From Pseudomonadota bacterium (lineage in GTDB: Bacteria > Pseudomonadota > Alphaproteobacteria > SHVZ01), in the NCBI GenBank assembly GCA_016195085.1, contig JACQAG010000084.1, positions 1-64,000 of the forward strand: a stretch of DNA of 64,000 nucleotides, given 5' to 3'. The notes beneath the pieces are model-generated. The model searched no databases. It was not told the origin of the DNA and saw only the letters and a list, made by a program, of their open reading frames with translations. Shown piece after piece: positions 1 to 64,000 of the stretch (positions are counted from its first letter, which is position 1; each line of letters begins with the position of its first letter). The translations under genes and the position numbers were made by a program.

Positions 1-55
1 CCCGCTCGATCAGCCAATCCGCCCGTGCCGCAACCCGAACGTCCCCAAAGGCCAT
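1..55 (-). CDS. N-terminus of an unknown protein, possibly an IS4-type transposase (partial)
   Basis: Only the first 18 codons are inside the window; the rest lies beyond the left edge. The ATG has a good GGAGG ribosome-binding site about 8 bases upstream, so the start is credible. The residues (MAFGDVRVAARADWLIER) resemble, from memory, the DNA-binding N-terminus of some alphaproteobacterial IS4-family transposases. With so little sequence this is a guess; any other protein is possible. Confidence 0.3.
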   Translation of the reverse strand, partial: MAFGDVRVAARADWLIER

Positions 56-141
56 GGCAAAGCCTCCGGCAAAACCAGCCCTACTCCTTTGAATCAGATT
101 CGCATTCACCACGGAATCATTTCCGTGAACGCCATAGCCCA

Positions 142-270
142 TGGGGAGAGGTCGCGAGCGATCCCGAGCGGGTGAGGGGAAGCGGTAGGTGGGACGCTCG
201 GTGAGGCACAGCATGCGGCCATCGCCACCCCTCACCCCAGCCCTCTCCCTATGGGAGAGGGAGAAGGAAT
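142..270. repeat. Dispersed C/G-rich palindromic repeat, copy 1
   Basis: Two inverted G/C-rich modules lie between the partial gene at the left edge and the Rieske gene. The right half has CCCTCTCCC facing GGGAGAGGG around a four-base loop, preceded by a CCTCACCCC arm. It belongs to the family seen between many genes of this window (type B, with CCCTCTCCC arms). The remainder of 56-290 shows no gene. Confidence 0.7.
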
Positions 271-290
271 GCGATGCCGATCTGCCTCCA

Positions 291-1529
291 TCAGCGCTCG
301 CGCTGATACTGGATCGCCGCGTTCTTGTACCAGTTGGTGAATTTGAGGACGCCCTGTTCGGCTAGCTCGGAATAGGGACCGGGGATGTAGGAGGCGGCGT
401 TGACGCCGCGCTGGTTGTTCTCGGCGAGCCAGCGGTCCTGCAGATTGGTCTTGTCCCAGACCTCGATCAGCTTGGCGAGGTCGTAGTCCACGCCTTCGAC
501 GGCGTCCTTGTTGACGACCCATTTGGCCGTTACCACCGTCTCCTCGGGCGCGGTCGGCAGCGCCTGGAAGAAGAAGACATAGTCGCCCACCGCGTGATTG
601 AAGCAATTCGGCTGCATCGCCCAGCGCATGGAGCCGACGTCGCCGTCGCCGGTCCGGCCGAGGGGCTTTGCCACGGCGGGACTTCCATCCATGGTGATGG
701 ATTTGGCGTCCCCCAGCAGCGGAAAGCGCGAGGCTTCCCAGAACGCGCCGCTCACCGGCCCCGAGGGCAGTCCTTCAGCTTCGCAGCGCGCCGCGAACTC
801 CCGACGTCTCGCCTCGCGCTCCGCATCATCGCCGTCGACGCCGCGGGCGGGAAAGCTGCGCACCAGCTCCCGGTGCTTGGCGGGGCAGTGATAGCACTCC
901 CGCGCGTTCTCCATGACCAGCTTCCAGTTCGCCTTCTCAACCAGGGTGGCGGTGTGGGCGAGCTTGGCGTTCTGCAGATCGTGGGGCGCCAGCAGCCTCT
1001 CGATGGCGCTTCGGAACGGCGCCAAATCCGGCGGCGAGGGGGCGAGCGAGACATAGACCACGCCCGCCACCGTCTCGGCCGCGACCGGAACCAGGCCGTG
1101 GCGGTCGGGCTCGAAGCTTTCCTGCATGCGACCGGCATAGACGAGCTTGCCGCCGAGATCGTAGGTCCATTGGTGATAGGGACAGACCAGTCGGCGGAGG
1201 CTGCCCTTCTCCTCCTGGCAGATCTGCGCGCCGCGATGGCGGCAGGTATTGAAGAAAGCGCGGATGCGGCCCGCCTCGTCGCGGAGGATGACGATCGGCG
1301 AGGTGCCGACGATCATGGTCAGGAAATCGCCGGGTTCGGGAATCTCGATCTCCAGGCATGCCTGCAGCCAATGCCGGTGGAAGATCGCGCGCAGATCGAA
1401 GTCGTAGAGAAGACGATCGTTATAGAAAGGCTGCGGCAGGGTGTGGCCGGGTTTGCACGCTTCCAGCAGACGATCGATCGTCGAGGCGCCGATGGGCGCG
1501 TCTTCCGCGTAGGCCCGCTTCGAGGTCAT
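291..1529 (-). CDS. Rieske [2Fe-2S] aromatic-ring/quaternary-amine type oxygenase, alpha subunit
   Basis: Terminal oxygenase of 412 residues, predicted to hydroxylate an organic substrate using electrons from a separate reductase, which is not in the window. The Rieske cluster ligands are visible as C96-x-H98 and C116-x-x-H119. The catalytic mononuclear-iron motif is ECYHCPAKH (H214, H219), with a likely Asp partner in the late NLQD segment. The ECYHC wording recalls the CntA/choline-monooxygenase branch more than benzoate-type dioxygenases. The start used is the ATG at 1529, with AAGGAA 7 bases upstream; a longer open frame extends into the ABC gene but is only a shadow. It is the last gene of the importer operon 5481-291, 52 bases after the ATPase, so the imported solute may be its substrate (inference). 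Confidence 0.85.
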   Translation of the reverse strand: MTSKRAYAEDAPIGASTIDRLLEACKPGHTLPQPFYNDRLLYDFDLRAIFHRHWLQACLEIEIPEPGDFLTMIVGTSPIVILRDEAGRIRAFFNTCRHRGAQICQEEKGSLRRLVCPYHQWTYDLGGKLVYAGRMQESFEPDRHGLVPVAAETVAGVVYVSLAPSPPDLAPFRSAIERLLAPHDLQNAKLAHTATLVEKANWKLVMENARECYHCPAKHRELVRSFPARGVDGDDAEREARRREFAARCEAEGLPSGPVSGAFWEASRFPLLGDAKSITMDGSPAVAKPLGRTGDGDVGSMRWAMQPNCFNHAVGDYVFFFQALPTAPEETVVTAKWVVNKDAVEGVDYDLAKLIEVWDKTNLQDRWLAENNQRGVNAASYIPGPYSELAEQGVLKFTNWYKNAAIQYQRER

Positions 1530-1581
1530 TCCTATTTCCTTCTGTCGCCAACAAGCGTTGTTGATTCCGAATGGGTTCCCA

Positions 1582-2658
1582 CTAACCGAAGAGGCGCTCC
1601 GGGATGACCCAGCCATCGACCACGGCGAGCTGCATGCTGGTGCCCTCCGCGGGTGCTTCGTGGGCGGGCAGAGCGACCCAGAGCGGCATCTCGGCGCGCC
1701 CATCGGCGATCGCCTCGACCAGCACGCTCCCGCCTCGATAGATGACCCGGTGCACGCGGGCGGCAATCGAATCCGCCCCGGCCGCGACGATCTTGAAGCT
1801 CTCCGGCCGAAGACAAAGCGGGCCGGCGCCCGGGGCTTGGCCGGTCTCGGCGCGTACTTGGATCTGCTTGCCGAAGGCCTCGACCGTGACCTGTCCGGCG
1901 CGCTCCCGCTCCAACACGCGCGATGGCACCACCGTGCCGCCGCCGACGAAGCGCGCGACCATGGTCGTCGCCGGCTCGCGGTAAAGGCCCTCAGGCGATG
2001 CCACCTGGACGAGACGTCCGCCATCCATGACCGCGATCCGATCCGCCAGCGCCATGGCCTCGCTCTGATCGTGGGTGATGTAGATCATGGTTGCCCGGGT
2101 CGCCTTGTGCAGCGAGGCGAACTCGTCCTGGAGCGCCATGCGGAGATGCACATCGAGGCTCGCCAAGGGCTCGTCCAGGAGCACCAGCGAGGGTTCCATG
2201 ATGAGGCAGCGCGCCAGCGCCACGCGTTGGCGTTGACCGCCGGAGAGCTCAGCCGGCCGCCGCTCCTCGAGGCCGGAGAGGCCGACGGTGGCCAAGCTCT
2301 GGTGGATGCGGCGCCGGTACTCCTCGCCGTTGACGCCCCGGACGCGGAGCGGATAGCCGACATTGCCGGCGACCGTCATGTGCGGCCAGAGCGCGTGCGA
2401 CTGGAAGACGACGCCGATGCGCCGCCGCTCCGCCGGCATGTGCTGGCCCCGGCCGGAGACCAGCGTGGCGCCGACGTGAATGGCGCCGGCATCGAGCTCT
2501 TCGAAGCCGGCGATCAACCGGAGGAGCGTGGTCTTGCCGCAGCCGGAGGGGCCCAGGATCGCCACGAACTCGCCGTCGGCCACATCCAGATCGAGATCGG
2601 CCACCGCCTGGGTCGCCCCGAAGCGCTTGGCGGCCTTGGCGACGGTCAAGCCTGCCAT
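1582..2658 (-). CDS. ABC transporter ATP-binding protein, FbpC/PotA type
   Basis: Cytoplasmic ATPase of 358 residues that powers the adjacent permease. Walker A is GPSGCGKTT at residues 36-44; the signature is LSGGQRQRVALAR, followed by Walker B with LLDEPLASLD and an H-loop (THDQSEA). The C-terminal ~120 residues look like a TOBE regulatory domain, as in the iron(III)/polyamine class. The gene begins 13 bases inside the permease gene, indicating translational coupling. Substrate class cannot be decided from the ATPase: Fe3+, polyamine, 2-aminoethylphosphonate or another organic ion are all possible. Confidence 0.9.
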   Translation of the reverse strand: MAGLTVAKAAKRFGATQAVADLDLDVADGEFVAILGPSGCGKTTLLRLIAGFEELDAGAIHVGATLVSGRGQHMPAERRRIGVVFQSHALWPHMTVAGNVGYPLRVRGVNGEEYRRRIHQSLATVGLSGLEERRPAELSGGQRQRVALARCLIMEPSLVLLDEPLASLDVHLRMALQDEFASLHKATRATMIYITHDQSEAMALADRIAVMDGGRLVQVASPEGLYREPATTMVARFVGGGTVVPSRVLERERAGQVTVEAFGKQIQVRAETGQAPGAGPLCLRPESFKIVAAGADSIAARVHRVIYRGGSVLVEAIADGRAEMPLWVALPAHEAPAEGTSMQLAVVDGWVIPERLFG

Positions 2659-4349
2659 GGCAAGATCCCCGGCGGCAGGCGACGCGAGAAGAACCAGCCT
2701 GCGGCCATGGCGGCCACGGTGGCGATCACGGTGAGCACGGCGACGGCAGCGGCCGAGACCGAGTCCCCGCCCTGCTCCAAGGCGAAGAGGATGACCCCCA
2801 CCGTCTCAGCCCCGGCCGACCACAACAGGGCCGAGACGGTGAGCTCGCTGAAGGAGATCAGGAAGACGAGGATGGCACCGGCCGCGGCGGCGGGCGCCAC
2901 CAAGGGCAGGATCACCTCCAGCCAGCGCCGGAAGAATCCGGCCCCGGCCGACTCCGCCGCCTCTTCGAGCGCGCGGTCGAGCTGGCGATAGCCCGCCACC
3001 GCCGGGCGCAAGGCGATCGGCAGGAAGCGGGCGAGGTAGGCCGCGAAGATGATCCAGAGGGTGTTGTAGAGGGAGATGCCCAGGATCGGCAGCGGCTTCA
3101 GGAAAATGAGGATCATGGCGACGGCGAGCACGACACCCGGGAGCGCATAGGGAATATCGGCCACGTAACCGGTGAGCCGGGCGAGGCGGCTGCCGCGCCA
3201 GGCGATGAAATAGCCCAAGAGCGAAGAAACCGCCATCAGCGCCAAAGCCGCGCCGGCGGCAAGGGCGAAGCTGTTGCGGAAGGCGCGGCGGGTGGCGCCA
3301 TGTTCGAACAGCACATAGGCATAGTGCTCGAGAGTGGAGCCTTTCCAGGTGAGCCGGACGCCGTAGGCCGGCGTCAGCGAGGTCGCAACCAGCGAGGCCA
3401 GCGGCAGGACGAGGACGAGGGCAAGGAAGCTCCATGAGGCGACCTCGATCGGCCGGCGCCAGCGGCCGAGCGGCCACAGCGTGCGGGCCCCACCCTCGGG
3501 GATGAGCCTGGCCTCGCCGCGGAGCAGCCAGCCTTGCAGCGTGATTCCGGCAATGACGATGCCGCCCAAGAGCAAGGAGAGGGCGGCGACCTCCGAGAGC
3601 ACCGCCGGGCCGAAGCCGGCCAGGCGCTGATAGATGAGGGTGGTCAGCACCGTGTAGCCGCCGGGGATGCCGAGAAGGGCCGGAATGCCGAAATTGCCGA
3701 TGGCGGAGGTCAACGCCAGCATGGCGCCGGCGGCGAGGCTCGGCATCATCAGGGGCAGGATCACGGTTGTTAGAATGCGCGTGCGCCCGGCGCCGGCGGA
3801 TTCCGCCGCCTCGATCAGCTCCCTGGGCAAGCCCCTCAATCCGGCGCGCAAGGTCAAGAACACCAAGGGCGCGTGCTGCAGCCCCAGGAGGAGCGCGATG
3901 CCGCCCGGCCCATGCAGCGGATTGGGCGAGCCCGGCGCCGGTGCTATGCCGATTGCGGCCAAAAGCGGGCTCGACGGCCCGAAGACCTGCAGCCAGGCGA
4001 GCGCCGTTACTTGCGGAGCGATCAAGAGCGGCAGCATGAAGGCGAACACCAGCAGCGCCTTGCCGCGGATGTCGGTCAAGCCGATGGTGAGCGCGATCGT
4101 CCCGCCGATGGCAAGGGACAGCACCGTGCCGGCGATCGCGGTTGCGAGCGTGTGGCGGAGTGCCACCCAGGTCTGCGGCCTGGCGAAGGCGCCGGCGACG
4201 ATCGCAAGATCGAGCCGTCCGCCGGGCGCCACTCCCTCGAGCGCCAGCCTGAGCAGCGGCCATAGCGACAGGACGGCGACAAGCGCAACGAGGAGGGCAT
4301 AGACCCAGCGCTCGCTCCCGAAGCGCCAGGGATTCCAGGTTGTGTCCAC
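2646..4349 (-). CDS. ABC transporter permease, FbpB-type two-domain protein
   Basis: Inner-membrane permease of 567 residues made of two tandem binding-protein-dependent transport domains of about six helices each. Each half carries its own EAA loop for docking the ATPase: one reads LIEAAESAGAGRTRI and the other LEEAAESAGAGFFRR. This duplicated layout is typical of FbpB/ThiP/AfuB permeases, which work with one solute-binding protein and an ATPase homodimer. The start is GTG at 4349. It sits between its binding protein (upstream) and ATPase (overlapping downstream). Confidence 0.9.
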   Translation of the reverse strand: MDTTWNPWRFGSERWVYALLVALVAVLSLWPLLRLALEGVAPGGRLDLAIVAGAFARPQTWVALRHTLATAIAGTVLSLAIGGTIALTIGLTDIRGKALLVFAFMLPLLIAPQVTALAWLQVFGPSSPLLAAIGIAPAPGSPNPLHGPGGIALLLGLQHAPLVFLTLRAGLRGLPRELIEAAESAGAGRTRILTTVILPLMMPSLAAGAMLALTSAIGNFGIPALLGIPGGYTVLTTLIYQRLAGFGPAVLSEVAALSLLLGGIVIAGITLQGWLLRGEARLIPEGGARTLWPLGRWRRPIEVASWSFLALVLVLPLASLVATSLTPAYGVRLTWKGSTLEHYAYVLFEHGATRRAFRNSFALAAGAALALMAVSSLLGYFIAWRGSRLARLTGYVADIPYALPGVVLAVAMILIFLKPLPILGISLYNTLWIIFAAYLARFLPIALRPAVAGYRQLDRALEEAAESAGAGFFRRWLEVILPLVAPAAAAGAILVFLISFSELTVSALLWSAGAETVGVILFALEQGGDSVSAAAVAVLTVIATVAAMAAGWFFSRRLPPGILPWQA

Positions 4350-4390
4350 TAGATTGGATTCCGATGGGACAGATCGACGACCCTAAGTTT

Positions 4391-4492
4391 CCCTTCACCC
4401 TAACCCTCTCCCCATGGCAGAGGGAACAGGAGTAGCCGCTCACCTCCTTCCGACTCCCCCTCCTCCAGGGAGGGGTGAGGGACCTTACGGTG
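4391..4492. repeat. Dispersed C/G-rich palindromic repeat, copy 2
   Basis: Between the binding-protein and permease genes of the FbpABC-like operon. It contains CACCCTAACCCTCTCCCC, a degenerate partner, and on the right CCCCCTCCTCCAGGGAGG followed by GGTGAGGG. Because it lies inside an operon, its hairpins could change the ratio of binding protein to permease (inference). Confidence 0.65.
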
Positions 4493-4503
4493 CGCGCCTG
4501 GAG

Positions 4504-5481
4504 CTATCCGCCGAAGAGATCGGCGAATCTCCGCTTGTTCGCCTCGTCATGGGCGATCACGTCGGGGACGTCGACCGGCATCAGCTCGACCTCGTCGACC
4601 TTGGGAAAGCCCGTGGGCGGGTCGACGTCGCGGCGTGCCGGCAGGTAGCCCTGGCTCGCGGCCAAAGCCTGACCTTCCTTCGACAAGACGAAATCAATGA
4701 AGGCGCGCGCGGCGGCCGGATTGGGCGCGGTCTTCAGCATGGCGACGGGCTCGGTCACGGCGGAGACGCCTTCTTCGGGAAAAATGAAGTCGACCGGCGA
4801 GCCCTTCGCCTTGGCGTTCAATGCCATAAACTCGACGATGACGCCGTAGAACCGCTGGCCGCCGGCGACCGCGGTCATTACCGCGCCGTTGCCGCGCGCC
4901 GCGATCGCGCCGTTCTTGGCAAGCGCGTCATAGAAGGCGGGACCGATGCGGCGATCGGCGCCGAGTGCTCCCATATGAATGGCGGCGGCGCCGGAGTAGA
5001 GCGGGCTCGGCAGGATCACCTGGTTCTTCGCCTCCGGCCACAACAGATCGTTCCAGGATTTCGGCCGCATCGGCGCCGCCGTGTTGATCATGATGCCGGT
5101 GGTGATGAGCTTGGTGCCGAAGTATGTCTTCTGCGGATCGTAGCTGCCGGGCGGCAGCTGGCTCACATCGGCGGCCGCATAGGGTTCGAGCCTGCCATCG
5201 GCCTTGAGCCGCTCCATGGTGACCGCATCGGCGATGAACACCACATCGGGCTTCGGCTGGCCCGCGGCGAACTCCGCCTGCAGCTTCGCCATCACCTCGG
5301 TGGTGCCGGAGCGGAAGATGTCGACCTCGATCTCGGGATTCCGCTTCCTGAACCCGGCCACGGTCCTGGCCGCGTCCTGGTCAGGCTGGGAGGTGTAGAG
5401 AACGAGGCTCGACCCGGCCCGGGCGGCAGACCCCGAGGCGAGGCTCGCGAGCAGGAGAAGGCCGAGGAGGAGTCTAGCCAT
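4504..5481 (-). CDS. Periplasmic solute-binding protein of the FbpA/AfuA class
   Basis: Secreted binding protein of 325 residues, first gene of the importer operon. Residues 1-22 form a Sec signal peptide (hydrophobic LLLGLLLLASLASG, then SAARA). The mature part opens with LVLYTSQPDQDA and continues GFRKRNPEIEVDIFRSGT, the usual start of extracellular solute-binding proteins of the iron(III)/spermidine superfamily. The paired-tyrosine signature of classic ferric-binding FbpA is not obvious, so a non-iron ligand is plausible. A Rieske oxygenase in the same operon favours an organic substrate (inference). Confidence 0.85.
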   Translation of the reverse strand: MARLLLGLLLLASLASGSAARAGSSLVLYTSQPDQDAARTVAGFRKRNPEIEVDIFRSGTTEVMAKLQAEFAAGQPKPDVVFIADAVTMERLKADGRLEPYAAADVSQLPPGSYDPQKTYFGTKLITTGIMINTAAPMRPKSWNDLLWPEAKNQVILPSPLYSGAAAIHMGALGADRRIGPAFYDALAKNGAIAARGNGAVMTAVAGGQRFYGVIVEFMALNAKAKGSPVDFIFPEEGVSAVTEPVAMLKTAPNPAAARAFIDFVLSKEGQALAASQGYLPARRDVDPPTGFPKVDEVELMPVDVPDVIAHDEANKRRFADLFGG

Positions 5482-5637
5482 GGTCGTTGGTCCCTTTGCG
5501 GTGGGCGCCTCGGAAGCGGCCGGAGCATGCCGCCCGGCCGGTGACGGAACGGAGACGGTCCGGTGACCTATTCATTACACCATCGCATCATCAAGCCGTG
5601 GCTCATCGAGCCGTCGGCTTCTGAAGCAGGCGGCTTC

Positions 5638-6012
5638 TCATGCCGGCGGCTTCAGTACCAGAGGTTCGGCCAGAGTGCGATCCTGACCCCGGAACCACAA
5701 CCGGAGATCCAGGCGCTCGGATCTGCCGCTGGGAGAATCGGCCATGAGCTGGACGTGGTGGGAAGAGTTGTCGGCAAAGCGGAAAATACCGCCCGCGTCG
5801 GTCGTCGTCCGGGCCTTTTCGGCGTAAGTGGTGACGTTGAGGACGAGCAAGGTGACCGTGGCGCCGGCCACCGGCCCGCCCGCGGCGTCCATCACCCGGC
5901 CCAGGATGACCCCGCCATTGTTGAAGGAGACATAGAGGTTCCAGGCGAAGGCGCCGATCAGGATAGCACCTGGCACCAGCACGAAGCGATTGATGAGCCA
6001 ATCCCGTCTCAT
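5638..6012 (-). CDS. Small membrane-anchored carboxypeptidase-regulatory-like domain protein
   Basis: Protein of 124 residues with one N-terminal membrane segment (about residues 8-28, FVLVPGAILIGAFAWNLYV). A beta-sandwich follows that resembles a carboxypeptidase-regulatory/transthyretin-like module (GRVMDAAGGPVAGATVTLL, then TTDAGGIFRFAD). It would sit in the membrane facing the periplasm. The ATG overlaps the stop of the permease gene by four bases (ATGA), so it is the terminal cistron of the sugar importer operon. CUT1 operons usually carry an ATPase gene; none is here. I know of no named family with this exact layout; an accessory role in the importer is inference. Confidence 0.7.
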   Translation of the reverse strand: MRRDWLINRFVLVPGAILIGAFAWNLYVSFNNGGVILGRVMDAAGGPVAGATVTLLVLNVTTYAEKARTTTDAGGIFRFADNSSHHVQLMADSPSGRSERLDLRLWFRGQDRTLAEPLVLKPPA

Positions 6013-6821
6013 CCTCTGGTCGCTCCGGTGGTGAGGCCGTGGATGAAGTCGCGCTGCGCCATGAGGAAGAGCAGGATGCCGGGCGCCAGCACCATGATGC
6101 AGAAGGCGTAGAGCGCGCCGGTCGTGTCCTCGTGATAGGAGAGGAAGCGGGCCAAGCCCAGCGGCAGGGTCTGCAGATCGGCGTCGCGGGTGATGATCAA
6201 CGGCCAGAGGAAATTGTTCCACGACCAGGTGAAGGCGAGGATGACGTTGGTGGCGATCGCCGCCCGGGACAAGGGCAGCATGATCTTCTGGATGATCCGC
6301 CATTCCGCCAGCCCGTCGATCCGGGCGGCATCGATGAGCGAGCGCGGCACCGCATCGAAGCTCGCCTTGAACACGAAGATGCACACGATGGTGGAGAAGA
6401 GCGGCAGCGCCAGGCCGAGATGGCTGTTGAGGAGGCCTAGATAGCCGGTGATGAGATAGGCCGGGATGATGGTCGCCTGGAACGGAATCATCATGCAGGA
6501 CAGAAACAGCATGATGACGAACCCCTTGCCCTGGAACGGCAAGGTCAGCGCATAGCCCGCCATGGCGTTCAGGATGACATTGGCGGCGACCGCCAGGCCG
6601 GATACGATGATGCTGTTCATGAAGTAGCGCAGGAACGGAATGAAGTACCAGACGTCGACGTAATAGAAGAGGTGCAGATTCCTCGGGATGACGGCGGGCG
6701 GATAGGCGAAGATGTTGTCGCCGGTGAGGCTGGTCTTGATGACCCAATAGAAGGGCAGCAGCATGATCGCGCTCACCAGAATGAGCACGAGATGAATGGG
6801 CCATGTCGGGCTCGCTTTCAT
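6009..6821 (-). CDS. CUT1 sugar ABC transporter permease, MalG/UgpE-like
   Basis: Inner-membrane permease of about 270 residues with roughly six helices. It begins MKASPTWPIHLVLILVSAIM and includes the typical TSLTG periplasmic start of MalG-type subunits. The EAA docking loop reads IDAARIDGLAEWRIIQKIML. I chose the ATG at 6821, ten bases after the previous stop, because the N-terminus then starts just ahead of the first helix. An ATG at 6857 would add 12 residues and overlap the upstream gene; neither has a strong ribosome-binding site. It partners the permease encoded by 6832-7764. Confidence 0.88.
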   Translation of the reverse strand: MKASPTWPIHLVLILVSAIMLLPFYWVIKTSLTGDNIFAYPPAVIPRNLHLFYYVDVWYFIPFLRYFMNSIIVSGLAVAANVILNAMAGYALTLPFQGKGFVIMLFLSCMMIPFQATIIPAYLITGYLGLLNSHLGLALPLFSTIVCIFVFKASFDAVPRSLIDAARIDGLAEWRIIQKIMLPLSRAAIATNVILAFTWSWNNFLWPLIITRDADLQTLPLGLARFLSYHEDTTGALYAFCIMVLAPGILLFLMAQRDFIHGLTTGATRG

Positions 6822-6831
6822 GGGCGCCGGC

Positions 6832-7764
6832 TCAGCCCCTCTCAACCGCGCCGGCATCGCCGCCGGTCGCCCGATTGCCGGCCCAGGTGAGCGCCAGCAA
6901 CAGGAGAAACAACACCACCGTCACCGCGGCGGCGGTATCGAACTTCGTCTGCACGAAGCCGAGCTTGTAGATGTAGGTCACCAAGAGCTCGGTCGCGTGA
7001 CCGGGGCCGCCATTGGTCATGATGTAGACGAGATCGAAGCTGGTGAAGGAGTTGAGCATGCCGATGACGAAGCAAAGGAACATCGACGGCCTGAGGAGCG
7101 GCAGCGTGATGCGCCAGAACCGCGCCCCGGCGTCGGCGCCGTCGATGGCGGCCGCCTCGTAGAGCTCCCTCGGGACGCTCTGCAGGCCCGAGAGCAGCAC
7201 GATCATGTAGAATCCGAGGATCTGCCAGATGCTGGCGATGATCACCGCCGGCAAGGACCAGGCGAAGGACTGCAGGAAGGCGATCGGCTCGCCGATGAGT
7301 CCCAGCGCCCGCAGCACGAAGTTGATGAGCCCGACCCGCTCGTCATACATCCAGCGCCAGATGATGCCGACCGCGACCGTCATCAGCGGATAGGACAGAA
7401 AGACGATGGTGCGATAGGCATCGCGGCCGCGGATGTCGGCATCGACCAGGACGGCGATGCCGAGGGCAAACGCTATTCCGACCGGGGCCGAGGCCATGAA
7501 GATGAGGGTGTTCCAGAAGGCCTGCCAGAACACGTCGTCGTAGAACAGCATCTCCTGGTAGTTGTCGAGCCCGGCCCAGCGCGCCGGCCGGTAGGGCGAC
7601 CATTCCTCGAAGGAGAGCAGCAGATTCCAAAGGAGTGGAAGAATGCGATAGGCGAGGAAGATCAGGAGCGAGGGGGCAAGAAAGCACCAGATCAGCACCC
7701 TCTGGCGCACCTGCTCGCGCCCGAAGAAGCCGGGGCGGCGGTCAAGTCCGGCTAGGCTTGCCAT
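6832..7764 (-). CDS. CUT1 sugar ABC transporter permease, MalF/UgpA-like
   Basis: Inner-membrane permease of about 310 residues, six or so helices. The first helix is RVLIWCFLAPSLLIFLAYRI, the usual MalF-class opening, and the EAA loop is YEAAAIDGADAGARFWRI. The open frame continues upstream to 7827, but those extra 21 residues are read through the palindromic repeat, so the ATG at 7764 is taken as the start. It forms the heteromeric channel with the MalG-like subunit. No ATPase gene accompanies the pair. Confidence 0.88.
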   Translation of the reverse strand: MASLAGLDRRPGFFGREQVRQRVLIWCFLAPSLLIFLAYRILPLLWNLLLSFEEWSPYRPARWAGLDNYQEMLFYDDVFWQAFWNTLIFMASAPVGIAFALGIAVLVDADIRGRDAYRTIVFLSYPLMTVAVGIIWRWMYDERVGLINFVLRALGLIGEPIAFLQSFAWSLPAVIIASIWQILGFYMIVLLSGLQSVPRELYEAAAIDGADAGARFWRITLPLLRPSMFLCFVIGMLNSFTSFDLVYIMTNGGPGHATELLVTYIYKLGFVQTKFDTAAAVTVVLFLLLLALTWAGNRATGGDAGAVERG

Positions 7765-7779
7765 GGCTTCCGCGCGCGT

Positions 7780-7888
7780 TGCCCCCACCCCATCCCTCCC
7801 CCAACAAGTTGGGGGAGGGTGCAGCAAGCGATCCTTCTACCCCCTCCCCCGCGCGTCAGCGTGGGGGAGGGCCGGGGTGGGGGCATGC
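7780..7888. repeat. Dispersed C/G-rich palindromic repeat, copy 3
   Basis: A full type A copy: CCCCCACCCC arm, hairpin CCCTCCCCCAAC / GTTGGGGGAGGG, a spacer, a second hairpin CCCTCCCCC / GGGGGAGGG, and the closing arm GGGGTGGGGGCATGC. It lies between the sugar-binding-protein gene and its permeases, where a hairpin could act as a partial terminator or mRNA end protector (inference). Confidence 0.8.
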
Positions 7889-7912
7889 GACAGAGCGTGT
7901 GCGGCAATCGCC

Positions 7913-9163
7913 TCAGCCGCGCTTCAGGAGCCGGTTGACCTTGCGCTCGGCTTCGGCGAGCGCGTCCTTGGCGGAGCGTCGGCCCAAGAGGCAGTTCTGC
8001 AGCTCGGGATAGAAGGCTTCCTTGATCTGCGAGTCGATGGGCACGCGCCAATTGCCGACGAGCTTGTCGGTGTGCTCGAGCTGGGTGCGCAAGACCGCCT
8101 CGGCCAAGGGATCGTCCTTCTTCAGGCTCTCGAGCACGCTCGCGTCCGACTTCGCGTGCGCCGTCAGAACTTTCCGCTCGCTGGCAAGGCGCAGCGTCCA
8201 TTTCTCGTTGGTGATCATCTTCAGGAACTCCCAGGCCACTTCCGGGTTCTTCGAGCCTTTGGAGATGCCGAGCCCGTGCGAGTTGGGCGTAGCGTAGCCG
8301 CCCGGCAGGTGGGAGACGCCGAGAGTATCGCCATTCACCCATTTGCCTTGGCCGCGCACGAAGAAGAAGGCCGGGGCGTGGGCGTGGTGCATGCCGACGT
8401 TGCCGGCGGCGAACGCGCCGTTGTTTTCCACCCAGCGTCCGGTCCAGGACACCTTGTTGATGCCGCCGGAATCCGTCGCCTTGGCCAGCCGCTCCAAGAC
8501 CTCGATCGCCCTCGGCGTGTTGAACGCCGCGGCCTTGAAGTCGGGCGTCATCAGCTCGACGCCGTTCATGGCGAAAAGCGGCCAATACAGCCAATCGAAG
8601 TTGAGGGTGACGAAGCCGGTGTTCTCGCCCTTCGCCATCTTCTGAGCGAAGCCAAGGATGTCGTCGAAGGATTGCGGCGGGCCCGCGAGCCCGGCCGCCT
8701 TGAACATGGTCTTGTTCCAGAACAGCAGCGTCTTGCTGATATAGAAGGGAAGCATGAAGCTCTTCCCCTCATAGACCCAATTGGAGAGATAGTCGGCGTT
8801 GAACCGCGCCTTGACCTCCGGCTCCTTGGCCAGCATCGGCGTCATGTCGAGGAGCGCCCCATTGGCGGCGTATTCGAGCCAGAGCGCTCCTTGGGTGTTG
8901 ATGATGTCGGGCGGCGTGCCGGCCACGAGCTGGGTCTGGTAGAAGGTCGGCAGCTCCGGCCCCTTCTTGTCGAGCCACTCCACCTCCGCATCCGGGCGGA
9001 TCGTCCGGAACTCGGCGATCCAGTCCTTGATCAGCGCCTCCAGGTCCGGGATGTTCCAGGTCAAGATGCTGATTTTCTTTTTACTTTGCGCTTTCGCCAG
9101 ACGCGGTAGCGAGAGCGCGGCGGCGGTGCCGACCGCACCCTTGAGGAGAGTTCTGCGCTTCAT
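7913..9163 (-). CDS. Periplasmic sugar-binding protein (extracellular solute-binding protein family 1)
   Basis: Binding protein of about 416 residues feeding the two CUT1 permeases downstream. The N-terminus MKRRTLLKGAVGTAAALSLP has a twin-arginine-like motif (RRTLLK) followed by a hydrophobic stretch and a cleavage region before AQSKKK, so Tat export is likely. The mature start (KISILTWNIPDLEALI) and the GTPPDIINTQGALW segment fit family-1 sugar binders. Two ATGs lie six bases apart; the inner one at 9163 has GGGAGG six bases upstream and is preferred, since the outer one directly abuts that site. Ligand unknown. Confidence 0.88.
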   Translation of the reverse strand: MKRRTLLKGAVGTAAALSLPRLAKAQSKKKISILTWNIPDLEALIKDWIAEFRTIRPDAEVEWLDKKGPELPTFYQTQLVAGTPPDIINTQGALWLEYAANGALLDMTPMLAKEPEVKARFNADYLSNWVYEGKSFMLPFYISKTLLFWNKTMFKAAGLAGPPQSFDDILGFAQKMAKGENTGFVTLNFDWLYWPLFAMNGVELMTPDFKAAAFNTPRAIEVLERLAKATDSGGINKVSWTGRWVENNGAFAAGNVGMHHAHAPAFFFVRGQGKWVNGDTLGVSHLPGGYATPNSHGLGISKGSKNPEVAWEFLKMITNEKWTLRLASERKVLTAHAKSDASVLESLKKDDPLAEAVLRTQLEHTDKLVGNWRVPIDSQIKEAFYPELQNCLLGRRSAKDALAEAERKVNRLLKRG

Positions 9164-9237
9164 GGCCATCCTCCCTGATGTTGTCTTGATTGGCTCAGAT
9201 CCTGCCGCAGCGCGGTCGTGCTGGCAAATCGGCGTCT

Positions 9238-10281
9238 TTAGAATGTGAGCGGCTGGGCGCGGCCGGTGGCGACCGACTCTTCGGCGGCGAGGCAGACGGC
9301 GATCCGCTTCCTTGCCTCCTCGGCGCTGACCAGCGCCCGTCCGGCCGCAAACGCCTCCGCCGTCAACTGGATCTCCTCTTCCAGCTCGAACACCTCGCCC
9401 GATTTCTCCAGATGGATGGTCTCGGCCTGGTCCTGGCCGCGCCTCTTGACCTTGAGCTCATGGCGGGGCTCGAGGGTCCGGTCCATGACCCCGGACCACC
9501 ACGTCCGGGCAGCACCCTCGCTGCCGACGATCTCCACCACGTGGTGGTGCTCGAATCCGGCCAGCGTCTGCGTCACCACCGCATGCACGCCCCGAGGAAA
9601 GCTCAGAAGTGCCGTGAAGTTGTCGTAGCGGCCGCGCCCGCCCTTGCCGTCGTCGCGGGGCTTGGCATTGCCGAAGGCGACCACCGAGTGAGGATCGCCC
9701 AAGGACTCGAAATACCACATCAGCATGTCGAAGAAGTGCACCGGCTCCTCCAGGATCCAGGAGCCGACCCGTCCGGGGTCGTGGCGCCAACCACCCGAGC
9801 CCAGCCGATAGGGAAAGCGAAACAGGCTGACATTGGCATAGAGCGGCCGGCCGAGCTCGCCCGACTCCAGGAGGTGCTTCAACAGGCCCCATTGGCTGGA
9901 AATACGGAACTCGTGGCCGATAGAGAGCTGCTTGCCGCTCCGGCGCCGGGCTTGGATCAGCCGGTCGCAATCGGCGAGGCTGGTCGCCATCGGCTTCGCC
10001 AGCAATACATGCTTGCCGGAATCGAGCGCGGCGACGCCGACCTCGGCATGCAGATCGTTCGGCAGCACGATGTCGACCGCATCGATGCCGGGATCGGCGA
10101 GGAGAAGACGCCAGTCGCGATGGACGGCAAGGCCGGGATAGGCCGCTCTCGCGGCCGCCTCCGTCGCCTGGCTCTGGCAAGCGATCGCCGCCAGCTCGGC
10201 AGCTGGCGCCTTGAGGATCGCCTCAGCGTGATATTTGCCCCAGGCGCCGAAGCCGATGAGGCCGAACCGCATGACACCCAT
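9238..10281 (-). CDS. Gfo/Idh/MocA family NAD(P)-dependent oxidoreductase
   Basis: Cytosolic dehydrogenase of 347 residues. It opens MGVMRFGLIGFGAWGKYHAE, a Rossmann dinucleotide-binding motif (GxGxxG) typical of the family, and has the conserved LLAKPMATSLADC segment equivalent to the EKP motif, followed by a C-terminal alpha/beta domain. The start at 10281 has GGAG six bases upstream; the open frame extends further but without a site. It precedes the sugar importer genes on the same strand, which suggests it oxidises the imported sugar, amino sugar or polyol. Confidence 0.88.
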   Translation of the reverse strand: MGVMRFGLIGFGAWGKYHAEAILKAPAAELAAIACQSQATEAAARAAYPGLAVHRDWRLLLADPGIDAVDIVLPNDLHAEVGVAALDSGKHVLLAKPMATSLADCDRLIQARRRSGKQLSIGHEFRISSQWGLLKHLLESGELGRPLYANVSLFRFPYRLGSGGWRHDPGRVGSWILEEPVHFFDMLMWYFESLGDPHSVVAFGNAKPRDDGKGGRGRYDNFTALLSFPRGVHAVVTQTLAGFEHHHVVEIVGSEGAARTWWSGVMDRTLEPRHELKVKRRGQDQAETIHLEKSGEVFELEEEIQLTAEAFAAGRALVSAEEARKRIAVCLAAEESVATGRAQPLTF

Positions 10282-10451
10282 CGCCGTCTCCCGCGCCCGT
10301 TGCAGCCTCTCCGCCGGCAGCCTCGCATGGTGCGATGCCGGACGGTCATCGGCAAGCGGACCCAATGAAGCGGCCGCACCATTCCCTTGGCGTCGGGCGG
10401 CCGGGCGAGGCATCCTCACGGGTTCTCCCTCCGATCGACCGAGGTAAGCCC

Positions 10452-11495
10452 ATGCGCAGCCTGCCGGACACCAACAGCCAGCCGCCGCGCGTGCGCGCCG
10501 ACATCGATTTCGACCATACCGGCAAGCACTACGGCCATATCCGCGTGCCGCGGCCGCATACCCATTCCGGTTTGGGCGTGATCGGCATCCCCGTGGTCGT
10601 GATCAAGAACGGCACCGGACCCACCTTCCTGTTGACCGCAGGAACCCATGGCGACGAGTACGAGGGGCAGGTGGCGTTGATGAATCTCGCGCGCGAGCTC
10701 GACGCGGCTTCCATTCAGGGGCGGCTCGTCATCGTTCCCTCCCTCGATCTGCCGGCGGTCAAGGTGGGGCACCGGCTCTGTCCGTTCGACGGCAAGGATC
10801 TGAATCGCGTCTTCCCCGGCCAGCGCAACGGCAGCTTCACGGAAATGCTGGCGGACTATGTGACGCGCGTGCTGTTGCCGATCACCGACTACAACATGGA
10901 CATCCACACCGGCGGCACCTATCACGACACCGGCTTCAACACTTGCTCGCACTTCGTCGACGATCCAAAGCAGATGCGGGCCAACATCGATCTAGGCCTT
11001 GCCTGGGGCGCGCCTTACCACGCGGTCCTGCGCGAGAGCGATCACACCAACAGCTTCATGACCATCGCCGACCAGCTCGGCGTGCCCGCCTTGAGCTCGG
11101 AGTTCGGCGGGCTGGCGCGCATCGGCAACGCGGCGCTCGCCATGGTCGAGCGGGGCTTGCGCAACATCCTGAAGCTGCACCGGGTGATCGAGGGCGTAAT
11201 TGAGAAGCCCGATGCCCCGACCCGGCTCATGGGCGTGCCGGACCCGGCCAAGGCCATCGTCTACGCACCCCATGGCGGGCTGTTCCACGCCTTCCACAAT
11301 GGCGGCGATTGGATCGAGGAGGGCGAGGAGGCGGGCCGCATCTATGATTTCGAGGATCCGGCGCGACCGCCGACGGTGATGCGCTATCCCCGCTCCGGCT
11401 GCCTGTGGGCGGTGCACACCGGCGCCCGGATCGAGGCCTTCGATGCGCTCTGCATCGTCATGAACGAGATCGACCGGTCGACCGTCGGACTTTAA
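10452..11495 (+). CDS. Zinc-dependent deacylase, succinylglutamate desuccinylase/aspartoacylase family (DoeB-like)
   Basis: Hydrolase of 347 residues that should remove an acyl group from an N-acyl amino acid or similar compound. The metal motif is GTHGDEYEG (H66, E69), with a later DIHTGG segment supplying the third ligand. The order of motifs (NRVFPGQ, TEMLADY, SSEFGG) closely follows DoeB, the N-acetyl-2,4-diaminobutyrate deacetylase of ectoine breakdown. No other ectoine gene is nearby, so the substrate is open. The ATG at 10452 has GAGG upstream; the longer frame reads through the divergent promoter region shared with the Gfo/Idh/MocA gene. Confidence 0.85.
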   Translation: MRSLPDTNSQPPRVRADIDFDHTGKHYGHIRVPRPHTHSGLGVIGIPVVVIKNGTGPTFLLTAGTHGDEYEGQVALMNLARELDAASIQGRLVIVPSLDLPAVKVGHRLCPFDGKDLNRVFPGQRNGSFTEMLADYVTRVLLPITDYNMDIHTGGTYHDTGFNTCSHFVDDPKQMRANIDLGLAWGAPYHAVLRESDHTNSFMTIADQLGVPALSSEFGGLARIGNAALAMVERGLRNILKLHRVIEGVIEKPDAPTRLMGVPDPAKAIVYAPHGGLFHAFHNGGDWIEEGEEAGRIYDFEDPARPPTVMRYPRSGCLWAVHTGARIEAFDALCIVMNEIDRSTVGL

Positions 11496-11539
11496 TAGCC
11501 TGATCGGGACGTTCGTCAGTCGTGACGAAGGCTTGGATC

Positions 11540-11650
11540 ACTGCCGTGCGTGCTCCGACAAGCTCAGCATGAGGCTGTTCTTTCTGCCATTTCGATCTTT
11601 GTGCCACGCACAAATCCCTCTCATCCTGGGCCCGTCGAAGGACGCACACC
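11540..11650. repeat. Imperfect inverted repeat of the 'GACAAGCTCAG...CTCATCCTG' type
   Basis: The left arm around 11545-11573 (TGCGTGCTCCGACAAGCTCA, then GCATGAG) is imperfectly complementary to the right arm around 11617-11645 (CTCATCCTGGGCCCGTCGAA, then GGACGCA). Sequences of this kind are widely dispersed in alphaproteobacterial genomes. The element sits between the convergent ends of the deacylase and NagB-like genes. The rest of 11496-11727 shows nothing else. Confidence 0.6.
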
Positions 11651-11727
11651 CGGCATGCAGGTGCTGCCTTATCCGACGAACGTCTCCATCAGGACACTAG
11701 CCGGTCCGAGACCCCCCTCCGCCCGCC

Positions 11728-12585
11728 TCAGCTCAGCGTCGGCTCCGGCACGTCCGTCACATAGGATGCCGCGGTCACCTCGGCGTCTTGGTGGCGCTGC
11801 ACCAGCGAAGCCGGCACGGCGGCGCTGACCGGCCCGTGCAGCATCCGGCGCAATATCGCCGCCTGGTAGTCGCGCCGCATATAGAGCCGGAGCTTGCGGG
11901 AAGCCAGGATCTCCCGCATGCCGACGGTCACCGCCAGCGGCGGCAACCGGTCGACATTGCCGCGGCAGGCATTGATGGCGTTGATGAGCCTGGTCTCGCG
12001 GCTAAGCTTGACGACCCGCGTGGAGAGGCGGGCGAAATCCTCGAGCTGGATGCTCTCGCCCGGCTCCGGCGGATCGTTGAAGGCGATGTGGCCGTTGATG
12101 CCGACCCCGGCGAAGCAGACATCGACGCCGCCCAGCCCTTCGATCATGCGGCCGATCGCCGCTGGTTCCTTCGGATCCGGCCACACGCATTGGCTGGCTG
12201 GCGGCGACAAGGTCGGTTCGATGAGCCCGTAGAAATGGTCCTGCATGTGCCGGCGGAAGCTCAAGGGATCGTCGGTCGGGATCAGCGCCTTGCCGTCCGG
12301 GGTCAGATACTCGTCCATGTTGATGATGACGAGATCGGCGAGGCTTTGGCGCTCGTCGTTGCAACGCTTGGCGAAGCGGTCGTATTGGCCGACCGGTCCG
12401 ACCGGCACGATGAAGACGACCTTATCGCGGCCCGCTTGCTTCGCCGCCCGATACTCGCTGAACAGCGCATCGGCGAAGGCCTGGATGACCTGGTCGGCGG
12501 TGGCCACCACGCGCAAGCCGATGCTCGAGCCTTGGCCCAGCTTTTCCTTCGGCATCGCGAGCGCGGTGCGGGTCGCAAGATCCAT
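11728..12585 (-). CDS. NagB-family glucosamine-6-phosphate deaminase-like protein with altered active site
   Basis: Protein of 285 residues in the glucosamine-6-phosphate deaminase / 6-phosphogluconolactonase superfamily. NMDEY (D91) matches the E. coli NagB general base D72, and GINGHIAFND aligns with NagB GNDGHIAFNE. In that alignment the catalytic D141 is Asn164, H143 is conserved as His166, and E148 is Asp171. The start at 12585 has TAGGTGA upstream. Loss of D141 makes ordinary deaminase activity doubtful; it may be an isomerase, use another phosphosugar, or be a regulator. It neighbours the sugar importer, oxidoreductase and deacylase genes. Confidence 0.8.
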   Translation of the reverse strand: MDLATRTALAMPKEKLGQGSSIGLRVVATADQVIQAFADALFSEYRAAKQAGRDKVVFIVPVGPVGQYDRFAKRCNDERQSLADLVIINMDEYLTPDGKALIPTDDPLSFRRHMQDHFYGLIEPTLSPPASQCVWPDPKEPAAIGRMIEGLGGVDVCFAGVGINGHIAFNDPPEPGESIQLEDFARLSTRVVKLSRETRLINAINACRGNVDRLPPLAVTVGMREILASRKLRLYMRRDYQAAILRRMLHGPVSAAVPASLVQRHQDAEVTAASYVTDVPEPTLS

Positions 12586-12727
12586 TGGTTCACCTACGGG
12601 ATTCGTCTTTAGGATGCGTCGAGCGGAGACCGACAGGGTGCCGGCATAGTGCCTTGTCCCTCTATGGAGGATCCCCGGGTATGAGTGCAAGGTACCGCTT
12701 CGCCACCGGTCTCTTGGATGGCCACGC

Positions 12728-13978
12728 ATGACGTGGGAGCGCGCACCCATGGCCGCGGGTGAGGTCGCATCGAGCCCGGCCGAGCTTTCCCGCGGCTTGC
12801 GCGATATCCCGCGGGGCGTCTGGGCACTCGGTTTCGTCAGCCTGTTCATGGACATGTCGAGCGAGCTCATTCACAGCCTGATGCCGATCTTCATGGTCTC
12901 GGTTCTGGGTGCCAGCCTCCTGTCGGTCGGGCTGATCGAAGGGGCGACCGAGGCGATCGTCGCCGTCGCCAAGGTGTTTTCGGGCTGGCTCAGCGATGCG
13001 AGCGGCAAGCGGAAGCCCTTGACCGTCATCGGCTACGGCTTGGGGGCGCTGACCAAGCCGTTCTTTCCGCTGGCGACCAGCCTCGAATGGTTGCTGGCCG
13101 CACGGCTCGTCGACCGCTTCGGCAAGGGTCTCCGGGGCGCGCCGCGCGATGCCATGGTCGGCGATTTGGCGCCCCCCGACTTGCGCGGCGCCAGCTACGG
13201 GCTCCGCCAATCCTTGGACAATATCGGCGCCTTCATCGGCCCGCTCATGGCGATCCTGCTCATGCTTTGGCTCGAGGGCGACATCCGCCAGGTCTATTGG
13301 TGGGCCTCGGTGCCGGCGCTCTTGTGCGTGCTGACTTTGGTGTTCGGCGTGAGCGAGCCCGCTCGGCCGCCCTTGGCATCCGGCGCCGCGCCGGCGCCAA
13401 TCCGGCTCGCTGATCTCGCTTCCATGGGCGAGCGCTATTGGTGGCTCTTGGCGATCGGCACGGTCATGACCTTGGCGCGCTTCAGCGAAGCCTTCCTCCT
13501 CCTGCGCGCCCAGAGCTTCGGCCTTGCCGACGCCATGCTGCCGCTGGTGTTCGTGGCGATGAATCTCGTCTACGCGCCGTCTGCCTATCCGGTTGGCCGG
13601 TTGTCCGATCGGATCGGCCGGACCGGACTGTTGTTCGCCGGGTTTGCCGTCTTGATCCTGGCGGACCTTGTGCTGGCATTTGGCGGCAGCCTCGCCTGGA
13701 CTTTCCTCGGCGTCCTGCTCTGGGGCCTGCATATGGGCCTGACCCAGGGGCTCATTTCGACCATGGTGGCGGACTCGAGCCCCGAGCGTCTCCGGGCCAC
13801 GGCCTTCGGTGTCTTGAGCCTGGTCTCCAGCGTGGCGCTGCTGCTGGCAAGCGGCTTGGCCGGGCTGTTCTGGGATCTTTACGGTCCCGCCGCGACGTTT
13901 CTCGGCGGTGCCGTTTTCGCGTCTTTGGCGCTGATCGGCCTGGCGTTTGCCGAGCGCCGGCGCCGCGATCGGTGGTGA
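12728..13978 (+). CDS. MFS transporter
   Basis: Polytopic inner-membrane protein of 416 residues with about 12 predicted helices. The loop between helices 2 and 3 carries the MFS signature (GWLSDASGKRKPL), and GRLSDRIGRTG is the matching loop in the second half. DRFGKGLRGAPRDA is typical of a cluster of uncharacterised MFS exporters. Substrate unknown. Two in-frame starts (12728, 12749) exist without a clear ribosome-binding site. It is divergent from the NagB-like gene across 142 bases. Confidence 0.85.
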   Translation: MTWERAPMAAGEVASSPAELSRGLRDIPRGVWALGFVSLFMDMSSELIHSLMPIFMVSVLGASLLSVGLIEGATEAIVAVAKVFSGWLSDASGKRKPLTVIGYGLGALTKPFFPLATSLEWLLAARLVDRFGKGLRGAPRDAMVGDLAPPDLRGASYGLRQSLDNIGAFIGPLMAILLMLWLEGDIRQVYWWASVPALLCVLTLVFGVSEPARPPLASGAAPAPIRLADLASMGERYWWLLAIGTVMTLARFSEAFLLLRAQSFGLADAMLPLVFVAMNLVYAPSAYPVGRLSDRIGRTGLLFAGFAVLILADLVLAFGGSLAWTFLGVLLWGLHMGLTQGLISTMVADSSPERLRATAFGVLSLVSSVALLLASGLAGLFWDLYGPAATFLGGAVFASLALIGLAFAERRRRDRW

Positions 13979-14327
13979 GGGGCGCTCCGCCGGGGAAGGG
14001 AGGGAGGCCGGCCGTTTCGGGCTCGGCGTCTGGCGCTGCGATCGCCGCGGCATCGCGCCGCACCTGACCACGCCGCCGGCGGTTGCCTGGGTCACCGACT
14101 GCGCCTTCGGCGGACACGGCAACCGATTGCTGTATATGGCGGATTCGGGCGCCTGTCGGATCCTCGTGGCAGTGCCGCCGGTGCCCAGGCGCCCGCCGTT
14201 TTCCTACCCTTGGGGGGCGCGCGAGCAAGGGTTCGCCGTGCAAATCTCCTTGCAATTGCAAGTCGCTTGCATTTAGCTCGGGCCGTTGTCTAATAATGCA
14301 AGTCAGTCGCAGTCGCAGGAGGATGGG
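13979..14327. other. Intergenic stretch (349 bases) with iron-regulator-like palindromes at its right end
   Basis: I see no gene between the MFS stop and the cupredoxin gene. The left two thirds are C/G-rich and featureless; the right end contains the palindromes annotated separately at 14250-14271 and a further TGCAAG half-site at 14297-14302. Confidence 0.6.
14250..14271 (+). promoter_or_regulatory. Overlapping palindromes, probable Fur-family operator
   Basis: TTGCAATTGCAA (14250-14261) is a perfect palindrome that overlaps a second one, TGCAAG-TCG-CTTGCA (14257-14271). A further TGCAAG lies at 14297-14302. TGCAA/TTGCA arms with a short centre resemble Fur/Mur-type boxes of alphaproteobacteria. 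The site is about 60 bases ahead of the cupredoxin start in front of two iron-uptake genes, so iron repression is the simplest reading (inference). Confidence 0.55.
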
Positions 14328-14669
14328 GTGAGCTTGTTGAAGCTGTGGTTTTCGGCCCTGGCGGTGCTGGTGATCGTGCTGGGGGGCGTTGCCGCATCGG
14401 CCGATGAGCCTGTCTTCATGCTGACGATCAAGAACCACCAGTTCGAGCCGACGGAAATCATCATTCCGGCCGACACCAAGGTGAAGCTCCTGGTCAAGAA
14501 CGCCGACGCCACGCCGGAGGAGTTCGACAGCAAGGATTTGCGCCGCGAGAAGGTGATCCCGGCCGGGCAGGAGGGAACGATCTTCATCGGGCCGCTGAAG
14601 GCCGGCACCTACAACTTTATCGGCGAATTCAACCCGGCGACGGCCAAGGGCCGGGTCGTGGTGAAGTAG
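14328..14669 (+). CDS. Cupredoxin-like periplasmic protein of a ferrous-iron uptake system (FtrB/EfeO-N like)
   Basis: Small secreted protein of 113 residues. The N-terminal hydrophobic segment (LWFSALAVLVIVLGGVAASA) is a signal peptide or anchor. The rest is a single cupredoxin-like beta domain (IKNHQFEPTEIIIPADTKVK ... PAGQEGTIFIGPLKAGTY). In FTR1-linked systems such a protein is thought to oxidise or hand over ferrous iron. The usual copper-ligand His near the C-terminus appears as Asn (GEFNPATAKG), so metal binding may differ. GTG at 14328 follows GGAGG by five bases; an upstream TTG in the same frame overlaps that region and is rejected. The FTR1 gene follows 15 bases later. Confidence 0.8.
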   Translation: MSLLKLWFSALAVLVIVLGGVAASADEPVFMLTIKNHQFEPTEIIIPADTKVKLLVKNADATPEEFDSKDLRREKVIPAGQEGTIFIGPLKAGTYNFIGEFNPATAKGRVVVK

Positions 14670-14684
14670 CAGGCGCGCGGATCC

Positions 14685-16271
14685 ATGCTCGGCACCGCCA
14701 TCATCGTCTTCCGCGAGGTCATCGAGGCGGCCCTCGTCGTCAGCATCGTCATGGCGGCCTGCCGGGGGCTCGTCGGTCGGGGCTTCTGGGTCGGAACGGG
14801 CATCCTGGGCGGGCTCGCCGGCGCCGGCTTGGCCGCCCTCTTCGCCGGCAGGCTCGCTCAAGCCGCCGAAGGCATGGGGCCGGAGCTGTTGAACGCCGGC
14901 ATCCTGCTCCTCGCGGTGGCGATGCTCGGCTGGCACAACGTGTGGATGGCGCGTCACGGCCGCGAGCTGGCGAACCAAGTGCGCGAGGTGAGCCGGGCGG
15001 TGCTCGCCGGCGCGCGTCCGCTCTATGCCTTGGCGATCGTGGTCGGCGTCGCGGTCTTGCGCGAGGGTTCGGAAACAGTGCTCTTCGTCTACAGCATCGC
15101 CACCAGCGAAGGTGCCGATGCAGCGATGATGCTGACCGGCGGATTCATCGGTCTCGTGCTCGGCGCCGGCCTCGGCGCCGGGCTCTATTTCGGCCTTCTC
15201 AGGATCCCGATGCGCCACCTCTTCACCGTGACCAACGCGCTCATCCTGATGCTCGCCGCCGGCATGGCGGCGCAAGCCGCCGATTTCCTGATCCAGGCGA
15301 ATGTGCTGCCGGCTTGGGGCGAGGCGGTCTGGGACACGTCCTCGATCCTGGATGAGCGCAGCATCCCCGGCCGCGTGGTGCACACCCTGACCGGCTATGT
15401 CTCGCAGCCGACGGGCATGCAGGTGCTGTTCTATGCAGCGACGCTCGCGATCATCCTTCTCCTCATGCGCACGATCGGGCGCAATGGCCAGGAGGCCGGC
15501 AAGCGTCCGCCCGGTGCGGCCATGCATGCGGCGATCGGCACGCTCGTCGCCGGCGTCTCCCTCGGCGCCGTCGCGACCGAGGCCAGCGCCGATTTCAAAG
15601 TGCGCTCACCGATCGTCGAGCAAGGCGAGATCGAGCTCGAGCACAACGGCTCGGTTACCTTCGACAAGAGCAACTCGGGCAAGGACAACGCCCGGAGCTA
15701 CACCAACTCCATCGGCTATGGCGTGACCGAGTTTTGGAAGACCGAGCTCGAAGGCGAATGGGGTGCCGATCCCGGCAGCACCCTTCGCTACAGCGCCACC
15801 ACCTGGGAGAACGTGTTCCAGCTCGTGGCCCAGGGGCAATACTGGGCGGATCTCGGCTTCTTTGCCGAGTATTCGCGCGCCGCCATCCGCGGCTCGGCGG
15901 ATTCGGTCAAGTTCGGTCCGCTCGTGGAGAAGGAGTGGGGCGACAGCCTGCACACCGCAAACCTGCTGTTCGAGAAGGAAGTTGGCCAGGGCCGCACCGA
16001 GCGCACCGGCTTCAGCTATGCCTGGCAGTCCAGGCTGCGCCTACATCCGCTGTTCGAGCCCGGGGTCGAGCTCTATGGCGAGGTTCCCGACATCCATAGT
16101 CCGGGCAAGCCGGCCGATCAGCAGCATCGTATCGGTCCGGTGGCGGCGGGGCTCTATGACGGGCTGCCATTCGGCAAGCTCAAATTCGAGGTGGGGTACC
16201 TCTTCGGTCTCACCCCGGCGACCGAGAAGGGTGCGGCCCGCTGGCGCCTGGAATACGAGTTCAGATTTTAG
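14685..16271 (+). CDS. FTR1-family iron permease fused to an outer-membrane beta-barrel-like domain
   Basis: Single frame of 528 residues. Residues 1-265 form an FTR1 permease with seven or so helices and both iron-binding REXXE motifs: REVIE (10-14) and REGSE (126-130). After a basic linker, residues 280-302 look like a complete signal peptide (M280, hydrophobic core, cleavage-like TEASA-DF). The last ~225 residues are a soluble or barrel-like beta domain rich in alternating aromatic strands (YWADLGFFAEYSR, FSYAWQSRLRL) and end in Phe (RLEYEFRF), as outer-membrane barrels do. No ribosome-binding site sits close to codon 280 (ATG at 15522), so separate translation is not evident. Part of the iron locus with the cupredoxin gene. 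The fusion is unusual: inner-membrane and outer-membrane parts in one chain. Confidence 0.8.
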   Translation: MLGTAIIVFREVIEAALVVSIVMAACRGLVGRGFWVGTGILGGLAGAGLAALFAGRLAQAAEGMGPELLNAGILLLAVAMLGWHNVWMARHGRELANQVREVSRAVLAGARPLYALAIVVGVAVLREGSETVLFVYSIATSEGADAAMMLTGGFIGLVLGAGLGAGLYFGLLRIPMRHLFTVTNALILMLAAGMAAQAADFLIQANVLPAWGEAVWDTSSILDERSIPGRVVHTLTGYVSQPTGMQVLFYAATLAIILLLMRTIGRNGQEAGKRPPGAAMHAAIGTLVAGVSLGAVATEASADFKVRSPIVEQGEIELEHNGSVTFDKSNSGKDNARSYTNSIGYGVTEFWKTELEGEWGADPGSTLRYSATTWENVFQLVAQGQYWADLGFFAEYSRAAIRGSADSVKFGPLVEKEWGDSLHTANLLFEKEVGQGRTERTGFSYAWQSRLRLHPLFEPGVELYGEVPDIHSPGKPADQQHRIGPVAAGLYDGLPFGKLKFEVGYLFGLTPATEKGAARWRLEYEFRF

Positions 16272-16286
16272 CCCGGTCCAACGCGC

Positions 16287-17105
16287 TCAATAGCCCGGCA
16301 GCACCAGCACTTCCGGCTCGTTGGGTAATCTTGCCCGCGAGGTGACCACGCTCGCCACCTCCGAGATTTTGACCGGATGCAGCAAGGCGATCCGCTCGAG
16401 GAAGCGCGCGAGCGTGCTGGTGCCGAAGAAGTGCATGGGGATGATCAGCTTCGGCTTGATCTGCTGGATCACCTCCATCATGTCGTCCTGGCTCATCGTC
16501 CAGGCACCGTCGACCGGCACCAGCAGCACATCGATGCGGCCCAGCACCTGCAGATCGGCCGGCGTCAGCGTGTGATGCAGATGGCCCAGATGGGCGATGC
16601 AGAGATCGGCCACGTTGAAGATGAAGATCGAATTGCCGTTGACGCGGGTGTCGCCGCCGAAACCACGGATGCTGGTCGGCAGGTTGCTGACCCGCACATC
16701 CCTGAATTCAAGATCGTGATGCGCCGGCACGCCATTGGTGTCCCAACCCTTCAAGGGGAAGCGGATGCCCGCCACTTGGTTGGTGTTGTGGGTGGCGTGC
16801 GCGATGTTCATGGTGACGATGTCGGGGGTGAAGGGCGGCCGGTTGAAGCCGTTGTAGTCGGTGACGATGGCAACACCGCCCGGGCTCTCGATGAGGAAGC
16901 TCGCATGGCCGAGGAAGGAGATCCTGACCTCGCCCTGGCTCAGGAGCTGGGCCCAATCGGCCGAGGCCGAGGCAAGACGCAACGGCGTGGCGGCGACCCG
17001 CTCCTCGCAGGCCCCGGCCAGCGCTGCGGTCGGCGAGGAGAAGAACCAAAGCGCCGCCAGCGCCAACGCGGTCTTTCGTGCGAGCCGCCTCCAACCGAAG
17101 CGCAT
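16287..17105 (-). CDS. Secreted MBL-fold metallo-hydrolase (UlaG-like)
   Basis: Protein of 272 residues with an N-terminal signal peptide (residues 1-30, TALALAALWFFSSPTAALAG). The body is a metallo-beta-lactamase fold of the UlaG/RomA branch: ISFLGHASFLIESPGGVAI, a HATHNTNQ segment, LCIAHLGHLHH and IIPMHFFGT. These supply the metal-binding His/Asp set. Substrate is unknown; N-acyl lipid or phosphoester hydrolysis are options in this family. The start at 17105 follows GGGAG. It is convergent with the FTR1 gene 15 bases away. Confidence 0.8.
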   Translation of the reverse strand: MRFGWRRLARKTALALAALWFFSSPTAALAGACEERVAATPLRLASASADWAQLLSQGEVRISFLGHASFLIESPGGVAIVTDYNGFNRPPFTPDIVTMNIAHATHNTNQVAGIRFPLKGWDTNGVPAHHDLEFRDVRVSNLPTSIRGFGGDTRVNGNSIFIFNVADLCIAHLGHLHHTLTPADLQVLGRIDVLLVPVDGAWTMSQDDMMEVIQQIKPKLIIPMHFFGTSTLARFLERIALLHPVKISEVASVVTSRARLPNEPEVLVLPGY

Positions 17106-17216
17106 GGGGAAACTCCCGGGCTTGTCCCGTCCGCATTCGATCAAGGAACCGGCGCCTCTGTCGAGACGAATTCGGCGACGGATCGATGACGGAGGCCGGT
17201 CTGCCGTTGCCCAAAC

Positions 17217-17792
17217 ATGAGGCATTCGCTACTGACTGTCGCCATGACGCCTTTGGACTTTCCCGTCGAGCTGTTGCCGCATTCGCCGGAATGGGAGATC
17301 CAGGCGCGTCACGAGGCTGAGCGGCTCGGTGATGCCCTGGGCGAGCGCCTCATCGTCGTCCACCATATCGGCTCGACGGCCATTCCGGGCATCGCCGCGA
17401 AACCCATTCTCGACCTCATGCCGGAGTTCGTCAGTCTCCCGATACTGGATGCGGCCGAGCCGGTGTTGCGGCGCCTCGGCTATGAATGGTGGGGCGAATA
17501 CGGCATCCCGACGCGCCGCTATTGCACACTCGCGGACCCGCAAACCGGCCGCCGGCGCATCAATCTCCACAGCTTTGCGCAAGACTCTGCGGAGATCGAG
17601 CGACATCTGGCATTTCGCGACCATCTCAGGCTTCACCCCGCCAAGGCGCGCGAATACGAAGCGGTGAAGCAGCGCTGCCGTGACCTGCATCCGACCGACC
17701 TCGGTGCCTACACGGAGGCAAAGGGATCGTGGATCAAGGCCACAGAGCTGGAGGCGCTCGCCTTCCGGCGCATGCGGGCGCTTGGCTCATAG
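17217..17792 (+). CDS. GrpB family protein (UPF0157), nucleotidyltransferase-like
   Basis: Cytosolic protein of about 191 residues. The conserved VHHIGSTAIPGIAAKPILDL block is the GrpB/UPF0157 hallmark, a nucleotidyltransferase-like fold with no firm function. RRINLHSF and the C-terminal YTEAKGSWIK fit the family. The start may be 17217 or the in-frame ATG at 17244. The reading frame ends in TAG at 17790-17792, and a kinase ATPase fragment begins in the same frame directly after it. Confidence 0.85.
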   Translation: MRHSLLTVAMTPLDFPVELLPHSPEWEIQARHEAERLGDALGERLIVVHHIGSTAIPGIAAKPILDLMPEFVSLPILDAAEPVLRRLGYEWWGEYGIPTRRYCTLADPQTGRRRINLHSFAQDSAEIERHLAFRDHLRLHPAKAREYEAVKQRCRDLHPTDLGAYTEAKGSWIKATELEALAFRRMRALGS

Positions 17793-18254
17793 GTCGCCGC
17801 TGCCGATCTGCCGCCGTTGCGTGCCGATCGCAGAGCGCTGCTGCAGGTCCTCCTCAACCTGCTCAACAACGCGGTCAAATTCACCGAGCCGGGCGGCACG
17901 GTGACGCTGTCGGCGTCGGTGATGCCCGGCAAGGAATTCGCGATCGCGGTCGTCGACACCGGCATCGGCATCGACGCTCGGCGTCTGCCGCATGTCTTCG
18001 AGCCGTTTCAGCGCATCGACCCCTATTGCAGCCGGCGGCACGGCGGCAGCGGCCTCGGGCTGTCGATCAGCAAGATGATCGTGGAGCGGCATGGCGGGCG
18101 ACTCTCGATCGAGAGTCGGCTCGGCGTCGGCACCACGGTGACGATCCATGTTCCCCCCGAACGCCAGCTGCTCCTGGCCGAAGGCAAGCCGACAAAAGAC
18201 GCGCGAACCGCCCGGCCGACGCGGATCCGCGCGCCAGCCTATCCGGGAGAGTGA
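17793..18254 (+). pseudogene. Truncated sensor histidine kinase: HATPase domain only
   Basis: The frame right after the GrpB stop encodes a GHKL ATPase domain with N box (LLNLLNNAVKFTE), G1 (VVDTGIGID), F box (FEPFQRIDPY) and G2 (GGSGLGLSISK). The HisKA dimerisation/phospho-His domain and any sensor are absent; the sequence starts abruptly inside what would be the linker (AAADLPPLRADRRALLQ). No ATG or ribosome-binding site introduces it, so it is most likely a 5'-deleted remnant. A GTG or TTG start giving a stand-alone ATPase domain of ~145 residues cannot be excluded. Confidence 0.65.
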
Positions 18255-18299
18255 AAAGGGCTCGGCCCGAAGCCGGAGGCTGACAACGCCTGATGCGGG

Positions 18300-19190
18300 T
18301 CAGGTGTGGCCTCTCCGGTTCCACGCGGCGCACCCGATGCCGAGGATCACCAGCGCCAGACCGGCCGCCAAGGTCCAGCTCACTTCCTCGCCCAGGAACG
18401 CGGCACCGAGGAAGGTGGCGACGATCGGGTTGGCGGTCACGCTGATCGCAACCCTCGTGGGCGTGGTGTGCTCGAGCGCCCACACCCAGAGGAAGAAGGT
18501 GAGCGCGCAGCCGATGATGCCAAGGAAGGCGATCGCCGACCAACCGCCGGTGCCGAGCTCCCCTGGGACCGCGAGCCAGCCGCCGATCCAACCGAGGATG
18601 AGGAGCACAAGCGTGCCGGCGAGGAGGCAGAAGCCGGTGAATGCCAGCGCCGGAAAGCGCCTGAGATAGACGCGCGAGGCGACATTGTAGATCGCACCTG
18701 AGGCGGCAGCGCCGATCATCAGAAGGTCGCCCTGCCAGGTCGCGCCATTGCCGGCGATGCCGGCGCCGAGCGCCAGCGCCACACCGCCGAAGGCGATGGC
18801 GACGCCGAGGAGCTTGGTCCAGCCGAGGCGCTCGGCGCCGACGGCGCCGGAAAGAGCCATGGTGAGGAGCGGCAGGGTGGAGAGGGCGAGTGCCCCATGG
18901 GCGGCGGTCGTCCGCGCCAGCGAAGCGTTGAAGAAGAGCGGAAAGAGCGCGCAAAAGAGCGTGCCCAAGCCCGCCATCGCCAGCCAGTCGCGGCCTTTCG
19001 GCAGCGCTCTCCGCCCGTCCAGCCATAACGCCAGGGGCAGCAAGCAGGCAGCGCCGATGCCGTAGCGCATGAGCGCCAGCATCAAGGGATCGACCCTGCC
19101 CGCAATCGACCGGGTGACGGCGACGGCGCTGCCGACGATCAGGCTGGAGAGAACCGCCGCCAGCACGCCCAGGAGATCCGATCGCTGCAT
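18300..19190 (-). CDS. EamA/DMT-family transporter
   Basis: Inner-membrane protein of 296 residues with ten predicted helices arranged as two EamA repeats. The first repeat starts LLGVLAAVLSSLIVGSAVAV and the second near GDLLMIGAAASGAIYNVASR. Members usually export amino acids or small metabolites. The gene is divergent from a LysR regulator with a 63-base gap holding an AT-rich palindrome, so that regulator probably controls it. Confidence 0.88.
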   Translation of the reverse strand: MQRSDLLGVLAAVLSSLIVGSAVAVTRSIAGRVDPLMLALMRYGIGAACLLPLALWLDGRRALPKGRDWLAMAGLGTLFCALFPLFFNASLARTTAAHGALALSTLPLLTMALSGAVGAERLGWTKLLGVAIAFGGVALALGAGIAGNGATWQGDLLMIGAAASGAIYNVASRVYLRRFPALAFTGFCLLAGTLVLLILGWIGGWLAVPGELGTGGWSAIAFLGIIGCALTFFLWVWALEHTTPTRVAISVTANPIVATFLGAAFLGEEVSWTLAAGLALVILGIGCAAWNRRGHT

Positions 19191-19231
19191 GATGCGGCAA
19201 TGCTAGGGAACGCCATTTGATCAACAAAGAG

Positions 19232-19246
19232 AATATCTGTTATATT
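19232..19246. promoter_or_regulatory. Candidate LysR operator, perfect AATAT-N5-ATATT palindrome
   Basis: In an otherwise C/G-rich region, the short gap between the divergent transporter and LysR genes contains AATAT-CTGTT-ATATT, a perfect inverted repeat with a five-base centre. It has the size and T...A arrangement of LysR-type boxes. It ends eight bases before the LysR start, fitting autorepression together with activation of the transporter (inference). Confidence 0.5.
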
Positions 19247-19253
19247 TACTATC

Positions 19254-20204
19254 ATGTTTCGTGATGCAACAATCCGCCGCGCCATGCTCGACGGCGAGCT
19301 CTTGAGCGTGTTTGCGGCGGTGGCCCGCAGCGGCAGCTTCACCCGCGCCGCCCGGCAGCTGAACCGCACCCAATCGGCGGTCAGCATGCAGATCAAGCGT
19401 TTGGAAACCGGCCTGGGCGCCGTCTTGTTCCGGCGCCACGGCCGCAGCATCGAGATCACGCGCGAAGGCGAGAGGCTGCTGGGATATGCCAGGCGCATCC
19501 TCGCCCTTGGCGAAGAGGCGGCGGCGGCGATGGCCGAGGAGCGGGTCGCCGGACGCGTCCGCTTGGGCGCCATGGACGATTATGCAACCCGTCTGCTGCC
19601 GCCGATGCTGGCTGCCTTCGCCCGAGCCCATCCCGGCATCGAGGTCGAGCTGCATACCGGCCTCACCCTCCAGCTCCTGGAGCGCCTCGGCGGCGACTTC
19701 GATCTGGTGCTGGCCATGCACCCGGCCGGCAGCGGCCGCGGCACGGTGCTCTGCGAAGACCAGCCGGTCTGGGCGACATCGGCCAAGCACGCGCTCGAGC
19801 ACCGCACGCCCTTGCCGCTGGCACTTTCGCCCCAGGGCTGCCTGTTCCGGCGCTGGGCGACCCAGGGTTTGGACGATCTCGGCCGGCCCTGGCGGCTCGC
19901 CTATATGAGCCCGAGCCTGGGCACCGTCGAAGCCGCCGTCATCGCCGGTCTGGCGGTCGGCGTGTTCAAAGCGAGCACGATGTCGCCCAAGCTGAAGATC
20001 CTCGCTGCGACGGAGGGATTTCCCGATCTGCCCCGGGTCGAGATCGCGCTCCACCGCGCATCCGGCGCCGAGACTCGCGCTGTGGTGCTTCTGGCCGAGC
20101 ATTTGGAAGGGAGACTGAGAACCGAAGGCCAAGGCTTTGCTCAGCAGCCTGCGATGTGCCCCCACCCCAGCCCTCCCCCACGCAAAGCGCGGGGGAGGGG
20201 GTAG
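19254..20204 (+). CDS. LysR-family transcriptional regulator
   Basis: DNA-binding regulator of about 316 residues. The N-terminal winged helix-turn-helix is clear (LLSVFAAVARSGSFTRAARQ, then LNRTQSAVSMQIKRLE), followed by a co-inducer-binding domain (VRLGAMDDYATRLLP ...). An in-frame ATG at 19284 is an alternative start. The last ~15 residues (PHPSPPPRKARGRG) are translated from the palindromic repeat at 20157, which also supplies the stop codon. The native C-terminus was therefore probably replaced or extended by the repeat. Confidence 0.88.
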   Translation: MFRDATIRRAMLDGELLSVFAAVARSGSFTRAARQLNRTQSAVSMQIKRLETGLGAVLFRRHGRSIEITREGERLLGYARRILALGEEAAAAMAEERVAGRVRLGAMDDYATRLLPPMLAAFARAHPGIEVELHTGLTLQLLERLGGDFDLVLAMHPAGSGRGTVLCEDQPVWATSAKHALEHRTPLPLALSPQGCLFRRWATQGLDDLGRPWRLAYMSPSLGTVEAAVIAGLAVGVFKASTMSPKLKILAATEGFPDLPRVEIALHRASGAETRAVVLLAEHLEGRLRTEGQGFAQQPAMCPHPSPPPRKARGRG

Positions 20205-20266
20205 AAGGCTATGTCCACCACTCCCTCCCCCACGCAGGTGGGGGAGGGTTGGGGTGGGGGCATGCA
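20157..20266. repeat. Dispersed C/G-rich palindromic repeat, copy 4
   Basis: A full type A copy: CCCCCACCCCAGCCCTCCCC with its complement, a 20-base spacer, a second hairpin CCCTCCCCCACG / GGTGGGGGAGGG and the closing GGGGTGGGGGCATGC. It overlaps the 3' end of the LysR gene and separates it from the convergent M81 peptidase gene. Confidence 0.8.
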
Positions 20267-20286
20267 GAGCCGGGCACGCGCCTGTC

Positions 20287-21780
20287 CTACGCCACCTTGT
20301 CGATGGGCCAGATCGGGTGGCGGACGCGCTTGTAGACGCCTTCCTTGTAGTTCTCCGAGCAGAGCGAGCCCGAGTCGACCAGGATCACCTCGCGCGCGAT
20401 CGGCTGGAAGGCGGCGCGGAAGTGGTGCATCGACTTCACGAACACCGTCTGCTTGCGTGCGGGATCGATGCCGAAGGCGGTGAACTGCGCCAGATCGGTC
20501 GCCTGGGCGTTGTTGGTCACCACCACGATCTCGATGCCGTCCAAGCCGCCGAGGCGGAATACCATGGTCAAGCCATGGTCGCGCTTGACGCCGCCGCCCA
20601 TCGGGCCCCAGGCGGTGTACTTGCCATCGGCGATGAGCCCGACCTCGCCCGTGAGCTCGACGGGTCCCCCACCCATCGCCGGGTCGACCTTGCCGCCGAG
20701 CTTGATGGTCGCGGTCTTGCCGACGCCGGCGGCTTGGCCTGCCAGCACCGCGTCCGGATCGCAGATCGCATGGAAACCCACACCCCTGAGGCCGGCCTCC
20801 ACCATCGCCTTCAGGACCGCGGTCGAGTCGCCATAGCCGCCGCCGCCGGGATTGTCGGTGTAGTCGGCGATGACCAAGGGCTTGTCGCCGGGCTTGCCCT
20901 GCCGGGCGCGGTGGATCACCTCGGGGATCGGTAGGAGCTTGATCGATCGGTAGGCGCGCTCGGCCCAGGCATAGTCCATGAACTCCTCGGCGATCTTCTC
21001 AGCCTTCGGATCCGCGCCGTTGCTGGTGACGGTGACCGTCGGGCCGACATCGTGGATGTCGGCGGCGGTGAAGCCGGCGCAGATGCTGACCACCAGCGCA
21101 TCGCCCTTGGTCTCGATTGCGTCGGCGCGGCTGAGGAGCTCGGCCATGGGGCCGCCCTGGGTGCGGCCATGGTCGAGACCTTCCAGCATCGGCCGGCGCG
21201 CCAGCACCGTCTTCGGCCGGATCTCGCCCCGCATCGCGCGCTCGAGCAGATCCGCACCCTGCCAGGCGCGCTCGTACTGATCGATATGCGGATAGGTGCG
21301 AAAGGCGATGAGCGCGTTCGCGTGCCGGCACATGGCCCCGGTCACGTTCGCATGCAGATCGAGGGTGACGATGATCGGAATGTCCGGGCCGACCTTCTGG
21401 CGTATGCGCTCGAGCAGCGCCCCTTCGCCGTCCTCGTGGCTCTCCGTCACCATGGCGCCGTGCAGATGGAGCAGCATGCCGTCGATCGGGCCCTGGCGCA
21501 GGATCGCATCCAGGACCGATTTGGTCATGGACTCGAACGCCGCATCGGTGACCAGGCCCGCAGGATTGGCCGACGCGGAGATCGGATGGACGAGCGTCCA
21601 GCCATATTTGTCGGCGGCCTCGAAGGTGGCGCCGAAGGCCGAGCGGGTGCCGCGGAAGGCCTGGGGGATCTCGTTGTCCAGATAGAAGGTGCGGCGGCGG
21701 AAGGCCGCCATGTCGGTCTTGACCCGGCTGAAGGTGTTGGTCTCATGCATGATCGCAGCGGAAAGCACGCGCTTAGGCAT
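20287..21780 (-). CDS. M81-family metallopeptidase (MlrC/microcystinase-C-like), copy 1
   Basis: Protein of 497 residues. It begins RVLSAAIMHETNTFS and has HLHGAM, TLDLHANVT and FRTYPHIDQYE, the metal-binding pattern of MlrC-type proteins (N-terminal DUF1485 domain plus C-terminal MlrC domain). The founding member cleaves a linearised cyclic-peptide toxin, but most members occur in ordinary bacteria with unknown peptide or amide substrates. A paralogue of similar length lies at 61601-63085. It has no obvious operon partner. Confidence 0.85.
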   Translation of the reverse strand: MPKRVLSAAIMHETNTFSRVKTDMAAFRRRTFYLDNEIPQAFRGTRSAFGATFEAADKYGWTLVHPISASANPAGLVTDAAFESMTKSVLDAILRQGPIDGMLLHLHGAMVTESHEDGEGALLERIRQKVGPDIPIIVTLDLHANVTGAMCRHANALIAFRTYPHIDQYERAWQGADLLERAMRGEIRPKTVLARRPMLEGLDHGRTQGGPMAELLSRADAIETKGDALVVSICAGFTAADIHDVGPTVTVTSNGADPKAEKIAEEFMDYAWAERAYRSIKLLPIPEVIHRARQGKPGDKPLVIADYTDNPGGGGYGDSTAVLKAMVEAGLRGVGFHAICDPDAVLAGQAAGVGKTATIKLGGKVDPAMGGGPVELTGEVGLIADGKYTAWGPMGGGVKRDHGLTMVFRLGGLDGIEIVVVTNNAQATDLAQFTAFGIDPARKQTVFVKSMHHFRAAFQPIAREVILVDSGSLCSENYKEGVYKRVRHPIWPIDKVA

Positions 21781-22314
21781 GGAAGTCTCTTATCAGGGGC
21801 GGGGATCGGTCGGTCGGCGGGCCCGAGTGTTCCAGAAATCGCCGCATAGAGAAACCCCGCCAACTGTCCCTGGCGCCCGAGGGCGGGGATGGGCGGGGTT
21901 TCGGTTTGCGGAAGCGGAGCTCCGCGCCCGGTACAATGACCGGGCCAATAGTATCTGAAGACGCCAGATTGTCTTGCCAGCGGCGCTGGTGTGGCGGCCC
22001 GTCTGATGTGGCAGCCCGGGCGGCTGGCCTCTAGGACTCCTCCGGTGGAGTCATGGTTTTATCCACCCTCCCTTTCGAGCCTGGCCCCGCATGGGCCAAG
22101 CAGGGGGACCGCTCCCCCCAGGCCGGCAGGCTCGACGCCTACAGTTATAGCGTGGGGACCGCGGCCCCGGTCGTCAACGGTTGCCAAGGGAAATCTTTAG
22201 GTCAGTTTTCGGAACCAATCCCATGCGGTGACCAATGCCGCATTCATGGTTATTCTAGTCGGCGTCTGGACACACTCGGGGTCAATCCGGGGAATAGACA
22301 GGGGGAGCCTGACG
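21781..22314. other. Long non-coding stretch (534 bases) with several strong hairpins
   Basis: No convincing protein gene: open frames crossing it have composition unlike the neighbours and no ribosome-binding sites. The middle part is rich in perfect inverted repeats (see the ncRNA candidate at 22035-22172). Another short hairpin, ATGCGG / CCGCAT, lies near 22223-22243. The right end holds the leader of the universal-stress-protein gene. Confidence 0.5.
22035..22172 (+). ncRNA. Candidate structured RNA, identity unknown
   Basis: Hairpin 1: GACTCC (22035-22040) pairs with GGAGTC (22047-22052). Then TCGAGCCTG (22075-22083) pairs perfectly over nine bases with CAGGCTCGA (22127-22135). It encloses two inner hairpins: GGCCC/GGGCC (22083-22097, sharing its first base with the outer stem) and GGGGG/CCCCC (22103-22118). 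A fourth, GACCG/CGGTC, lies at 22157-22172. A nine-base closing stem around two side hairpins is RNA-like. It does not match what I remember of 6S RNA, tmRNA, SRP RNA, RNase P or known riboswitches. The plus strand is assumed because the downstream gene is on it. Confidence 0.35.
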
Positions 22315-23160
22315 ATGAAACGAATTTTGGCGGCGGCCAGCGACAACCCCGCTGCGGTCTACGCGACCGCGCTCCTGGTGGCGCGGCGCTTCGATGCCCG
22401 GCTCGTTGGTTTGGGCGCCCGCTCGGTCGAGACCGTGGTCATCCCCTGGGGGGAGATGGGCGGCTCGGTGCCGGTCGAGGCCGACCGGCTCTTGGAACGC
22501 GAGAGCGAGGAGCGGCGGCGCCAGGCAAGGCAGGCTTTCGAATCCTTCATGGCCGCGCAAGGCGTGCCGGTGGGCTCGGCGGGCGAGGGCCACAAGGGCC
22601 CCTCGGCGGAATGGCGCGAAGAGGACGGCCCGCAGAATACCGTGGTGGGCGCGCTCGGCCGGGTCTTCGATCTGATCGTGGTGGAGCGGCCGACCCGGCT
22701 CACCTCCTTGGCCGAGGTCACCCTCGAGGATGCGCTGTTCGAGAGCGGACGCCCGGTGCTGATGGCCCCCGACAAGCCGGGGACCAGCGTCGGCGAGATC
22801 ATCCTCATCGCCTGGAACGGCTCCACCGAGAGCGCCCGCTCGGTGGCGCTGGCGAACTCGTTCCTGAAGCGCGCCAAGCGGGTGGAGGTGGTCAGCATCG
22901 AGTCCGGCATGACCCCAGGGCCGAGCAGCGAGGAGCTCGCCCGCAGCATCGCCGCCCAGGGCATCCCGGCGATCGCCCGCCACGTCAACGCCAAGGGACG
23001 CACGCCCGGCGAAGCCTTCCTCGACGAGGCGAAGGCGATCGGCGCCGATCTCATGATCAAAGGCGCCTACACCCAGAGCCGCCTCAGGCAGATGATCTTC
23101 GGCGGCGCCACCCGCCACATCATCAACGCCGCCGAGCTGCCGGTCTTGTTCGCGCATTGA
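22315..23160 (+). CDS. Universal stress protein (UspA) family protein, tandem-domain
   Basis: Cytosolic protein of 281 residues, about twice the length of a single Usp domain. The start MKRILAAASDNPAAVYATAL and the C-terminal region (ADLMIKGAYTQSRLRQMI, then FGGATRHII) are typical; the latter is the GxxGS-like nucleotide loop in the FGGATRHI form. The first domain is more divergent. The ATG at 22315 has GGGGGAG seven bases upstream. It is preceded by the hairpin-rich non-coding stretch. Confidence 0.82.
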   Translation: MKRILAAASDNPAAVYATALLVARRFDARLVGLGARSVETVVIPWGEMGGSVPVEADRLLERESEERRRQARQAFESFMAAQGVPVGSAGEGHKGPSAEWREEDGPQNTVVGALGRVFDLIVVERPTRLTSLAEVTLEDALFESGRPVLMAPDKPGTSVGEIILIAWNGSTESARSVALANSFLKRAKRVEVVSIESGMTPGPSSEELARSIAAQGIPAIARHVNAKGRTPGEAFLDEAKAIGADLMIKGAYTQSRLRQMIFGGATRHIINAAELPVLFAH

Positions 23161-23248
23161 GACCGACGCGGCGCCGGTCCGATCCGGGGCTGGCGCCGCC
23201 GTGCGCAGTCTCGACCGGTGCCCCCGCACCGGACATCCGCCACGCCGC

Positions 23249-25099
23249 TTAGAACCGGTACCGCGTCAGACGAATCGGCCGCCCATTCGGCAGCGTCAGT
23301 ATTCCGTCGGTGTCGCTGGTGAACTGAACCACGACCGCACCCCGGTCGCCGGCGAGCGACGGCGATCGATAGGAGCCGGTCAGGGCCTGACCGCCTGCAT
23401 ATTCCAGCAGCCGTCCTTGATAGGTGAGCGGAGCGGTCAGCGTGTTTTCCGTGACATACCAAACGGGCTGGCCGGCGGCGTTGTACATGTAGGTGCTGAG
23501 GAACAGGGTCGATCCCTGTATTTCGGCAAAATAGCCGCGACCGCTCTCCGCCGCACTCCACCACCAGCCGGTCTCCGGCGCATCGTTGGTGGGACCAGTC
23601 GCGACCCCGCCGCTGACGATGTCGAACCGCTGAATGGGAATGGTGCCGCCGGGCCAGGTCAGCGTTGCCGTGGTCGGGCTTGCGAAGGCAATGCTGATCG
23701 CTCCGGAAGAGCCGAGCAATGTCGGGGCCTGGTAGGAGCCATCCAGCGTTTGGCCGCCGGCGTATTGCTGCAATGTCCCGCTATAGGTACTGCCGCTGAG
23801 CGCGCCGCTGGACACGAGCCAGAGCGCGGTTCCGTCGGTGGCGTAAAGATACGTCGATAGGAAGAGATTGTTGCCGCGCCGCTCCATCGAGAAGCCGCGT
23901 CCGCTTTCGTTGGGATTCCACCACCAGCCGGATTGAGGATCGATGGCGGCGGCGGTGGCGCCTACGGTGAAGCGATGCGCGTAGACCTGGCCATTGTAGG
24001 CGACCTGGAAAACCCAAGTCCCGGTCGTGGCCGTGCTCGGCAGCGGGTAATACCAATAATAGTAGGCATCGGTGTACGTCGTGGGAAACGTATAGGTCCA
24101 AGCGCGCTCAGTATTTCCGGCGGGGTCGAGCACGGTGAACGAAGCCGACTGGCCCGCCTGCAGCTCGCGCAGGTAGATGGCATAGTAGACGGTGGCACCT
24201 GGCTGGAACTGGTCGCTGAAGTTCGGCGTTTCCACCTTTGGGCAGGCAGGAAACACCGGTGGCGCCGATTGGGTGGCGATCAGATTGATCGCACTGTCGT
24301 AATAGGGCGGCTGCACCGCCCAAGACGATGTCGATGTGTTGCATTGGCCGGAGTGTGCCTCGATGACGTTATCGGCCGAATCGTGCAATTCGAAATGCAA
24401 ATGAGGGCCGGTGGAGTTTCCCGAGCTGCCAACCAAGCCTAGAAACTCGCCCATCTCGACCGATGCACCGACCGGCTTGGTCGTCACCGAGCCCTTTTTC
24501 ATGTGCAGGTACCAAGCAACCGAACCGTCGGCGTGCCGGATATAGACGGCGTTCGCCGTCAGATTTCCTAAACGGCCACAGCTTTGGTCGTCGTACCCAT
24601 CGTCCTTGGCGACAATCACGCCGGCCGCGGCAGCGACGATCCGCACATCGCTGCTTGCCATCATCAGCCATCCAAACGGCCACAGCCCGAAATCGGTGCC
24701 CGCGTGGTGATAGCCGTTTGGATTGTTGTAGGAGCGTGTGCCGCAATTGTAGTCGAGGATGGGGCCTATGGATGGGCTGAGATCAACGAAATTGCTTTGG
24801 TCGGCATAGCCGTAATTCTTCCGGCCAGTGGCGAGCCGAAGCGGCCAGCCCAGATTCTGCACGACGCTGATCGCGGCCGGAGGTGCGATCGCCCCTTGGC
24901 GCTGAAGCGTCGCAATGTTGCGATTGATCCTGGCCTGAATTGCCTCACTCTGCGCCGGCGACAGCTCATCCTCGATCTTGGGCCCTTCGCCACCGCCGTT
25001 TGGTGGCACTTCCTCACACCACGCCGGACCCTGCGCAACGACGGCGACGAGCACTAACGCCGGGCCGATCGCCGCACGCCGCATCCCAAACCACCGCAT
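23249..25099 (-). CDS. Secreted M23 metallopeptidase with two C-terminal GWWW beta-repeats
   Basis: Exported protein of 616 residues. Residues 1-29 are a signal peptide. The M23 (LytM-type) zinc endopeptidase domain lies at about 85-260: H132-x-x-x-D136 (HAGTD), H199 and H233-x-H235 (GPHLHFEL). It should cut peptide bridges in peptidoglycan or in foreign proteins. A beta-sandwich linker (about 300-385) follows. The last ~225 residues form two copies of a repeat starting GWWWNPNESGRGFSME and GWWWSAAESGRGYFAE, each followed by an aromatic strand ending in LYATDGTALW or similar. The same tandem repeat ends the unrelated exoprotein at 55469-58636. Start: ATG at 25099; the ATG at 25084 is possible. 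Confidence 0.85.
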   Translation of the reverse strand: MRWFGMRRAAIGPALVLVAVVAQGPAWCEEVPPNGGGEGPKIEDELSPAQSEAIQARINRNIATLQRQGAIAPPAAISVVQNLGWPLRLATGRKNYGYADQSNFVDLSPSIGPILDYNCGTRSYNNPNGYHHAGTDFGLWPFGWLMMASSDVRIVAAAAGVIVAKDDGYDDQSCGRLGNLTANAVYIRHADGSVAWYLHMKKGSVTTKPVGASVEMGEFLGLVGSSGNSTGPHLHFELHDSADNVIEAHSGQCNTSTSSWAVQPPYYDSAINLIATQSAPPVFPACPKVETPNFSDQFQPGATVYYAIYLRELQAGQSASFTVLDPAGNTERAWTYTFPTTYTDAYYYWYYPLPSTATTGTWVFQVAYNGQVYAHRFTVGATAAAIDPQSGWWWNPNESGRGFSMERRGNNLFLSTYLYATDGTALWLVSSGALSGSTYSGTLQQYAGGQTLDGSYQAPTLLGSSGAISIAFASPTTATLTWPGGTIPIQRFDIVSGGVATGPTNDAPETGWWWSAAESGRGYFAEIQGSTLFLSTYMYNAAGQPVWYVTENTLTAPLTYQGRLLEYAGGQALTGSYRSPSLAGDRGAVVVQFTSDTDGILTLPNGRPIRLTRYRF

Positions 25100-25330
25100 T
25101 CTCGTTCCCCGCCCGATGGTGGTGGAACGATCTTGCCCTGATCCGGGAGCATCTTCAAATCGGCCGAGATCCAGGCCTCTCTTTCGATCTGTCGTCCCTG
25201 CGGCAGGCCGTCTTCAATCGACATTTCTCGGGGCACCGCCGGATCCTGGACCAAGCCGCCGGCATCGGGCGCAAGATCGCGCACACCGTCGAACCCGCTT
25301 GCGCGGGGCCTCGATCACTGCTGAACTGAA

Positions 25331-25412
25331 GACGGCTGGGGTGCCGTGCGCCGATGGCGCGCGGCTGAGAGCACACCCATCGAACCTGCCTGGGTCATGC
25401 CAGCGAAGGGAG
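25331..25412 (+). promoter_or_regulatory. TPP (thiamine pyrophosphate) riboswitch, THI element
   Basis: The conserved core is readable in order: GGGGTGCC (P2 arm), GGCTGAGAGCACACCC, GAACCTGCCTGGGTCATGCC and AGCGAAGGGAGC. It lies directly ahead of thiO and runs into its ribosome-binding site: the GGGAG of the final helix is also the Shine-Dalgarno of the TTG start at 25418. Thiamine pyrophosphate binding would therefore hide the start site and block translation of the thi operon. 25100-25330 upstream holds nothing else that I recognise. Confidence 0.92.
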
Positions 25413-25417
25413 CCGAT

Positions 25418-28231
<2,814 letters not shown>

Positions 28232-28301
28232 CCGCGGCAACGCAGCCCGTGCCTACTCTCCACGAAGCCAGCGTTCATCGAACCTTCAAGCGGAGTGGCG
28301 A

Positions 28302-29321
28302 ATGGCCGACTATCAGACTTTCGAGGCGGGCGACGTGGTGCTGCAATCGGGCCTGACGCTCCGCGGCGCCAAGCTCGCCTACAAGACCTATGGCAGCCTT
28401 GCCCCCGACAAGTCGAACGCCATCGTCTATCCCACCTCCTACGGCGCCCAGCACTACGACACGGAGTGGCTGATCAAGGAGGGACACGCGCTCGATCCCA
28501 GCCGCTACTTCATCGTCATCCCCAATCTGCTGGGCAACGGGCTCTCTTCCTCGCCCAGCAACACCGCCTCCCCCTTCGATCGCGGCCGCTATCCCAACGT
28601 CACCATGCACGACAATGTGCGCCTGCAGCATCGGCTGATGACGGAGGTGTTCGGCGTCGAGCGCATCAAGCTCGCGGTCGGCTTCTCCATGGGCGCCATG
28701 CAGTCCTTTCACTGGGGTGCCTTGTTCCCCGACATGGTCGAGCGCATCGCCGTCATCTGCGGTGCGGCCCGATGCTCGCGCCACAATTTCGTGTTCCTCG
28801 AAGGGGTGAAGGCGGCGCTGACGGCGGATGCCGCCTGGCGCGACGGCTGGTTCTGGGAAACGCCGGTGCGGGGGCTGCGGGCCATGGGCCGGGTCTATGC
28901 CGGCTGGGGGCTGTCCCAGGCCTTCTACCGCGAGGAGCTTTACAAGAAAATCGGCTTCTCCTCGCTCGAGGACTTCCTCGTCAGCAATTGGGAAGGGAAC
29001 TTCCTAAAGCGCGACGCGAACAACCTCTTGGCCATGCTGTGGACCTGGCAATACGCCGACATCAGCCAGAACCAGCTCTACAACGGCGATTTGAAGCGGG
29101 CGCTGGCGGCGATCAAGGCGCTCGCCTTCGTCATGCCCTCGGAGACCGACCTTTACTTCACGGTCGCCGACAACGCGCTCGAGGTTCCCAACATGCCCCA
29201 TGCGGAGCTGAGGCCCATCCCCTCCATCTGGGGCCACCGCGCCGGCAATCCGGCGCAGAACCCGGCCGATTTCCAGTTTCTCGACCGGGCGCTCAAGGAA
29301 TTGCTAGGCCGCCAGGGCTGA
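28302..29321 (+). CDS. Alpha/beta hydrolase of the homoserine O-acyltransferase (MetX) family
   Basis: Protein of 339 residues with the MetX fold. The nucleophile elbow is GFSMGAMQ (Ser129), the Asp is likely in PSETDLYFT and the His in [10 protein letters not shown]. The opening [20 protein letters not shown] and [18 protein letters not shown] follow MetX-like proteins, but it is shorter than standard homoserine acetyltransferases and diverges in the lid. It is therefore more safely called a MetX-like acyltransferase/hydrolase of unknown substrate. The ATG follows GGAG. It is 70 bases behind thiE and may be co-transcribed with the thi genes. Confidence 0.8.
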
Positions 29322-29326
29322 AGCAG

Positions 29327-29419
29327 CTATTGGCGGGCGCGGTTGCGCTGGCGCCGGCGCTTGGCCGCAAGCTTGCCTTTGCGGCGGTTGTCGCGATAGC
29401 GCTGCTTTATGCTCTTCAT
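29327..29419 (-). CDS. Tiny highly basic peptide (30 residues), unknown
   Basis: The ATG at 29417-29419 is preceded by GAGGAGG at six bases, one of the best ribosome-binding sites in the window. The 30 codons give MKSIKQRYRDNRRKGKLAAK followed by RRRQRNRARQ and TAG. Roughly half the residues are Lys or Arg, with no hydrophobic core. It lies convergent to the MetX-like gene, five bases after its stop. The composition suggests binding to RNA, the ribosome or DNA; I recognise no family. Confidence 0.5.
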   Translation of the reverse strand: MKSIKQRYRDNRRKGKLAAKRRRQRNRARQ

Positions 29420-29650
29420 CGAAGCCTCCTCGGGCTCTATGGGAATGGATTGACCCGCCCCGGCCGGCGGCGGGCGGTCATGGGGGCCGGCAACCTAGCA
29501 GATCGGCGCGGTCTGCAGTTAAGGCGAAATCGCCGGCCGGCCCCGGGGCGGTTTCCGATCCGATCACAATTTTACGATCGGGTTGCGTTCGGGCAGGGCC
29601 GCCTCTAACGTTGAGGCAAAACCGCATCATCCAGCAGGGGAGCTCGTGAA

Positions 29651-31222
29651 ATGACATCGAAGCATCGGGGCGGGTTGGCGATCGTCAGCGTGGCCAGCGT
29701 CCTGGCGGTGGTCTTGGCGACCGCGCCGGCATCGGCGCAGAAGAAGGGCGGCAATGTCATCGTGGCGCACCAATCGGCGCCGCCCTTGACTGACGCCCAG
29801 GCCTCGACCGCCGAGGCCAGCCGCAATGTCTCCTTGCATTGGATCGAGACGCTGTACGCCCGCGACGAGAAGACCGCCGCCATTCCCGACCTGGCCCAGA
29901 AGGTCGATATCTCCGAAGATGGCCTCACCTACGCCTTCACGCTGCGCGAGGGCGTCAAGTTCCACAACGGCCAGGAGATGACCGCCGAGGACGTCAAGGC
30001 CTCGCTCGAGCGCTACGCCAAGGTGGGCGGCAGCGCGCCGATCATGAAGCCGGTCGACTCCATCACCGCCACCAGCAAATACGTGGTCACGGTCAAGCTG
30101 AAGAACGTCGTGCCGGGCTTCGTCGAGCTGCTGTCGAGCCCGCGGGCACCGGCCGGCATCATGCCCGCCTCCGAGGGCGGCAAGGAGCGCGGCCAGATCA
30201 ACCATATCGGCACCGGGCCCTACCAGTTCGTCGAGTACAAGCCCGACAGCCATGTGTCTTTGAAGCGCTTCGACGGCTACAGCGCCAACACCAACTACAC
30301 CAAGCGCGACGGCTTCGGCGGCAAGAAGACCGCCTATTTCGACACCGTCACCATCCGCCACATTCCGGAGGCGGGCGCTCGCACGGCTGCCCTGGAAACG
30401 GGCGAGGTGCATTGCGTCGACAGCGTGCTGCCTCCGCAATACAAGCGCATCACTGAATCTGGCAACAAGAACATCAAGTTCTATCCCTCGATCCCCTGGG
30501 CCTACCAGACGATCATCATGAACGCCTCGCAGGGTGTGACGGCCAACATCAAGGTGCGCCAGGCGATCCAGGCAATCCTCGACGACGAGGAGATCTTGGC
30601 AATCGCCGGCGACGGCCTCTACCAGCTCACCCATGGCTGGCAGCATCCGGGCTCGACCTACTTCGCCGGCGATGTCGGCAAGGAGTTCTACAACGTCAAG
30701 GACGTGGCGAAGGCCAAGGCCTTGCTGGCCGAGGCCGGCTACAAGGGCGAGGAGATCGTCGTGCTGACCGACAGCACGATCAAGAACCACAACGACACCG
30801 GCGTGGTTGCCGCCGAGCAGCTCAGGAAGGCTGGGCTCAACATCAAGCTGAACGTCGTCGACTGGCCGACCGCCTTCCAGATCCGCTTGAAGCCGGAGGG
30901 TTGGAACATGTGGACCCTCGGCTTCGGCATCGAGCCCTATGAGGGGCCCTACAACGTCGCCTCGTTCTTCACCACGGAGAATGACGGCAAGGGCGCGCAA
31001 TGGGTCTCCGATCCGGAGCTGCAGCGCGCCAACCAGGTGCTGAACAGCGCCCTCAAGCTCGAGGACCGCAAGAAGGCCTTCGCCGACTTCCAGAAGCGCT
31101 TCTTCGAGTTCGTGCCGGCGATCAAGGTGGGCGACCTCGGGCGTTATTTCGCCTGCCGGGCGAATGTCGCGGGCTTCGCTCCCTACCGCATTCCCCGGAT
31201 GTGGGACACCTGGTTCGAATAG
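29651..31222 (+). CDS. Family-5 ABC transporter substrate-binding protein (DppA/OppA-like)
   Basis: Periplasmic binding protein of 523 residues. Residues 1-30 are a signal peptide ending in TAPASAQ. YAFTLREGVKFHNGQEMTAE and HIGTGPYQFVEYKPDS are the standard family-5 segments that form the ligand cleft. Members bind oligopeptides, dipeptides, nickel chelates, opines or glycosides. No permease or ATPase gene is adjacent, so it is an orphan that must work with a transporter encoded elsewhere. The gap before it (29420-29650) shows no gene. Confidence 0.88.
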   Translation: MTSKHRGGLAIVSVASVLAVVLATAPASAQKKGGNVIVAHQSAPPLTDAQASTAEASRNVSLHWIETLYARDEKTAAIPDLAQKVDISEDGLTYAFTLREGVKFHNGQEMTAEDVKASLERYAKVGGSAPIMKPVDSITATSKYVVTVKLKNVVPGFVELLSSPRAPAGIMPASEGGKERGQINHIGTGPYQFVEYKPDSHVSLKRFDGYSANTNYTKRDGFGGKKTAYFDTVTIRHIPEAGARTAALETGEVHCVDSVLPPQYKRITESGNKNIKFYPSIPWAYQTIIMNASQGVTANIKVRQAIQAILDDEEILAIAGDGLYQLTHGWQHPGSTYFAGDVGKEFYNVKDVAKAKALLAEAGYKGEEIVVLTDSTIKNHNDTGVVAAEQLRKAGLNIKLNVVDWPTAFQIRLKPEGWNMWTLGFGIEPYEGPYNVASFFTTENDGKGAQWVSDPELQRANQVLNSALKLEDRKKAFADFQKRFFEFVPAIKVGDLGRYFACRANVAGFAPYRIPRMWDTWFE

Positions 31223-31370
31223 ACGAACGGCACTGAGACCCAACGGAGGGGGACGTCATGTCCCCCTTCGCATGTCTGGGCTGGCCTTGCTTGGGACGCA
31301 ATCGAGCCCATTCCGCTCCGGCGCCAAGACCGGTAAACTGCTTTCCAATGGGAAACATTACGAGGGTGCC

Positions 31371-32123
31371 ATGACTGCGTTGCGCCAGGTCGACAAGCGG
31401 GAGCAGCTGGAATGGCAGCTGCGCACCGACCTTGCGGCCGTCTTTCGCCTGACCTTCCGCTTCGACTGGAACCGCGGCATCGGCAACCACTACAGCCTGA
31501 TGCTGCCCGGCAGCACGGACGAGTTCCTGGTCAATCCCAGGGGCATGCTGTTTTGCGAGGTGACCGCCGGCAACCTCATCGTCGCCAACTTCGCCGGCAA
31601 GGTGGTGCGCGGCAAGGGCGAGATCCGCGAGGTCGCCTATCACATTCATGCGCCGATCCATAAGGCGAACCCGAACGCGCAGGCATGCCTCCACGTGCAT
31701 CCGCCCAACATCACCGCCCTGTCTCTCCTGGAGGACGGGCGTTTCGCGCTTGCCCACCACAACAACCTCATCTTCAACGACCGGATCGCCTATGACGACG
31801 CGATGACCGGCCCCGCCTGTGATTGGGAAGAGGGCGACCGCATCGCCCAGGCACTCGGGGACAAGACCATTCTGGTCATGGCCAATCATGGCGTGACCGT
31901 GGTCGGTCCGACCGTGGCCGATGCCTTCAGCGAGCTTGCCGTCGCCGAAAACACCTGCGGCGATCAGCTCCGTGCCATGTGGACCGGCTTGAAGCTGCGC
32001 CAGCAGGCCGATCATCTGCGCTGGCGCCACCGCGGCGCCTGGAGCGAACGGGTCGATGCCCGCCTCTCCCTCGATGCCTGGCGGCGGATCCTCGACAAGG
32101 AAGAGCCGGACTACAAGAGCTGA
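31371..32123 (+). CDS. Class II aldolase/adducin family protein
   Basis: Zinc-dependent protein of 250 residues. Metal ligands are visible as the HVH pair in ACLHVHPPN and the later ANHGVTVVG His, with GNHYSLML near the N-terminus forming the phosphate-binding part. Family members are sugar-phosphate aldolases, epimerases or decarboxylase-like enzymes acting on small sugar acids. The ATG at 31371 has GAGGGTG upstream; the longer frame extending into the binding-protein gene is not used. The substrate cannot be told. Confidence 0.85.
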   Translation: MTALRQVDKREQLEWQLRTDLAAVFRLTFRFDWNRGIGNHYSLMLPGSTDEFLVNPRGMLFCEVTAGNLIVANFAGKVVRGKGEIREVAYHIHAPIHKANPNAQACLHVHPPNITALSLLEDGRFALAHHNNLIFNDRIAYDDAMTGPACDWEEGDRIAQALGDKTILVMANHGVTVVGPTVADAFSELAVAENTCGDQLRAMWTGLKLRQQADHLRWRHRGAWSERVDARLSLDAWRRILDKEEPDYKS

Positions 32124-32165
32124 CGCTGTTCGTACATAGAGTCACAAGCAAGCGACTGCTTGCAG

Positions 32166-32356
32166 CAGACCCTCACCCTCCCGCGCTGACGCGGGTCCCT
32201 CCCTCTCCCGCCTGGGGTGGAATTTGGGAGGGGGTGCGGCGCACCCCCTCCCCGACCCTCCCTGGGCGGGAGAGGGGCTTAAGAGCGAGACCTTCGTAGC
32301 CCCTCTCCCGCATCGCGGGAGAGGGTGCCGAGCGCGAGCGAGGCGGGTGAGGGTCG
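32166..32356. repeat. Dispersed C/G-rich palindromic repeat, copy 5 (compound)
   Basis: The longest copy, about 190 bases between the aldolase and CocE genes. It holds at least three modules: CCCTCACCCTCCCGC / GCGGG..., CCCCCTCCCCGACCCTCCC with GGGCGGGAGAGGGG, and CCCCTCTCCCGC / GCGGGAGAGGG, ending in GGTGAGGGT. It appears to be two elements side by side. Confidence 0.75.
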
Positions 32357-32395
32357 GCGTGCCCAGAATTTCAAGTAGATAGGGATCCTCGGCAC

Positions 32396-34342
32396 GTGGC
32401 GTCCAAGAAACCTACCTCGAGGCCATCCAAGCCGGAATTCGGCGTCATCGTCGCCCATGACGTCATGGTGGCGATGCGCGATGGCGTGCGCTTGGCGACC
32501 GACATCTATCGCCCGGCGCTGGCCGACGGCGCGCCGGCACCCGGCCGGTTCCCGACCATCCTGACGCGCACCTCCTACGACAAGTCGAACCCGGTGATGC
32601 AGGTGGAGCCGGTCGGCATGTTCTTCGCGCGGCGCGGCTATGCCGTCGCCATCCAGGATCTGCGCGGGCGCGGCCACTCCGAGGGGACCGGCGAATACTC
32701 CCACACCGCCAATCCCAAGGAAGGCTTGGACGGCTTTGATAGCATCGAGTGGATCGCCCGCCAGGCCTGGTCGAATGGGCGCGTCGGCATGGTCGGCAGC
32801 TCCCACAGCGGCATCGTGCAGAACGTGGCGGCCCTCCACCGCCCGCCGCATCTCAAGGCACTCTGGGTCGACGTGGCGCCGACCAGCGCCTTCGACTGGG
32901 AGGCGCGCCAAGGCGGCGCCCAGTCCTTGCACATGTTCGCGGCCCTCTTCCTCCATGGCTACGATGCTCAGGAGATCCGCGACGATAAGGTGGCGCAGCG
33001 GCGGATCGAGAGTGCGGTCGAAAACATCCGCGACGAGCTCATGAAGATGCCGTTCAAGCCCGGCCACTCGCCCCTCTCCGTGCTCCCGAATTTCGAGCGG
33101 GTGCTGGCGCACTACACCTATGACGGCGCCCACAACGAGTGGTGGGGCATGGAGGCGATGGAGCAGAAGACCCGCTGGAAGCGCTTCGCCGACATTCCCG
33201 CGGTCTTCTCCAGCGGCTGGTACGACCCCTTCGTCGCCGACGTGACCGAGCAATTCCAGCATCTGGCCAAGCAGAACAAGGCGACCCAGCGCCTCATCGC
33301 GGGGCCCTGGAACCACACCGCCATGCGCGGCGGCGGCACCTTCGTGGTCGAGGTCGATTTCGGCAAGGACGCCGCGTGGGGCTACGGCGTCTACAACGCC
33401 GCGCGGCTGCGCTGGTTCGACCGCTGGCTGAAGGACTTGCAGACCGGGGTCGAGAAGGACCCGCCGGTCCGCTTCTTCGTCATGGGCGGCGGCAGCGGGC
33501 GGCGCACCGAAGCCGGCCGCATCGATCACGGCGGTGAGTGGCATCGAGCCTCTGCCTGGCCGCCCCCGGCCAAGGCGCAATCCTGGTATCTCAGCTCGGG
33601 CGGCGGGCTTTCGACCGAGCCGCCCGGGGCCGACGAGCCGTCAGTCTCCTGGACCCATGACCCGGAGAATCCCGTGCCCACCATCGGCGGGGCGGTCTCC
33701 GGATTCCTCGAATGGGTGACGCTGCCCGACGGCATGGACAAGAGCTACGTCTCGCCCCGGGCGCGTATGCATTCGGTCGTGCCCGATGGCCCCATGCATC
33801 AGCGCGAGCGCCAGGGCCATGTCGGCTGCCGACCGCCCTATCCGCTCCTTTCGGAGCGCCATGACGTGCTCGTCTTCGAGAGCCCCCGGCTGGTTGAGGC
33901 GGTCACCGTCGCGGGGCTGATCGAGCTGCAGCTTTGGCTGAGCTCGTCCGCGCCGGATACCGACGTCACCGCCAAGCTCATCGATGTCTGTCCGGCCAAT
34001 CCCGACTGGCCCGAAGGCTTTCACCTGCCGCTTGCCGACACCATCCTCAGGCTCCGGTTTCGCCAGGGCTTCAAGCGCGAGGTGCTGCTGGAGCCGGGAA
34101 AGCCCGTCCGGCTCACCATCAAGCTGCCGCCGATCGCCAACCAGTTCGCCGCCGGACACCGGATCCGGCTCGACATCGCCTCCAGCAACTTCCCGCGCTT
34201 CGATGTGAACCCCAATACCGGCGAGAAGCTTGGCCGGCACACGCGCATGGAGAAGGCGCTGAACACGCTCTATCTCGATAAGAAGCGCGCGGCCCATCTG
34301 GTGCTGCCGGTGCTGGCGGAATCGAAGACGCGGGCTGGCTGA
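32396..34342 (+). CDS. CocE/NonD-family serine hydrolase (X-Pro dipeptidyl-peptidase S15-like)
   Basis: Protein of 648 residues. The alpha/beta-hydrolase domain starts VAMRDGVRLATDIYRPA; the nucleophile is in MVGSSHSGIVQN (GxSxxG) and the catalytic His probably in IAGPWNHTAM. A C-terminal jelly-roll (PepX C-terminal domain, about 400-640) ends with FAAGHRIRLDIASSNFPRFD. Such enzymes cleave esters or amides, including cocaine esterase and glutaryl acylases, but the native substrate is unknown. The start is GTG at 32396. The MFS gene follows after three bases, so product uptake or export may be linked. Confidence 0.86.
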   Translation: MASKKPTSRPSKPEFGVIVAHDVMVAMRDGVRLATDIYRPALADGAPAPGRFPTILTRTSYDKSNPVMQVEPVGMFFARRGYAVAIQDLRGRGHSEGTGEYSHTANPKEGLDGFDSIEWIARQAWSNGRVGMVGSSHSGIVQNVAALHRPPHLKALWVDVAPTSAFDWEARQGGAQSLHMFAALFLHGYDAQEIRDDKVAQRRIESAVENIRDELMKMPFKPGHSPLSVLPNFERVLAHYTYDGAHNEWWGMEAMEQKTRWKRFADIPAVFSSGWYDPFVADVTEQFQHLAKQNKATQRLIAGPWNHTAMRGGGTFVVEVDFGKDAAWGYGVYNAARLRWFDRWLKDLQTGVEKDPPVRFFVMGGGSGRRTEAGRIDHGGEWHRASAWPPPAKAQSWYLSSGGGLSTEPPGADEPSVSWTHDPENPVPTIGGAVSGFLEWVTLPDGMDKSYVSPRARMHSVVPDGPMHQRERQGHVGCRPPYPLLSERHDVLVFESPRLVEAVTVAGLIELQLWLSSSAPDTDVTAKLIDVCPANPDWPEGFHLPLADTILRLRFRQGFKREVLLEPGKPVRLTIKLPPIANQFAAGHRIRLDIASSNFPRFDVNPNTGEKLGRHTRMEKALNTLYLDKKRAAHLVLPVLAESKTRAG

Positions 34343-34345
34343 ACG

Positions 34346-35581
34346 ATGGTCGACACCGCCGCCGCCATCCGCCGCGATACGATCGTCATCGGTCTCGTCG
34401 GCTCGGCGCATTTCCTCAGCCACTTCTTCCAGCTGGCGATCGCACCCTTGTTCCCGCTGCTGCGCCTCGAGTTCGATGTGAGCTACACAGCGCTGGGATT
34501 GGTGGTGACCGCGTTCTATACCGCGTCGGGCCTCTGCCAGGCCTTCATCGGCATCCTCGTCGACCGCTACGGGGCGAGCCGCCTGATGTTCCTGGGGCTC
34601 GGCCTGTTGGCGAGCTCAGTGGCGCTCTCGGGTCTGGTGTCGGCATTCTGGATGCTGCTGCCTCTGGCGGTGCTGGCCGGCATCGGCAACAGCGTCTTTC
34701 ATCCGGCCGACCTCGCCATCCTGTCGACCAAAATCGGCAAGACCCGTCTCGGCCGCGCCTATAGCGTGCACGGGCTCGCCGGCACCTTGGGCTACACCGT
34801 CTCGCCGGTCGTCGTCGGCAGCGTGGCGGCGCTCTACAATTGGCGCGCCGCCCTGCTGGTCGCCGGCGCGCTTGGTCTCGTGGCGCTCGTGGTCCTGATG
34901 CGGTTCGGCGAGCGGCTCGCAACCGAGTCCCAGGCCCGGCGGGAGAGTTCCGGCAAGCCCGGTCGGCCGATCGGCTTCGCGGCACTGCTCGCCACCCCGG
35001 CCATCGTCATGGCGCTGGGCTATTTCATTTTGAGCGCCATGGCCGGGATCGGCTTTCAGACCTTCTCGGTGACCGCGCTGACCCAGCTCTACGGGGTGCC
35101 GATCGGGCTCGCGACCACCGCCCTGACCGCCTACCTCATCGGCAGCTGCGGGGGCGTGCTCGTGGGCGGCGTGCTCGCCGATCGCACATCCCGGCACGAT
35201 CTCATCGCCGTCTCCGGCATGAGCGTGTCGGCGGCGCTCATGCTGGTGATCGCAGGATTCGACCCAACCTTCGTCTCGACCGTGGCGCTGATCGCCTTGT
35301 CCGGCGCGGCGGTTGGGGCGACCGGTCCCTCGCGCGACATGCTGGTACGCGCCGCCACGCCGCCGGGGGCGGCCGGCAAGGTCTTCGGCTTCGTCTATTC
35401 CGGCCTCGACCTCGGCTCTTCCGTGGCACCCTTGCTGTTCGGCTGGCTCATCGACCACGGCCAGCCCCGCGGCGTGTTCGTGCTCATCGCCGGTCTCCTG
35501 GTGCTGACCATCGGCACGGTCGTGCAAGTCCGCCGGCGATCGGTCGTCGGCCGAATCGCACCGCTCAAGGGTGCGGATTAG
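34346..35581 (+). CDS. MFS transporter
   Basis: Polytopic membrane protein of 411 residues with about 12 helices. GILVDRYGASRLMF is the MFS loop between helices 2 and 3, and VGGVLADRTSRHDLIA its counterpart in the second half. It follows the CocE-type hydrolase gene almost without gap, suggesting a functional pair. Its TAG stop overlaps by two bases the stop codon of an IS5-type transposase remnant on the other strand, so the 3' end of the gene abuts former mobile DNA. Confidence 0.86.
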   Translation: MVDTAAAIRRDTIVIGLVGSAHFLSHFFQLAIAPLFPLLRLEFDVSYTALGLVVTAFYTASGLCQAFIGILVDRYGASRLMFLGLGLLASSVALSGLVSAFWMLLPLAVLAGIGNSVFHPADLAILSTKIGKTRLGRAYSVHGLAGTLGYTVSPVVVGSVAALYNWRAALLVAGALGLVALVVLMRFGERLATESQARRESSGKPGRPIGFAALLATPAIVMALGYFILSAMAGIGFQTFSVTALTQLYGVPIGLATTALTAYLIGSCGGVLVGGVLADRTSRHDLIAVSGMSVSAALMLVIAGFDPTFVSTVALIALSGAAVGATGPSRDMLVRAATPPGAAGKVFGFVYSGLDLGSSVAPLLFGWLIDHGQPRGVFVLIAGLLVLTIGTVVQVRRRSVVGRIAPLKGAD

Positions 35582-35685
35582 GGCTTGGACTCATAAAGCC
35601 GCGGCGCAAGCCTGATGAAGGCAAGATTGTTGGCTGCGAGCTTGTCGTATCGGGTGGAAAACGCCTCGTGCGGGGCCTTCCGCTT
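35578..35685 (-). mobile_element. Remnant of an IS5-family transposase C-terminus
   Basis: On the minus strand a 35-residue open stretch ends FSTRYDKLAANNLAFIRLAP then RLYESKP and TAA. The TRYDKLAANxLAF...YES(K/T)P ending is typical of IS5-group (IS427/IS1031-like) transposases. It is cut off upstream by an in-frame stop. Just beyond, TTAGGGGTCAA (35686-35696) and TTGACCCTAA (35732-35741) form an imperfect inverted repeat. This is decayed insertion-sequence DNA; the rest of 35582-35797 holds nothing else. Confidence 0.6.
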
Positions 35686-35797
35686 TTAGGGGTCAAGCGG
35701 ACAGATCGGCATGATCAGTCGATCGACGTAATTGACCCTAAGCCGACTCCGGTCACCCACTAATCAAACGTAAATTGGTGTGGTTTGAAGATTGCGG

Positions 35798-36115
35798 TCA
35801 CCTCGCATGGCAAGCCCCTGCGTTGGGTCTCGCGCGTTCGTCCGTTCGGTGCAATCCGCTTGAAGCTGGCGCACCGATTTCCCATTCGCAGACATCCGAG
35901 AATAGGGTGTCGCGCGAAAGCCCTCGGTTGTGAAGCTCGGCGTCGGGAAGCCGAATGAGTTGGTCATAGAGAGCCGCAGCGGCGCAGTAATCGACGCAGC
36001 CGTTCACCCATGTCCTGACGTGCTGACAGAGTTGCTTGATCGAACTGGAGAGCGAAGCTGCCGTCTTGCTGAGCGGTACGGCGTCGGTGCCTGACAAGTG
36101 TTCGGATAGGGTCAT
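35798..36115 (-). CDS. Small DUF1127-like protein
   Basis: Protein of 105 residues. The central stretch YDQLIRLPDAELHNRGLSRD has the spacing of DUF1127 proteins (L..L.D..L...GLSR), small Arg-rich proteins often linked to stress or phosphate/RNA metabolism. The N-terminus (TLSEHLSGTDAVPLSKTA) and the polar C-terminal tail are unlike anything I know. AGGA lies eight bases before the ATG. First (most downstream) of three small minus-strand genes next to the large regulator; they may form one unit. Confidence 0.5.
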   Translation of the reverse strand: MTLSEHLSGTDAVPLSKTAASLSSSIKQLCQHVRTWVNGCVDYCAAAALYDQLIRLPDAELHNRGLSRDTLFSDVCEWEIGAPASSGLHRTDERARPNAGACHAR

Positions 36116-36266
36116 GACGACGGTCCTGCGAGGTTCGGTTTGCGAGAATGCGTGGCGAACGGCGCAATGGCCTATCGACTAGCTTGCGCCGTCCCTCCGC
36201 GCTTACTGGTTGTGAACTGAGTTGCGGCGCCTCTCGCCGATTCTTGCGGATTGGAATGCTCACCCG

Positions 36267-36410
36267 CTAGAGGCCGCGTGCTCTGGCCTCCCAGTCTCCC
36301 TCACCGCGCGGCGAGGACCAGATGGTAACGAGGGCGCGCAACAGTCGTCGTAGTAGGCCCAACTTGTTCTGCGACTCGGTGAAGTCCTGCGATGTAACGA
36401 GCGTGTTCAT
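36267..36410 (-). CDS. Small hypothetical protein (47 residues)
   Basis: The ATG at 36410 is preceded by GGAG at eight bases. The product starts MNTLVTSQDFTESQNKLG, has an amphipathic middle (LLRRLLRALVTIW) and ends GEGDWEARARGL. The hydrophobic-basic middle could be a membrane-surface helix. I recognise no family. It lies between the DUF1127-like gene and the small secreted protein on the same strand, 68 and 151 bases from them. Confidence 0.4.
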   Translation of the reverse strand: MNTLVTSQDFTESQNKLGLLRRLLRALVTIWSSPRGEGDWEARARGL

Positions 36411-36478
36411 GTGAGCGTCTCCGATTTGGTAAGAATCCGCGCCGGCTCGTAGAGGCCGGTCCAGGTCGCCCTGGGGTG

Positions 36479-36748
36479 TCAGAAGTCGGTGAGAGATCGC
36501 CAGCGCTGCCAAGACGCGTCCATGAGGGCCAGCTGCTCGGGCCGGGTCAGGTAGTCCTTGGGTTGGATATCGACCCTGCGAAGAGCGGGAGGGGAGGCTC
36601 CCTGGGCATTGGACAGGGTGCCGGCGACCTGGGTGCCTTGGCGCTCCGGGGCGGAAGCCAGACCGGATGCCGACTGCTGTGCGACGTATAGCGTCGCGGC
36701 GCCGAGCATGAGTGTGCAAAGTCCCGCAGCAAGGGGGCGACTGAGCAT
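36479..36748 (-). CDS. Small exported hypothetical protein (89 residues)
   Basis: The start has a perfect AAGGAGG ribosome-binding site, which argues for real expression. Residues 1-25 (PLAAGLCTLMLGAATLYVAQ) form a signal peptide or a single membrane anchor. The rest is polar and ends ALMDASWQRWRSLTDF. No family recognised. It is divergent from the SARP-type regulator gene across 189 bases, so that regulator could control it (inference). Confidence 0.55.
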   Translation of the reverse strand: MLSRPLAAGLCTLMLGAATLYVAQQSASGLASAPERQGTQVAGTLSNAQGASPPALRRVDIQPKDYLTRPEQLALMDASWQRWRSLTDF

Positions 36749-36937
36749 GAGTTCCTCCTTCGTTCGAGGAGCGTTCGGCCTGAGGTGTCCCGGGCCGCTC
36801 CACTGCTATTGGAGCCTGTCGCCGTAAGTCTCAGCGTGAGCGGCGCGTTATTGCTGCGTAAAACCTGTCGCAACTTCGTGAAAAATGCGGATAGTACGAT
36901 CGAGAAAGGGTCCCGAAGGTGAAACGACGGGGCGCAG

Positions 36938-39900
36938 GTGGGGGGCTTGCCGCTACCGAGATACCGGCTGGCGCTTCTAGGTCGTTTCGAGCTAAGCGGG
37001 CTGAGCGGACCCGTCGACCTGCGCAGCAAAAAGCTCTCCAGCCTGCTGGCCTACCTGGCCTGCACGGCGCCCGCGCCGCAATCGCGAGAGAAGTTGGCGA
37101 CCCTGCTTTGGGGCTCGCATTTCGAGACCCAGGCGCAGCAGAACCTGCGTCAGGCGCTCTATCGGCTGCGGCGAACGCTGGGCGACGATGCCCTCAGCAG
37201 CGACGGCGATGACATCCGGCTGGCGCCGGGTGTGATCGATTGCGATGTGGCCCGGCTCGAGGCGTTGATCGGCGACGGCAGCCGTGCGTCTCTCGCCGCG
37301 GCAGGCGACCTCTACCATGGTCGCCTGCTTTCCGATGTGACCATAGCGGAAGAGGCTTGGGCGGATTGGGTGGCCGGCGAACGGCAGCGGCTGGAGGGAT
37401 TGGCGCTCGATGCCCTGGTCAGGTCCGGGGAGATCGAGCTGGCGGCGGGTCTCGCGGACAAGGCGCTCGAAGCGGCGCATCGTGCGCTGGCGATCAATAA
37501 CCTTCGCGAGGATGCCCATCGCCTGACCATCCAAGCGCTGGCCGCCGCCGGACGCCAGGCCGAAGCGCTCAAGCACTATCAGGACCTTACCGTGCTGCTC
37601 AAACGCGAGCTGCAGACGGAACCCGATGCGCTAACCAAGTCGCTCGTCGCCGCGCTTGGCAGCACACAGAAGCTGATGAGATCGCCTGCGGTCAGAGACC
37701 CTGAGCCGACTGTAAACGCCGAGAACCCCGCAGCTGGGGGCGATGAGCCATCGCTTGCGGGCACCGTCCGCTCGGGCAGCCTCGAGCAGCGCCAGTTGAC
37801 GATCATGGTTTGCACCATGGTCGGCACAAATCCTCGTCGGGCAAGCCGTGACCCCGAGGACATCCACGATCTGATCGCCGCCTTCCACAAACGTGTCGCC
37901 GATACGGTGGCCCGGTTCGACGGATTCGTCGCCCAATACCTGGGTAATGGCGTGCTCGTCTATTTCGGCTACCCAACGGCGCGCGAGCATGACGCCGAGC
38001 AGGCCGTGCGCGCCGGCATCGCCGTCCTCGAGGCGGCGGGCACGCTGAAAGCGCCCTCCGGCATGACCCTTCAGGCAAGCGCCGGCATCGACACCGGTCT
38101 CGTCGTCGTCGGCGACAAGTCGGAGACCGGCGATGCACGCAAGCCGGTTGCGATCGGCCAGACTCCGTACCTGGCAGCGCGGCTGCAGGCCGCGGCAGCG
38201 CCGGGCGAGATCGTGATCGCGGCCAGCACGCGGCGGCTGGTGGGATCGATGTTCGACTGTCGCGCGCTCCCGGCCATCGAGGTGAAGGGGCTGGCCGAGC
38301 CGGTGGAGGCGTGGCAGGTGCTGGGCGAAGCGCCCGGCGTCAGCCGGTTCGAGGCGCGGCGCGCAGGCGCGCTCACCCCGCTCGTCGGCCGGCAGGAGGA
38401 GATCGACCTCATGCTTCGCCGTTGGGATCAGGCCAAGCGCGGCGAGGGCCGGATCGTGCTGCTCTCCGGCGAGCCCGGCATCGGCAAGTCGCGCATCGCC
38501 GAAAGCCTGCTGGCCAGGCTCGAGGGCGAGCCGTATGCGCGGCTTCGCTATTTCTGCTCTCCCCACCATACCCATAGCGCGCTCTACCCGTTCATTGCGC
38601 AGCTCGAGCGAGCGGCGCGCTTCGAGCCCGGCAGCGACTCCGGAGCGAAGCTCGACAGGCTGGAGGCCCTGCTCACGCCGACGACGACCAGTGCGGCACG
38701 CGACGTGGCGCTCATTGCCGAGCTGCTGGGGGTGCCGGCGGACGGGCGCTACCCGGCGTTGCCGGTCAGCCCGCAGCAGAAGCGAGAGATGACGCTCACG
38801 GCGCTTCTCGACCAGCTCGACGGCGCTGCGGCTGAGGGCCCCGTATTGATCGTGTTCGAGGACGTCCACTGGATCGATCCGACATCGCAGGATTTGCTCG
38901 ATCGAACGGTGGACCGTGTCGCCAACTTGCCGGTGCTGCTGGTCGTCACGGTCCGGCCGGAGCTGCAGCCAAGCTGGGTCGGCCAGCCGCACGTTACGAT
39001 GCTGCCCTTGAGCCGCCTTGGCCGTCGCGACAGCGCCAGCATCATCGCCGGCATCACCAAGGGCAAGGCGCTGCCCGACGCAGTCGTCGAGCAGGTCCTT
39101 GCGCACACGGATGGTGTGCCGCTGTTCATCGAGGAGCTGACCAGCACGCTCATCGAGAGCGGGCTGTTGCGAGAGACGACGGACAGCTATGTGCTCGACG
39201 GACCGCTGCCGCCGCTCGCCCTGCCGATGACACTGCAGGCTTCGTTGGTCGCTCGCCTCGACCGGCTTGGCCCGGTCAAGGATGTGGCGCAGATCGGCGC
39301 CGCGATCGGACGGGAGTACTCCCACGGGCTGATCGCCGCGGTGTCGGACTTGGCGCCTAAGGACCTCGAGGCGGCGCTCGCGCGGCTGATGGAATCCGGC
39401 CTCGTCTCCCGGCGCGGCGCGCCGCCGGATGCAACCTACTCGTTCAAGCACGCGCTGGTGCAGGACGCCGCCTACGCCACGATGCTGAAGAGCCGGCGGC
39501 GGCAGTTGCATGCGAGCATCGCCACAGTGCTGGTCGAGCGGTTCCCGGCGATGGCCGAAACCCTGCCCGAGGTCGTCGCCCACCAATTCACCGAGGCCGG
39601 GCTTGCCGGTGAGGCGATCAGCTATTGGCTCAAGGCGGGTCGGCTTGCGTACGCGCGAGCGGCCAACCGCGAGGCTGTGGAATTCTTCGAGCGGGCACTG
39701 CATCTCCTCGAGGCGCTGCCGGAAGCCCGCGAGAGGCTGGAGCAGGCCATTGATCTTCGCTTTGACCTGAGGACTTCGCTCCTGCAGCTCGGAGAGTTCG
39801 AGCGGATCGTCGGCTATCTTCGTGAAGCCGAGGGCCTGGCCAGGACCCTCGACGATCAACGTCGACTCGGCGAGACGTCCGTCTATATGTGCCACAACCT

Positions 39901-40870
39901 CTGGATGACCGGGCATCCGACGGAAGCGGTCGCGTTCGGCGAGAGCGCCCAGGCTATTGCCGAGTCGCTCGGAGACGTTCCGCTCCTGGTGACGGGAAAT
40001 CTCTACCTAGGTGCGGCCTGCATGTGGATGGGAGACTATCGACGGGCCGAGGACCTTCTCCTGAAAGTCTTGCGGTTGCTCGAAGGCGATCAACAGCTTG
40101 GCCTCGACAGACGTTCTGCCGAGAGGGTCCGCTCCTATCTGACTCTGACTCTCGCCGCGCAGGGAAAGTTCGAGGAAGGGATCGCCCACGGCCAGGAAGG
40201 CATCCGTCTCGCTGAAGCGCTGGATGACCCCTACAGTCTCACCAACGTGCGCCTGTGTCTCGCCAGTCTCCACATCACCAAGGGAGAGATCAGCCGCGCC
40301 GTCGACCTGCTTGAACGCGGGCGGGAACCAAGGCGCCAGTGGAACCTGACCGTCGAGGTACACACGGCGAGGCTTGGCTATGCCTACGCGCTCTCGGGGC
40401 GGATTGCTGAGGGCATCCCGTTGATGGCGCAGGCGCTGAGCGTCAGTCAGGCTATGCGGTACGGAATCGTCCAGCCGCAATTCTTGATGTATCTGGGCGA
40501 AGCGTACATCCTCGCCGACCGGCTCGAGGACGCTCACGAATGCGCCGGGCGAGCCCTGACCGTCGCCCGTGAGTGCGGCCAACGCGGCCACGAGGCGATG
40601 GCCCTTCGCCTCCTCGGCGAGGTCAACGCCCGCCGCGATCTCCCGGAGCACGCTGAGGGCCACTACCGTGACGCGCTGGCGCTCGCCGAGGAGTTCGGAA
40701 TGCGCCCCCTCGTCGCCCACTGCCACCTCGGCCTCGGCAAGCTCTACCGGCGCACGGGCGAGCGGGATCGGGCTCGTGACCAGCTTGCCGCCGCGACGAC
40801 GATGTACCGTGAGATGGACATGCGGTTCCGGCTGGACGAGGCCGAGTCCGAGATGCGTCGACTGCCGTAG
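36938..40870 (+). CDS. SARP/BTAD regulator with degenerate cyclase domain, AAA ATPase and TPR array
   Basis: Protein of 1310 residues, cytosolic. Residues ~8-90: winged-helix DNA-binding/OmpR-like region of SARP type (LALLGRFELSG ... LRQALYRLRRTLGDD). ~100-240: bacterial transcriptional activator (BTAD) helical repeats. ~285-465: class III adenylate/guanylate cyclase fold. ~480-900: predicted ATPase with Walker A GEPGIGKS (511-518) and Walker B IVFEDVHWIDP. ~900-1310: TPR-like repeats. The cyclase is altered at key positions: the first metal Asp (usual FCDLVGST) is Thr293 in VCTMVGT, the second (usual GDG) is Asn337 in GNG, and the usual PNLAARL Asn is Tyr411. It is probably a pseudo-cyclase used for sensing or assembly. 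Start GTG at 36938 lacks a strong site; TTG at 36947 is possible. Target genes unknown. Confidence 0.82.
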   Translation: MGGLPLPRYRLALLGRFELSGLSGPVDLRSKKLSSLLAYLACTAPAPQSREKLATLLWGSHFETQAQQNLRQALYRLRRTLGDDALSSDGDDIRLAPGVIDCDVARLEALIGDGSRASLAAAGDLYHGRLLSDVTIAEEAWADWVAGERQRLEGLALDALVRSGEIELAAGLADKALEAAHRALAINNLREDAHRLTIQALAAAGRQAEALKHYQDLTVLLKRELQTEPDALTKSLVAALGSTQKLMRSPAVRDPEPTVNAENPAAGGDEPSLAGTVRSGSLEQRQLTIMVCTMVGTNPRRASRDPEDIHDLIAAFHKRVADTVARFDGFVAQYLGNGVLVYFGYPTAREHDAEQAVRAGIAVLEAAGTLKAPSGMTLQASAGIDTGLVVVGDKSETGDARKPVAIGQTPYLAARLQAAAAPGEIVIAASTRRLVGSMFDCRALPAIEVKGLAEPVEAWQVLGEAPGVSRFEARRAGALTPLVGRQEEIDLMLRRWDQAKRGEGRIVLLSGEPGIGKSRIAESLLARLEGEPYARLRYFCSPHHTHSALYPFIAQLERAARFEPGSDSGAKLDRLEALLTPTTTSAARDVALIAELLGVPADGRYPALPVSPQQKREMTLTALLDQLDGAAAEGPVLIVFEDVHWIDPTSQDLLDRTVDRVANLPVLLVVTVRPELQPSWVGQPHVTMLPLSRLGRRDSASIIAGITKGKALPDAVVEQVLAHTDGVPLFIEELTSTLIESGLLRETTDSYVLDGPLPPLALPMTLQASLVARLDRLGPVKDVAQIGAAIGREYSHGLIAAVSDLAPKDLEAALARLMESGLVSRRGAPPDATYSFKHALVQDAAYATMLKSRRRQLHASIATVLVERFPAMAETLPEVVAHQFTEAGLAGEAISYWLKAGRLAYARAANREAVEFFERALHLLEALPEARERLEQAIDLRFDLRTSLLQLGEFERIVGYLREAEGLARTLDDQRRLGETSVYMCHNLWMTGHPTEAVAFGESAQAIAESLGDVPLLVTGNLYLGAACMWMGDYRRAEDLLLKVLRLLEGDQQLGLDRRSAERVRSYLTLTLAAQGKFEEGIAHGQEGIRLAEALDDPYSLTNVRLCLASLHITKGEISRAVDLLERGREPRRQWNLTVEVHTARLGYAYALSGRIAEGIPLMAQALSVSQAMRYGIVQPQFLMYLGEAYILADRLEDAHECAGRALTVARECGQRGHEAMALRLLGEVNARRDLPEHAEGHYRDALALAEEFGMRPLVAHCHLGLGKLYRRTGERDRARDQLAAATTMYREMDMRFRLDEAESEMRRLP

Positions 40871-41438
40871 GCGTCGCTGCGGACTTCACTCGCAGACAGG
40901 CTGATCGACATCACATTGGAGTGCGGGGATTTTCCGACTTGGACCGCAATCACAATTTGGACCGCAATCTCAATACTGGGCCGGGCGCATATGGCCGCTC
41001 CTGGCACATTCCGGACTCGCCGTTTGCCGCGGGTGGCGGCCGTTTAGTGATCCAAAGCAGGCTCTGGCAAGCCGCCCTAGGGCGTGTTTATGAGTTCACT
41101 CCCTAAGCGACTCGCCGTTTGCCGCGCTCGCGCCCTCGCGCGCGCTAGGCAGGGCGCTCGCGAGCGGCTTCCTGTCCCAGCCGATTGGGCCGGAATCCTC
41201 TCGACGTAGCAATTATTTACGGTCGGTGCGGGTGCGCTGTCCCGGTGTCCCAGTCCCGGGCACGCGCAGGGTGGGACAGCGATGGAGTGGACTGCACCTC
41301 GGGGGTGGACTTTGGGGTCGGGGCCGCGAAGAGCGGACCGACGGTGGTTCCACCCCCTCCCCAACCCTCCCCGGGTGTGAGACACGGGATTAGGGACAGG
41401 CGTGGATTGCCGCATGCGGGTCACCCTCGCGAGCAGGG
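40871..41438. other. Non-coding stretch (568 bases) with tandem, direct and inverted repeats
   Basis: No gene recognised. It holds an 18-base tandem repeat (TTGGACCGCAATCACAAT at 40939-40956, copy at 40957-40974 with one change) and an 18-base direct repeat GACTCGCCGTTTGCCGCG near 41010 and 41110. There is also a perfect nine-base inverted repeat CGCTGTCCC / GGGACAGCG at 41235-41243 and 41273-41281. The GGGCGTGTTTATGAGTTCAC at about 41079 looks like an insertion-sequence end but has no partner. A partial C/G repeat is at 41352-41383. The patchwork suggests decayed mobile DNA. Confidence 0.5.
41352..41383. repeat. Dispersed C/G-rich palindromic repeat, copy 6 (fragment)
   Basis: CCACCCCCTCCCCAACCCTC followed by CCCGGGTG: one arm of the family without its full partner. 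It lies 3' of selD, between that gene and the repeat-rich stretch. Confidence 0.5.
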
Positions 41439-43712
41439 CTAGCCAACGAGCGTGATTGCAGCGCTGTCGCCCGCACGGGCTACCACGCGGCCGATCACAC
41501 TCGCTTGCGCGTAGCCCGCCTGGTGGAGCGTATCGAGACAGGCATCCGCCGATTCCAGGGGAATGCCCGCGATGAGTCCACCCGCCGTCTGCGGATCGTA
41601 GAGGAGCGCAGTCGCGGCCCGGTTTGTCGCGCTGGTGCGATCCTCGACGGCGACGCCGAGCTTGAGGTTGCTGGGGGCCATGGTGCTGGCGATGCCGGCG
41701 TCCAGCGTCTCGAGGGCGCCTTCCAGCGCCGGGATGGCGCCGAGGCTGAGCTCGGCGTCGAGGGATGATGCCCGCAGCATCTCCAGAAGATGACCCGCCA
41801 GTCCGAACCCGGTTACATCGGTCACCGCATGCGCACCGTGGCGCCTGAGCACGCCGGCCGCTTCACGGCTCGACTGCAGCATCGAGGCGAGGGCCGCTTC
41901 GATCCAGCGCCCCTTCGCCTTGCCGCGCATGGCGGCGGCGAACAGGGTGCCGGTGCCGAGCGGCTTCGTCAGCACCAGCACCTGATCGGGTGCCAGACCG
42001 ACTTTGCGGGTGAGGCGGTCTCGGTCGACGAGCCCGTTGACGCTGAGGCCGAAGGCGAGCTCGGCGCCTTCGCCGCTATGGCCGCCGATCAGGCTCGCCC
42101 CAGCATCGCCGAGCGTCGCGAGCGCACCGGCCAGGAGCTGTTCCAGATCGCGCTCCTGCCAGGATTCCGGGCCGACCGGCAAGGTCGCCATGGCGAGTGC
42201 CGTGTGCGGCTCCGCCCCCATGGCATAGAGATCGCCCAGGCAATGATTGGCGGTGATGCGCGCGAAGAGAAAGGGGTCGTCGACGATGGCGCGGAAAAAG
42301 TCGACGCTCTGCACCAGGAGCTTGCCCTGCGGCACCGCCACCACCGCCGCATCGTCGGCTTCGGCCAAGCCCACCACCACATCGGGGTGGCCCTTGGGCG
42401 CCACGCGGGCGAGCACCCGGGCCAAGAGCCCGCCGTCGAGCTTGGCTCCGCAGCCGCCGCAGCGCATCGCCGGCATCGCCGCCGCCGTGGACCGGCCTGC
42501 CATGGCTATGGGCGCCTGGGCCATGGTGCCCGCCGCCATCCGCTCCGGGTGCTGGTACATCGCCATCCAGCGCCGATCGATCCAGTCCTTGAACCGCCAG
42601 ACCCAGGCGCCCTCCCAGGCCAAGGCACCGCGCGAGCCGACGGCGTATCGGTTGCCGGTGGAGATCAGGCTCAAGAAGTGCCGCTGCGGCCGATAGCGGA
42701 TGAGCGGCCGGGAGAAGGCGGCGCGCCGCAGATTCTGGGCGAGCGGCGGCCCCTGGCGGACGGCATAGACCCCGGCCTTGGGCAGATTGTGGTTCACCAT
42801 CGCGGCTGCATCGCCGCTGGCGAAGACGAAGGGATGCGAGAGCGAGCGGAGCGTGTCGTCGACCGCGACGAAACCGCCGGCATCGGTGGCGAGCCCGCTG
42901 GCGGCGAGCCACGGCGCCGGTGCCGCCGTGGTGGTCCAGCACGCATGGTCGAACGGGATCACCTCGCCCGAAGCGGTGATGAGACGCTTTGCCTCGAGGC
43001 GGGTGACGCGTTGATCGGTCATCACCGCGATGCCGCGTTCCGCCAGCACGCGCCGGAAGCGGCGGCGCACGCCGTCGGGATGGCCCGGCAGAATCTCCGG
43101 CAGATCGGTGAGGATGACGAAGCTCACCCGATCCGGGTCGCCGCCCTTGCCGGCGAGCTCGGGTCGGAGCCGGTGCTGGAGCGCCAGTGAGAGCTCGACG
43201 CCGCCGGCGCCGCCACCGACCACGGCCAGCCGGACCGGCCGGGTTTCGGCGAGGATCATCCCCTCGATTCGCGCCCAGCTGGCGAGGAATCGGTCGACGG
43301 GCTTGATCGAAAGCGCGTGCTCGGCGGCGCCGGGAATGCCCGAGCGGGACGGGCGCGAGCCGATGTCGAGGGAAAGGAGGTCGAAGGCAATGGGTGAGCG
43401 GCCTTGGATCAGGAGGCGTCGCTGGGCGAGATCGAGCCCGACGGCCTCGCCCTGGACGATGCGGGCGCCGGCGGCCATTGCCAGCCTCCTCAGGTCGATA
43501 TGGGCGTCCTCGAAGCGGTAGTGACCGGCGATCAGGCCCGGCAGCATGCCGGAATAGGGGGCCTCGACCTCGCGGGCGAGCAAGGTCAGGCGCAGCCCCG
43601 ATTCGGGCGCCATCGCAAAGCGACGCAGCACTTCCACATGACTGTGGCCGCCGCCCACAAGGAGGAGATCGGAAAAGGCGTGGGCAGGATCGACGATTTC
43701 TGGCGTGGGCAA
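41439..43712 (-). CDS. selD: Selenide, water dikinase fused to an NAD(P)/FAD-dependent oxidoreductase
   Basis: Fusion of 757 residues. The N-terminal ~380 residues are a pyridine nucleotide-disulfide oxidoreductase of the NDH-2-like branch (LLLVGGGHSHVEVLRRFAM; second binding motif VVGGGAGGVELSLALQ; FVFASGDAAAM). The C-terminal ~345 residues are SelD, which makes selenophosphate from selenide and ATP: MRCGGCGAKL carries the catalytic Cys, followed by VDFFRAIVDDP and the glycine-rich GGHSGEGAE. The flavin part may reduce selenium or sulfur species for the kinase (inference; this fusion is known in other bacteria). The start is TTG at 43712, with no strong site. Divergent from fdhG, whose selenocysteine needs this product. 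Confidence 0.9.
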   Translation of the reverse strand: MPTPEIVDPAHAFSDLLLVGGGHSHVEVLRRFAMAPESGLRLTLLAREVEAPYSGMLPGLIAGHYRFEDAHIDLRRLAMAAGARIVQGEAVGLDLAQRRLLIQGRSPIAFDLLSLDIGSRPSRSGIPGAAEHALSIKPVDRFLASWARIEGMILAETRPVRLAVVGGGAGGVELSLALQHRLRPELAGKGGDPDRVSFVILTDLPEILPGHPDGVRRRFRRVLAERGIAVMTDQRVTRLEAKRLITASGEVIPFDHACWTTTAAPAPWLAASGLATDAGGFVAVDDTLRSLSHPFVFASGDAAAMVNHNLPKAGVYAVRQGPPLAQNLRRAAFSRPLIRYRPQRHFLSLISTGNRYAVGSRGALAWEGAWVWRFKDWIDRRWMAMYQHPERMAAGTMAQAPIAMAGRSTAAAMPAMRCGGCGAKLDGGLLARVLARVAPKGHPDVVVGLAEADDAAVVAVPQGKLLVQSVDFFRAIVDDPFLFARITANHCLGDLYAMGAEPHTALAMATLPVGPESWQERDLEQLLAGALATLGDAGASLIGGHSGEGAELAFGLSVNGLVDRDRLTRKVGLAPDQVLVLTKPLGTGTLFAAAMRGKAKGRWIEAALASMLQSSREAAGVLRRHGAHAVTDVTGFGLAGHLLEMLRASSLDAELSLGAIPALEGALETLDAGIASTMAPSNLKLGVAVEDRTSATNRAATALLYDPQTAGGLIAGIPLESADACLDTLHQAGYAQASVIGRVVARAGDSAAITLVG

Positions 43713-43775
43713 GGTTTGTCCAGTATTAGCCTTAAATTCTGCTGCCGCTGTGGCGCAATTCTAGGGTGCGTGCGC

Positions 43776-43805
43776 TTGACGGTCACGCGCCCCTAAACGT
43801 AAGAT
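43776..43805 (+). promoter_or_regulatory. Possible sigma70-type promoter of the formate dehydrogenase operon
   Basis: TTGACG (43776-43781) and TAAGAT (43800-43805) are separated by 18 bases and lie about 110 bases ahead of fdhG in the selD-fdhG divergent gap. The following AT-rich tract is unusual here. I see no sigma54 -24/-12 (GG-N10-GC) element with good match. Tentative. Confidence 0.35.
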
Positions 43806-43918
43806 TACTAACAATTTTACATAGGCTCCGCCGATCGCTTGGTTGGAGACCTAAAGCAAGAACAAGACCTCCGACCCGCGGGGGCGGCCGCGATGGCCTT
43901 TATGGGGAGTGAACCGCG

Positions 43919-46900
43919 ATGACCATGCTGCAAGTCACGCGCCGGCAGTTCTTCCGCTATGGCGGTAGCGCCTTGGGCGCCTCCACGCTGACCGCACTCG
44001 GCTTCTCGCCCAAGGACGCGCTGGCCGACGTCAGACCGTTCAAGCTCGAGCGCACGACCGAGACGCGCAACACCTGTCCGTATTGCTCGGTCGCTTGCGG
44101 CGTCATCATGTATTCGATCGGCGATCGCTCGAAGAACGCCAAGGCCTCGATCGTCCACATCGAAGGCGATCCGGATCACCCGACCAACCGCGGCACGCTC
44201 TGCCCAAAGGGTGCGGCGCTCATCGACTTCATCAAGGCGCCGACCCGGCTCATGTATCCAGAGTACCGGGCGCCGGGCACGAAGGAGTGGAAGCGCGTCT
44301 CCTGGGATTGGACGGTGGAGCGCATCGCCAAGCTCATGAAGGAAGACCGCGACAAGAACTTCATCGCCAAAAATAATGACGGCGCCACCGTCAATCGCTG
44401 GCTCAGCACCGGCTTCCTCGCCGCCTCCGCCACCTCGAACGAAACCGCGTTTCTGACCTACAAGGTCGTACGCAGCATGGGGATGGTCGTCTTCGATAAT
44501 CAGGCGAGGGTTTGACACGGACCGACGGTGGCCAGTCTGGCCCCAACATTCGGTCGCGGCGCGATGACGAACCTGTGGGCGGACATCAAGAATACCGACC
44601 TCGTCGTCATCATGGGCGGCAATGCCGCCGAAGCGCATCCCTGCGGCTTCAAATGGGTCACTGAGGCGAAGGCGCACAACAAGGCGAAGCTGCTCGTCGT
44701 CGATCCGCGCTTCACCCGCTCGGCCGCGGTCGCCGACCTTTACGTGCCGATCCGGCCGGGCACAGACATCGCCTGGCTCGGCGGCCTCATCAATCATCTG
44801 CTGCAGAACGACAAGATTCAGCACGAATACGTCAAGTCGTTCACCAACGCCTCCTACCTGGTGAAGGACGGCTACAGCTTCACCGACGGGCTCTTTAGCG
44901 GCTATAGCGAGGAGAAGCGTGACTACGACCGCTCCAGCTGGGACTACCAGCTGGACGAGCAGGGCTACGTCAAGATCGACGAGACCCTGCAGAACCCGCG
45001 CTCGGTCTACCAGCTGATGAAGGCGCATTACGCCCGCTACACGCCCGAGATGGTCGAGCGCATCACCGGCTCGCCCAAGGACAAGCTGGCCGAAGCCTGG
45101 GCGCTCATCGCCACAACCTCGACGCCCGATCGGGTCATGACCAGCATGTACGCGCTCGGCTGGACCCAGCACTCCAAGGGCTCACAGAACATCCGCACCA
45201 TGGCGATGGTGCAGCTGCTCTTGGGGAATATCGGAGTGCGCGGCGGCGGCATGAACGCGCTCCGCGGCCATTCCAACATCCAGGGCCTGACCGATCTCGG
45301 CCTCATGAGCAACCTGATACCGGGCTACTTGACCTTGCCCGGCGATCGCGAGGTCGATCGCGCCACTTATATGTCCACCCGGCAGTTCAAGCCCTTGCGC
45401 CCCGGCCAGCTCAGCTATTGGCAGAACTACGGCAAGTTCTTCGTCAGCTTCCAGAAGGCGATGTGGGGCAAGGCCGCCACCGCGGAGAACGACTACGCCT
45501 ATGACTGGCTGCCGAAGCTCGATGTCGGCTATGACATCCTCCGTGCCTTCGAGCTCATGCATCAGGGCAAGATCAATGGCTATTTCTGCCAGGGCTTCAA
45601 CCCGCTCATGTCGTTCCCCAACCGGGCGAAGGTCCGGGCGGCTTTAGCCAAGCTCAAATACCTCGTGGTGATGGACCCGCTCGCCACCGAGACCGCGAGC
45701 TTCTGGGAGAACCACGGCGAGTACAACGACATCGAATCCGCCTCTGTGCAGACCGAGGTCTTCCGTCTGCCGACGACCTGCTTCGCCGAGGAAGACGGCA
45801 GCCTGGTCAACTCCGGACGTTGGTTGCAATGGCATTGGAAGGGCGCCGACGCACCGGGCGAGGCGATGTCGGACATCCAGATCATGGCCCGGCTGCAGCT
45901 GAAGGTGCGCGAACTCTACGGCAAGGAGGGCGGCGCCTTACCGGAGCCGATCGTCAATCTGACCTGGCCCTACCGGCGGGGCGATGAGCCGCAACCCGAC
46001 GAGATCGCCCGGGAGATCAACGGCTCGGTGTTGGAGGACGTGGTCGATCCCAAGGACCCGACCAAGGTCATTCTCGCCGCCGGCCAGCAATTGAACCTTT
46101 TCGCCGAGCTCCGCGACGACGGCAAGACCGCCTGCGGCTGCTGGATCTATTGTGGCTCCTACACCCCCGCCGGCAACCAGATGGCCAGGCGCGACACCTC
46201 GGACCCGGCCGATGCCGGGCTCACCCCGGGTTGGGCCTGGTCCTGGCCGGCCAATCGCCGCATCCTCTACAACCGCGCCTCCGCCGATTCCAAGGGCAAG
46301 GCGTGGGATCCCAAGCGCAAGCTCATCGAGTGGAACGGCCAGCGCTGGGCCGGCATCGATGTGCCGGACTTCGTCATCACCTCCAAGCCGGAAGACGGCA
46401 TGGGCCCGTTCATCATGAATCCGGAGGGCACGGCGCGTCTGTTCACCCGCGGCATGATGCGGGACGGGCCGTTCCCGGAGCACTACGAACCATTCGAGGC
46501 GCCGGTCGCCAACGCGCTGCATCCCAAGGTCGGGCCCAATCCGGTCGCGCGCGTGTTCAAGGGCGATCTCGAAGTCTTCGGCAAGGCCGCGGACTTCCCG
46601 ATCGTCGCGACCACCTACCGTTTGACCGAGCACTTCCATTTCTGGTCGAAGCACACGCGCATCAACGCCATTCTGCAGCCGGAGGAGTTCGTCGAGATCG
46701 GCGAGGCGCTGGCGGCGCAGAAGGGCATCAAGAACGGCGAGCGCGTCCAGGTGCGCTCGAACCGCGGCCGCATCAAGGCGGTCGCCGTGGTCACCAAGCG
46801 CATCAAGCCGTTCAAGATCGACGGCAAGGACGTGCATCTGGTCGGCATACCCCTGCATTGGGGCTTCACCGGCCAGACCCGCAAGGGCTTCGGCCCCAAC

Positions 46901-46999
46901 ATGCTCACTCCCTATGTCGGTGACGCCAATATCGAGACGCCGGAATACAAGGCGTTCCTGGTGGACATCGAAAAGCTGCCCGCTTCGGCAGTGAGCTAG
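43919..46999 (+). CDS. fdhG: Formate dehydrogenase major subunit, selenocysteine-containing (FdnG/FdoG type)
   Basis: Molybdopterin catalytic subunit of 1026 residues that oxidises formate to CO2 in the periplasm. Twin-arginine signal: [14 protein letters not shown] (R8-R9). The [4Fe-4S] ligands are C53, C56, C60 and C95. In-frame UGA at 44513-44515 is codon 199 and reads ...DNQARV[18 protein letters not shown], the exact context of E. coli FdnG, so it encodes selenocysteine rather than a stop; automatic annotation would split the gene into 198- and ~823-residue pieces. A SECIS hairpin follows at once. ATG at 43919 has GGGGAGTG upstream. First gene of fdhG-fdhB-fdhI-fdhE-selA-sel1-selB-selC. 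Confidence 0.95.
44516..44554 (+). promoter_or_regulatory. Bacterial SECIS element of fdhG
   Basis: Starting right after the UGA, ACCG (44521-44524) can pair with CGGT (44551-44554). An upper stem GG-(bulged U)-GGCC pairs with GGCC-CC around the five-base loop AGUCU (44534-44538). A bulged U below and a G-U in the loop are the SelB-contact features known from E. coli fdhF/fdnG, where the loop is typically GGUCU; here the first loop base is A. Confidence 0.8.
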
Positions 47000-47010
47000 G
47001 GAGGCGCGCC

Positions 47011-47910
47011 ATGGCCAGCTTGCAAACCCTCGACATCAAGCGCCGCTCCGCCACCACCACGCCGCAGCCCAGCGTGCGCGAGACGGTGGAAGTGGCGAAG
47101 CTCATCGACATCTCCAAATGCATCGGCTGCAAGGCCTGCCAGGCGGCCTGCCTCGAATGGAACGATCTCCGCGAGGAGGTCGGCTTCAATGTCGGGGTCT
47201 ACGACAACCCGGCCGACCTCACCGAGAACAGCTGGACGGTGATGCGCTACACCGAGACCGAGGCCAACGGCAATCTCGAGTGGCTCATCCGCAAGGACGG
47301 CTGCATGCATTGCGCCGATCCGGGCTGCCTCAAGGCCTGTCCGGCGCCGGGCGCCATCGTGCAATACTCCAATGGCATCGTCGACTTCATCTCGGAGAAC
47401 TGCATCGGCTGCGGCTATTGCGTGCGCGGCTGCCCCTTCAACATCCCGCGCATCTCCCAGAAGGATCAGAAGGCCTACAAGTGCACGCTCTGCTCCGATC
47501 GCGTTGCGGTCGGCCAGGCGCCGGCTTGCGCCAAGGCCTGTCCGACCCAGGCGATCTATTTCGGCACCAAGGAAGACATGATCCGCCATGCCGATACTCG
47601 GATCGCCGACTTGAAGGAGCGCGGCTACGCCAATGCCGGGCTCTATGATCCCAAGGGCGTGGGCGGCACTCATGTCATGTATGTGCTGCAGCACGCGGAC
47701 AAGCCCGAGCTCTATGCCGGTCTGCCCAAGGATCCGCGCATCAGCCCCTTGGTCGAGCTGTGGAAGGGCGTCACCAAGCCCTTGGCCCTGGTGGGCCTGG
47801 GCCTGACGGCGCTCGCCGGGTTCTTCCACTACGTGACCAAGGGACCGAACGAGGTCGAGGAAGAGGACGAGGCGAAGGCGGATCGAGTCCAGCACGGATA
47901 CGACGCATGA
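47011..47910 (+). CDS. fdhB: Formate dehydrogenase iron-sulfur (beta) subunit
   Basis: Electron-transfer subunit of 299 residues carrying four [4Fe-4S] clusters. The cysteine groups are [35 protein letters not shown] and [20 protein letters not shown]. It has one C-terminal membrane helix (about 250-268, [18 protein letters not shown]) that anchors it to the periplasmic face next to the cytochrome subunit. Electrons pass from the FdhG molybdopterin centre through it to the haem b subunit. The start has GGGAGG upstream, 11 bases after the fdhG stop. Confidence 0.94.
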
Positions 47911-48554
47911 GCGCGCGCAACACGGTCGGCCGCTACACCGCCTGGGCCCGGGCGAACCATTGGCTGACGGCGATGACATTGATCCTGCTCGCTCTGAGCG
48001 GCATGTCGTTCTTCCATCCGGCCTTGTTCTTCTTCTCCTCCTTGTTCGGTGGCGGCGTGTGGGCGCGCATCATCCATCCCTGGCTGGGGGTCGTGCTGCT
48101 GGTGAGCTTCACCGGCCTCTTCCTTAGATTCTGGCGGCACAATCTGTGGGAGCGGAGCGACAGCACCTGGATGGGCCGGATCGCCGACGTGCTGGCGGAC
48201 CGCGAGGAAAACCTGCCCGAAGTCGGCCGCTACAACGCCGGGCAGAAGATCGTGTTCTGGGGGATGACGCTGTTGATCCTGTTGCTGTTCGCGAGCGGCC
48301 TGATCATGTGGGATGCGTATTTCCGCGATTACACCACGATCGATCAGAAGCGTCTTGCCGCATTGCTGCATGCGGCCGGCGCCGCGGTGATCATCGGCAT
48401 CTGGATCGTCCACGTCTATGCCGCGATCTGGGTCAAAGGCACCGTGCGCGCGATGACCCGCGGCTCGGTCACCGGCGGCTGGGCCTGGAAGCACCATCGC
48501 AAATGGCTGCGCGAGGTGGTCGCCGGCCGCAGCGGCGAGCACAACGCCGACTGA
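47907..48554 (+). CDS. fdhI: Formate dehydrogenase cytochrome b556 (gamma) subunit
   Basis: Membrane subunit of 215 residues with four helices that binds two haem b and passes electrons to quinone. Candidate haem ligands are His18 (ANHWLTAM), His57 (IIHPWLG) and the His pair of helix 4 ([21 protein letters not shown]). ATG overlaps the fdhB stop (ATGA). With FdhG and FdhB it forms an FdnGHI-like respiratory complex. After it the operon is interrupted by a palindromic repeat before fdhE. Confidence 0.93.
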
Positions 48555-48593
48555 GCTTGCGCCCGGCGCTTCGGTCCTGTTTTCTGTCAACAA

Positions 48594-48700
48594 TGCATGC
48601 CCCCACCCCAGCCCTCCCCCGCCAGACGGCGAGGGAGGGGGCATGACAGCACGTCAGCTCCCTCCCCCAACTTGTTGGGGGAGGGCTGGGGTGGGGGCTT
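48594..48700. repeat. Dispersed C/G-rich palindromic repeat, copy 7
   Basis: Full type A copy, in reverse order to copy 3: GCATGCCCCCACCCCAGCCC at the left, hairpins CCCTCCCCCGCC / GGCGAGGGAGGG and CCCTCCCCCAAC / GTTGGGGGAGGG, closing with GGGCTGGGGTGGGGG. It lies between fdhI and fdhE, inside the presumed operon, and may protect the fdhGBI message or reduce read-through into fdhE and the sel genes (inference). Confidence 0.8.
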
Positions 48701-48721
48701 GTTTCGACTGCGGGTGCTGCC

Positions 48722-49654
48722 ATGACCGTCAAAGGCCCAATCGTCGAAGCGGTCGATATCGGCAATGTCGCCGATGCGCCTTTCGCCCGCTTGCCGAACT
48801 TGCAGCGGTTGTTTCAACGCCGGGCCTCGCGCCTGAAGCACCTGGCCGAGGGCCATGCGCTCCGGCCGTTCCTCCTGTTCATGGCCGAGATCGCCCAGGC
48901 CCAGCATGAGGCCGTGCAGGCGATGCCGCCGGGCACGCTGCCCTTGGCCGGGGATCTCGACCTCCTGCGCGAGCATCGCACCGCGCCCTTGGACCGCATG
49001 ACCTGGCGCCGCGATTCCTCCTGGCGGGCGGCACTTGCTCATATGCTCCATGCGCTCAAAGCGGCACCCATGCCGGAAGCCGCCGCGAAGGCGCGCGACC
49101 TCGTCCTCTGCATGGGCGAAGGCGCGCAGGAGCAGCTGGCCCTGCGCGTGCTGGAGGGGACGGTCCGCGGCGAGGAGCTGGCGCTCGCCAGCTTCGTTGC
49201 CGCCGCGTTGCAGGCCTATTGGAGCCGCATGGCGGCCTTGCTGGACCCGGCCTCGCTCGGCCCGCTCGAGCGGCAATGCGACTGTCCGGTTTGCGCCTCG
49301 CCGCCGATCGCCAGCCTCATGCCGGCGACCCCGTCGCTCGAACGCACGCGCTATCTCGCCTGCGCGCTCTGTGCGACCGAGTGGCACTACGTCAGGATCA
49401 AATGCGCCAATTGCGAGAGCACCAAGGGCATCGCCTATCAGGAGATCGCCGGCGCCAAGGCCCACGTCAAGGCCGAGACCTGCGAGGAGTGCAAGACCTA
49501 CACCAAGATCTTCTATGGCGAGCGCGACGCCGAGATCGAGCCCTTGGCCGACGATCTGGCGAGCCTCGGTCTCGACGTTCTGGTGGGCGACGCCGGCTGG
49601 CACCGGGCCAATCCCAATCCCTTCCTATTGCCGGGAGAGGTCGTCACGCATTAG
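48722..49654 (+). CDS. fdhE: Formate dehydrogenase accessory protein FdhE
   Basis: Cytosolic maturation factor of 310 residues needed for active formate dehydrogenase. The C-terminal half contains the rubredoxin-like pairs of cysteines: CDCPVC, CALC, CANC and CEEC, the iron-binding CxxC motifs of FdhE. The N-terminal half is helical. It lies between the structural fdh genes and selA. The only in-frame ATG near the N-terminus is used; no strong ribosome-binding site is visible. Confidence 0.92.
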   Translation: MTVKGPIVEAVDIGNVADAPFARLPNLQRLFQRRASRLKHLAEGHALRPFLLFMAEIAQAQHEAVQAMPPGTLPLAGDLDLLREHRTAPLDRMTWRRDSSWRAALAHMLHALKAAPMPEAAAKARDLVLCMGEGAQEQLALRVLEGTVRGEELALASFVAAALQAYWSRMAALLDPASLGPLERQCDCPVCASPPIASLMPATPSLERTRYLACALCATEWHYVRIKCANCESTKGIAYQEIAGAKAHVKAETCEECKTYTKIFYGERDAEIEPLADDLASLGLDVLVGDAGWHRANPNPFLLPGEVVTH

Positions 49655-49662
49655 TGTGCCGG

Positions 49663-49699
49663 TTCCGAAGTTCGCCGGGCTCGTTGGCGAACTTCGGAA
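49663..49699. terminator. Perfect 14-base-pair hairpin between fdhE and selA
   Basis: TTCCGAAGTTCGCC (49663-49676) and GGCGAACTTCGGAA (49686-49699) are exactly complementary around a nine-base loop, and AGTGT/ACACT extend the stem after mismatches. It begins nine bases after the fdhE stop. There is no U-run, so it is not a textbook Rho-independent terminator; it could attenuate or process the message between fdhE and selA. Confidence 0.5.
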
Positions 49700-49745
49700 T
49701 GGTCGACACTAGCGTGGGCCTTCACCCGAACGGGGTCTCTGTCAG

Positions 49746-51140
49746 GTGCTGACGAAACCGACCCGTGCTTCCTCGCCTCTGCCTTCGGTGGATAGCGTTC
49801 TGCGCGGGACGGAGGGGATCCGCCTCATCGCCCGCCATGGCCGCACCGCGACATTGGCTGCCGTGCGCCTGGTGCTGGCCGAGCTCCGCCACGCCAAGGG
49901 TTCGGCTTCGGTGGATACCGTGGCGGCGGCGGCGGCGGCCCGGCTGGAATCGGCATCCCTCCAGTCGCTCCGCCCGGTCTTCAACCTGACCGGCACGGTT
50001 CTCCACACCAATCTCGGCCGCGCCCCCGTGGCGCCGGAGGCGGCCGCGGCGGCGGCCGGCGCGCTCGCTGCAGCCGTCAATGTCGAATACGAGCTGGAGA
50101 GCGGCGAGCGAGGCGAGCACGATCACCATGTGGAAGCGGATCTGAAGGATCTCACCGGCGCCGAAGCGGCGACGGTGGTCAACAACAATGCCGCGGCGGT
50201 GTTCCTCATCCTGAACACGCTGGCGCTCCGCCGCGAGGTTCCAGTCTCCCGCGGCGAGCTCATCGAGATCGGCGGTTCCTTCCGCATGCCGGACATCATG
50301 GCCCGGGCCGGGTGCCGCCTGGTCGAGATCGGCACCACCAACCGCACCCATCTCCGGGATTTCGCGGCGGCCGTCACACCGCGGACAGCGATGCTGATGA
50401 AGGTGCATCCTTCAAACTACGCGATCCAGGGCTTCACCGCCGCGGTTGGCGATGCCGAGTTGGCGAAACTCGCCCACGAACATGGCGTTCCCTATGTGGT
50501 CGACCTCGGCAGCGGCACCTTGGTCGATCTCGCCCGCTTCGGCTTGCCGCATGAGCCGACGCCGCAAGCGGCGCTCGCCGCCGGTGCGGATCTGGTCAGC
50601 TTCAGCGGCGACAAGCTCCTGGGCGGACCCCAGGCAGGCATCGTCGTCGGTCGAGCCGAGCTGGTGCGGCGGCTCAATCGCAATCCATTAAAGCGGGCAC
50701 TCCGCCTCGACAAGGCGCGGCTTGCAGCACTCGCCGCCACGCTCAAGCTTTATGCCGATCCCGATCGCTTGGCCGAGCGCCTGCCGACGCTTCGGCTGCT
50801 CTGCCGGCCGGTCCTGGAGATCGAAGCGCTCGGCCGCCGGCTGCTACCGAGGCTGGCGAAAGCGCTCGCGGGCAAAGCCGAGGCGGTGCTGGAGGAGACC
50901 AGAAGCCAGATCGGCAGCGGCTCGCTTCCGGTCGACCGCTTGGAATCGCGCGCGCTGTCGATCCGACCGATCGGCCCGCGCAAGAGTGCAGGAAAGTCCC
51001 TCGAGGCGCTGGCGACTGCCTTCCGCCGGCTTCCGATCCCGGTGGTTGGACGCCGGCAGGACGGCGCGCTCAAGCTCGACCTCCGCTGCCTGGAGGACGA
51101 GGAGGGGTTCCTTAGCCAGCTCGACCGCTTGGCGCTTTGA
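49746..51140 (+). CDS. selA: L-seryl-tRNA(Sec) selenium transferase SelA
   Basis: PLP enzyme of 464 residues that converts Ser-tRNA(Sec) to Sec-tRNA(Sec) using selenophosphate from SelD. FNLTGTVLHTNLGRAP near residue 80, AATVVNNNAAAVFL, and SFSGDKLLGGPQAGI with the PLP-binding Lys are all diagnostic. The start is GTG at 49746; the length fits the family. It lies behind fdhE with a strong hairpin in the gap and four bases from the Sel1-repeat gene. Confidence 0.95.
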   Translation: MLTKPTRASSPLPSVDSVLRGTEGIRLIARHGRTATLAAVRLVLAELRHAKGSASVDTVAAAAAARLESASLQSLRPVFNLTGTVLHTNLGRAPVAPEAAAAAAGALAAAVNVEYELESGERGEHDHHVEADLKDLTGAEAATVVNNNAAAVFLILNTLALRREVPVSRGELIEIGGSFRMPDIMARAGCRLVEIGTTNRTHLRDFAAAVTPRTAMLMKVHPSNYAIQGFTAAVGDAELAKLAHEHGVPYVVDLGSGTLVDLARFGLPHEPTPQAALAAGADLVSFSGDKLLGGPQAGIVVGRAELVRRLNRNPLKRALRLDKARLAALAATLKLYADPDRLAERLPTLRLLCRPVLEIEALGRRLLPRLAKALAGKAEAVLEETRSQIGSGSLPVDRLESRALSIRPIGPRKSAGKSLEALATAFRRLPIPVVGRRQDGALKLDLRCLEDEEGFLSQLDRLAL

Positions 51141-51143
51141 GCG

Positions 51144-51926
51144 ATGTTTGCCTGGCTCGCCCGCCGCCGCACCGAGGCGTCCGCAAAGGCTCATGACGCC
51201 GCCATGGCGGCGGCGCGGCAGGCCTTCGATGCGGGCGAATTCGCAAAGGCGCGGGAGATCTGGGCGGAGCTCGCCCAATCGGGGCTGGCGCGGGCTGAGA
51301 GCAATCTCGCCGGGCTCTATGCCGAAGGGCTCGGCGTCGCCCGCGACCCGGTCGAGGCGGCACGGCTCTTCCGCCTGGCGGCCGAGGCAGGCGATGCGAT
51401 CGCCCAGCAGAACCTGGCGCTCCTCTATTACGAGGGCCGCGGCACCGACGGCGACCTGGCGCTGTCGGCGACGTGGTATCGGCGCGCCGCCGAAGCGGGC
51501 CTGGTCGATGCCGCCAACATGCTGAGCTGGATGCACTACGAAGGCGTGGGTGTCGAGCGCGACTACGGGGAGGCAAAGCGGTGGGCGGAAGCGGCCGCCG
51601 CCAAGGGCAGTGCGTCCGCCGCCTGTCGGCTGGGCCAGATCCACCACAACGCCCAGGGTGTCCTGCGCAATCCGGCCGCGGCAGCACGCTGGTTCGAGAT
51701 TGCCGCGCGCGCCGGCGACGGCGAGGCGCAGGCGATGCTGGGTGCGGCCTACCATCTCGGTCTCGGCATCGAAGCCGATCAGGCGCAGGCCCATCGGTGG
51801 CTGAGCCGTGCCGCCACCCAAGGCAATGAGACCGCTCGGGGTTTTCTCGTGCGCGTCGGCGAGCGCCTCACCAAGGCCGAACGGGCGCGGGCAGACGCGC
51901 TCATCGCTGAAGGAGATCAGGCGTGA
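51144..51926 (+). CDS. Sel1-like repeat (SLR/TPR-type) protein between selA and selB
   Basis: Protein of 260 residues composed of about six SLR repeats of ~36 residues: AESNLAGLYAEGLGVARDPV, AQQNLALLYYEGRGTDGD, AANMLSWMHYEGVGVERDY, ACRLGQIHHNAQGVLRNP and AQAMLGAAYHLGLGIEADQ. No signal peptide or membrane segment, so it is cytosolic and probably a protein-protein scaffold. It is wedged between selA (three bases) and selB (4-base overlap GTGA), hence surely co-translated with them. A role in selenocysteine insertion or in coupling to formate dehydrogenase maturation is inference. Confidence 0.82.
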   Translation: MFAWLARRRTEASAKAHDAAMAAARQAFDAGEFAKAREIWAELAQSGLARAESNLAGLYAEGLGVARDPVEAARLFRLAAEAGDAIAQQNLALLYYEGRGTDGDLALSATWYRRAAEAGLVDAANMLSWMHYEGVGVERDYGEAKRWAEAAAAKGSASAACRLGQIHHNAQGVLRNPAAAARWFEIAARAGDGEAQAMLGAAYHLGLGIEADQAQAHRWLSRAATQGNETARGFLVRVGERLTKAERARADALIAEGDQA

Positions 51927-53839
51927 TCGTCGGCACGGCAGGCCATATCGATCACGGCAAGACGGCGCTCATCAAGGCCTTGACCGGAATCGACGCCGAT
52001 CGCCTGCCGGAAGAGAAGGCGCGCGGCATCACCATCGATCTGGGCTTTGCCTATCGGCCGATCGCCGGCGGAGAGACCTTAGGGTTCGTCGACGTGCCCG
52101 GCCATGAGCGCTTCGTCCACAACATGCTGGCCGGCGCCACCGGCATCGACTTCGCGCTCCTCGTGGTTGCCGCCGACGACGGACCGATGCCGCAGACCCG
52201 CGAGCATCTCGCCATCCTGGATCTGCTGGGGGTCAGACAGGGCGTGGTGGCGCTCAGCAAAGCCGACCTGGTGGGGCCGGATCGCCTCCTCGAGGTGAGC
52301 GAGGAGCTGAACGCCCTTCTCGAAGGCACCTTGCTTGCCGGCGTGAAAATCCTGCCGATTTCGGCGCTTTCCGGCGACGGCGTGCCGGCCCTCGAGCGGC
52401 TGCTCTTGGACGCCGCAGCGAGCCTGCCTGAGCGCCAAGCGGGGGGCCGGTTCCGGCTTGCCATCGACCGCAGCTTCAGCCTGACCGGCGCCGGCACGGT
52501 GGTGACCGGCACCGTCGCCTCGGGCAGGGTCAAGGTCGGCGACCGGCTGCTCATCAGCCCATCCGGTATCGAGGCGCGGGTTCGCGGCATCCACGCGCAG
52601 AACCGCGAGGCGAAAGAGGGCCATGTCGGCCAACGCTGCGCCGTCAACCTGACCGGGACCGGCGTCGATCGAGAAAAGATCCATCGCGGCGACTGGCTCG
52701 TCGATCCGGCGCTGCATACCCCCACCGACCGCATCGACGCCCGCCTCAGGCTGTTGGCGAGCGAGGACCGCCCTCTCCGCCACTGGACGCCGGTGCATCT
52801 GCACCTGGGTGCCGCACATCTGCCGGCGCGCGTGGCGATTCTCGAGGGCGAGACGGTGGCGCCGGGCGAAGAGGCTTCGGTGCAGCTCGTGCTGGATCGC
52901 CCGATCGGCGCGCTCACCGGCGACCGCTTCATCCTCCGTGACCAATCGGCCCGCCGAACCATCGGCGGCGGCCGCATCCTCGATCCCTTTCCGCCGTCGC
53001 GGGGACGCCGTCGGCCGGAGCGCTTGGCGGCCCTGGCCGCACTCGCCGAAGCGGAGCCGGAGTCAGCGCTCGCCCGCCTCATCGAGATCGAGCCGGGCTG
53101 GGTCGATCTCGCCCGTTTCGCGCTCTCCTTCAACCTCGGCGATGCCGAGGCGCTGTGGCGGAAGCTCGGCCTGGTGATCATCGCCGACGGCCGGCAGCGC
53201 TTCGGCCTCAGCCGAAGCCGCACCGCGTCCCTGGGCAGCGAGCTCAAGCAGGCGCTTGCCGCTTATCACGCGAAGACGCCGGACAGTCCCGGCTTGGAAT
53301 TGGAGCGTCTCCGGCTGGCGCTGGCGCGCCGGCTGCCGCCCGCGGTTTTCGCAGCGCTCGCCGCCTCGCTCCTGGCCGAGAAGGCGATCGAGGCCGACGG
53401 CCCGTGGCTCCGAATGCCCGGCCATGCGGTCAAGCTCACCCCGGCGGACCAGAAGCTCTGGGCCCGCATCGAGCCGACGCTCGCGCGGGAGCGCTTCCAG
53501 CCGCCCAGGGTCCGCGATTTCGCCCAGTCCCTGGGTCAGCGCGAAGAGGACGTGCGCAAGCTCTTGAAGCGGCTTGCGCGCATGGGAAAGCTGATCGAGG
53601 TCGCCCATGACCACTTCTTCCTGCGCAGCAACGTGGCCGCCCTCCTCGCCATCGCCGGCGAGCTCAGCCGCCCGGGCACGTTCACTGCCGCGCAATTCCG
53701 CGACCGGATCAGCACCGGGCGCAAGCTGGCGATCCAGATCCTGGAGTTCTTCGATCGCACCGGCGTCACGCTCCGCGATGGGGATTTGCGGCGGCTGCGC
53801 GCCGATCGCCTTCATCACTTTGGTACCGGCGGCGGATGA
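51923..53839 (+). CDS. selB: Selenocysteine-specific elongation factor SelB
   Basis: GTPase of 638 residues that brings Sec-tRNA(Sec) to UGA codons marked by a SECIS hairpin. G-domain motifs are [29 protein letters not shown] and LSKADLV. EF-Tu-like domains II-III follow ([20 protein letters not shown]), then the winged-helix domains that bind the SECIS RNA at the C-terminus (from about residue 420). GTG start overlaps the Sel1-repeat gene, with GGAG upstream. Its RNA target in this window is the fdhG SECIS; tRNA-Sec follows 23 bases after its stop. Confidence 0.95.
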
Positions 53840-53862
53840 GCTATCGTTCCTCGGTGCCGAGG

Positions 53863-53958
53863 GGAAGGGAAGCGTCCCTGGTGGGGCGGCTGGACTTCAA
53901 ATCCAGTAAGGGTCGTAAGCCGGTCCTTGGTGGGTTCGACTCCCACTCTCTTCCGCCA
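53863..53958 (+). tRNA. selC: tRNA-Sec (anticodon UCA)
   Basis: 96 bases including an encoded CCA. The anticodon arm CTGGA-CTTCAAA-TCCAG presents TCA, and the core GGCGGCTGGACTTCAAATCC is nearly identical to E. coli selC. It has the long acceptor stem (eight pairs, one G-U) and a long variable arm (GGGTCGTAAGCCGGTCC) expected for bacterial tRNA-Sec, and a TTCGACTC T-loop. It lies directly behind selB, completing the selenocysteine set. Confidence 0.95.
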
Positions 53959-54002
53959 TCGGCCCAGCGAGCGGAGAAGGTTGTCAGCGAGGACGCTTCG
54001 AA

Positions 54003-54470
54003 TTGAGCCGGGACTATCTCAACGCGCTGCAGAAGATCGCGCTCGCCAGCGAGGACGAGGAGCGGCAGTTTCGCCGCGACGCCCAGCGCCGGATCGCCCT
54101 GCTCGCGGCGGCGAGAACGGAGGCCTACCGGCGCTACAATCTGCTGAAGGCAATGGTGGAAGCGGCCGCCGCCCACGCGGACTGCGAGTCCTCAGCGGCC
54201 GCCCAGGTCTCCCGCATCGCCGCCCTCACCGGCTGGTCGGAAAGCGACTCGGGCTGGCCCGATTTCAAGGGGGCGCTCGCCGAGGTCGCCCGCACCATTC
54301 ATGCCGATCTCCACGGCTCCGGCCGCGACGAGGAGCCGAAGGAGGTTGCCGCAGCGGCGGTGACCGACGCCTTTCGCCGGTTCGAGGCGTGGTATCGCGG
54401 GCATTACGGCGCGGAGTTCCTGGCGCTCATGGAGCAGCAGCAGGCGTTCCAACCCGCCGTCGATTTCTGA
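54003..54470 (+). CDS. Hypothetical helical protein downstream of selC
   Basis: Protein of 155 residues, mostly charged and alpha-helical (SRDYLNALQKIALASEDEER, then QFRRDAQRRIALLAAARTE), ending FRRFEAWYRGHYGAEFLALM and QQQAFQPAVDF. It has no signal peptide or membrane segment. The start is TTG with GAGGA nine bases upstream. I do not recognise a family. Its place just after selC hints at a link to the fdh/sel locus, but that is only position. Confidence 0.6.
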   Translation: MSRDYLNALQKIALASEDEERQFRRDAQRRIALLAAARTEAYRRYNLLKAMVEAAAAHADCESSAAAQVSRIAALTGWSESDSGWPDFKGALAEVARTIHADLHGSGRDEEPKEVAAAAVTDAFRRFEAWYRGHYGAEFLALMEQQQAFQPAVDF

Positions 54471-54486
54471 TGCCGGCCGGCCTCGG

Positions 54487-54870
54487 GTGAGCCTCACCGG
54501 TCGCGATTTCGAGCCGTGGCTGGTGCGGCAATTCGCGCGACGAGGATCTTTCACCGTCCTCATCATCCTCATCGCCATCCGCGAGCCGACGCTCTTCCCC
54601 ATCGGAGCATCCTATGCCTCGGTCATCGGCAATGAGATGAGCTGGCCGGAGATGCGGCGCCTGTTGGATGCCTCCGGCCTCAAATGGGATGGTGCCGCCT
54701 TGTTCGTGGCTGAGAGCCCAGACGGCAAGCCGCTCATCGATGCCGAGGCAAAGGCCCAGCTCCACGCAATGCAGGAGCGCATCATCGCCGACCACGCGCG
54801 CATCAACGAAGGCGCCTTCTTCGACCGCAAGGGAAGGCTGATGCGGGTCGAGGAGATCGAGACGAGTTAG
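54487..54870 (+). CDS. Hypothetical protein, 127 residues
   Basis: Soluble protein with one hydrophobic strand-rich region (GSFTVLIILIAIREPTLFPI) and a C-terminal polar half with HAMQERIIADHARINEGAFF. Not recognised. GTG start at 54487 has no clear ribosome-binding site, and it follows the previous hypothetical gene by 16 bases, so translational coupling is likely. A repeat element follows it. Confidence 0.5.
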   Translation: MSLTGRDFEPWLVRQFARRGSFTVLIILIAIREPTLFPIGASYASVIGNEMSWPEMRRLLDASGLKWDGAALFVAESPDGKPLIDAEAKAQLHAMQERIIADHARINEGAFFDRKGRLMRVEEIETS

Positions 54871-54900
54871 ATGGCGCTCGTCGCAGCGAGTTCCGCCAAG

Positions 54901-55004
54901 TGCCCCCACCCCCACCCTCCCCCAACAAGTTGGGGGAGGGAGTCGAAGGACGTCTCATGTCCCCTCCCTCGCCGTAGGCGGGGGAGGGTTAGGGTGGGGG
55001 CATG
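54901..55004. repeat. Dispersed C/G-rich palindromic repeat, copy 8
   Basis: Full type A copy: GCCCCCACCCCCACCCTC arm, hairpin CCCTCCCCCAAC / GTTGGGGGAGGG, spacer, CCCTCCCTCGCC / GGCGGGGGAGGG, closing GGGTGGGGGCATGC. It separates convergent genes (the hypothetical at 54487 and the lipoyl protein at 55011) and could serve as a bidirectional terminator. Confidence 0.8.
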
Positions 55005-55010
55005 CGGCGC

Positions 55011-55460
55011 CTAAGAAGGCCCTTCGCAGCCCGGGAAGTCTTCCTCGCGCATCTTCCGGAGATAGGGTTCGGCGACTTCGGGCCCGGGCGTCAGCGCCGC
55101 CTTCGCCGACGGCCAATCCTCCGGCTTCACCCGCACCAGCCAGCCGGCACCATGGGGATCGGTGTTGATCGGTCCAGGCCGATCGAGGAGATCCTCGTTG
55201 CTGGCGAGGATCTCGGCGGCGAAGGCGATCTTGGCGGCGCCAATGAGCTTGCCCGCCTCCACCACAGCGCAGGCCTGGCCCGCTTCGAGACGGCGACCGG
55301 GGCGCTTCGGCGTTACCGCGATGATGTGGCCGACCATGGCGGAAGCGACCGCGGTGATGCCGACCTCGACCGACCCGTCCGGGAGCTCGCGATACCAGAG
55401 CTGGTTTCGAACGTCGTAGAAGAGATCGTCCGGCAGATGGCAGCCATTCACCACCGGCAT
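55011..55460 (-). CDS. Lipoyl-carrier protein of the GcvH/LbpA type
   Basis: Protein of 149 residues with the H-protein hammerhead fold. The lipoylation site is K71 in AVVEAGKLIG, followed by PINTDPHGAGWLVRVKPEDW as in GcvH. The N-terminal VNGCHLPDDLFYDVRNQLWY resembles lipoate-binding proteins (LbpA) of the sHdr sulfur-oxidation pathway more than classical GcvH. No gcvT, gcvP or hdr genes are nearby. The start has GAGG six bases upstream, and the gene lies eight bases after the exoprotein stop, apparently in one operon with two lipoproteins, which is an odd setting. Confidence 0.75.
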   Translation of the reverse strand: MPVVNGCHLPDDLFYDVRNQLWYRELPDGSVEVGITAVASAMVGHIIAVTPKRPGRRLEAGQACAVVEAGKLIGAAKIAFAAEILASNEDLLDRPGPINTDPHGAGWLVRVKPEDWPSAKAALTPGPEVAEPYLRKMREEDFPGCEGPS

Positions 55461-55468
55461 CGCTGGCC

Positions 55469-58400
55469 TCAGAAGGTGAAGCGGGTGAGCGAGATCTGGC
55501 TGCCGTTGGGAAGCGTCATCGTCGCCGTGGTCGTGCTGGTGAACTGGATGGTGACGGTGCCTTGGCCGGCAAACAGGCTGGGCGCCTGGTAGGGTCCGCC
55601 CAAGGCCTGCCCGCCACGATACTCCTGCAAGGTCCCCTGAAAGAGCGTGGTCGAAGACATCGCCGCCTGGCTGATGTACCAGGCCGCTTGGCCGCGGCTG
55701 TCATACATGTAGGCCGACATGAACATGGTCGAGCTCTGCACCTCGAAGAAGTAGCCGCGCCCGGGCTCATTGGCATTCCACCACCATCCCGTCTGCGGCA
55801 TGCCCGATGCGGGGCCGGCGGCGACGCCGCCGGAGACGAAATTGTAGCGCTGGATCGAAATCGTACCGCCGGCCCAGGTGAGCCGGCCGGTGGTCGCGGT
55901 ATCGAAGCTCAAGGTGACCGTGCCGACCGAGCCCAAGGCGGTCGCCGCCTGAAAGGCTCCAGCCAGGGTCTGGCCGTTGGCATATTGCAGCAGGCTCGCT
56001 TGGAAGGTGGAGTTGTTCGAGCGTGCGCCCGACCCGATGTACCAGATCGGCGTGCCGTCGGAGGAATAGAGATAGCCCGACATAAAGATGTTGTTGCCGC
56101 TGACCTCTAGGCTGAAGCCGCGGCCGCTTTCCGAGGAGTTCCACCACCATCCCGTCTGCGGGCTGACCGCGCCGGCGCTGGCATCGACCGTTGCTTTGAA
56201 CATGCCTCGTCCATGGGTCACCGCAACCAAGGTCGTGGAGCTGCCGATGAAGAACAGCTCGTCGACCGAGACCGTTCCGGGACCGTCATTGCTGGTGCTC
56301 CAGCTGGAGCCGCCAGTCTCGGAGGTGAATACACCGACCTCGGTGCCGACATAGAGCCAGCTCGCATTCGAGGGGTTGCGGGCGATGCCGCGGATCGGCG
56401 CCGAAGGGAGACCCGTCGCGATATTCGTCCAGCTGGCGCCGCCATCCGCCGTTTTGCGCAGATTGCCGCTCGAATAGCCGCCATAGGCAATGTACACGGT
56501 ATTGCTGGTCGAGGGGTCGATCAAGATGCGGTTGACCATGCGACTCACGCCGACATTGACCAGCGTCCATGACGGCGTGGTCGCGGTGCCGTTGGTCGTG
56601 TAATAGACCGCGCCGTTGTTGTGGCCGACCCAGATGAGGTCGCTGTTGCCCGTCGCTACCGCGACCGCGCTGATGTAGTTGCCGGAAGTGGGGGAGGGGG
56701 ATTTGATCGTCCGCCAGGTCGGCGTCGCCGCCTTGGCATTGTCCGTGACCCAGAGCGAGGCTGCGCCGACGATGAGGCGCGATTGGCTGTTGGGGTCGAG
56801 AATGAACGGCGCGATGAAATTCGCCTGCGAGGTGCCGTTGCAATCGAAGTCGCCGCCCTCGGTGATGCCGGTGCAGATCGAGCTCGCCGACAGGCCGCCA
56901 TTGGTCGAGCGATGCACATCGGCATAGACGTACTCGCCATAGAGATAGTTGCTGTCGGTCTGGTCGATGGCCGCATAGCCGCCATCGCCGCCGAATGCCT
57001 GCGTCCACCCTTGGCTGCCGGAGGTGACCAGCGTGCCGTTATCCTGGGCTCCGGCATAGAACCGTGTGCCGTCCGCGGATGCGGCACCCCCGTAGAGCTG
57101 GGTGGTGGTGATGCCGGTATTGAGCGCGCTCCAGGTATTGCCGCTGGAGCCGCTGTTGGCCGAGAGGATGTCGGAGGACTTCCACAGCCCGCCATCATTG
57201 CCGGCAAAGAGAATGCGGTTCGTCGTGCCGTTGTAGCTTGGATGACTGACCAGGAGATGATGATCCGCGTGGGGCGAGGATGGCCAGGATTGCCAGGTCG
57301 TGATCTTGGTGAAATTCGCACCGCCGTCGATCGAGCGGTATTGGTCGATGCCGGCGGTCACCACCACCTGGCTGTTGGTCGGATCGATCCAGATGGTGTT
57401 GTCATACCAGCCCTGGTTGCCCAAGTGCCCGGGGGAGCTGACGAGGCTCCAGGTGGCGCCGCCATCGCTCGATTTGTAGATCTCGCCGCTGTTGTTCTCG
57501 ACCGATGCGTAGATGAGGCCGGAGGTCGCCGGCGCGTAGGCGAGCTCCACGCGCTTGCCGCCGGAGACGACGGTAACCGACGTGCTGCTCCACGTGGCGC
57601 CAGCGTCCCGTGAGTAGATGATGGTACCCGCGCCGGAATCGGAGCCGCCGCCGCCGGCGATCGCGTTGTTCGAGTTGTTCGGATCGATGGCGACGATGAG
57701 CCGGCGCAACGTCGTCATCTTGGTCCAGCTGACGCCGCCGTCGCTCGTCCGGTAGACGCCGTTGTTGGTCGCGGCCAGGACGATGTTGTTGTTGGTCGGA
57801 TTGATCGCCAGGCGGTTGACGTAGTACCAGATGCTGTCGTTAGCGGGATTGGTGGCGGAGAGCTGAATCCAGGTCTGGCCGCCGTCGGTCGACTTGAAGA
57901 TGCCGGCGCCGCGGATCGCATCGACGTTGAAGAATCCCTCGCCGGTCGCGGCATAGACGACGCTCGAATTCCCCGGCGCGAAGGCAATGTGGCTGACCGC
58001 GAGATTGGCGGAGAAGTCGTTGACCGCGCGCCAATTGGCGCCGCCGTCGCTGGACGACCAGATGCCGCCGCCGACCCCGCCCATGATCATGTGGCTGGCG
58101 TTGGACGGGTCGATCGCCAGCGCCCGAACGCGGCCGGGCACGTTGTTGGGGCCGATGGACGTCCAACGGCTCGCGTCCAGGCCGGCGAGCGCTGGCGCGG
58201 CGCGGCCGCCGGGCGAGGCAAATGTCGGCACCTGCAGCATGCGGGTGCGGGCGGCGAGGGCCTCGATCAGGCCGTCGGGCTTGACCGTCCCGCTTTCGTC
58301 GGCCTGCTGCATGGCCCGGAACTTGGCCCATTCCCCGGGCCTGTCCGCCTTCGGGTGTTCGGCGCGATTGAGCGAGCGGGCGAGCAGCTTCGCCGGCATG

Positions 58401-58636
58401 GTGCAGACGCTGTCGTTGTCGAGCGCGTGCTGGCTCCGGAGAAGACGCAGCTTGTCCAGCGTCAGACCGGCGGCTTTCGCCACGCTCGTATCGTCGCGCA
58501 CGCCCGGTCCGCACCGGTCGCCTTCGCTCGCGATCGGGCGGCTGCCCTCGACGATCGGCGGCGGCTCTTGGGCCTGGCAGGCGGCGAGCAGGAGGCTGAG
58601 AGCGAGGAGCCCGAACCGCAGGGTTTGCACGATCAT
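55469..58636 (-). CDS. Large Asp-box (BNR) beta-propeller lipoprotein with C-terminal GWWW repeats
   Basis: Exported protein of 1055 residues. Signal peptide with lipobox LLAAC (Cys20) predicts a membrane lipoprotein. About eight Asp-box motifs (SDGGANW, STDGGQTW, SDGGVSW, SRDAGATW, SSDGGATW, SIDGGANF, ADGGASW, GGSSW) mark a sialidase/sortilin/glycosidase-type beta-propeller covering residues ~170-810; no catalytic set is evident. The last ~235 residues are two GWWW repeats (GWWWNSSESGRGFSLEV and GWWWNANEPGRGYFFEV) ending SLTRFTF, the same module as on the M23 peptidase at 23249-25099. The ATG overlaps the upstream lipoprotein stop (ATGA) and has GGAG before it. Confidence 0.82.
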   Translation of the reverse strand: MIVQTLRFGLLALSLLLAACQAQEPPPIVEGSRPIASEGDRCGPGVRDDTSVAKAAGLTLDKLRLLRSQHALDNDSVCTMPAKLLARSLNRAEHPKADRPGEWAKFRAMQQADESGTVKPDGLIEALAARTRMLQVPTFASPGGRAAPALAGLDASRWTSIGPNNVPGRVRALAIDPSNASHMIMGGVGGGIWSSSDGGANWRAVNDFSANLAVSHIAFAPGNSSVVYAATGEGFFNVDAIRGAGIFKSTDGGQTWIQLSATNPANDSIWYYVNRLAINPTNNNIVLAATNNGVYRTSDGGVSWTKMTTLRRLIVAIDPNNSNNAIAGGGGSDSGAGTIIYSRDAGATWSSTSVTVVSGGKRVELAYAPATSGLIYASVENNSGEIYKSSDGGATWSLVSSPGHLGNQGWYDNTIWIDPTNSQVVVTAGIDQYRSIDGGANFTKITTWQSWPSSPHADHHLLVSHPSYNGTTNRILFAGNDGGLWKSSDILSANSGSSGNTWSALNTGITTTQLYGGAASADGTRFYAGAQDNGTLVTSGSQGWTQAFGGDGGYAAIDQTDSNYLYGEYVYADVHRSTNGGLSASSICTGITEGGDFDCNGTSQANFIAPFILDPNSQSRLIVGAASLWVTDNAKAATPTWRTIKSPSPTSGNYISAVAVATGNSDLIWVGHNNGAVYYTTNGTATTPSWTLVNVGVSRMVNRILIDPSTSNTVYIAYGGYSSGNLRKTADGGASWTNIATGLPSAPIRGIARNPSNASWLYVGTEVGVFTSETGGSSWSTSNDGPGTVSVDELFFIGSSTTLVAVTHGRGMFKATVDASAGAVSPQTGWWWNSSESGRGFSLEVSGNNIFMSGYLYSSDGTPIWYIGSGARSNNSTFQASLLQYANGQTLAGAFQAATALGSVGTVTLSFDTATTGRLTWAGGTISIQRYNFVSGGVAAGPASGMPQTGWWWNANEPGRGYFFEVQSSTMFMSAYMYDSRGQAAWYISQAAMSSTTLFQGTLQEYRGGQALGGPYQAPSLFAGQGTVTIQFTSTTTATMTLPNGSQISLTRFTF

Positions 58637-59070
58637 TCTCCAACTCCGACGGTGATGCTGCGCGTAACCGAGCCACTTCCATAGGCAAGGGTCACGGTTA
58701 CGGCATAGCTGCCCGGGCGTTCCGCCCGGAGGGTGAAGTTGCGGATGGTGACGAGGCCGAGAGCGGGCGGGTTGGGCGGCGACCCAGGCTGCGAGGCGGG
58801 CGCGCGGGGCACCGCAAGAGTACCGACCTCATAGGCCTCGGGACCGATGGACAGGCTCGGATCGGCGCTGCGGGCGGCGAGGCGCGCCGGCCCGAGGTCG
58901 CGATTGGGGATCATGCGCACCTCGAGCGCGCCGGTCTCGCCGCGCTTCAGCGCCGCCGGGACGGTGGTGAGGATCAGCTCGGCGTCTTCCGCCCGCGGTG
59001 CGCAGCCCGCCGCCAGCACGAGCAGGAAGCCGAGCGCGATCGCCGCCGCAATATTCCCTTGCCCAGCCAT
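58633..59070 (-). CDS. Small lipoprotein upstream of the beta-propeller gene
   Basis: Protein of 145 residues with a lipoprotein signal peptide: FLLVLAAGC with Cys23 as the acylated residue. The mature part is a single beta-sandwich-like domain (LTTVPAALKRGETGALEVRM ... RNFTLRAERPGSYAVTVTLA) reminiscent of Ig-like or carboxypeptidase-regulatory modules. No named family recognised. Translationally coupled to the large exoprotein, with which it may form a surface complex (inference). Confidence 0.7.
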   Translation of the reverse strand: MAGQGNIAAAIALGFLLVLAAGCAPRAEDAELILTTVPAALKRGETGALEVRMIPNRDLGPARLAARSADPSLSIGPEAYEVGTLAVPRAPASQPGSPPNPPALGLVTIRNFTLRAERPGSYAVTVTLAYGSGSVTRSITVGVGE

Positions 59071-59260
59071 TCTGGCCCCGCCCGCCCTGTGAGTCCCCCC
59101 GATGGTCGGGATGATACCTGAAGGCGATCCGGACACGCCAGCCAGGTACCTTCGAGGTGCCGCCCTTGACAGGCTCGCTGCCGCCGCCGGACACTTCGGC
59201 GCGCCATTTCCGATTGAAAAATCCGGGTCGTTCCGCCCCACCCGACAGTCGAGGCCCCCA

Positions 59261-60055
59261 ATGGATCTGCAGCTCCGCGACAAGGTCGTGCTGGTCACCG
59301 GCTCCAGCAAAGGCATCGGCTTTACCAGCGCCAAGGGGTTTGCCGAAGAGGGCTGCCGTGTCGTGCTCTCGGCCCGCAACGGCGCCGATCTTAAGAAGGC
59401 GGCGGATGCGATCCGCGCCAAGGGCGGCACCGTCAGCACCGTCGAGGCCGATGTGTTGCAGCCCGCCGCGGCGGCCCGCGCCGTGGAGGCGGCGGTGAAG
59501 GCATTCGGCGGGATCGACATCCTCGTCAACAATGTCGGCGGCAGCCAGGGCGGCATCCGCGTGCTCGAGTCGACGGACGAGGACTGGCTGAAGACGCTCG
59601 AGGTCAATCTCTTGCAGACCGTGAGGATGATGCGGCTCGCCGTCCCGCACATGAAGGGACGGAACGGCGCCATCATCAACATTTCCTCGATCTCGGGCTG
59701 GATTCCCCAGCTCGCCGGCAGCGGCCAGTACGGCGCCGCCAAGGCGGCGCTGATCTTCGACACCGAGCGCTGGGCCTTGGAGTTCGTGCCCTTCGGCGTG
59801 CGCGTCAACACCGTCTCGCCGGGCTCGATCTGGGGCGAAGGCAATGGCTGGGATCGTTATCGCAAGGAAGACCCCGAAGGCTATGACGACTATGTCCGCG
59901 GCGGCTTTCCCATGGGCCGGCTCGGCCATCTGCAGGAGGTGGCCGACGTCGTCGTGTTCCTGGCCTCGCCCCGCGCCAACTGGATCAACGGCCGCAACGT
60001 GCCGGTGGACGGGCTGGAGCAGCCTTATGCCCGGCGCGGCCGGCGGCCCTATTGA
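59261..60055 (+). CDS. Short-chain dehydrogenase/reductase (SDR)
   Basis: NAD(P)-dependent oxidoreductase of 264 residues. Cofactor motif TGSSKGIG at 13-20, ILVNNVGG (the NNAG-type motif), and active site Ser with YGAAK. The ATG at 59261 is chosen because the protein then begins in the usual SDR way (MDLQLRDKVVLVTGSSKGIG); the frame extends upstream without a ribosome-binding site. A PLP enzyme gene follows after 16 bases, suggesting a shared pathway acting on a hydroxy-amino acid or keto acid (inference). Confidence 0.87.
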   Translation: MDLQLRDKVVLVTGSSKGIGFTSAKGFAEEGCRVVLSARNGADLKKAADAIRAKGGTVSTVEADVLQPAAAARAVEAAVKAFGGIDILVNNVGGSQGGIRVLESTDEDWLKTLEVNLLQTVRMMRLAVPHMKGRNGAIINISSISGWIPQLAGSGQYGAAKAALIFDTERWALEFVPFGVRVNTVSPGSIWGEGNGWDRYRKEDPEGYDDYVRGGFPMGRLGHLQEVADVVVFLASPRANWINGRNVPVDGLEQPYARRGRRPY

Positions 60056-60071
60056 ACCGGGGATGCGAGCG

Positions 60072-61403
60072 ATGAACGACTTCATCCGATCGATTGACGA
60101 CATCCGCCTCGATGCCCGCACCAAGGGGTTGCCCCTGGCCGAGGGCGAGATTCGCCTGGGCGATGTCGGCAAGCAGGGCTGGAACGTGCTCAAGGGCGAC
60201 ATGACCTTGCCGCTGCTGACCTTGAGCGACGCCGCCGTCGCCAACAATCTCAAGGTCATGCGCGAGTTCATCGAGGCGAGCGGCGTGTCGATCGCGCCCC
60301 ATGGCAAGGCCACGGGATGCCCGCAGCTCTACCGCCTGCAGCTGGAGGAGGGTGGGGCCTGGGGAATGACCGCAGCGACCGGCCCCCAGGCAATTCTGGC
60401 GGCGCGAAGCGGCGCTCCCCATGTGCTGATCGCCAACGAGCTGGTGAGCCCCGCCAATATTCGCCAGCTCGTCGGCCTGCAGAAGGCGTTTCCCAAGACG
60501 CGGTTCTACTCGCTGGTCGACTCGGCGGACGGCGTCAGGCGGCTCGCCGAATTCGCTCGCCCCGCCCTCGAGAAGGGACAGCGCCTTGCCGTGCTGATCG
60601 AGCTTGGCGCCGCCGGCGGGCGGGCCGGAGCCCGCAACAGGCAAGCGGCCGAGCTTGTGCTGGCCGCGCTCGGCAAGGCCGGCGAGGTTCTCGAGCTGGC
60701 CGGGGTGGAATGCTACGAGGGTGCGGTCAGCCGCGAGGGCGAGGTGGCGACCTTGGCGGCCATCGGCGAGCTCCTGGAGTTCGCGATGTCGGTCTACGAA
60801 GAGGCGGCGCGGCAGGGATTCTTCGCCGGGCTCGGGGAGACGCTGATTTCGGCCGGCGGCACCATCTATTTCGACGAGGTGGTGCGCCGCTTCGCCCGGA
60901 TCCGCGCCACGCCGGGCCTGCGCATCGTGCTGAGAGGCGGGGCCTATCTGGCGCTCGATCACGGCTTCTATCTGCGCAACGCCAAGGCCATGGACCGCCG
61001 CGGCCAGATCGCCGGCCGCTCCGGCCCGAAGCCGCCATCCGAGGCCTTTCGTCCGGCGCTGGCGCTCTGGGCGGCGGTCTTGAGCCTGCAAGATCCGGGC
61101 ACGGCGATCATGAACATGGGCATGCGCGATCTGCCCTATGACATCGACCTGCCGATCCCGCTCAAGCACTACCGGGAGGGCCGTCTCCTGCGCGACATCC
61201 AGGCGAGCAACGCTCCCTGGAAGGTGGTGCGCGCCAACGACCAGCACTGCTTCTTGAGCTATCCCGAGGGCTCCGACATCGCCACGGGCGATGTGCTCGC
61301 CTTTGGCATCTCCCACACCTCGACCGCGTTCGACAAATGGTCGGTCCTGTATCGGATCGACGAGTCCGCGACCGTCACCGGGGCGTTGAAGACGTTCTTT
61401 TGA
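60072..61403 (+). CDS. PLP-dependent D-threonine aldolase/D-serine dehydratase-like (DSD1) protein
   Basis: Protein of 443 residues with an alanine-racemase-type N-terminal barrel and a metal-binding C-terminal domain. PLP is expected on Lys79 in APHGKATG. The C-terminal QHCFLSYPEG and IGFGISHTST-like region (DVLAFGISHTSTAFDKW) holds the His and other metal ligands of the DSD1/DTA group. These enzymes deaminate or cleave D-hydroxy-amino acids. The ATG at 60072 has GGGGA eight bases upstream; the ATG at 60063 is an alternative. Confidence 0.83.
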   Translation: MNDFIRSIDDIRLDARTKGLPLAEGEIRLGDVGKQGWNVLKGDMTLPLLTLSDAAVANNLKVMREFIEASGVSIAPHGKATGCPQLYRLQLEEGGAWGMTAATGPQAILAARSGAPHVLIANELVSPANIRQLVGLQKAFPKTRFYSLVDSADGVRRLAEFARPALEKGQRLAVLIELGAAGGRAGARNRQAAELVLAALGKAGEVLELAGVECYEGAVSREGEVATLAAIGELLEFAMSVYEEAARQGFFAGLGETLISAGGTIYFDEVVRRFARIRATPGLRIVLRGGAYLALDHGFYLRNAKAMDRRGQIAGRSGPKPPSEAFRPALALWAAVLSLQDPGTAIMNMGMRDLPYDIDLPIPLKHYREGRLLRDIQASNAPWKVVRANDQHCFLSYPEGSDIATGDVLAFGISHTSTAFDKWSVLYRIDESATVTGALKTFF

Positions 61404-61454
61404 AAGGCGATGACAGAATACTCGGTGCCGCTCGGTGTTGGTGCGGTCTGCAAC

Positions 61455-61555
61455 GACCCTCACCCCGACCCTCTCCCGCGGTGCGGGAGAGGGGGAACGA
61501 ATGCCTTCTCATACTCCCTCTCCCGCACCGCGGGAGAGGGCTGGGGTGAGGGTCC
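61455..61555. repeat. Dispersed C/G-rich palindromic repeat, copy 9
   Basis: Full type B copy: CCCTCACCCCGACCCTCTCC, hairpin CTCTCCCGCGG / GTGCGGGAGAG, spacer, a second hairpin CCCTCTCCCGC / GCGGGAGAGGG, closing GCTGGGGTGAGGGT. It lies between the convergent DSD1-like and M81 genes. Confidence 0.8.
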
Positions 61556-61600
61556 TAATCAGCCAATTGCTCGAAGCGTGATTTCAATGCGTCGACGACG

Positions 61601-63085
61601 TCAGCGGAACGCCGCCTCGTCCAGGGGATAGAGGGGACGGGTCACCTTGGAGAATTGCAGCCGGCGCATGTTGGCGCAGGTGGGGCCCGGCGTGTCGGCC
61701 ATGAGGATGCGCTCGGCGACCGGGGCGAAGGCGGTGCGGAAATGTCCCGAAGACTTGACGAAGACCAGCGCCGCCTCGCCCAGATCCAAGCCGACGGAGG
61801 TGTAGAGTGCCGTATCCCACTCCATCGAGGGATTGGAGCGGATGGCGAGCCGGATGCTGCCGATGGCCAAGACCGCGGTCAGCCCATTGTTCATCTGTAG
61901 GCCCTTCGCACCCTTGTCGCGCATGCGATAGATGCCGTCGCTCAAGGCTATGACCCGCCCGGTCACCTTGAGCGGCTTGCCGTCGGCGCGGGACAGCTTG
62001 TGCCCGACGTCGAGGGTGATCTCGCTGCCGATGCCCGCCGCCGCGGCCGCCCGAGCCGCCTCCGCATCGCAGAGCGTCAGATAGCTCTGGCGCGGAGCCT
62101 GGTCGGCACCGGCCTTCAGCAGTCCCTTCAAGACCGCGACATTGTCCGCGGCCGAGCCGCCGCTGGGTCCGTCTCCGGCATCGCCGACCACGGTCAAGCC
62201 GGTCCCCTGGGCGAGGCCGGCGGCGATCGCGTCCTCGAGCAGGACCAGATCCGGGACGAATTGGTCGCGGGCCTGCCAGACCATGTCGGCCAGCTCTTGC
62301 GCCGCCGCATCGGCCACCGTCGGATCCTGGTCGGCGACCACCAAGACGGCGAAGCCCAGATCGGGAATGTCGAGCCAGGGCTGCACCGGGAAGAGGGCGG
62401 CATGCAGGATGCGTCCGCTCCGCTCCATGGTGCGCGCCGCATCGACCGCCGGCTTCAAGGGGCCGTCGGTGGTGCGGGCGATCGCCGGGCTCAGCAGCAT
62501 CGGCCGCTTGGCCAGGCCCATGACCGGATGCCGCTTGCCGGCGATGGTCTCCAGCATGAGCATGGCGCAGCGCACGCCGGTCTCGAAAATGTCGATGTGG
62601 GGATATTCCCGGTAGCCGATGAGGAAGGTATTGGGCTGCAGCATGCGCGGCGTGATGTGGCCGTGCAGGTCGAGGGTGACGCCGATCGGGATCCTGGCGT
62701 CGACCGCGCGCCGCGCCCGCTCCAGGATGACGCCCTCGCAGTCGCTTTCGTCTTCGGAGGTCATCGAGCCGTGCAAGGCCAGGAGCACGCCGTCCACCGG
62801 CAAGGCGCGCTTGAGGCGCTCGATGAGCTCGCCGGCGAGGGCCTCGAAGGTCGCGCGCGTCAAGGGTCCGCTCGCCGCCGCCGAGGCGGCCAGGAGCGGC
62901 ACGATCTCGACTCCGGCCGGCTGCAGCACGCTCAGGAAGCCCGGCACCTCCACCTGGGCCGCGCCGAAGCCGGTGAACAGCTCCTGGCCGCGCAGCAGAT
63001 AATATTGCTGGAAGGTCTCGACCGTGGTCTTGAGCGGCGAGAAGGTATTGGCCTCCTCGATGAGCGCGCCGACGGCGATGCGCAT
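61601..63085 (-). CDS. M81-family metallopeptidase (MlrC-like), copy 2
   Basis: Protein of 494 residues, same fold and length as the product of 20287-21780. Motifs: AVGALIEEANTFS at the start (Glu in place of His in the HETN-type motif), LLALHGSMTSEDESD, VTLDLHGHIT and YREYPHIDIFE. The first motif difference (EEAN versus HETN) may affect metal binding or reflect a subgroup. Upstream on the same strand are tRNA-Val and gph; it is convergent with the SDR/DSD1 pair. Substrate unknown. Confidence 0.84.
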   Translation of the reverse strand: MRIAVGALIEEANTFSPLKTTVETFQQYYLLRGQELFTGFGAAQVEVPGFLSVLQPAGVEIVPLLAASAAASGPLTRATFEALAGELIERLKRALPVDGVLLALHGSMTSEDESDCEGVILERARRAVDARIPIGVTLDLHGHITPRMLQPNTFLIGYREYPHIDIFETGVRCAMLMLETIAGKRHPVMGLAKRPMLLSPAIARTTDGPLKPAVDAARTMERSGRILHAALFPVQPWLDIPDLGFAVLVVADQDPTVADAAAQELADMVWQARDQFVPDLVLLEDAIAAGLAQGTGLTVVGDAGDGPSGGSAADNVAVLKGLLKAGADQAPRQSYLTLCDAEAARAAAAAGIGSEITLDVGHKLSRADGKPLKVTGRVIALSDGIYRMRDKGAKGLQMNNGLTAVLAIGSIRLAIRSNPSMEWDTALYTSVGLDLGEAALVFVKSSGHFRTAFAPVAERILMADTPGPTCANMRRLQFSKVTRPLYPLDEAAFR

Positions 63086-63131
63086 GGGCGGATGGCCTGT
63101 CAGAAAGAAAATCGCGGATGAGCGCGGGGTC

Positions 63132-63206
63132 TGGTGGGCGCAGTAGGGATTGAACCTACGACCTCTCGCGTGTGAAGCGAACGCTCTCCCGCTGAGCTAT
63201 GCGCCC
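63132..63206 (-). tRNA. tRNA-Val (anticodon CAC)
   Basis: 75 bases including an encoded CCA. The acceptor stem GGGCGCA pairs with TGCGCCC, the D arm is TAGCTCAGCGGGAGAGC, the anticodon loop TTCACAC presents CAC, and the T arm holds GGTTCAATCC. Gene lies 15 bases after gph on the same strand. Confidence 0.95.
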
Positions 63207-63221
63207 CCAGTCGACCGCTTC

Positions 63222-63929
63222 CTATAGGGGGCGGCGGCGGCGCCTGTCAAGGCGAGGGGGCGGTCCGCCTGCGATCTCGGCCAGCGCGGCCGGCAGCGCA
63301 TCGAAGCGATGCAGCAGGCGGTCCGCCCCCAGCTCCGCCACCGGCAGCCGCGCATAGCCGTAGCTCACCAGAATCATCGGCACGCCGGCGGCGCGCGCGG
63401 TCGCCACGTCATGCTCGTTGTCGCCGACCATGACCGCTTGGTTGGGTGCGGTCTCGAGCCGGGCCAGCGCCTCCAGAAGCACGCGCGGGTCGGGCTTGCG
63501 CACGGCCAAGCTGTCGCCGCCGACGACGGCGGAAAAGAACCGGTCGAGCCCGAGCCCGCCTAAGACCGCCGTGGTCGCCTTCAGCGGCTTGTTGGTGCAG
63601 ACGGCAAGCCGAATCCCGTCCTCGGCCAAGTGCTGCAAGGTCGGCAGGACTCCTGGATAGGGCTGGGTCAGACGGGTCGCTTCCGCCTCGTAGGCGGCAA
63701 GGAAGCGCTCGACATGCAGCTTGGAGTCGGCCGGCACGGCACCGGTCGCGGCCAGCGCCCGCTCCACCAGCCGCGTCGTGCCGTCGCCGATCATGGCCTT
63801 GATCTCCGTCAAGCCGAGCTGTCTCCGCCCCAGCGATTCGAGCAGCAGGTTGGCGGCGGCCAGGAGATCCGGGGCGCTGTCGACGAGCGTGCCGTCGAGA
63901 TCGAAAACGACGGCGCGAAGCTGCGGCAT
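63222..63929 (-). CDS. gph: Phosphoglycolate phosphatase (HAD family)
   Basis: Cytosolic phosphatase of 235 residues that clears 2-phosphoglycolate. HAD motif I is VVFDLDGTLVDS (nucleophile Asp10, acid Asp12), motif II is CTNKP, the Lys motif III is in VRKPDP, and motif IV is MVGDNEHDVATA. Length and order fit Gph of proteobacteria. The last residues are Arg-rich (LDRRRRRPL). The 71 bases between its start and the window edge show no supported gene. Confidence 0.92.
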   Translation of the reverse strand: MPQLRAVVFDLDGTLVDSAPDLLAAANLLLESLGRRQLGLTEIKAMIGDGTTRLVERALAATGAVPADSKLHVERFLAAYEAEATRLTQPYPGVLPTLQHLAEDGIRLAVCTNKPLKATTAVLGGLGLDRFFSAVVGGDSLAVRKPDPRVLLEALARLETAPNQAVMVGDNEHDVATARAAGVPMILVSYGYARLPVAELGADRLLHRFDALPAALAEIAGGPPPRLDRRRRRPL

Positions 63930-64000
63930 TGCTTGCCCTATCTCGGCCGGGGATCGTAAGACATGGTAAGAAAACGTGAGTTGGCCGGATTTCGGCCCCT

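Follow-up and report, generated by a model that had tools for sequence, protein, structure and literature searches.

The closest described counterparts of the locus analyzed here are FTR1/EfeU permeases and the FtrABCD system of Brucella and Bordetella, which likewise comprises an FTR1 permease with both R-E-x-x-E motifs and a periplasmic cupredoxin (PMC11966278). In the passages of that paper that set out the model, the cupredoxin is the ferrous oxidase and FtrC the permease, and no dedicated outer-membrane component is named (PMC11966278); more generally, the parts of the cited literature dealing with FTR1-type systems assign no dedicated protein to the crossing of the outer membrane by ferrous iron. 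MnoP and other pore fusions of Alphaproteobacteria join a barrel to another domain, as happens here. However, the sections of the pore-family survey on such proteins describe fusions as rare, the listed ones linking barrels either with one another or with soluble domains, and none with an inner-membrane permease (PMC4827864). No description of a fusion between FTR1 and a barrel was found in our literature search, conducted mostly outside subscription journals.

The window, i.e., the whole stretch of 64,000 nucleotides that was analyzed, contained at 14685-16271, on the plus strand, one frame that is open over 528 codons (528 amino acids) without internal stop. In agreement with the original prediction, this frame encoded an FTR1 permease followed in the same chain, after an internal signal peptide, by a predicted outer-membrane barrel (Table 1). 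Residues 1-259 matched PF03239 (FTR1) with 110.2 bits, far above the curated cut-off of 25.3, whereas the score against the EfeU equivalog NF041756 (135 bits) fell below its curated cut-off of 255. Both R-E-x-x-E motifs lie in transmembrane helices and were invariant in the 14 aligned fusions. Secondary-structure prediction on the full chain gave seven permease helices, an extra helix at residues 277-293 and twelve strands. Directly upstream of the fusion we found a cupredoxin gene (PF13473, 101.7 bits; ORF 14286-14669), whose GTG start at 14328 and Shine-Dalgarno AGGAGG were read off the sequence; genes for an MFS transporter and a beta-lactamase-fold protein flank the pair. The locus thus shares with FtrABCD a cupredoxin next to FTR1, but neither FtrA nor FtrD was encoded directly adjoining the fusion among the flanking genes examined and, unlike in FtrABCD, an outer-membrane barrel forms part of the same chain. 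A second, unfused FTR1 was present in the same genome (L003, G000:C38:21123-21953; 51% identity over residues 1-277), and the search for a barrel adjoining it gave none; the fused FTR1 therefore need not be the main permease.

Table 1. Features of the fusion gene and its upstream region in the window.
Feature	Position	Strand	Details
Candidate iron-responsive operator, TGCAA/TTGCA cluster	14239..14311	+	Perfect inverted repeat TGCAAGTCGCTTGCA at 14257-14271
Periplasmic cupredoxin gene	14328..14669	+	Probable GTG start; AGGAGG at 14317-14322; own signal peptide
FTR1 iron permease domain	14685..15485	+	Residues 1-267; seven helices; R-E-x-x-E motifs R10-E14 and R126-E130; PF03239
Basic cytoplasmic linker / n-region of internal signal peptide	15486..15524	+	Residues 268-280; net positive charge in 14/14 fusions
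AGGAGG within linker codons	15490-15495	+	26 nt 5' of ATG 15522 (codon 280); start-codon scan
h-region and c-region of internal signal peptide	15525..15590	+	Residues 281-302, ending in ASA; predicted cut A302/D303
12-stranded outer-membrane beta-barrel, predicted	15591..16268	+	Residues 303-528; C-terminal Phe; AlphaFold, best solved fold FapF

Whole-genome searches turned up 16 further genomes with permease and barrel fused in frame in this way, or 17 with that of the window, distributed over six families and two classes. Within the window's class it appeared in G120, G279, G735 and G687, each from a different family; in the second class it was present in twelve genomes of family f176, one of the copies (L065) being cut off by a contig end. 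This second class probably corresponds to the Zetaproteobacteria, judging from its 16S length (1537 nt vs. 1487 nt in a genome of the window's class), class size and RuBisCO content (36 of 39 good genomes, which fits autotrophic Zetaproteobacteria). The shorter 16S agrees with the window's class being probably Alphaproteobacteria, the genome of the window itself having yielded no 16S; a literature search on FTR1 in Zetaproteobacteria returned nothing relevant. Since the same fusion exists in many bacteria it is real, and its recurrence in 16 other genomes rules out chance or base-calling error. A sequencing or assembly error joining adjacent genes in the window genome, which the original prediction had asked to be considered, could be favored by the window's order, where the copy comes from one assembly and no relative among the genomes searched carries the gene for comparison, as well as by the existence of separate forms with overlapping genes. 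The 16 further fusions, with the same linker anatomy, led us to discard this error, whose probability we consider negligible.

The junction followed a common order in the 14 full-length fusions that were aligned: the last permease helix, a net-positive stretch, a hydrophobic 12-mer (mean hydropathy 2.0-3.0), the cut-site motif and the mature barrel, typically with KVYSPIVEQGE. Ala at position -1 was invariant and position -3 was occupied by A, S or T in 14/14 of them, the preceding segment being variable. In the window, cleavage is predicted after ASA302, an AxA motif, and before D303. The original prediction had located the signal peptide at residues 280-302; the signal and its cleavage site were borne out, but the basic n-region (R266, K273 and R274) lies upstream of Met280. 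Basic residues of the permease cluster in alternate loops (27-32, 90-104 and 173-178, plus the tail beginning at 262) so that, following the positive-inside rule, its N-terminus would be outside and its C-terminus inside; this topology was derived from sequence and predicted helix positions, not from a topology program. With the C-terminus inside, the internal signal peptide would run from cytoplasm to periplasm, as export of the barrel requires. Comparison of related pairs indicated that the linker changes faster than both domains, for which dN was far below dS (dN/dS about 0.05-0.14), reflecting purifying selection. Signal peptides evolve fast, as the linker does here. A precedent for such an arrangement is fbcH of Bradyrhizobium japonicum, a cytochrome b/c1 precursor in which an internal signal sequence comes after a polytopic inner-membrane protein and the chain is cut in two. 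The fusion resembles fbcH in its single frame with a signal sequence inside it and a cut site that is conserved, and differs in that the second product of fbcH is a membrane-anchored periplasmic cytochrome whereas here it would be an outer-membrane barrel.

The missing ribosome-binding site near codon 280 had been taken originally as a sign of independent synthesis of a second protein; our results lead to the opposite conclusion, the missing site arguing for one chain. In the linkers of the fusions, the start-codon scan detected no start codon convincingly preceded by a Shine-Dalgarno sequence, the only near-placed motifs among those scanned being weak GAGG/GGAG ones in L040, and the linker of L017 lacks ATG, GTG and TTG altogether. 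A barrel started also, or only, at a codon within the linker, with two proteins arising from one frame, could find favor in Met280, the only linker ATG preceding the hydrophobic segment in the window, in the AGGAGG upstream of it, and in the many relatives that make the barrel from its own gene. However, this AGGAGG cannot serve the ATG because it is spaced too far from it, and the product initiated at Met280 would carry a signal peptide without a basic n-region. Internal initiation was consequently rejected for want of a well-placed ribosome-binding site, none being possible in L017 with any of the three codons, and we judge it improbable. The AGGAGG itself may be what remains of a once separate barrel gene, or a chance occurrence.

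An uncut chain, either tethering both membranes or leaving the barrel stuck at the inner membrane, would be compatible with the data insofar as cleavage is itself deduced from the sequences. Against this, the hydrophobic segment and the first barrel strand were 19-21 residues apart in 14/14 fusions, equivalent when fully extended to about 7 nm, and the periplasm measures about 20 nm. The linker thus appears too short to bridge the periplasm. The residues kept at -1 and -3 and the purifying selection acting on the barrel also weigh against an uncut chain, which seems highly improbable. Of the two outcomes contemplated originally for a single chain, cleavage or a span across the periplasm, the first is the one favored by the conserved cut site.

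A polyprotein cut by signal peptidase I appears to be the most economical reading of these data. One chain would yield, once processed, an iron permease of the inner membrane and a pore admitting iron at the outer membrane, a proposal that we regard as probable. The chain would be inserted through Sec, with the FTR1 part entering the inner membrane co-translationally and adopting the N-out, C-in orientation described above. While the basic linker remains cytoplasmic, the hydrophobic segment would traverse the membrane in the role of an internal signal peptide, taking the barrel through to the periplasm. Cleavage by signal peptidase I after ASA302 would release the barrel and leave one additional helix at the C-terminus of the permease. 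The barrel would then be inserted in the outer membrane by BAM, by means of its C-terminal aromatic signal. The result would be a three-part route for ferrous iron, in which the pore admits the metal, the cupredoxin handles or oxidizes it, and FTR1 transports it through the inner membrane. Being fused, pore and permease would be made in a constant ratio, and a protein of the outer membrane would follow the route that those of the inner membrane take.

The barrel part was characterized separately. Profile searches with the C-terminal 249 amino acids gave no match to any Pfam or NCBIfam family and the window barrel had none in PHROGs, so its assignment to a family by sequence was dropped; a barrel profile run against PDB sequences produced chance-level matches, none of them convincing. 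PF13557/COG4313 did not match the window barrel and matched weakly 6 of the 56 aligned barrels (best E 6e-5). The barrel prediction called for originally returned twelve strands with high scores (AlphaFold pLDDT 96.9, pTM 0.90; alignment of 55 sequences, one row from a plasmid record being left out). Comparison with solved structures placed FapF as the best fold (TM 0.61-0.73), followed at a greater distance by Tsx, OmpG, KdgM and the COG4313 channel (4rl8; TM 0.61). All of these are outer-membrane barrels, FapF, Tsx and KdgM having twelve strands as well, and the window barrel shares their fold at 5-12% identity without any match at the level of sequence family. The C-terminal Phe, considered typical of beta-barrels in the original prediction, was present in the window barrel and in 50 of the 56 aligned barrels overall. 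The even number of strands, the internal signal peptide and the C-terminal aromatic residue are consistent with a location in the outer membrane. In strand 1, Glu317 and Glu319 were each conserved in 85% of the barrel set, alternating with hydrophobic residues, and this pattern suggests an acidic lumen.

Elsewhere, the barrel was encoded by its own gene, often adjoining FTR1 and cupredoxin genes. The separate genes that the original prediction had regarded as incompatible with a true fusion do exist, but they coexist with repeated fusions. In L001 the barrel gene follows FTR1 with overlapping stop and start codons and in L016 it lies close behind FTR1 with a plausible ribosome-binding site; in L011 it comes after a cupredoxin gene, in L046 it precedes FTR1, and in other cases it stands alone. 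A Hydrogenophaga plasmid (NZ_CP044976.1) carries FTR1 followed by a barrel gene broken by an in-frame stop; in its annotation (L028, 4908-5657) the barrel corresponds to two "hypothetical proteins" and may be a decaying gene. In L055 (G560), feoA and feoB are transcribed divergently from a cupredoxin-barrel pair and the fetched stretch contains no FTR1, which suggests that Feo, too, can be served by the barrel. In a tree of 57 barrels, 16 of them fused, the state changed between fused and separate at least 9 times, 6 of these changes being forced by well-supported branches, counts that are inexact given the long branches and the paralogues that may figure among the "separate" copies. Both states occurred within genus g98 and within family f136. 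A single fused clade was rejected by the AU test (p 0.0002), which argues against a single origin of the fusion, with the same reservation as to long branches and paralogues; gain and loss being indistinguishable, the tree indicates that fusion would have arisen or been lost repeatedly.

Upstream regions were scanned with the 19-bp Fur consensus, for which matches of 15-18/19 were reached by 0-2 of 200 shuffles. Such matches preceded 10 of the 11 fused f176 operons with enough upstream sequence, as well as L014 and L084; weaker ones (12-14/19) were obtained for L002, the window, and for L017, L040 and L069. The best match in the window operon was 12/19, i.e., it has no classical Fur box. Its upstream region holds instead a candidate iron-responsive operator, since 7 of the 58 TGCAA/TTGCA words of the 64-kb window fall within one 75-bp stretch, a cluster which may resemble alphaproteobacterial Fur/Mur operators; the perfect 15-bp inverted repeat inside it was found without mismatch at this place only. 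Stand-alone barrel genes of f176 also had Fur matches of 16-18/19 (L045, L047, L049, L052, L056, L058 and L066), which ties the barrel itself to iron. In these seven loci no FTR1 was found in the fetched stretch; L066 is a partial copy.

Gene neighborhood and regulation would thus make the barrel an outer-membrane entry for ferrous iron. The polyprotein could still be cut as proposed and its barrel serve another purpose, such as transport of another metal, export or envelope structure: its nearest solved fold is the secretion pore FapF, pores for other cargo adopt this fold too, and a Co/Ni efflux protein is encoded among the neighbors of the Hydrogenophaga plasmid barrel. Nevertheless, the Fur boxes preceding stand-alone barrels and fused operons, together with the pairing with FTR1, cupredoxin and feoAB, make a function other than iron entry unlikely.

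Taken together, these results point to an undescribed outer-membrane part of the FTR1 iron-uptake system. The barrel family is a concrete, testable candidate for the entry of ferrous iron, because its gene adjoins those of FTR1 and cupredoxins and is preceded by Fur boxes even when alone. In a wider sense, and with a likelihood that we place slightly above even, the fusions may represent a recurrent class of bacterial polyproteins that unite in one chain a permease of the inner membrane and the outer-membrane pore feeding it, the pore riding the co-translational inner-membrane route until released by signal peptidase I; the class would have arisen or been lost repeatedly and would give a name to an undescribed Fur-regulated family of outer-membrane pores for ferrous iron. 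Because its outer-membrane part would reach the translocon after a polytopic protein of the inner membrane, the fusion offers a natural case in which the choice between SecB/SecA and SRP is testable, and the 17 fusions and their separate-gene relatives provide a natural comparison.

Other elements were located in the window away from the fusion. Rfam models identified a SECIS_3 element at 44510-44568 and a selenocysteine tRNA at 53863-53954, about 9 kb apart, and a TPP riboswitch was present on the plus strand at 25327-25428.
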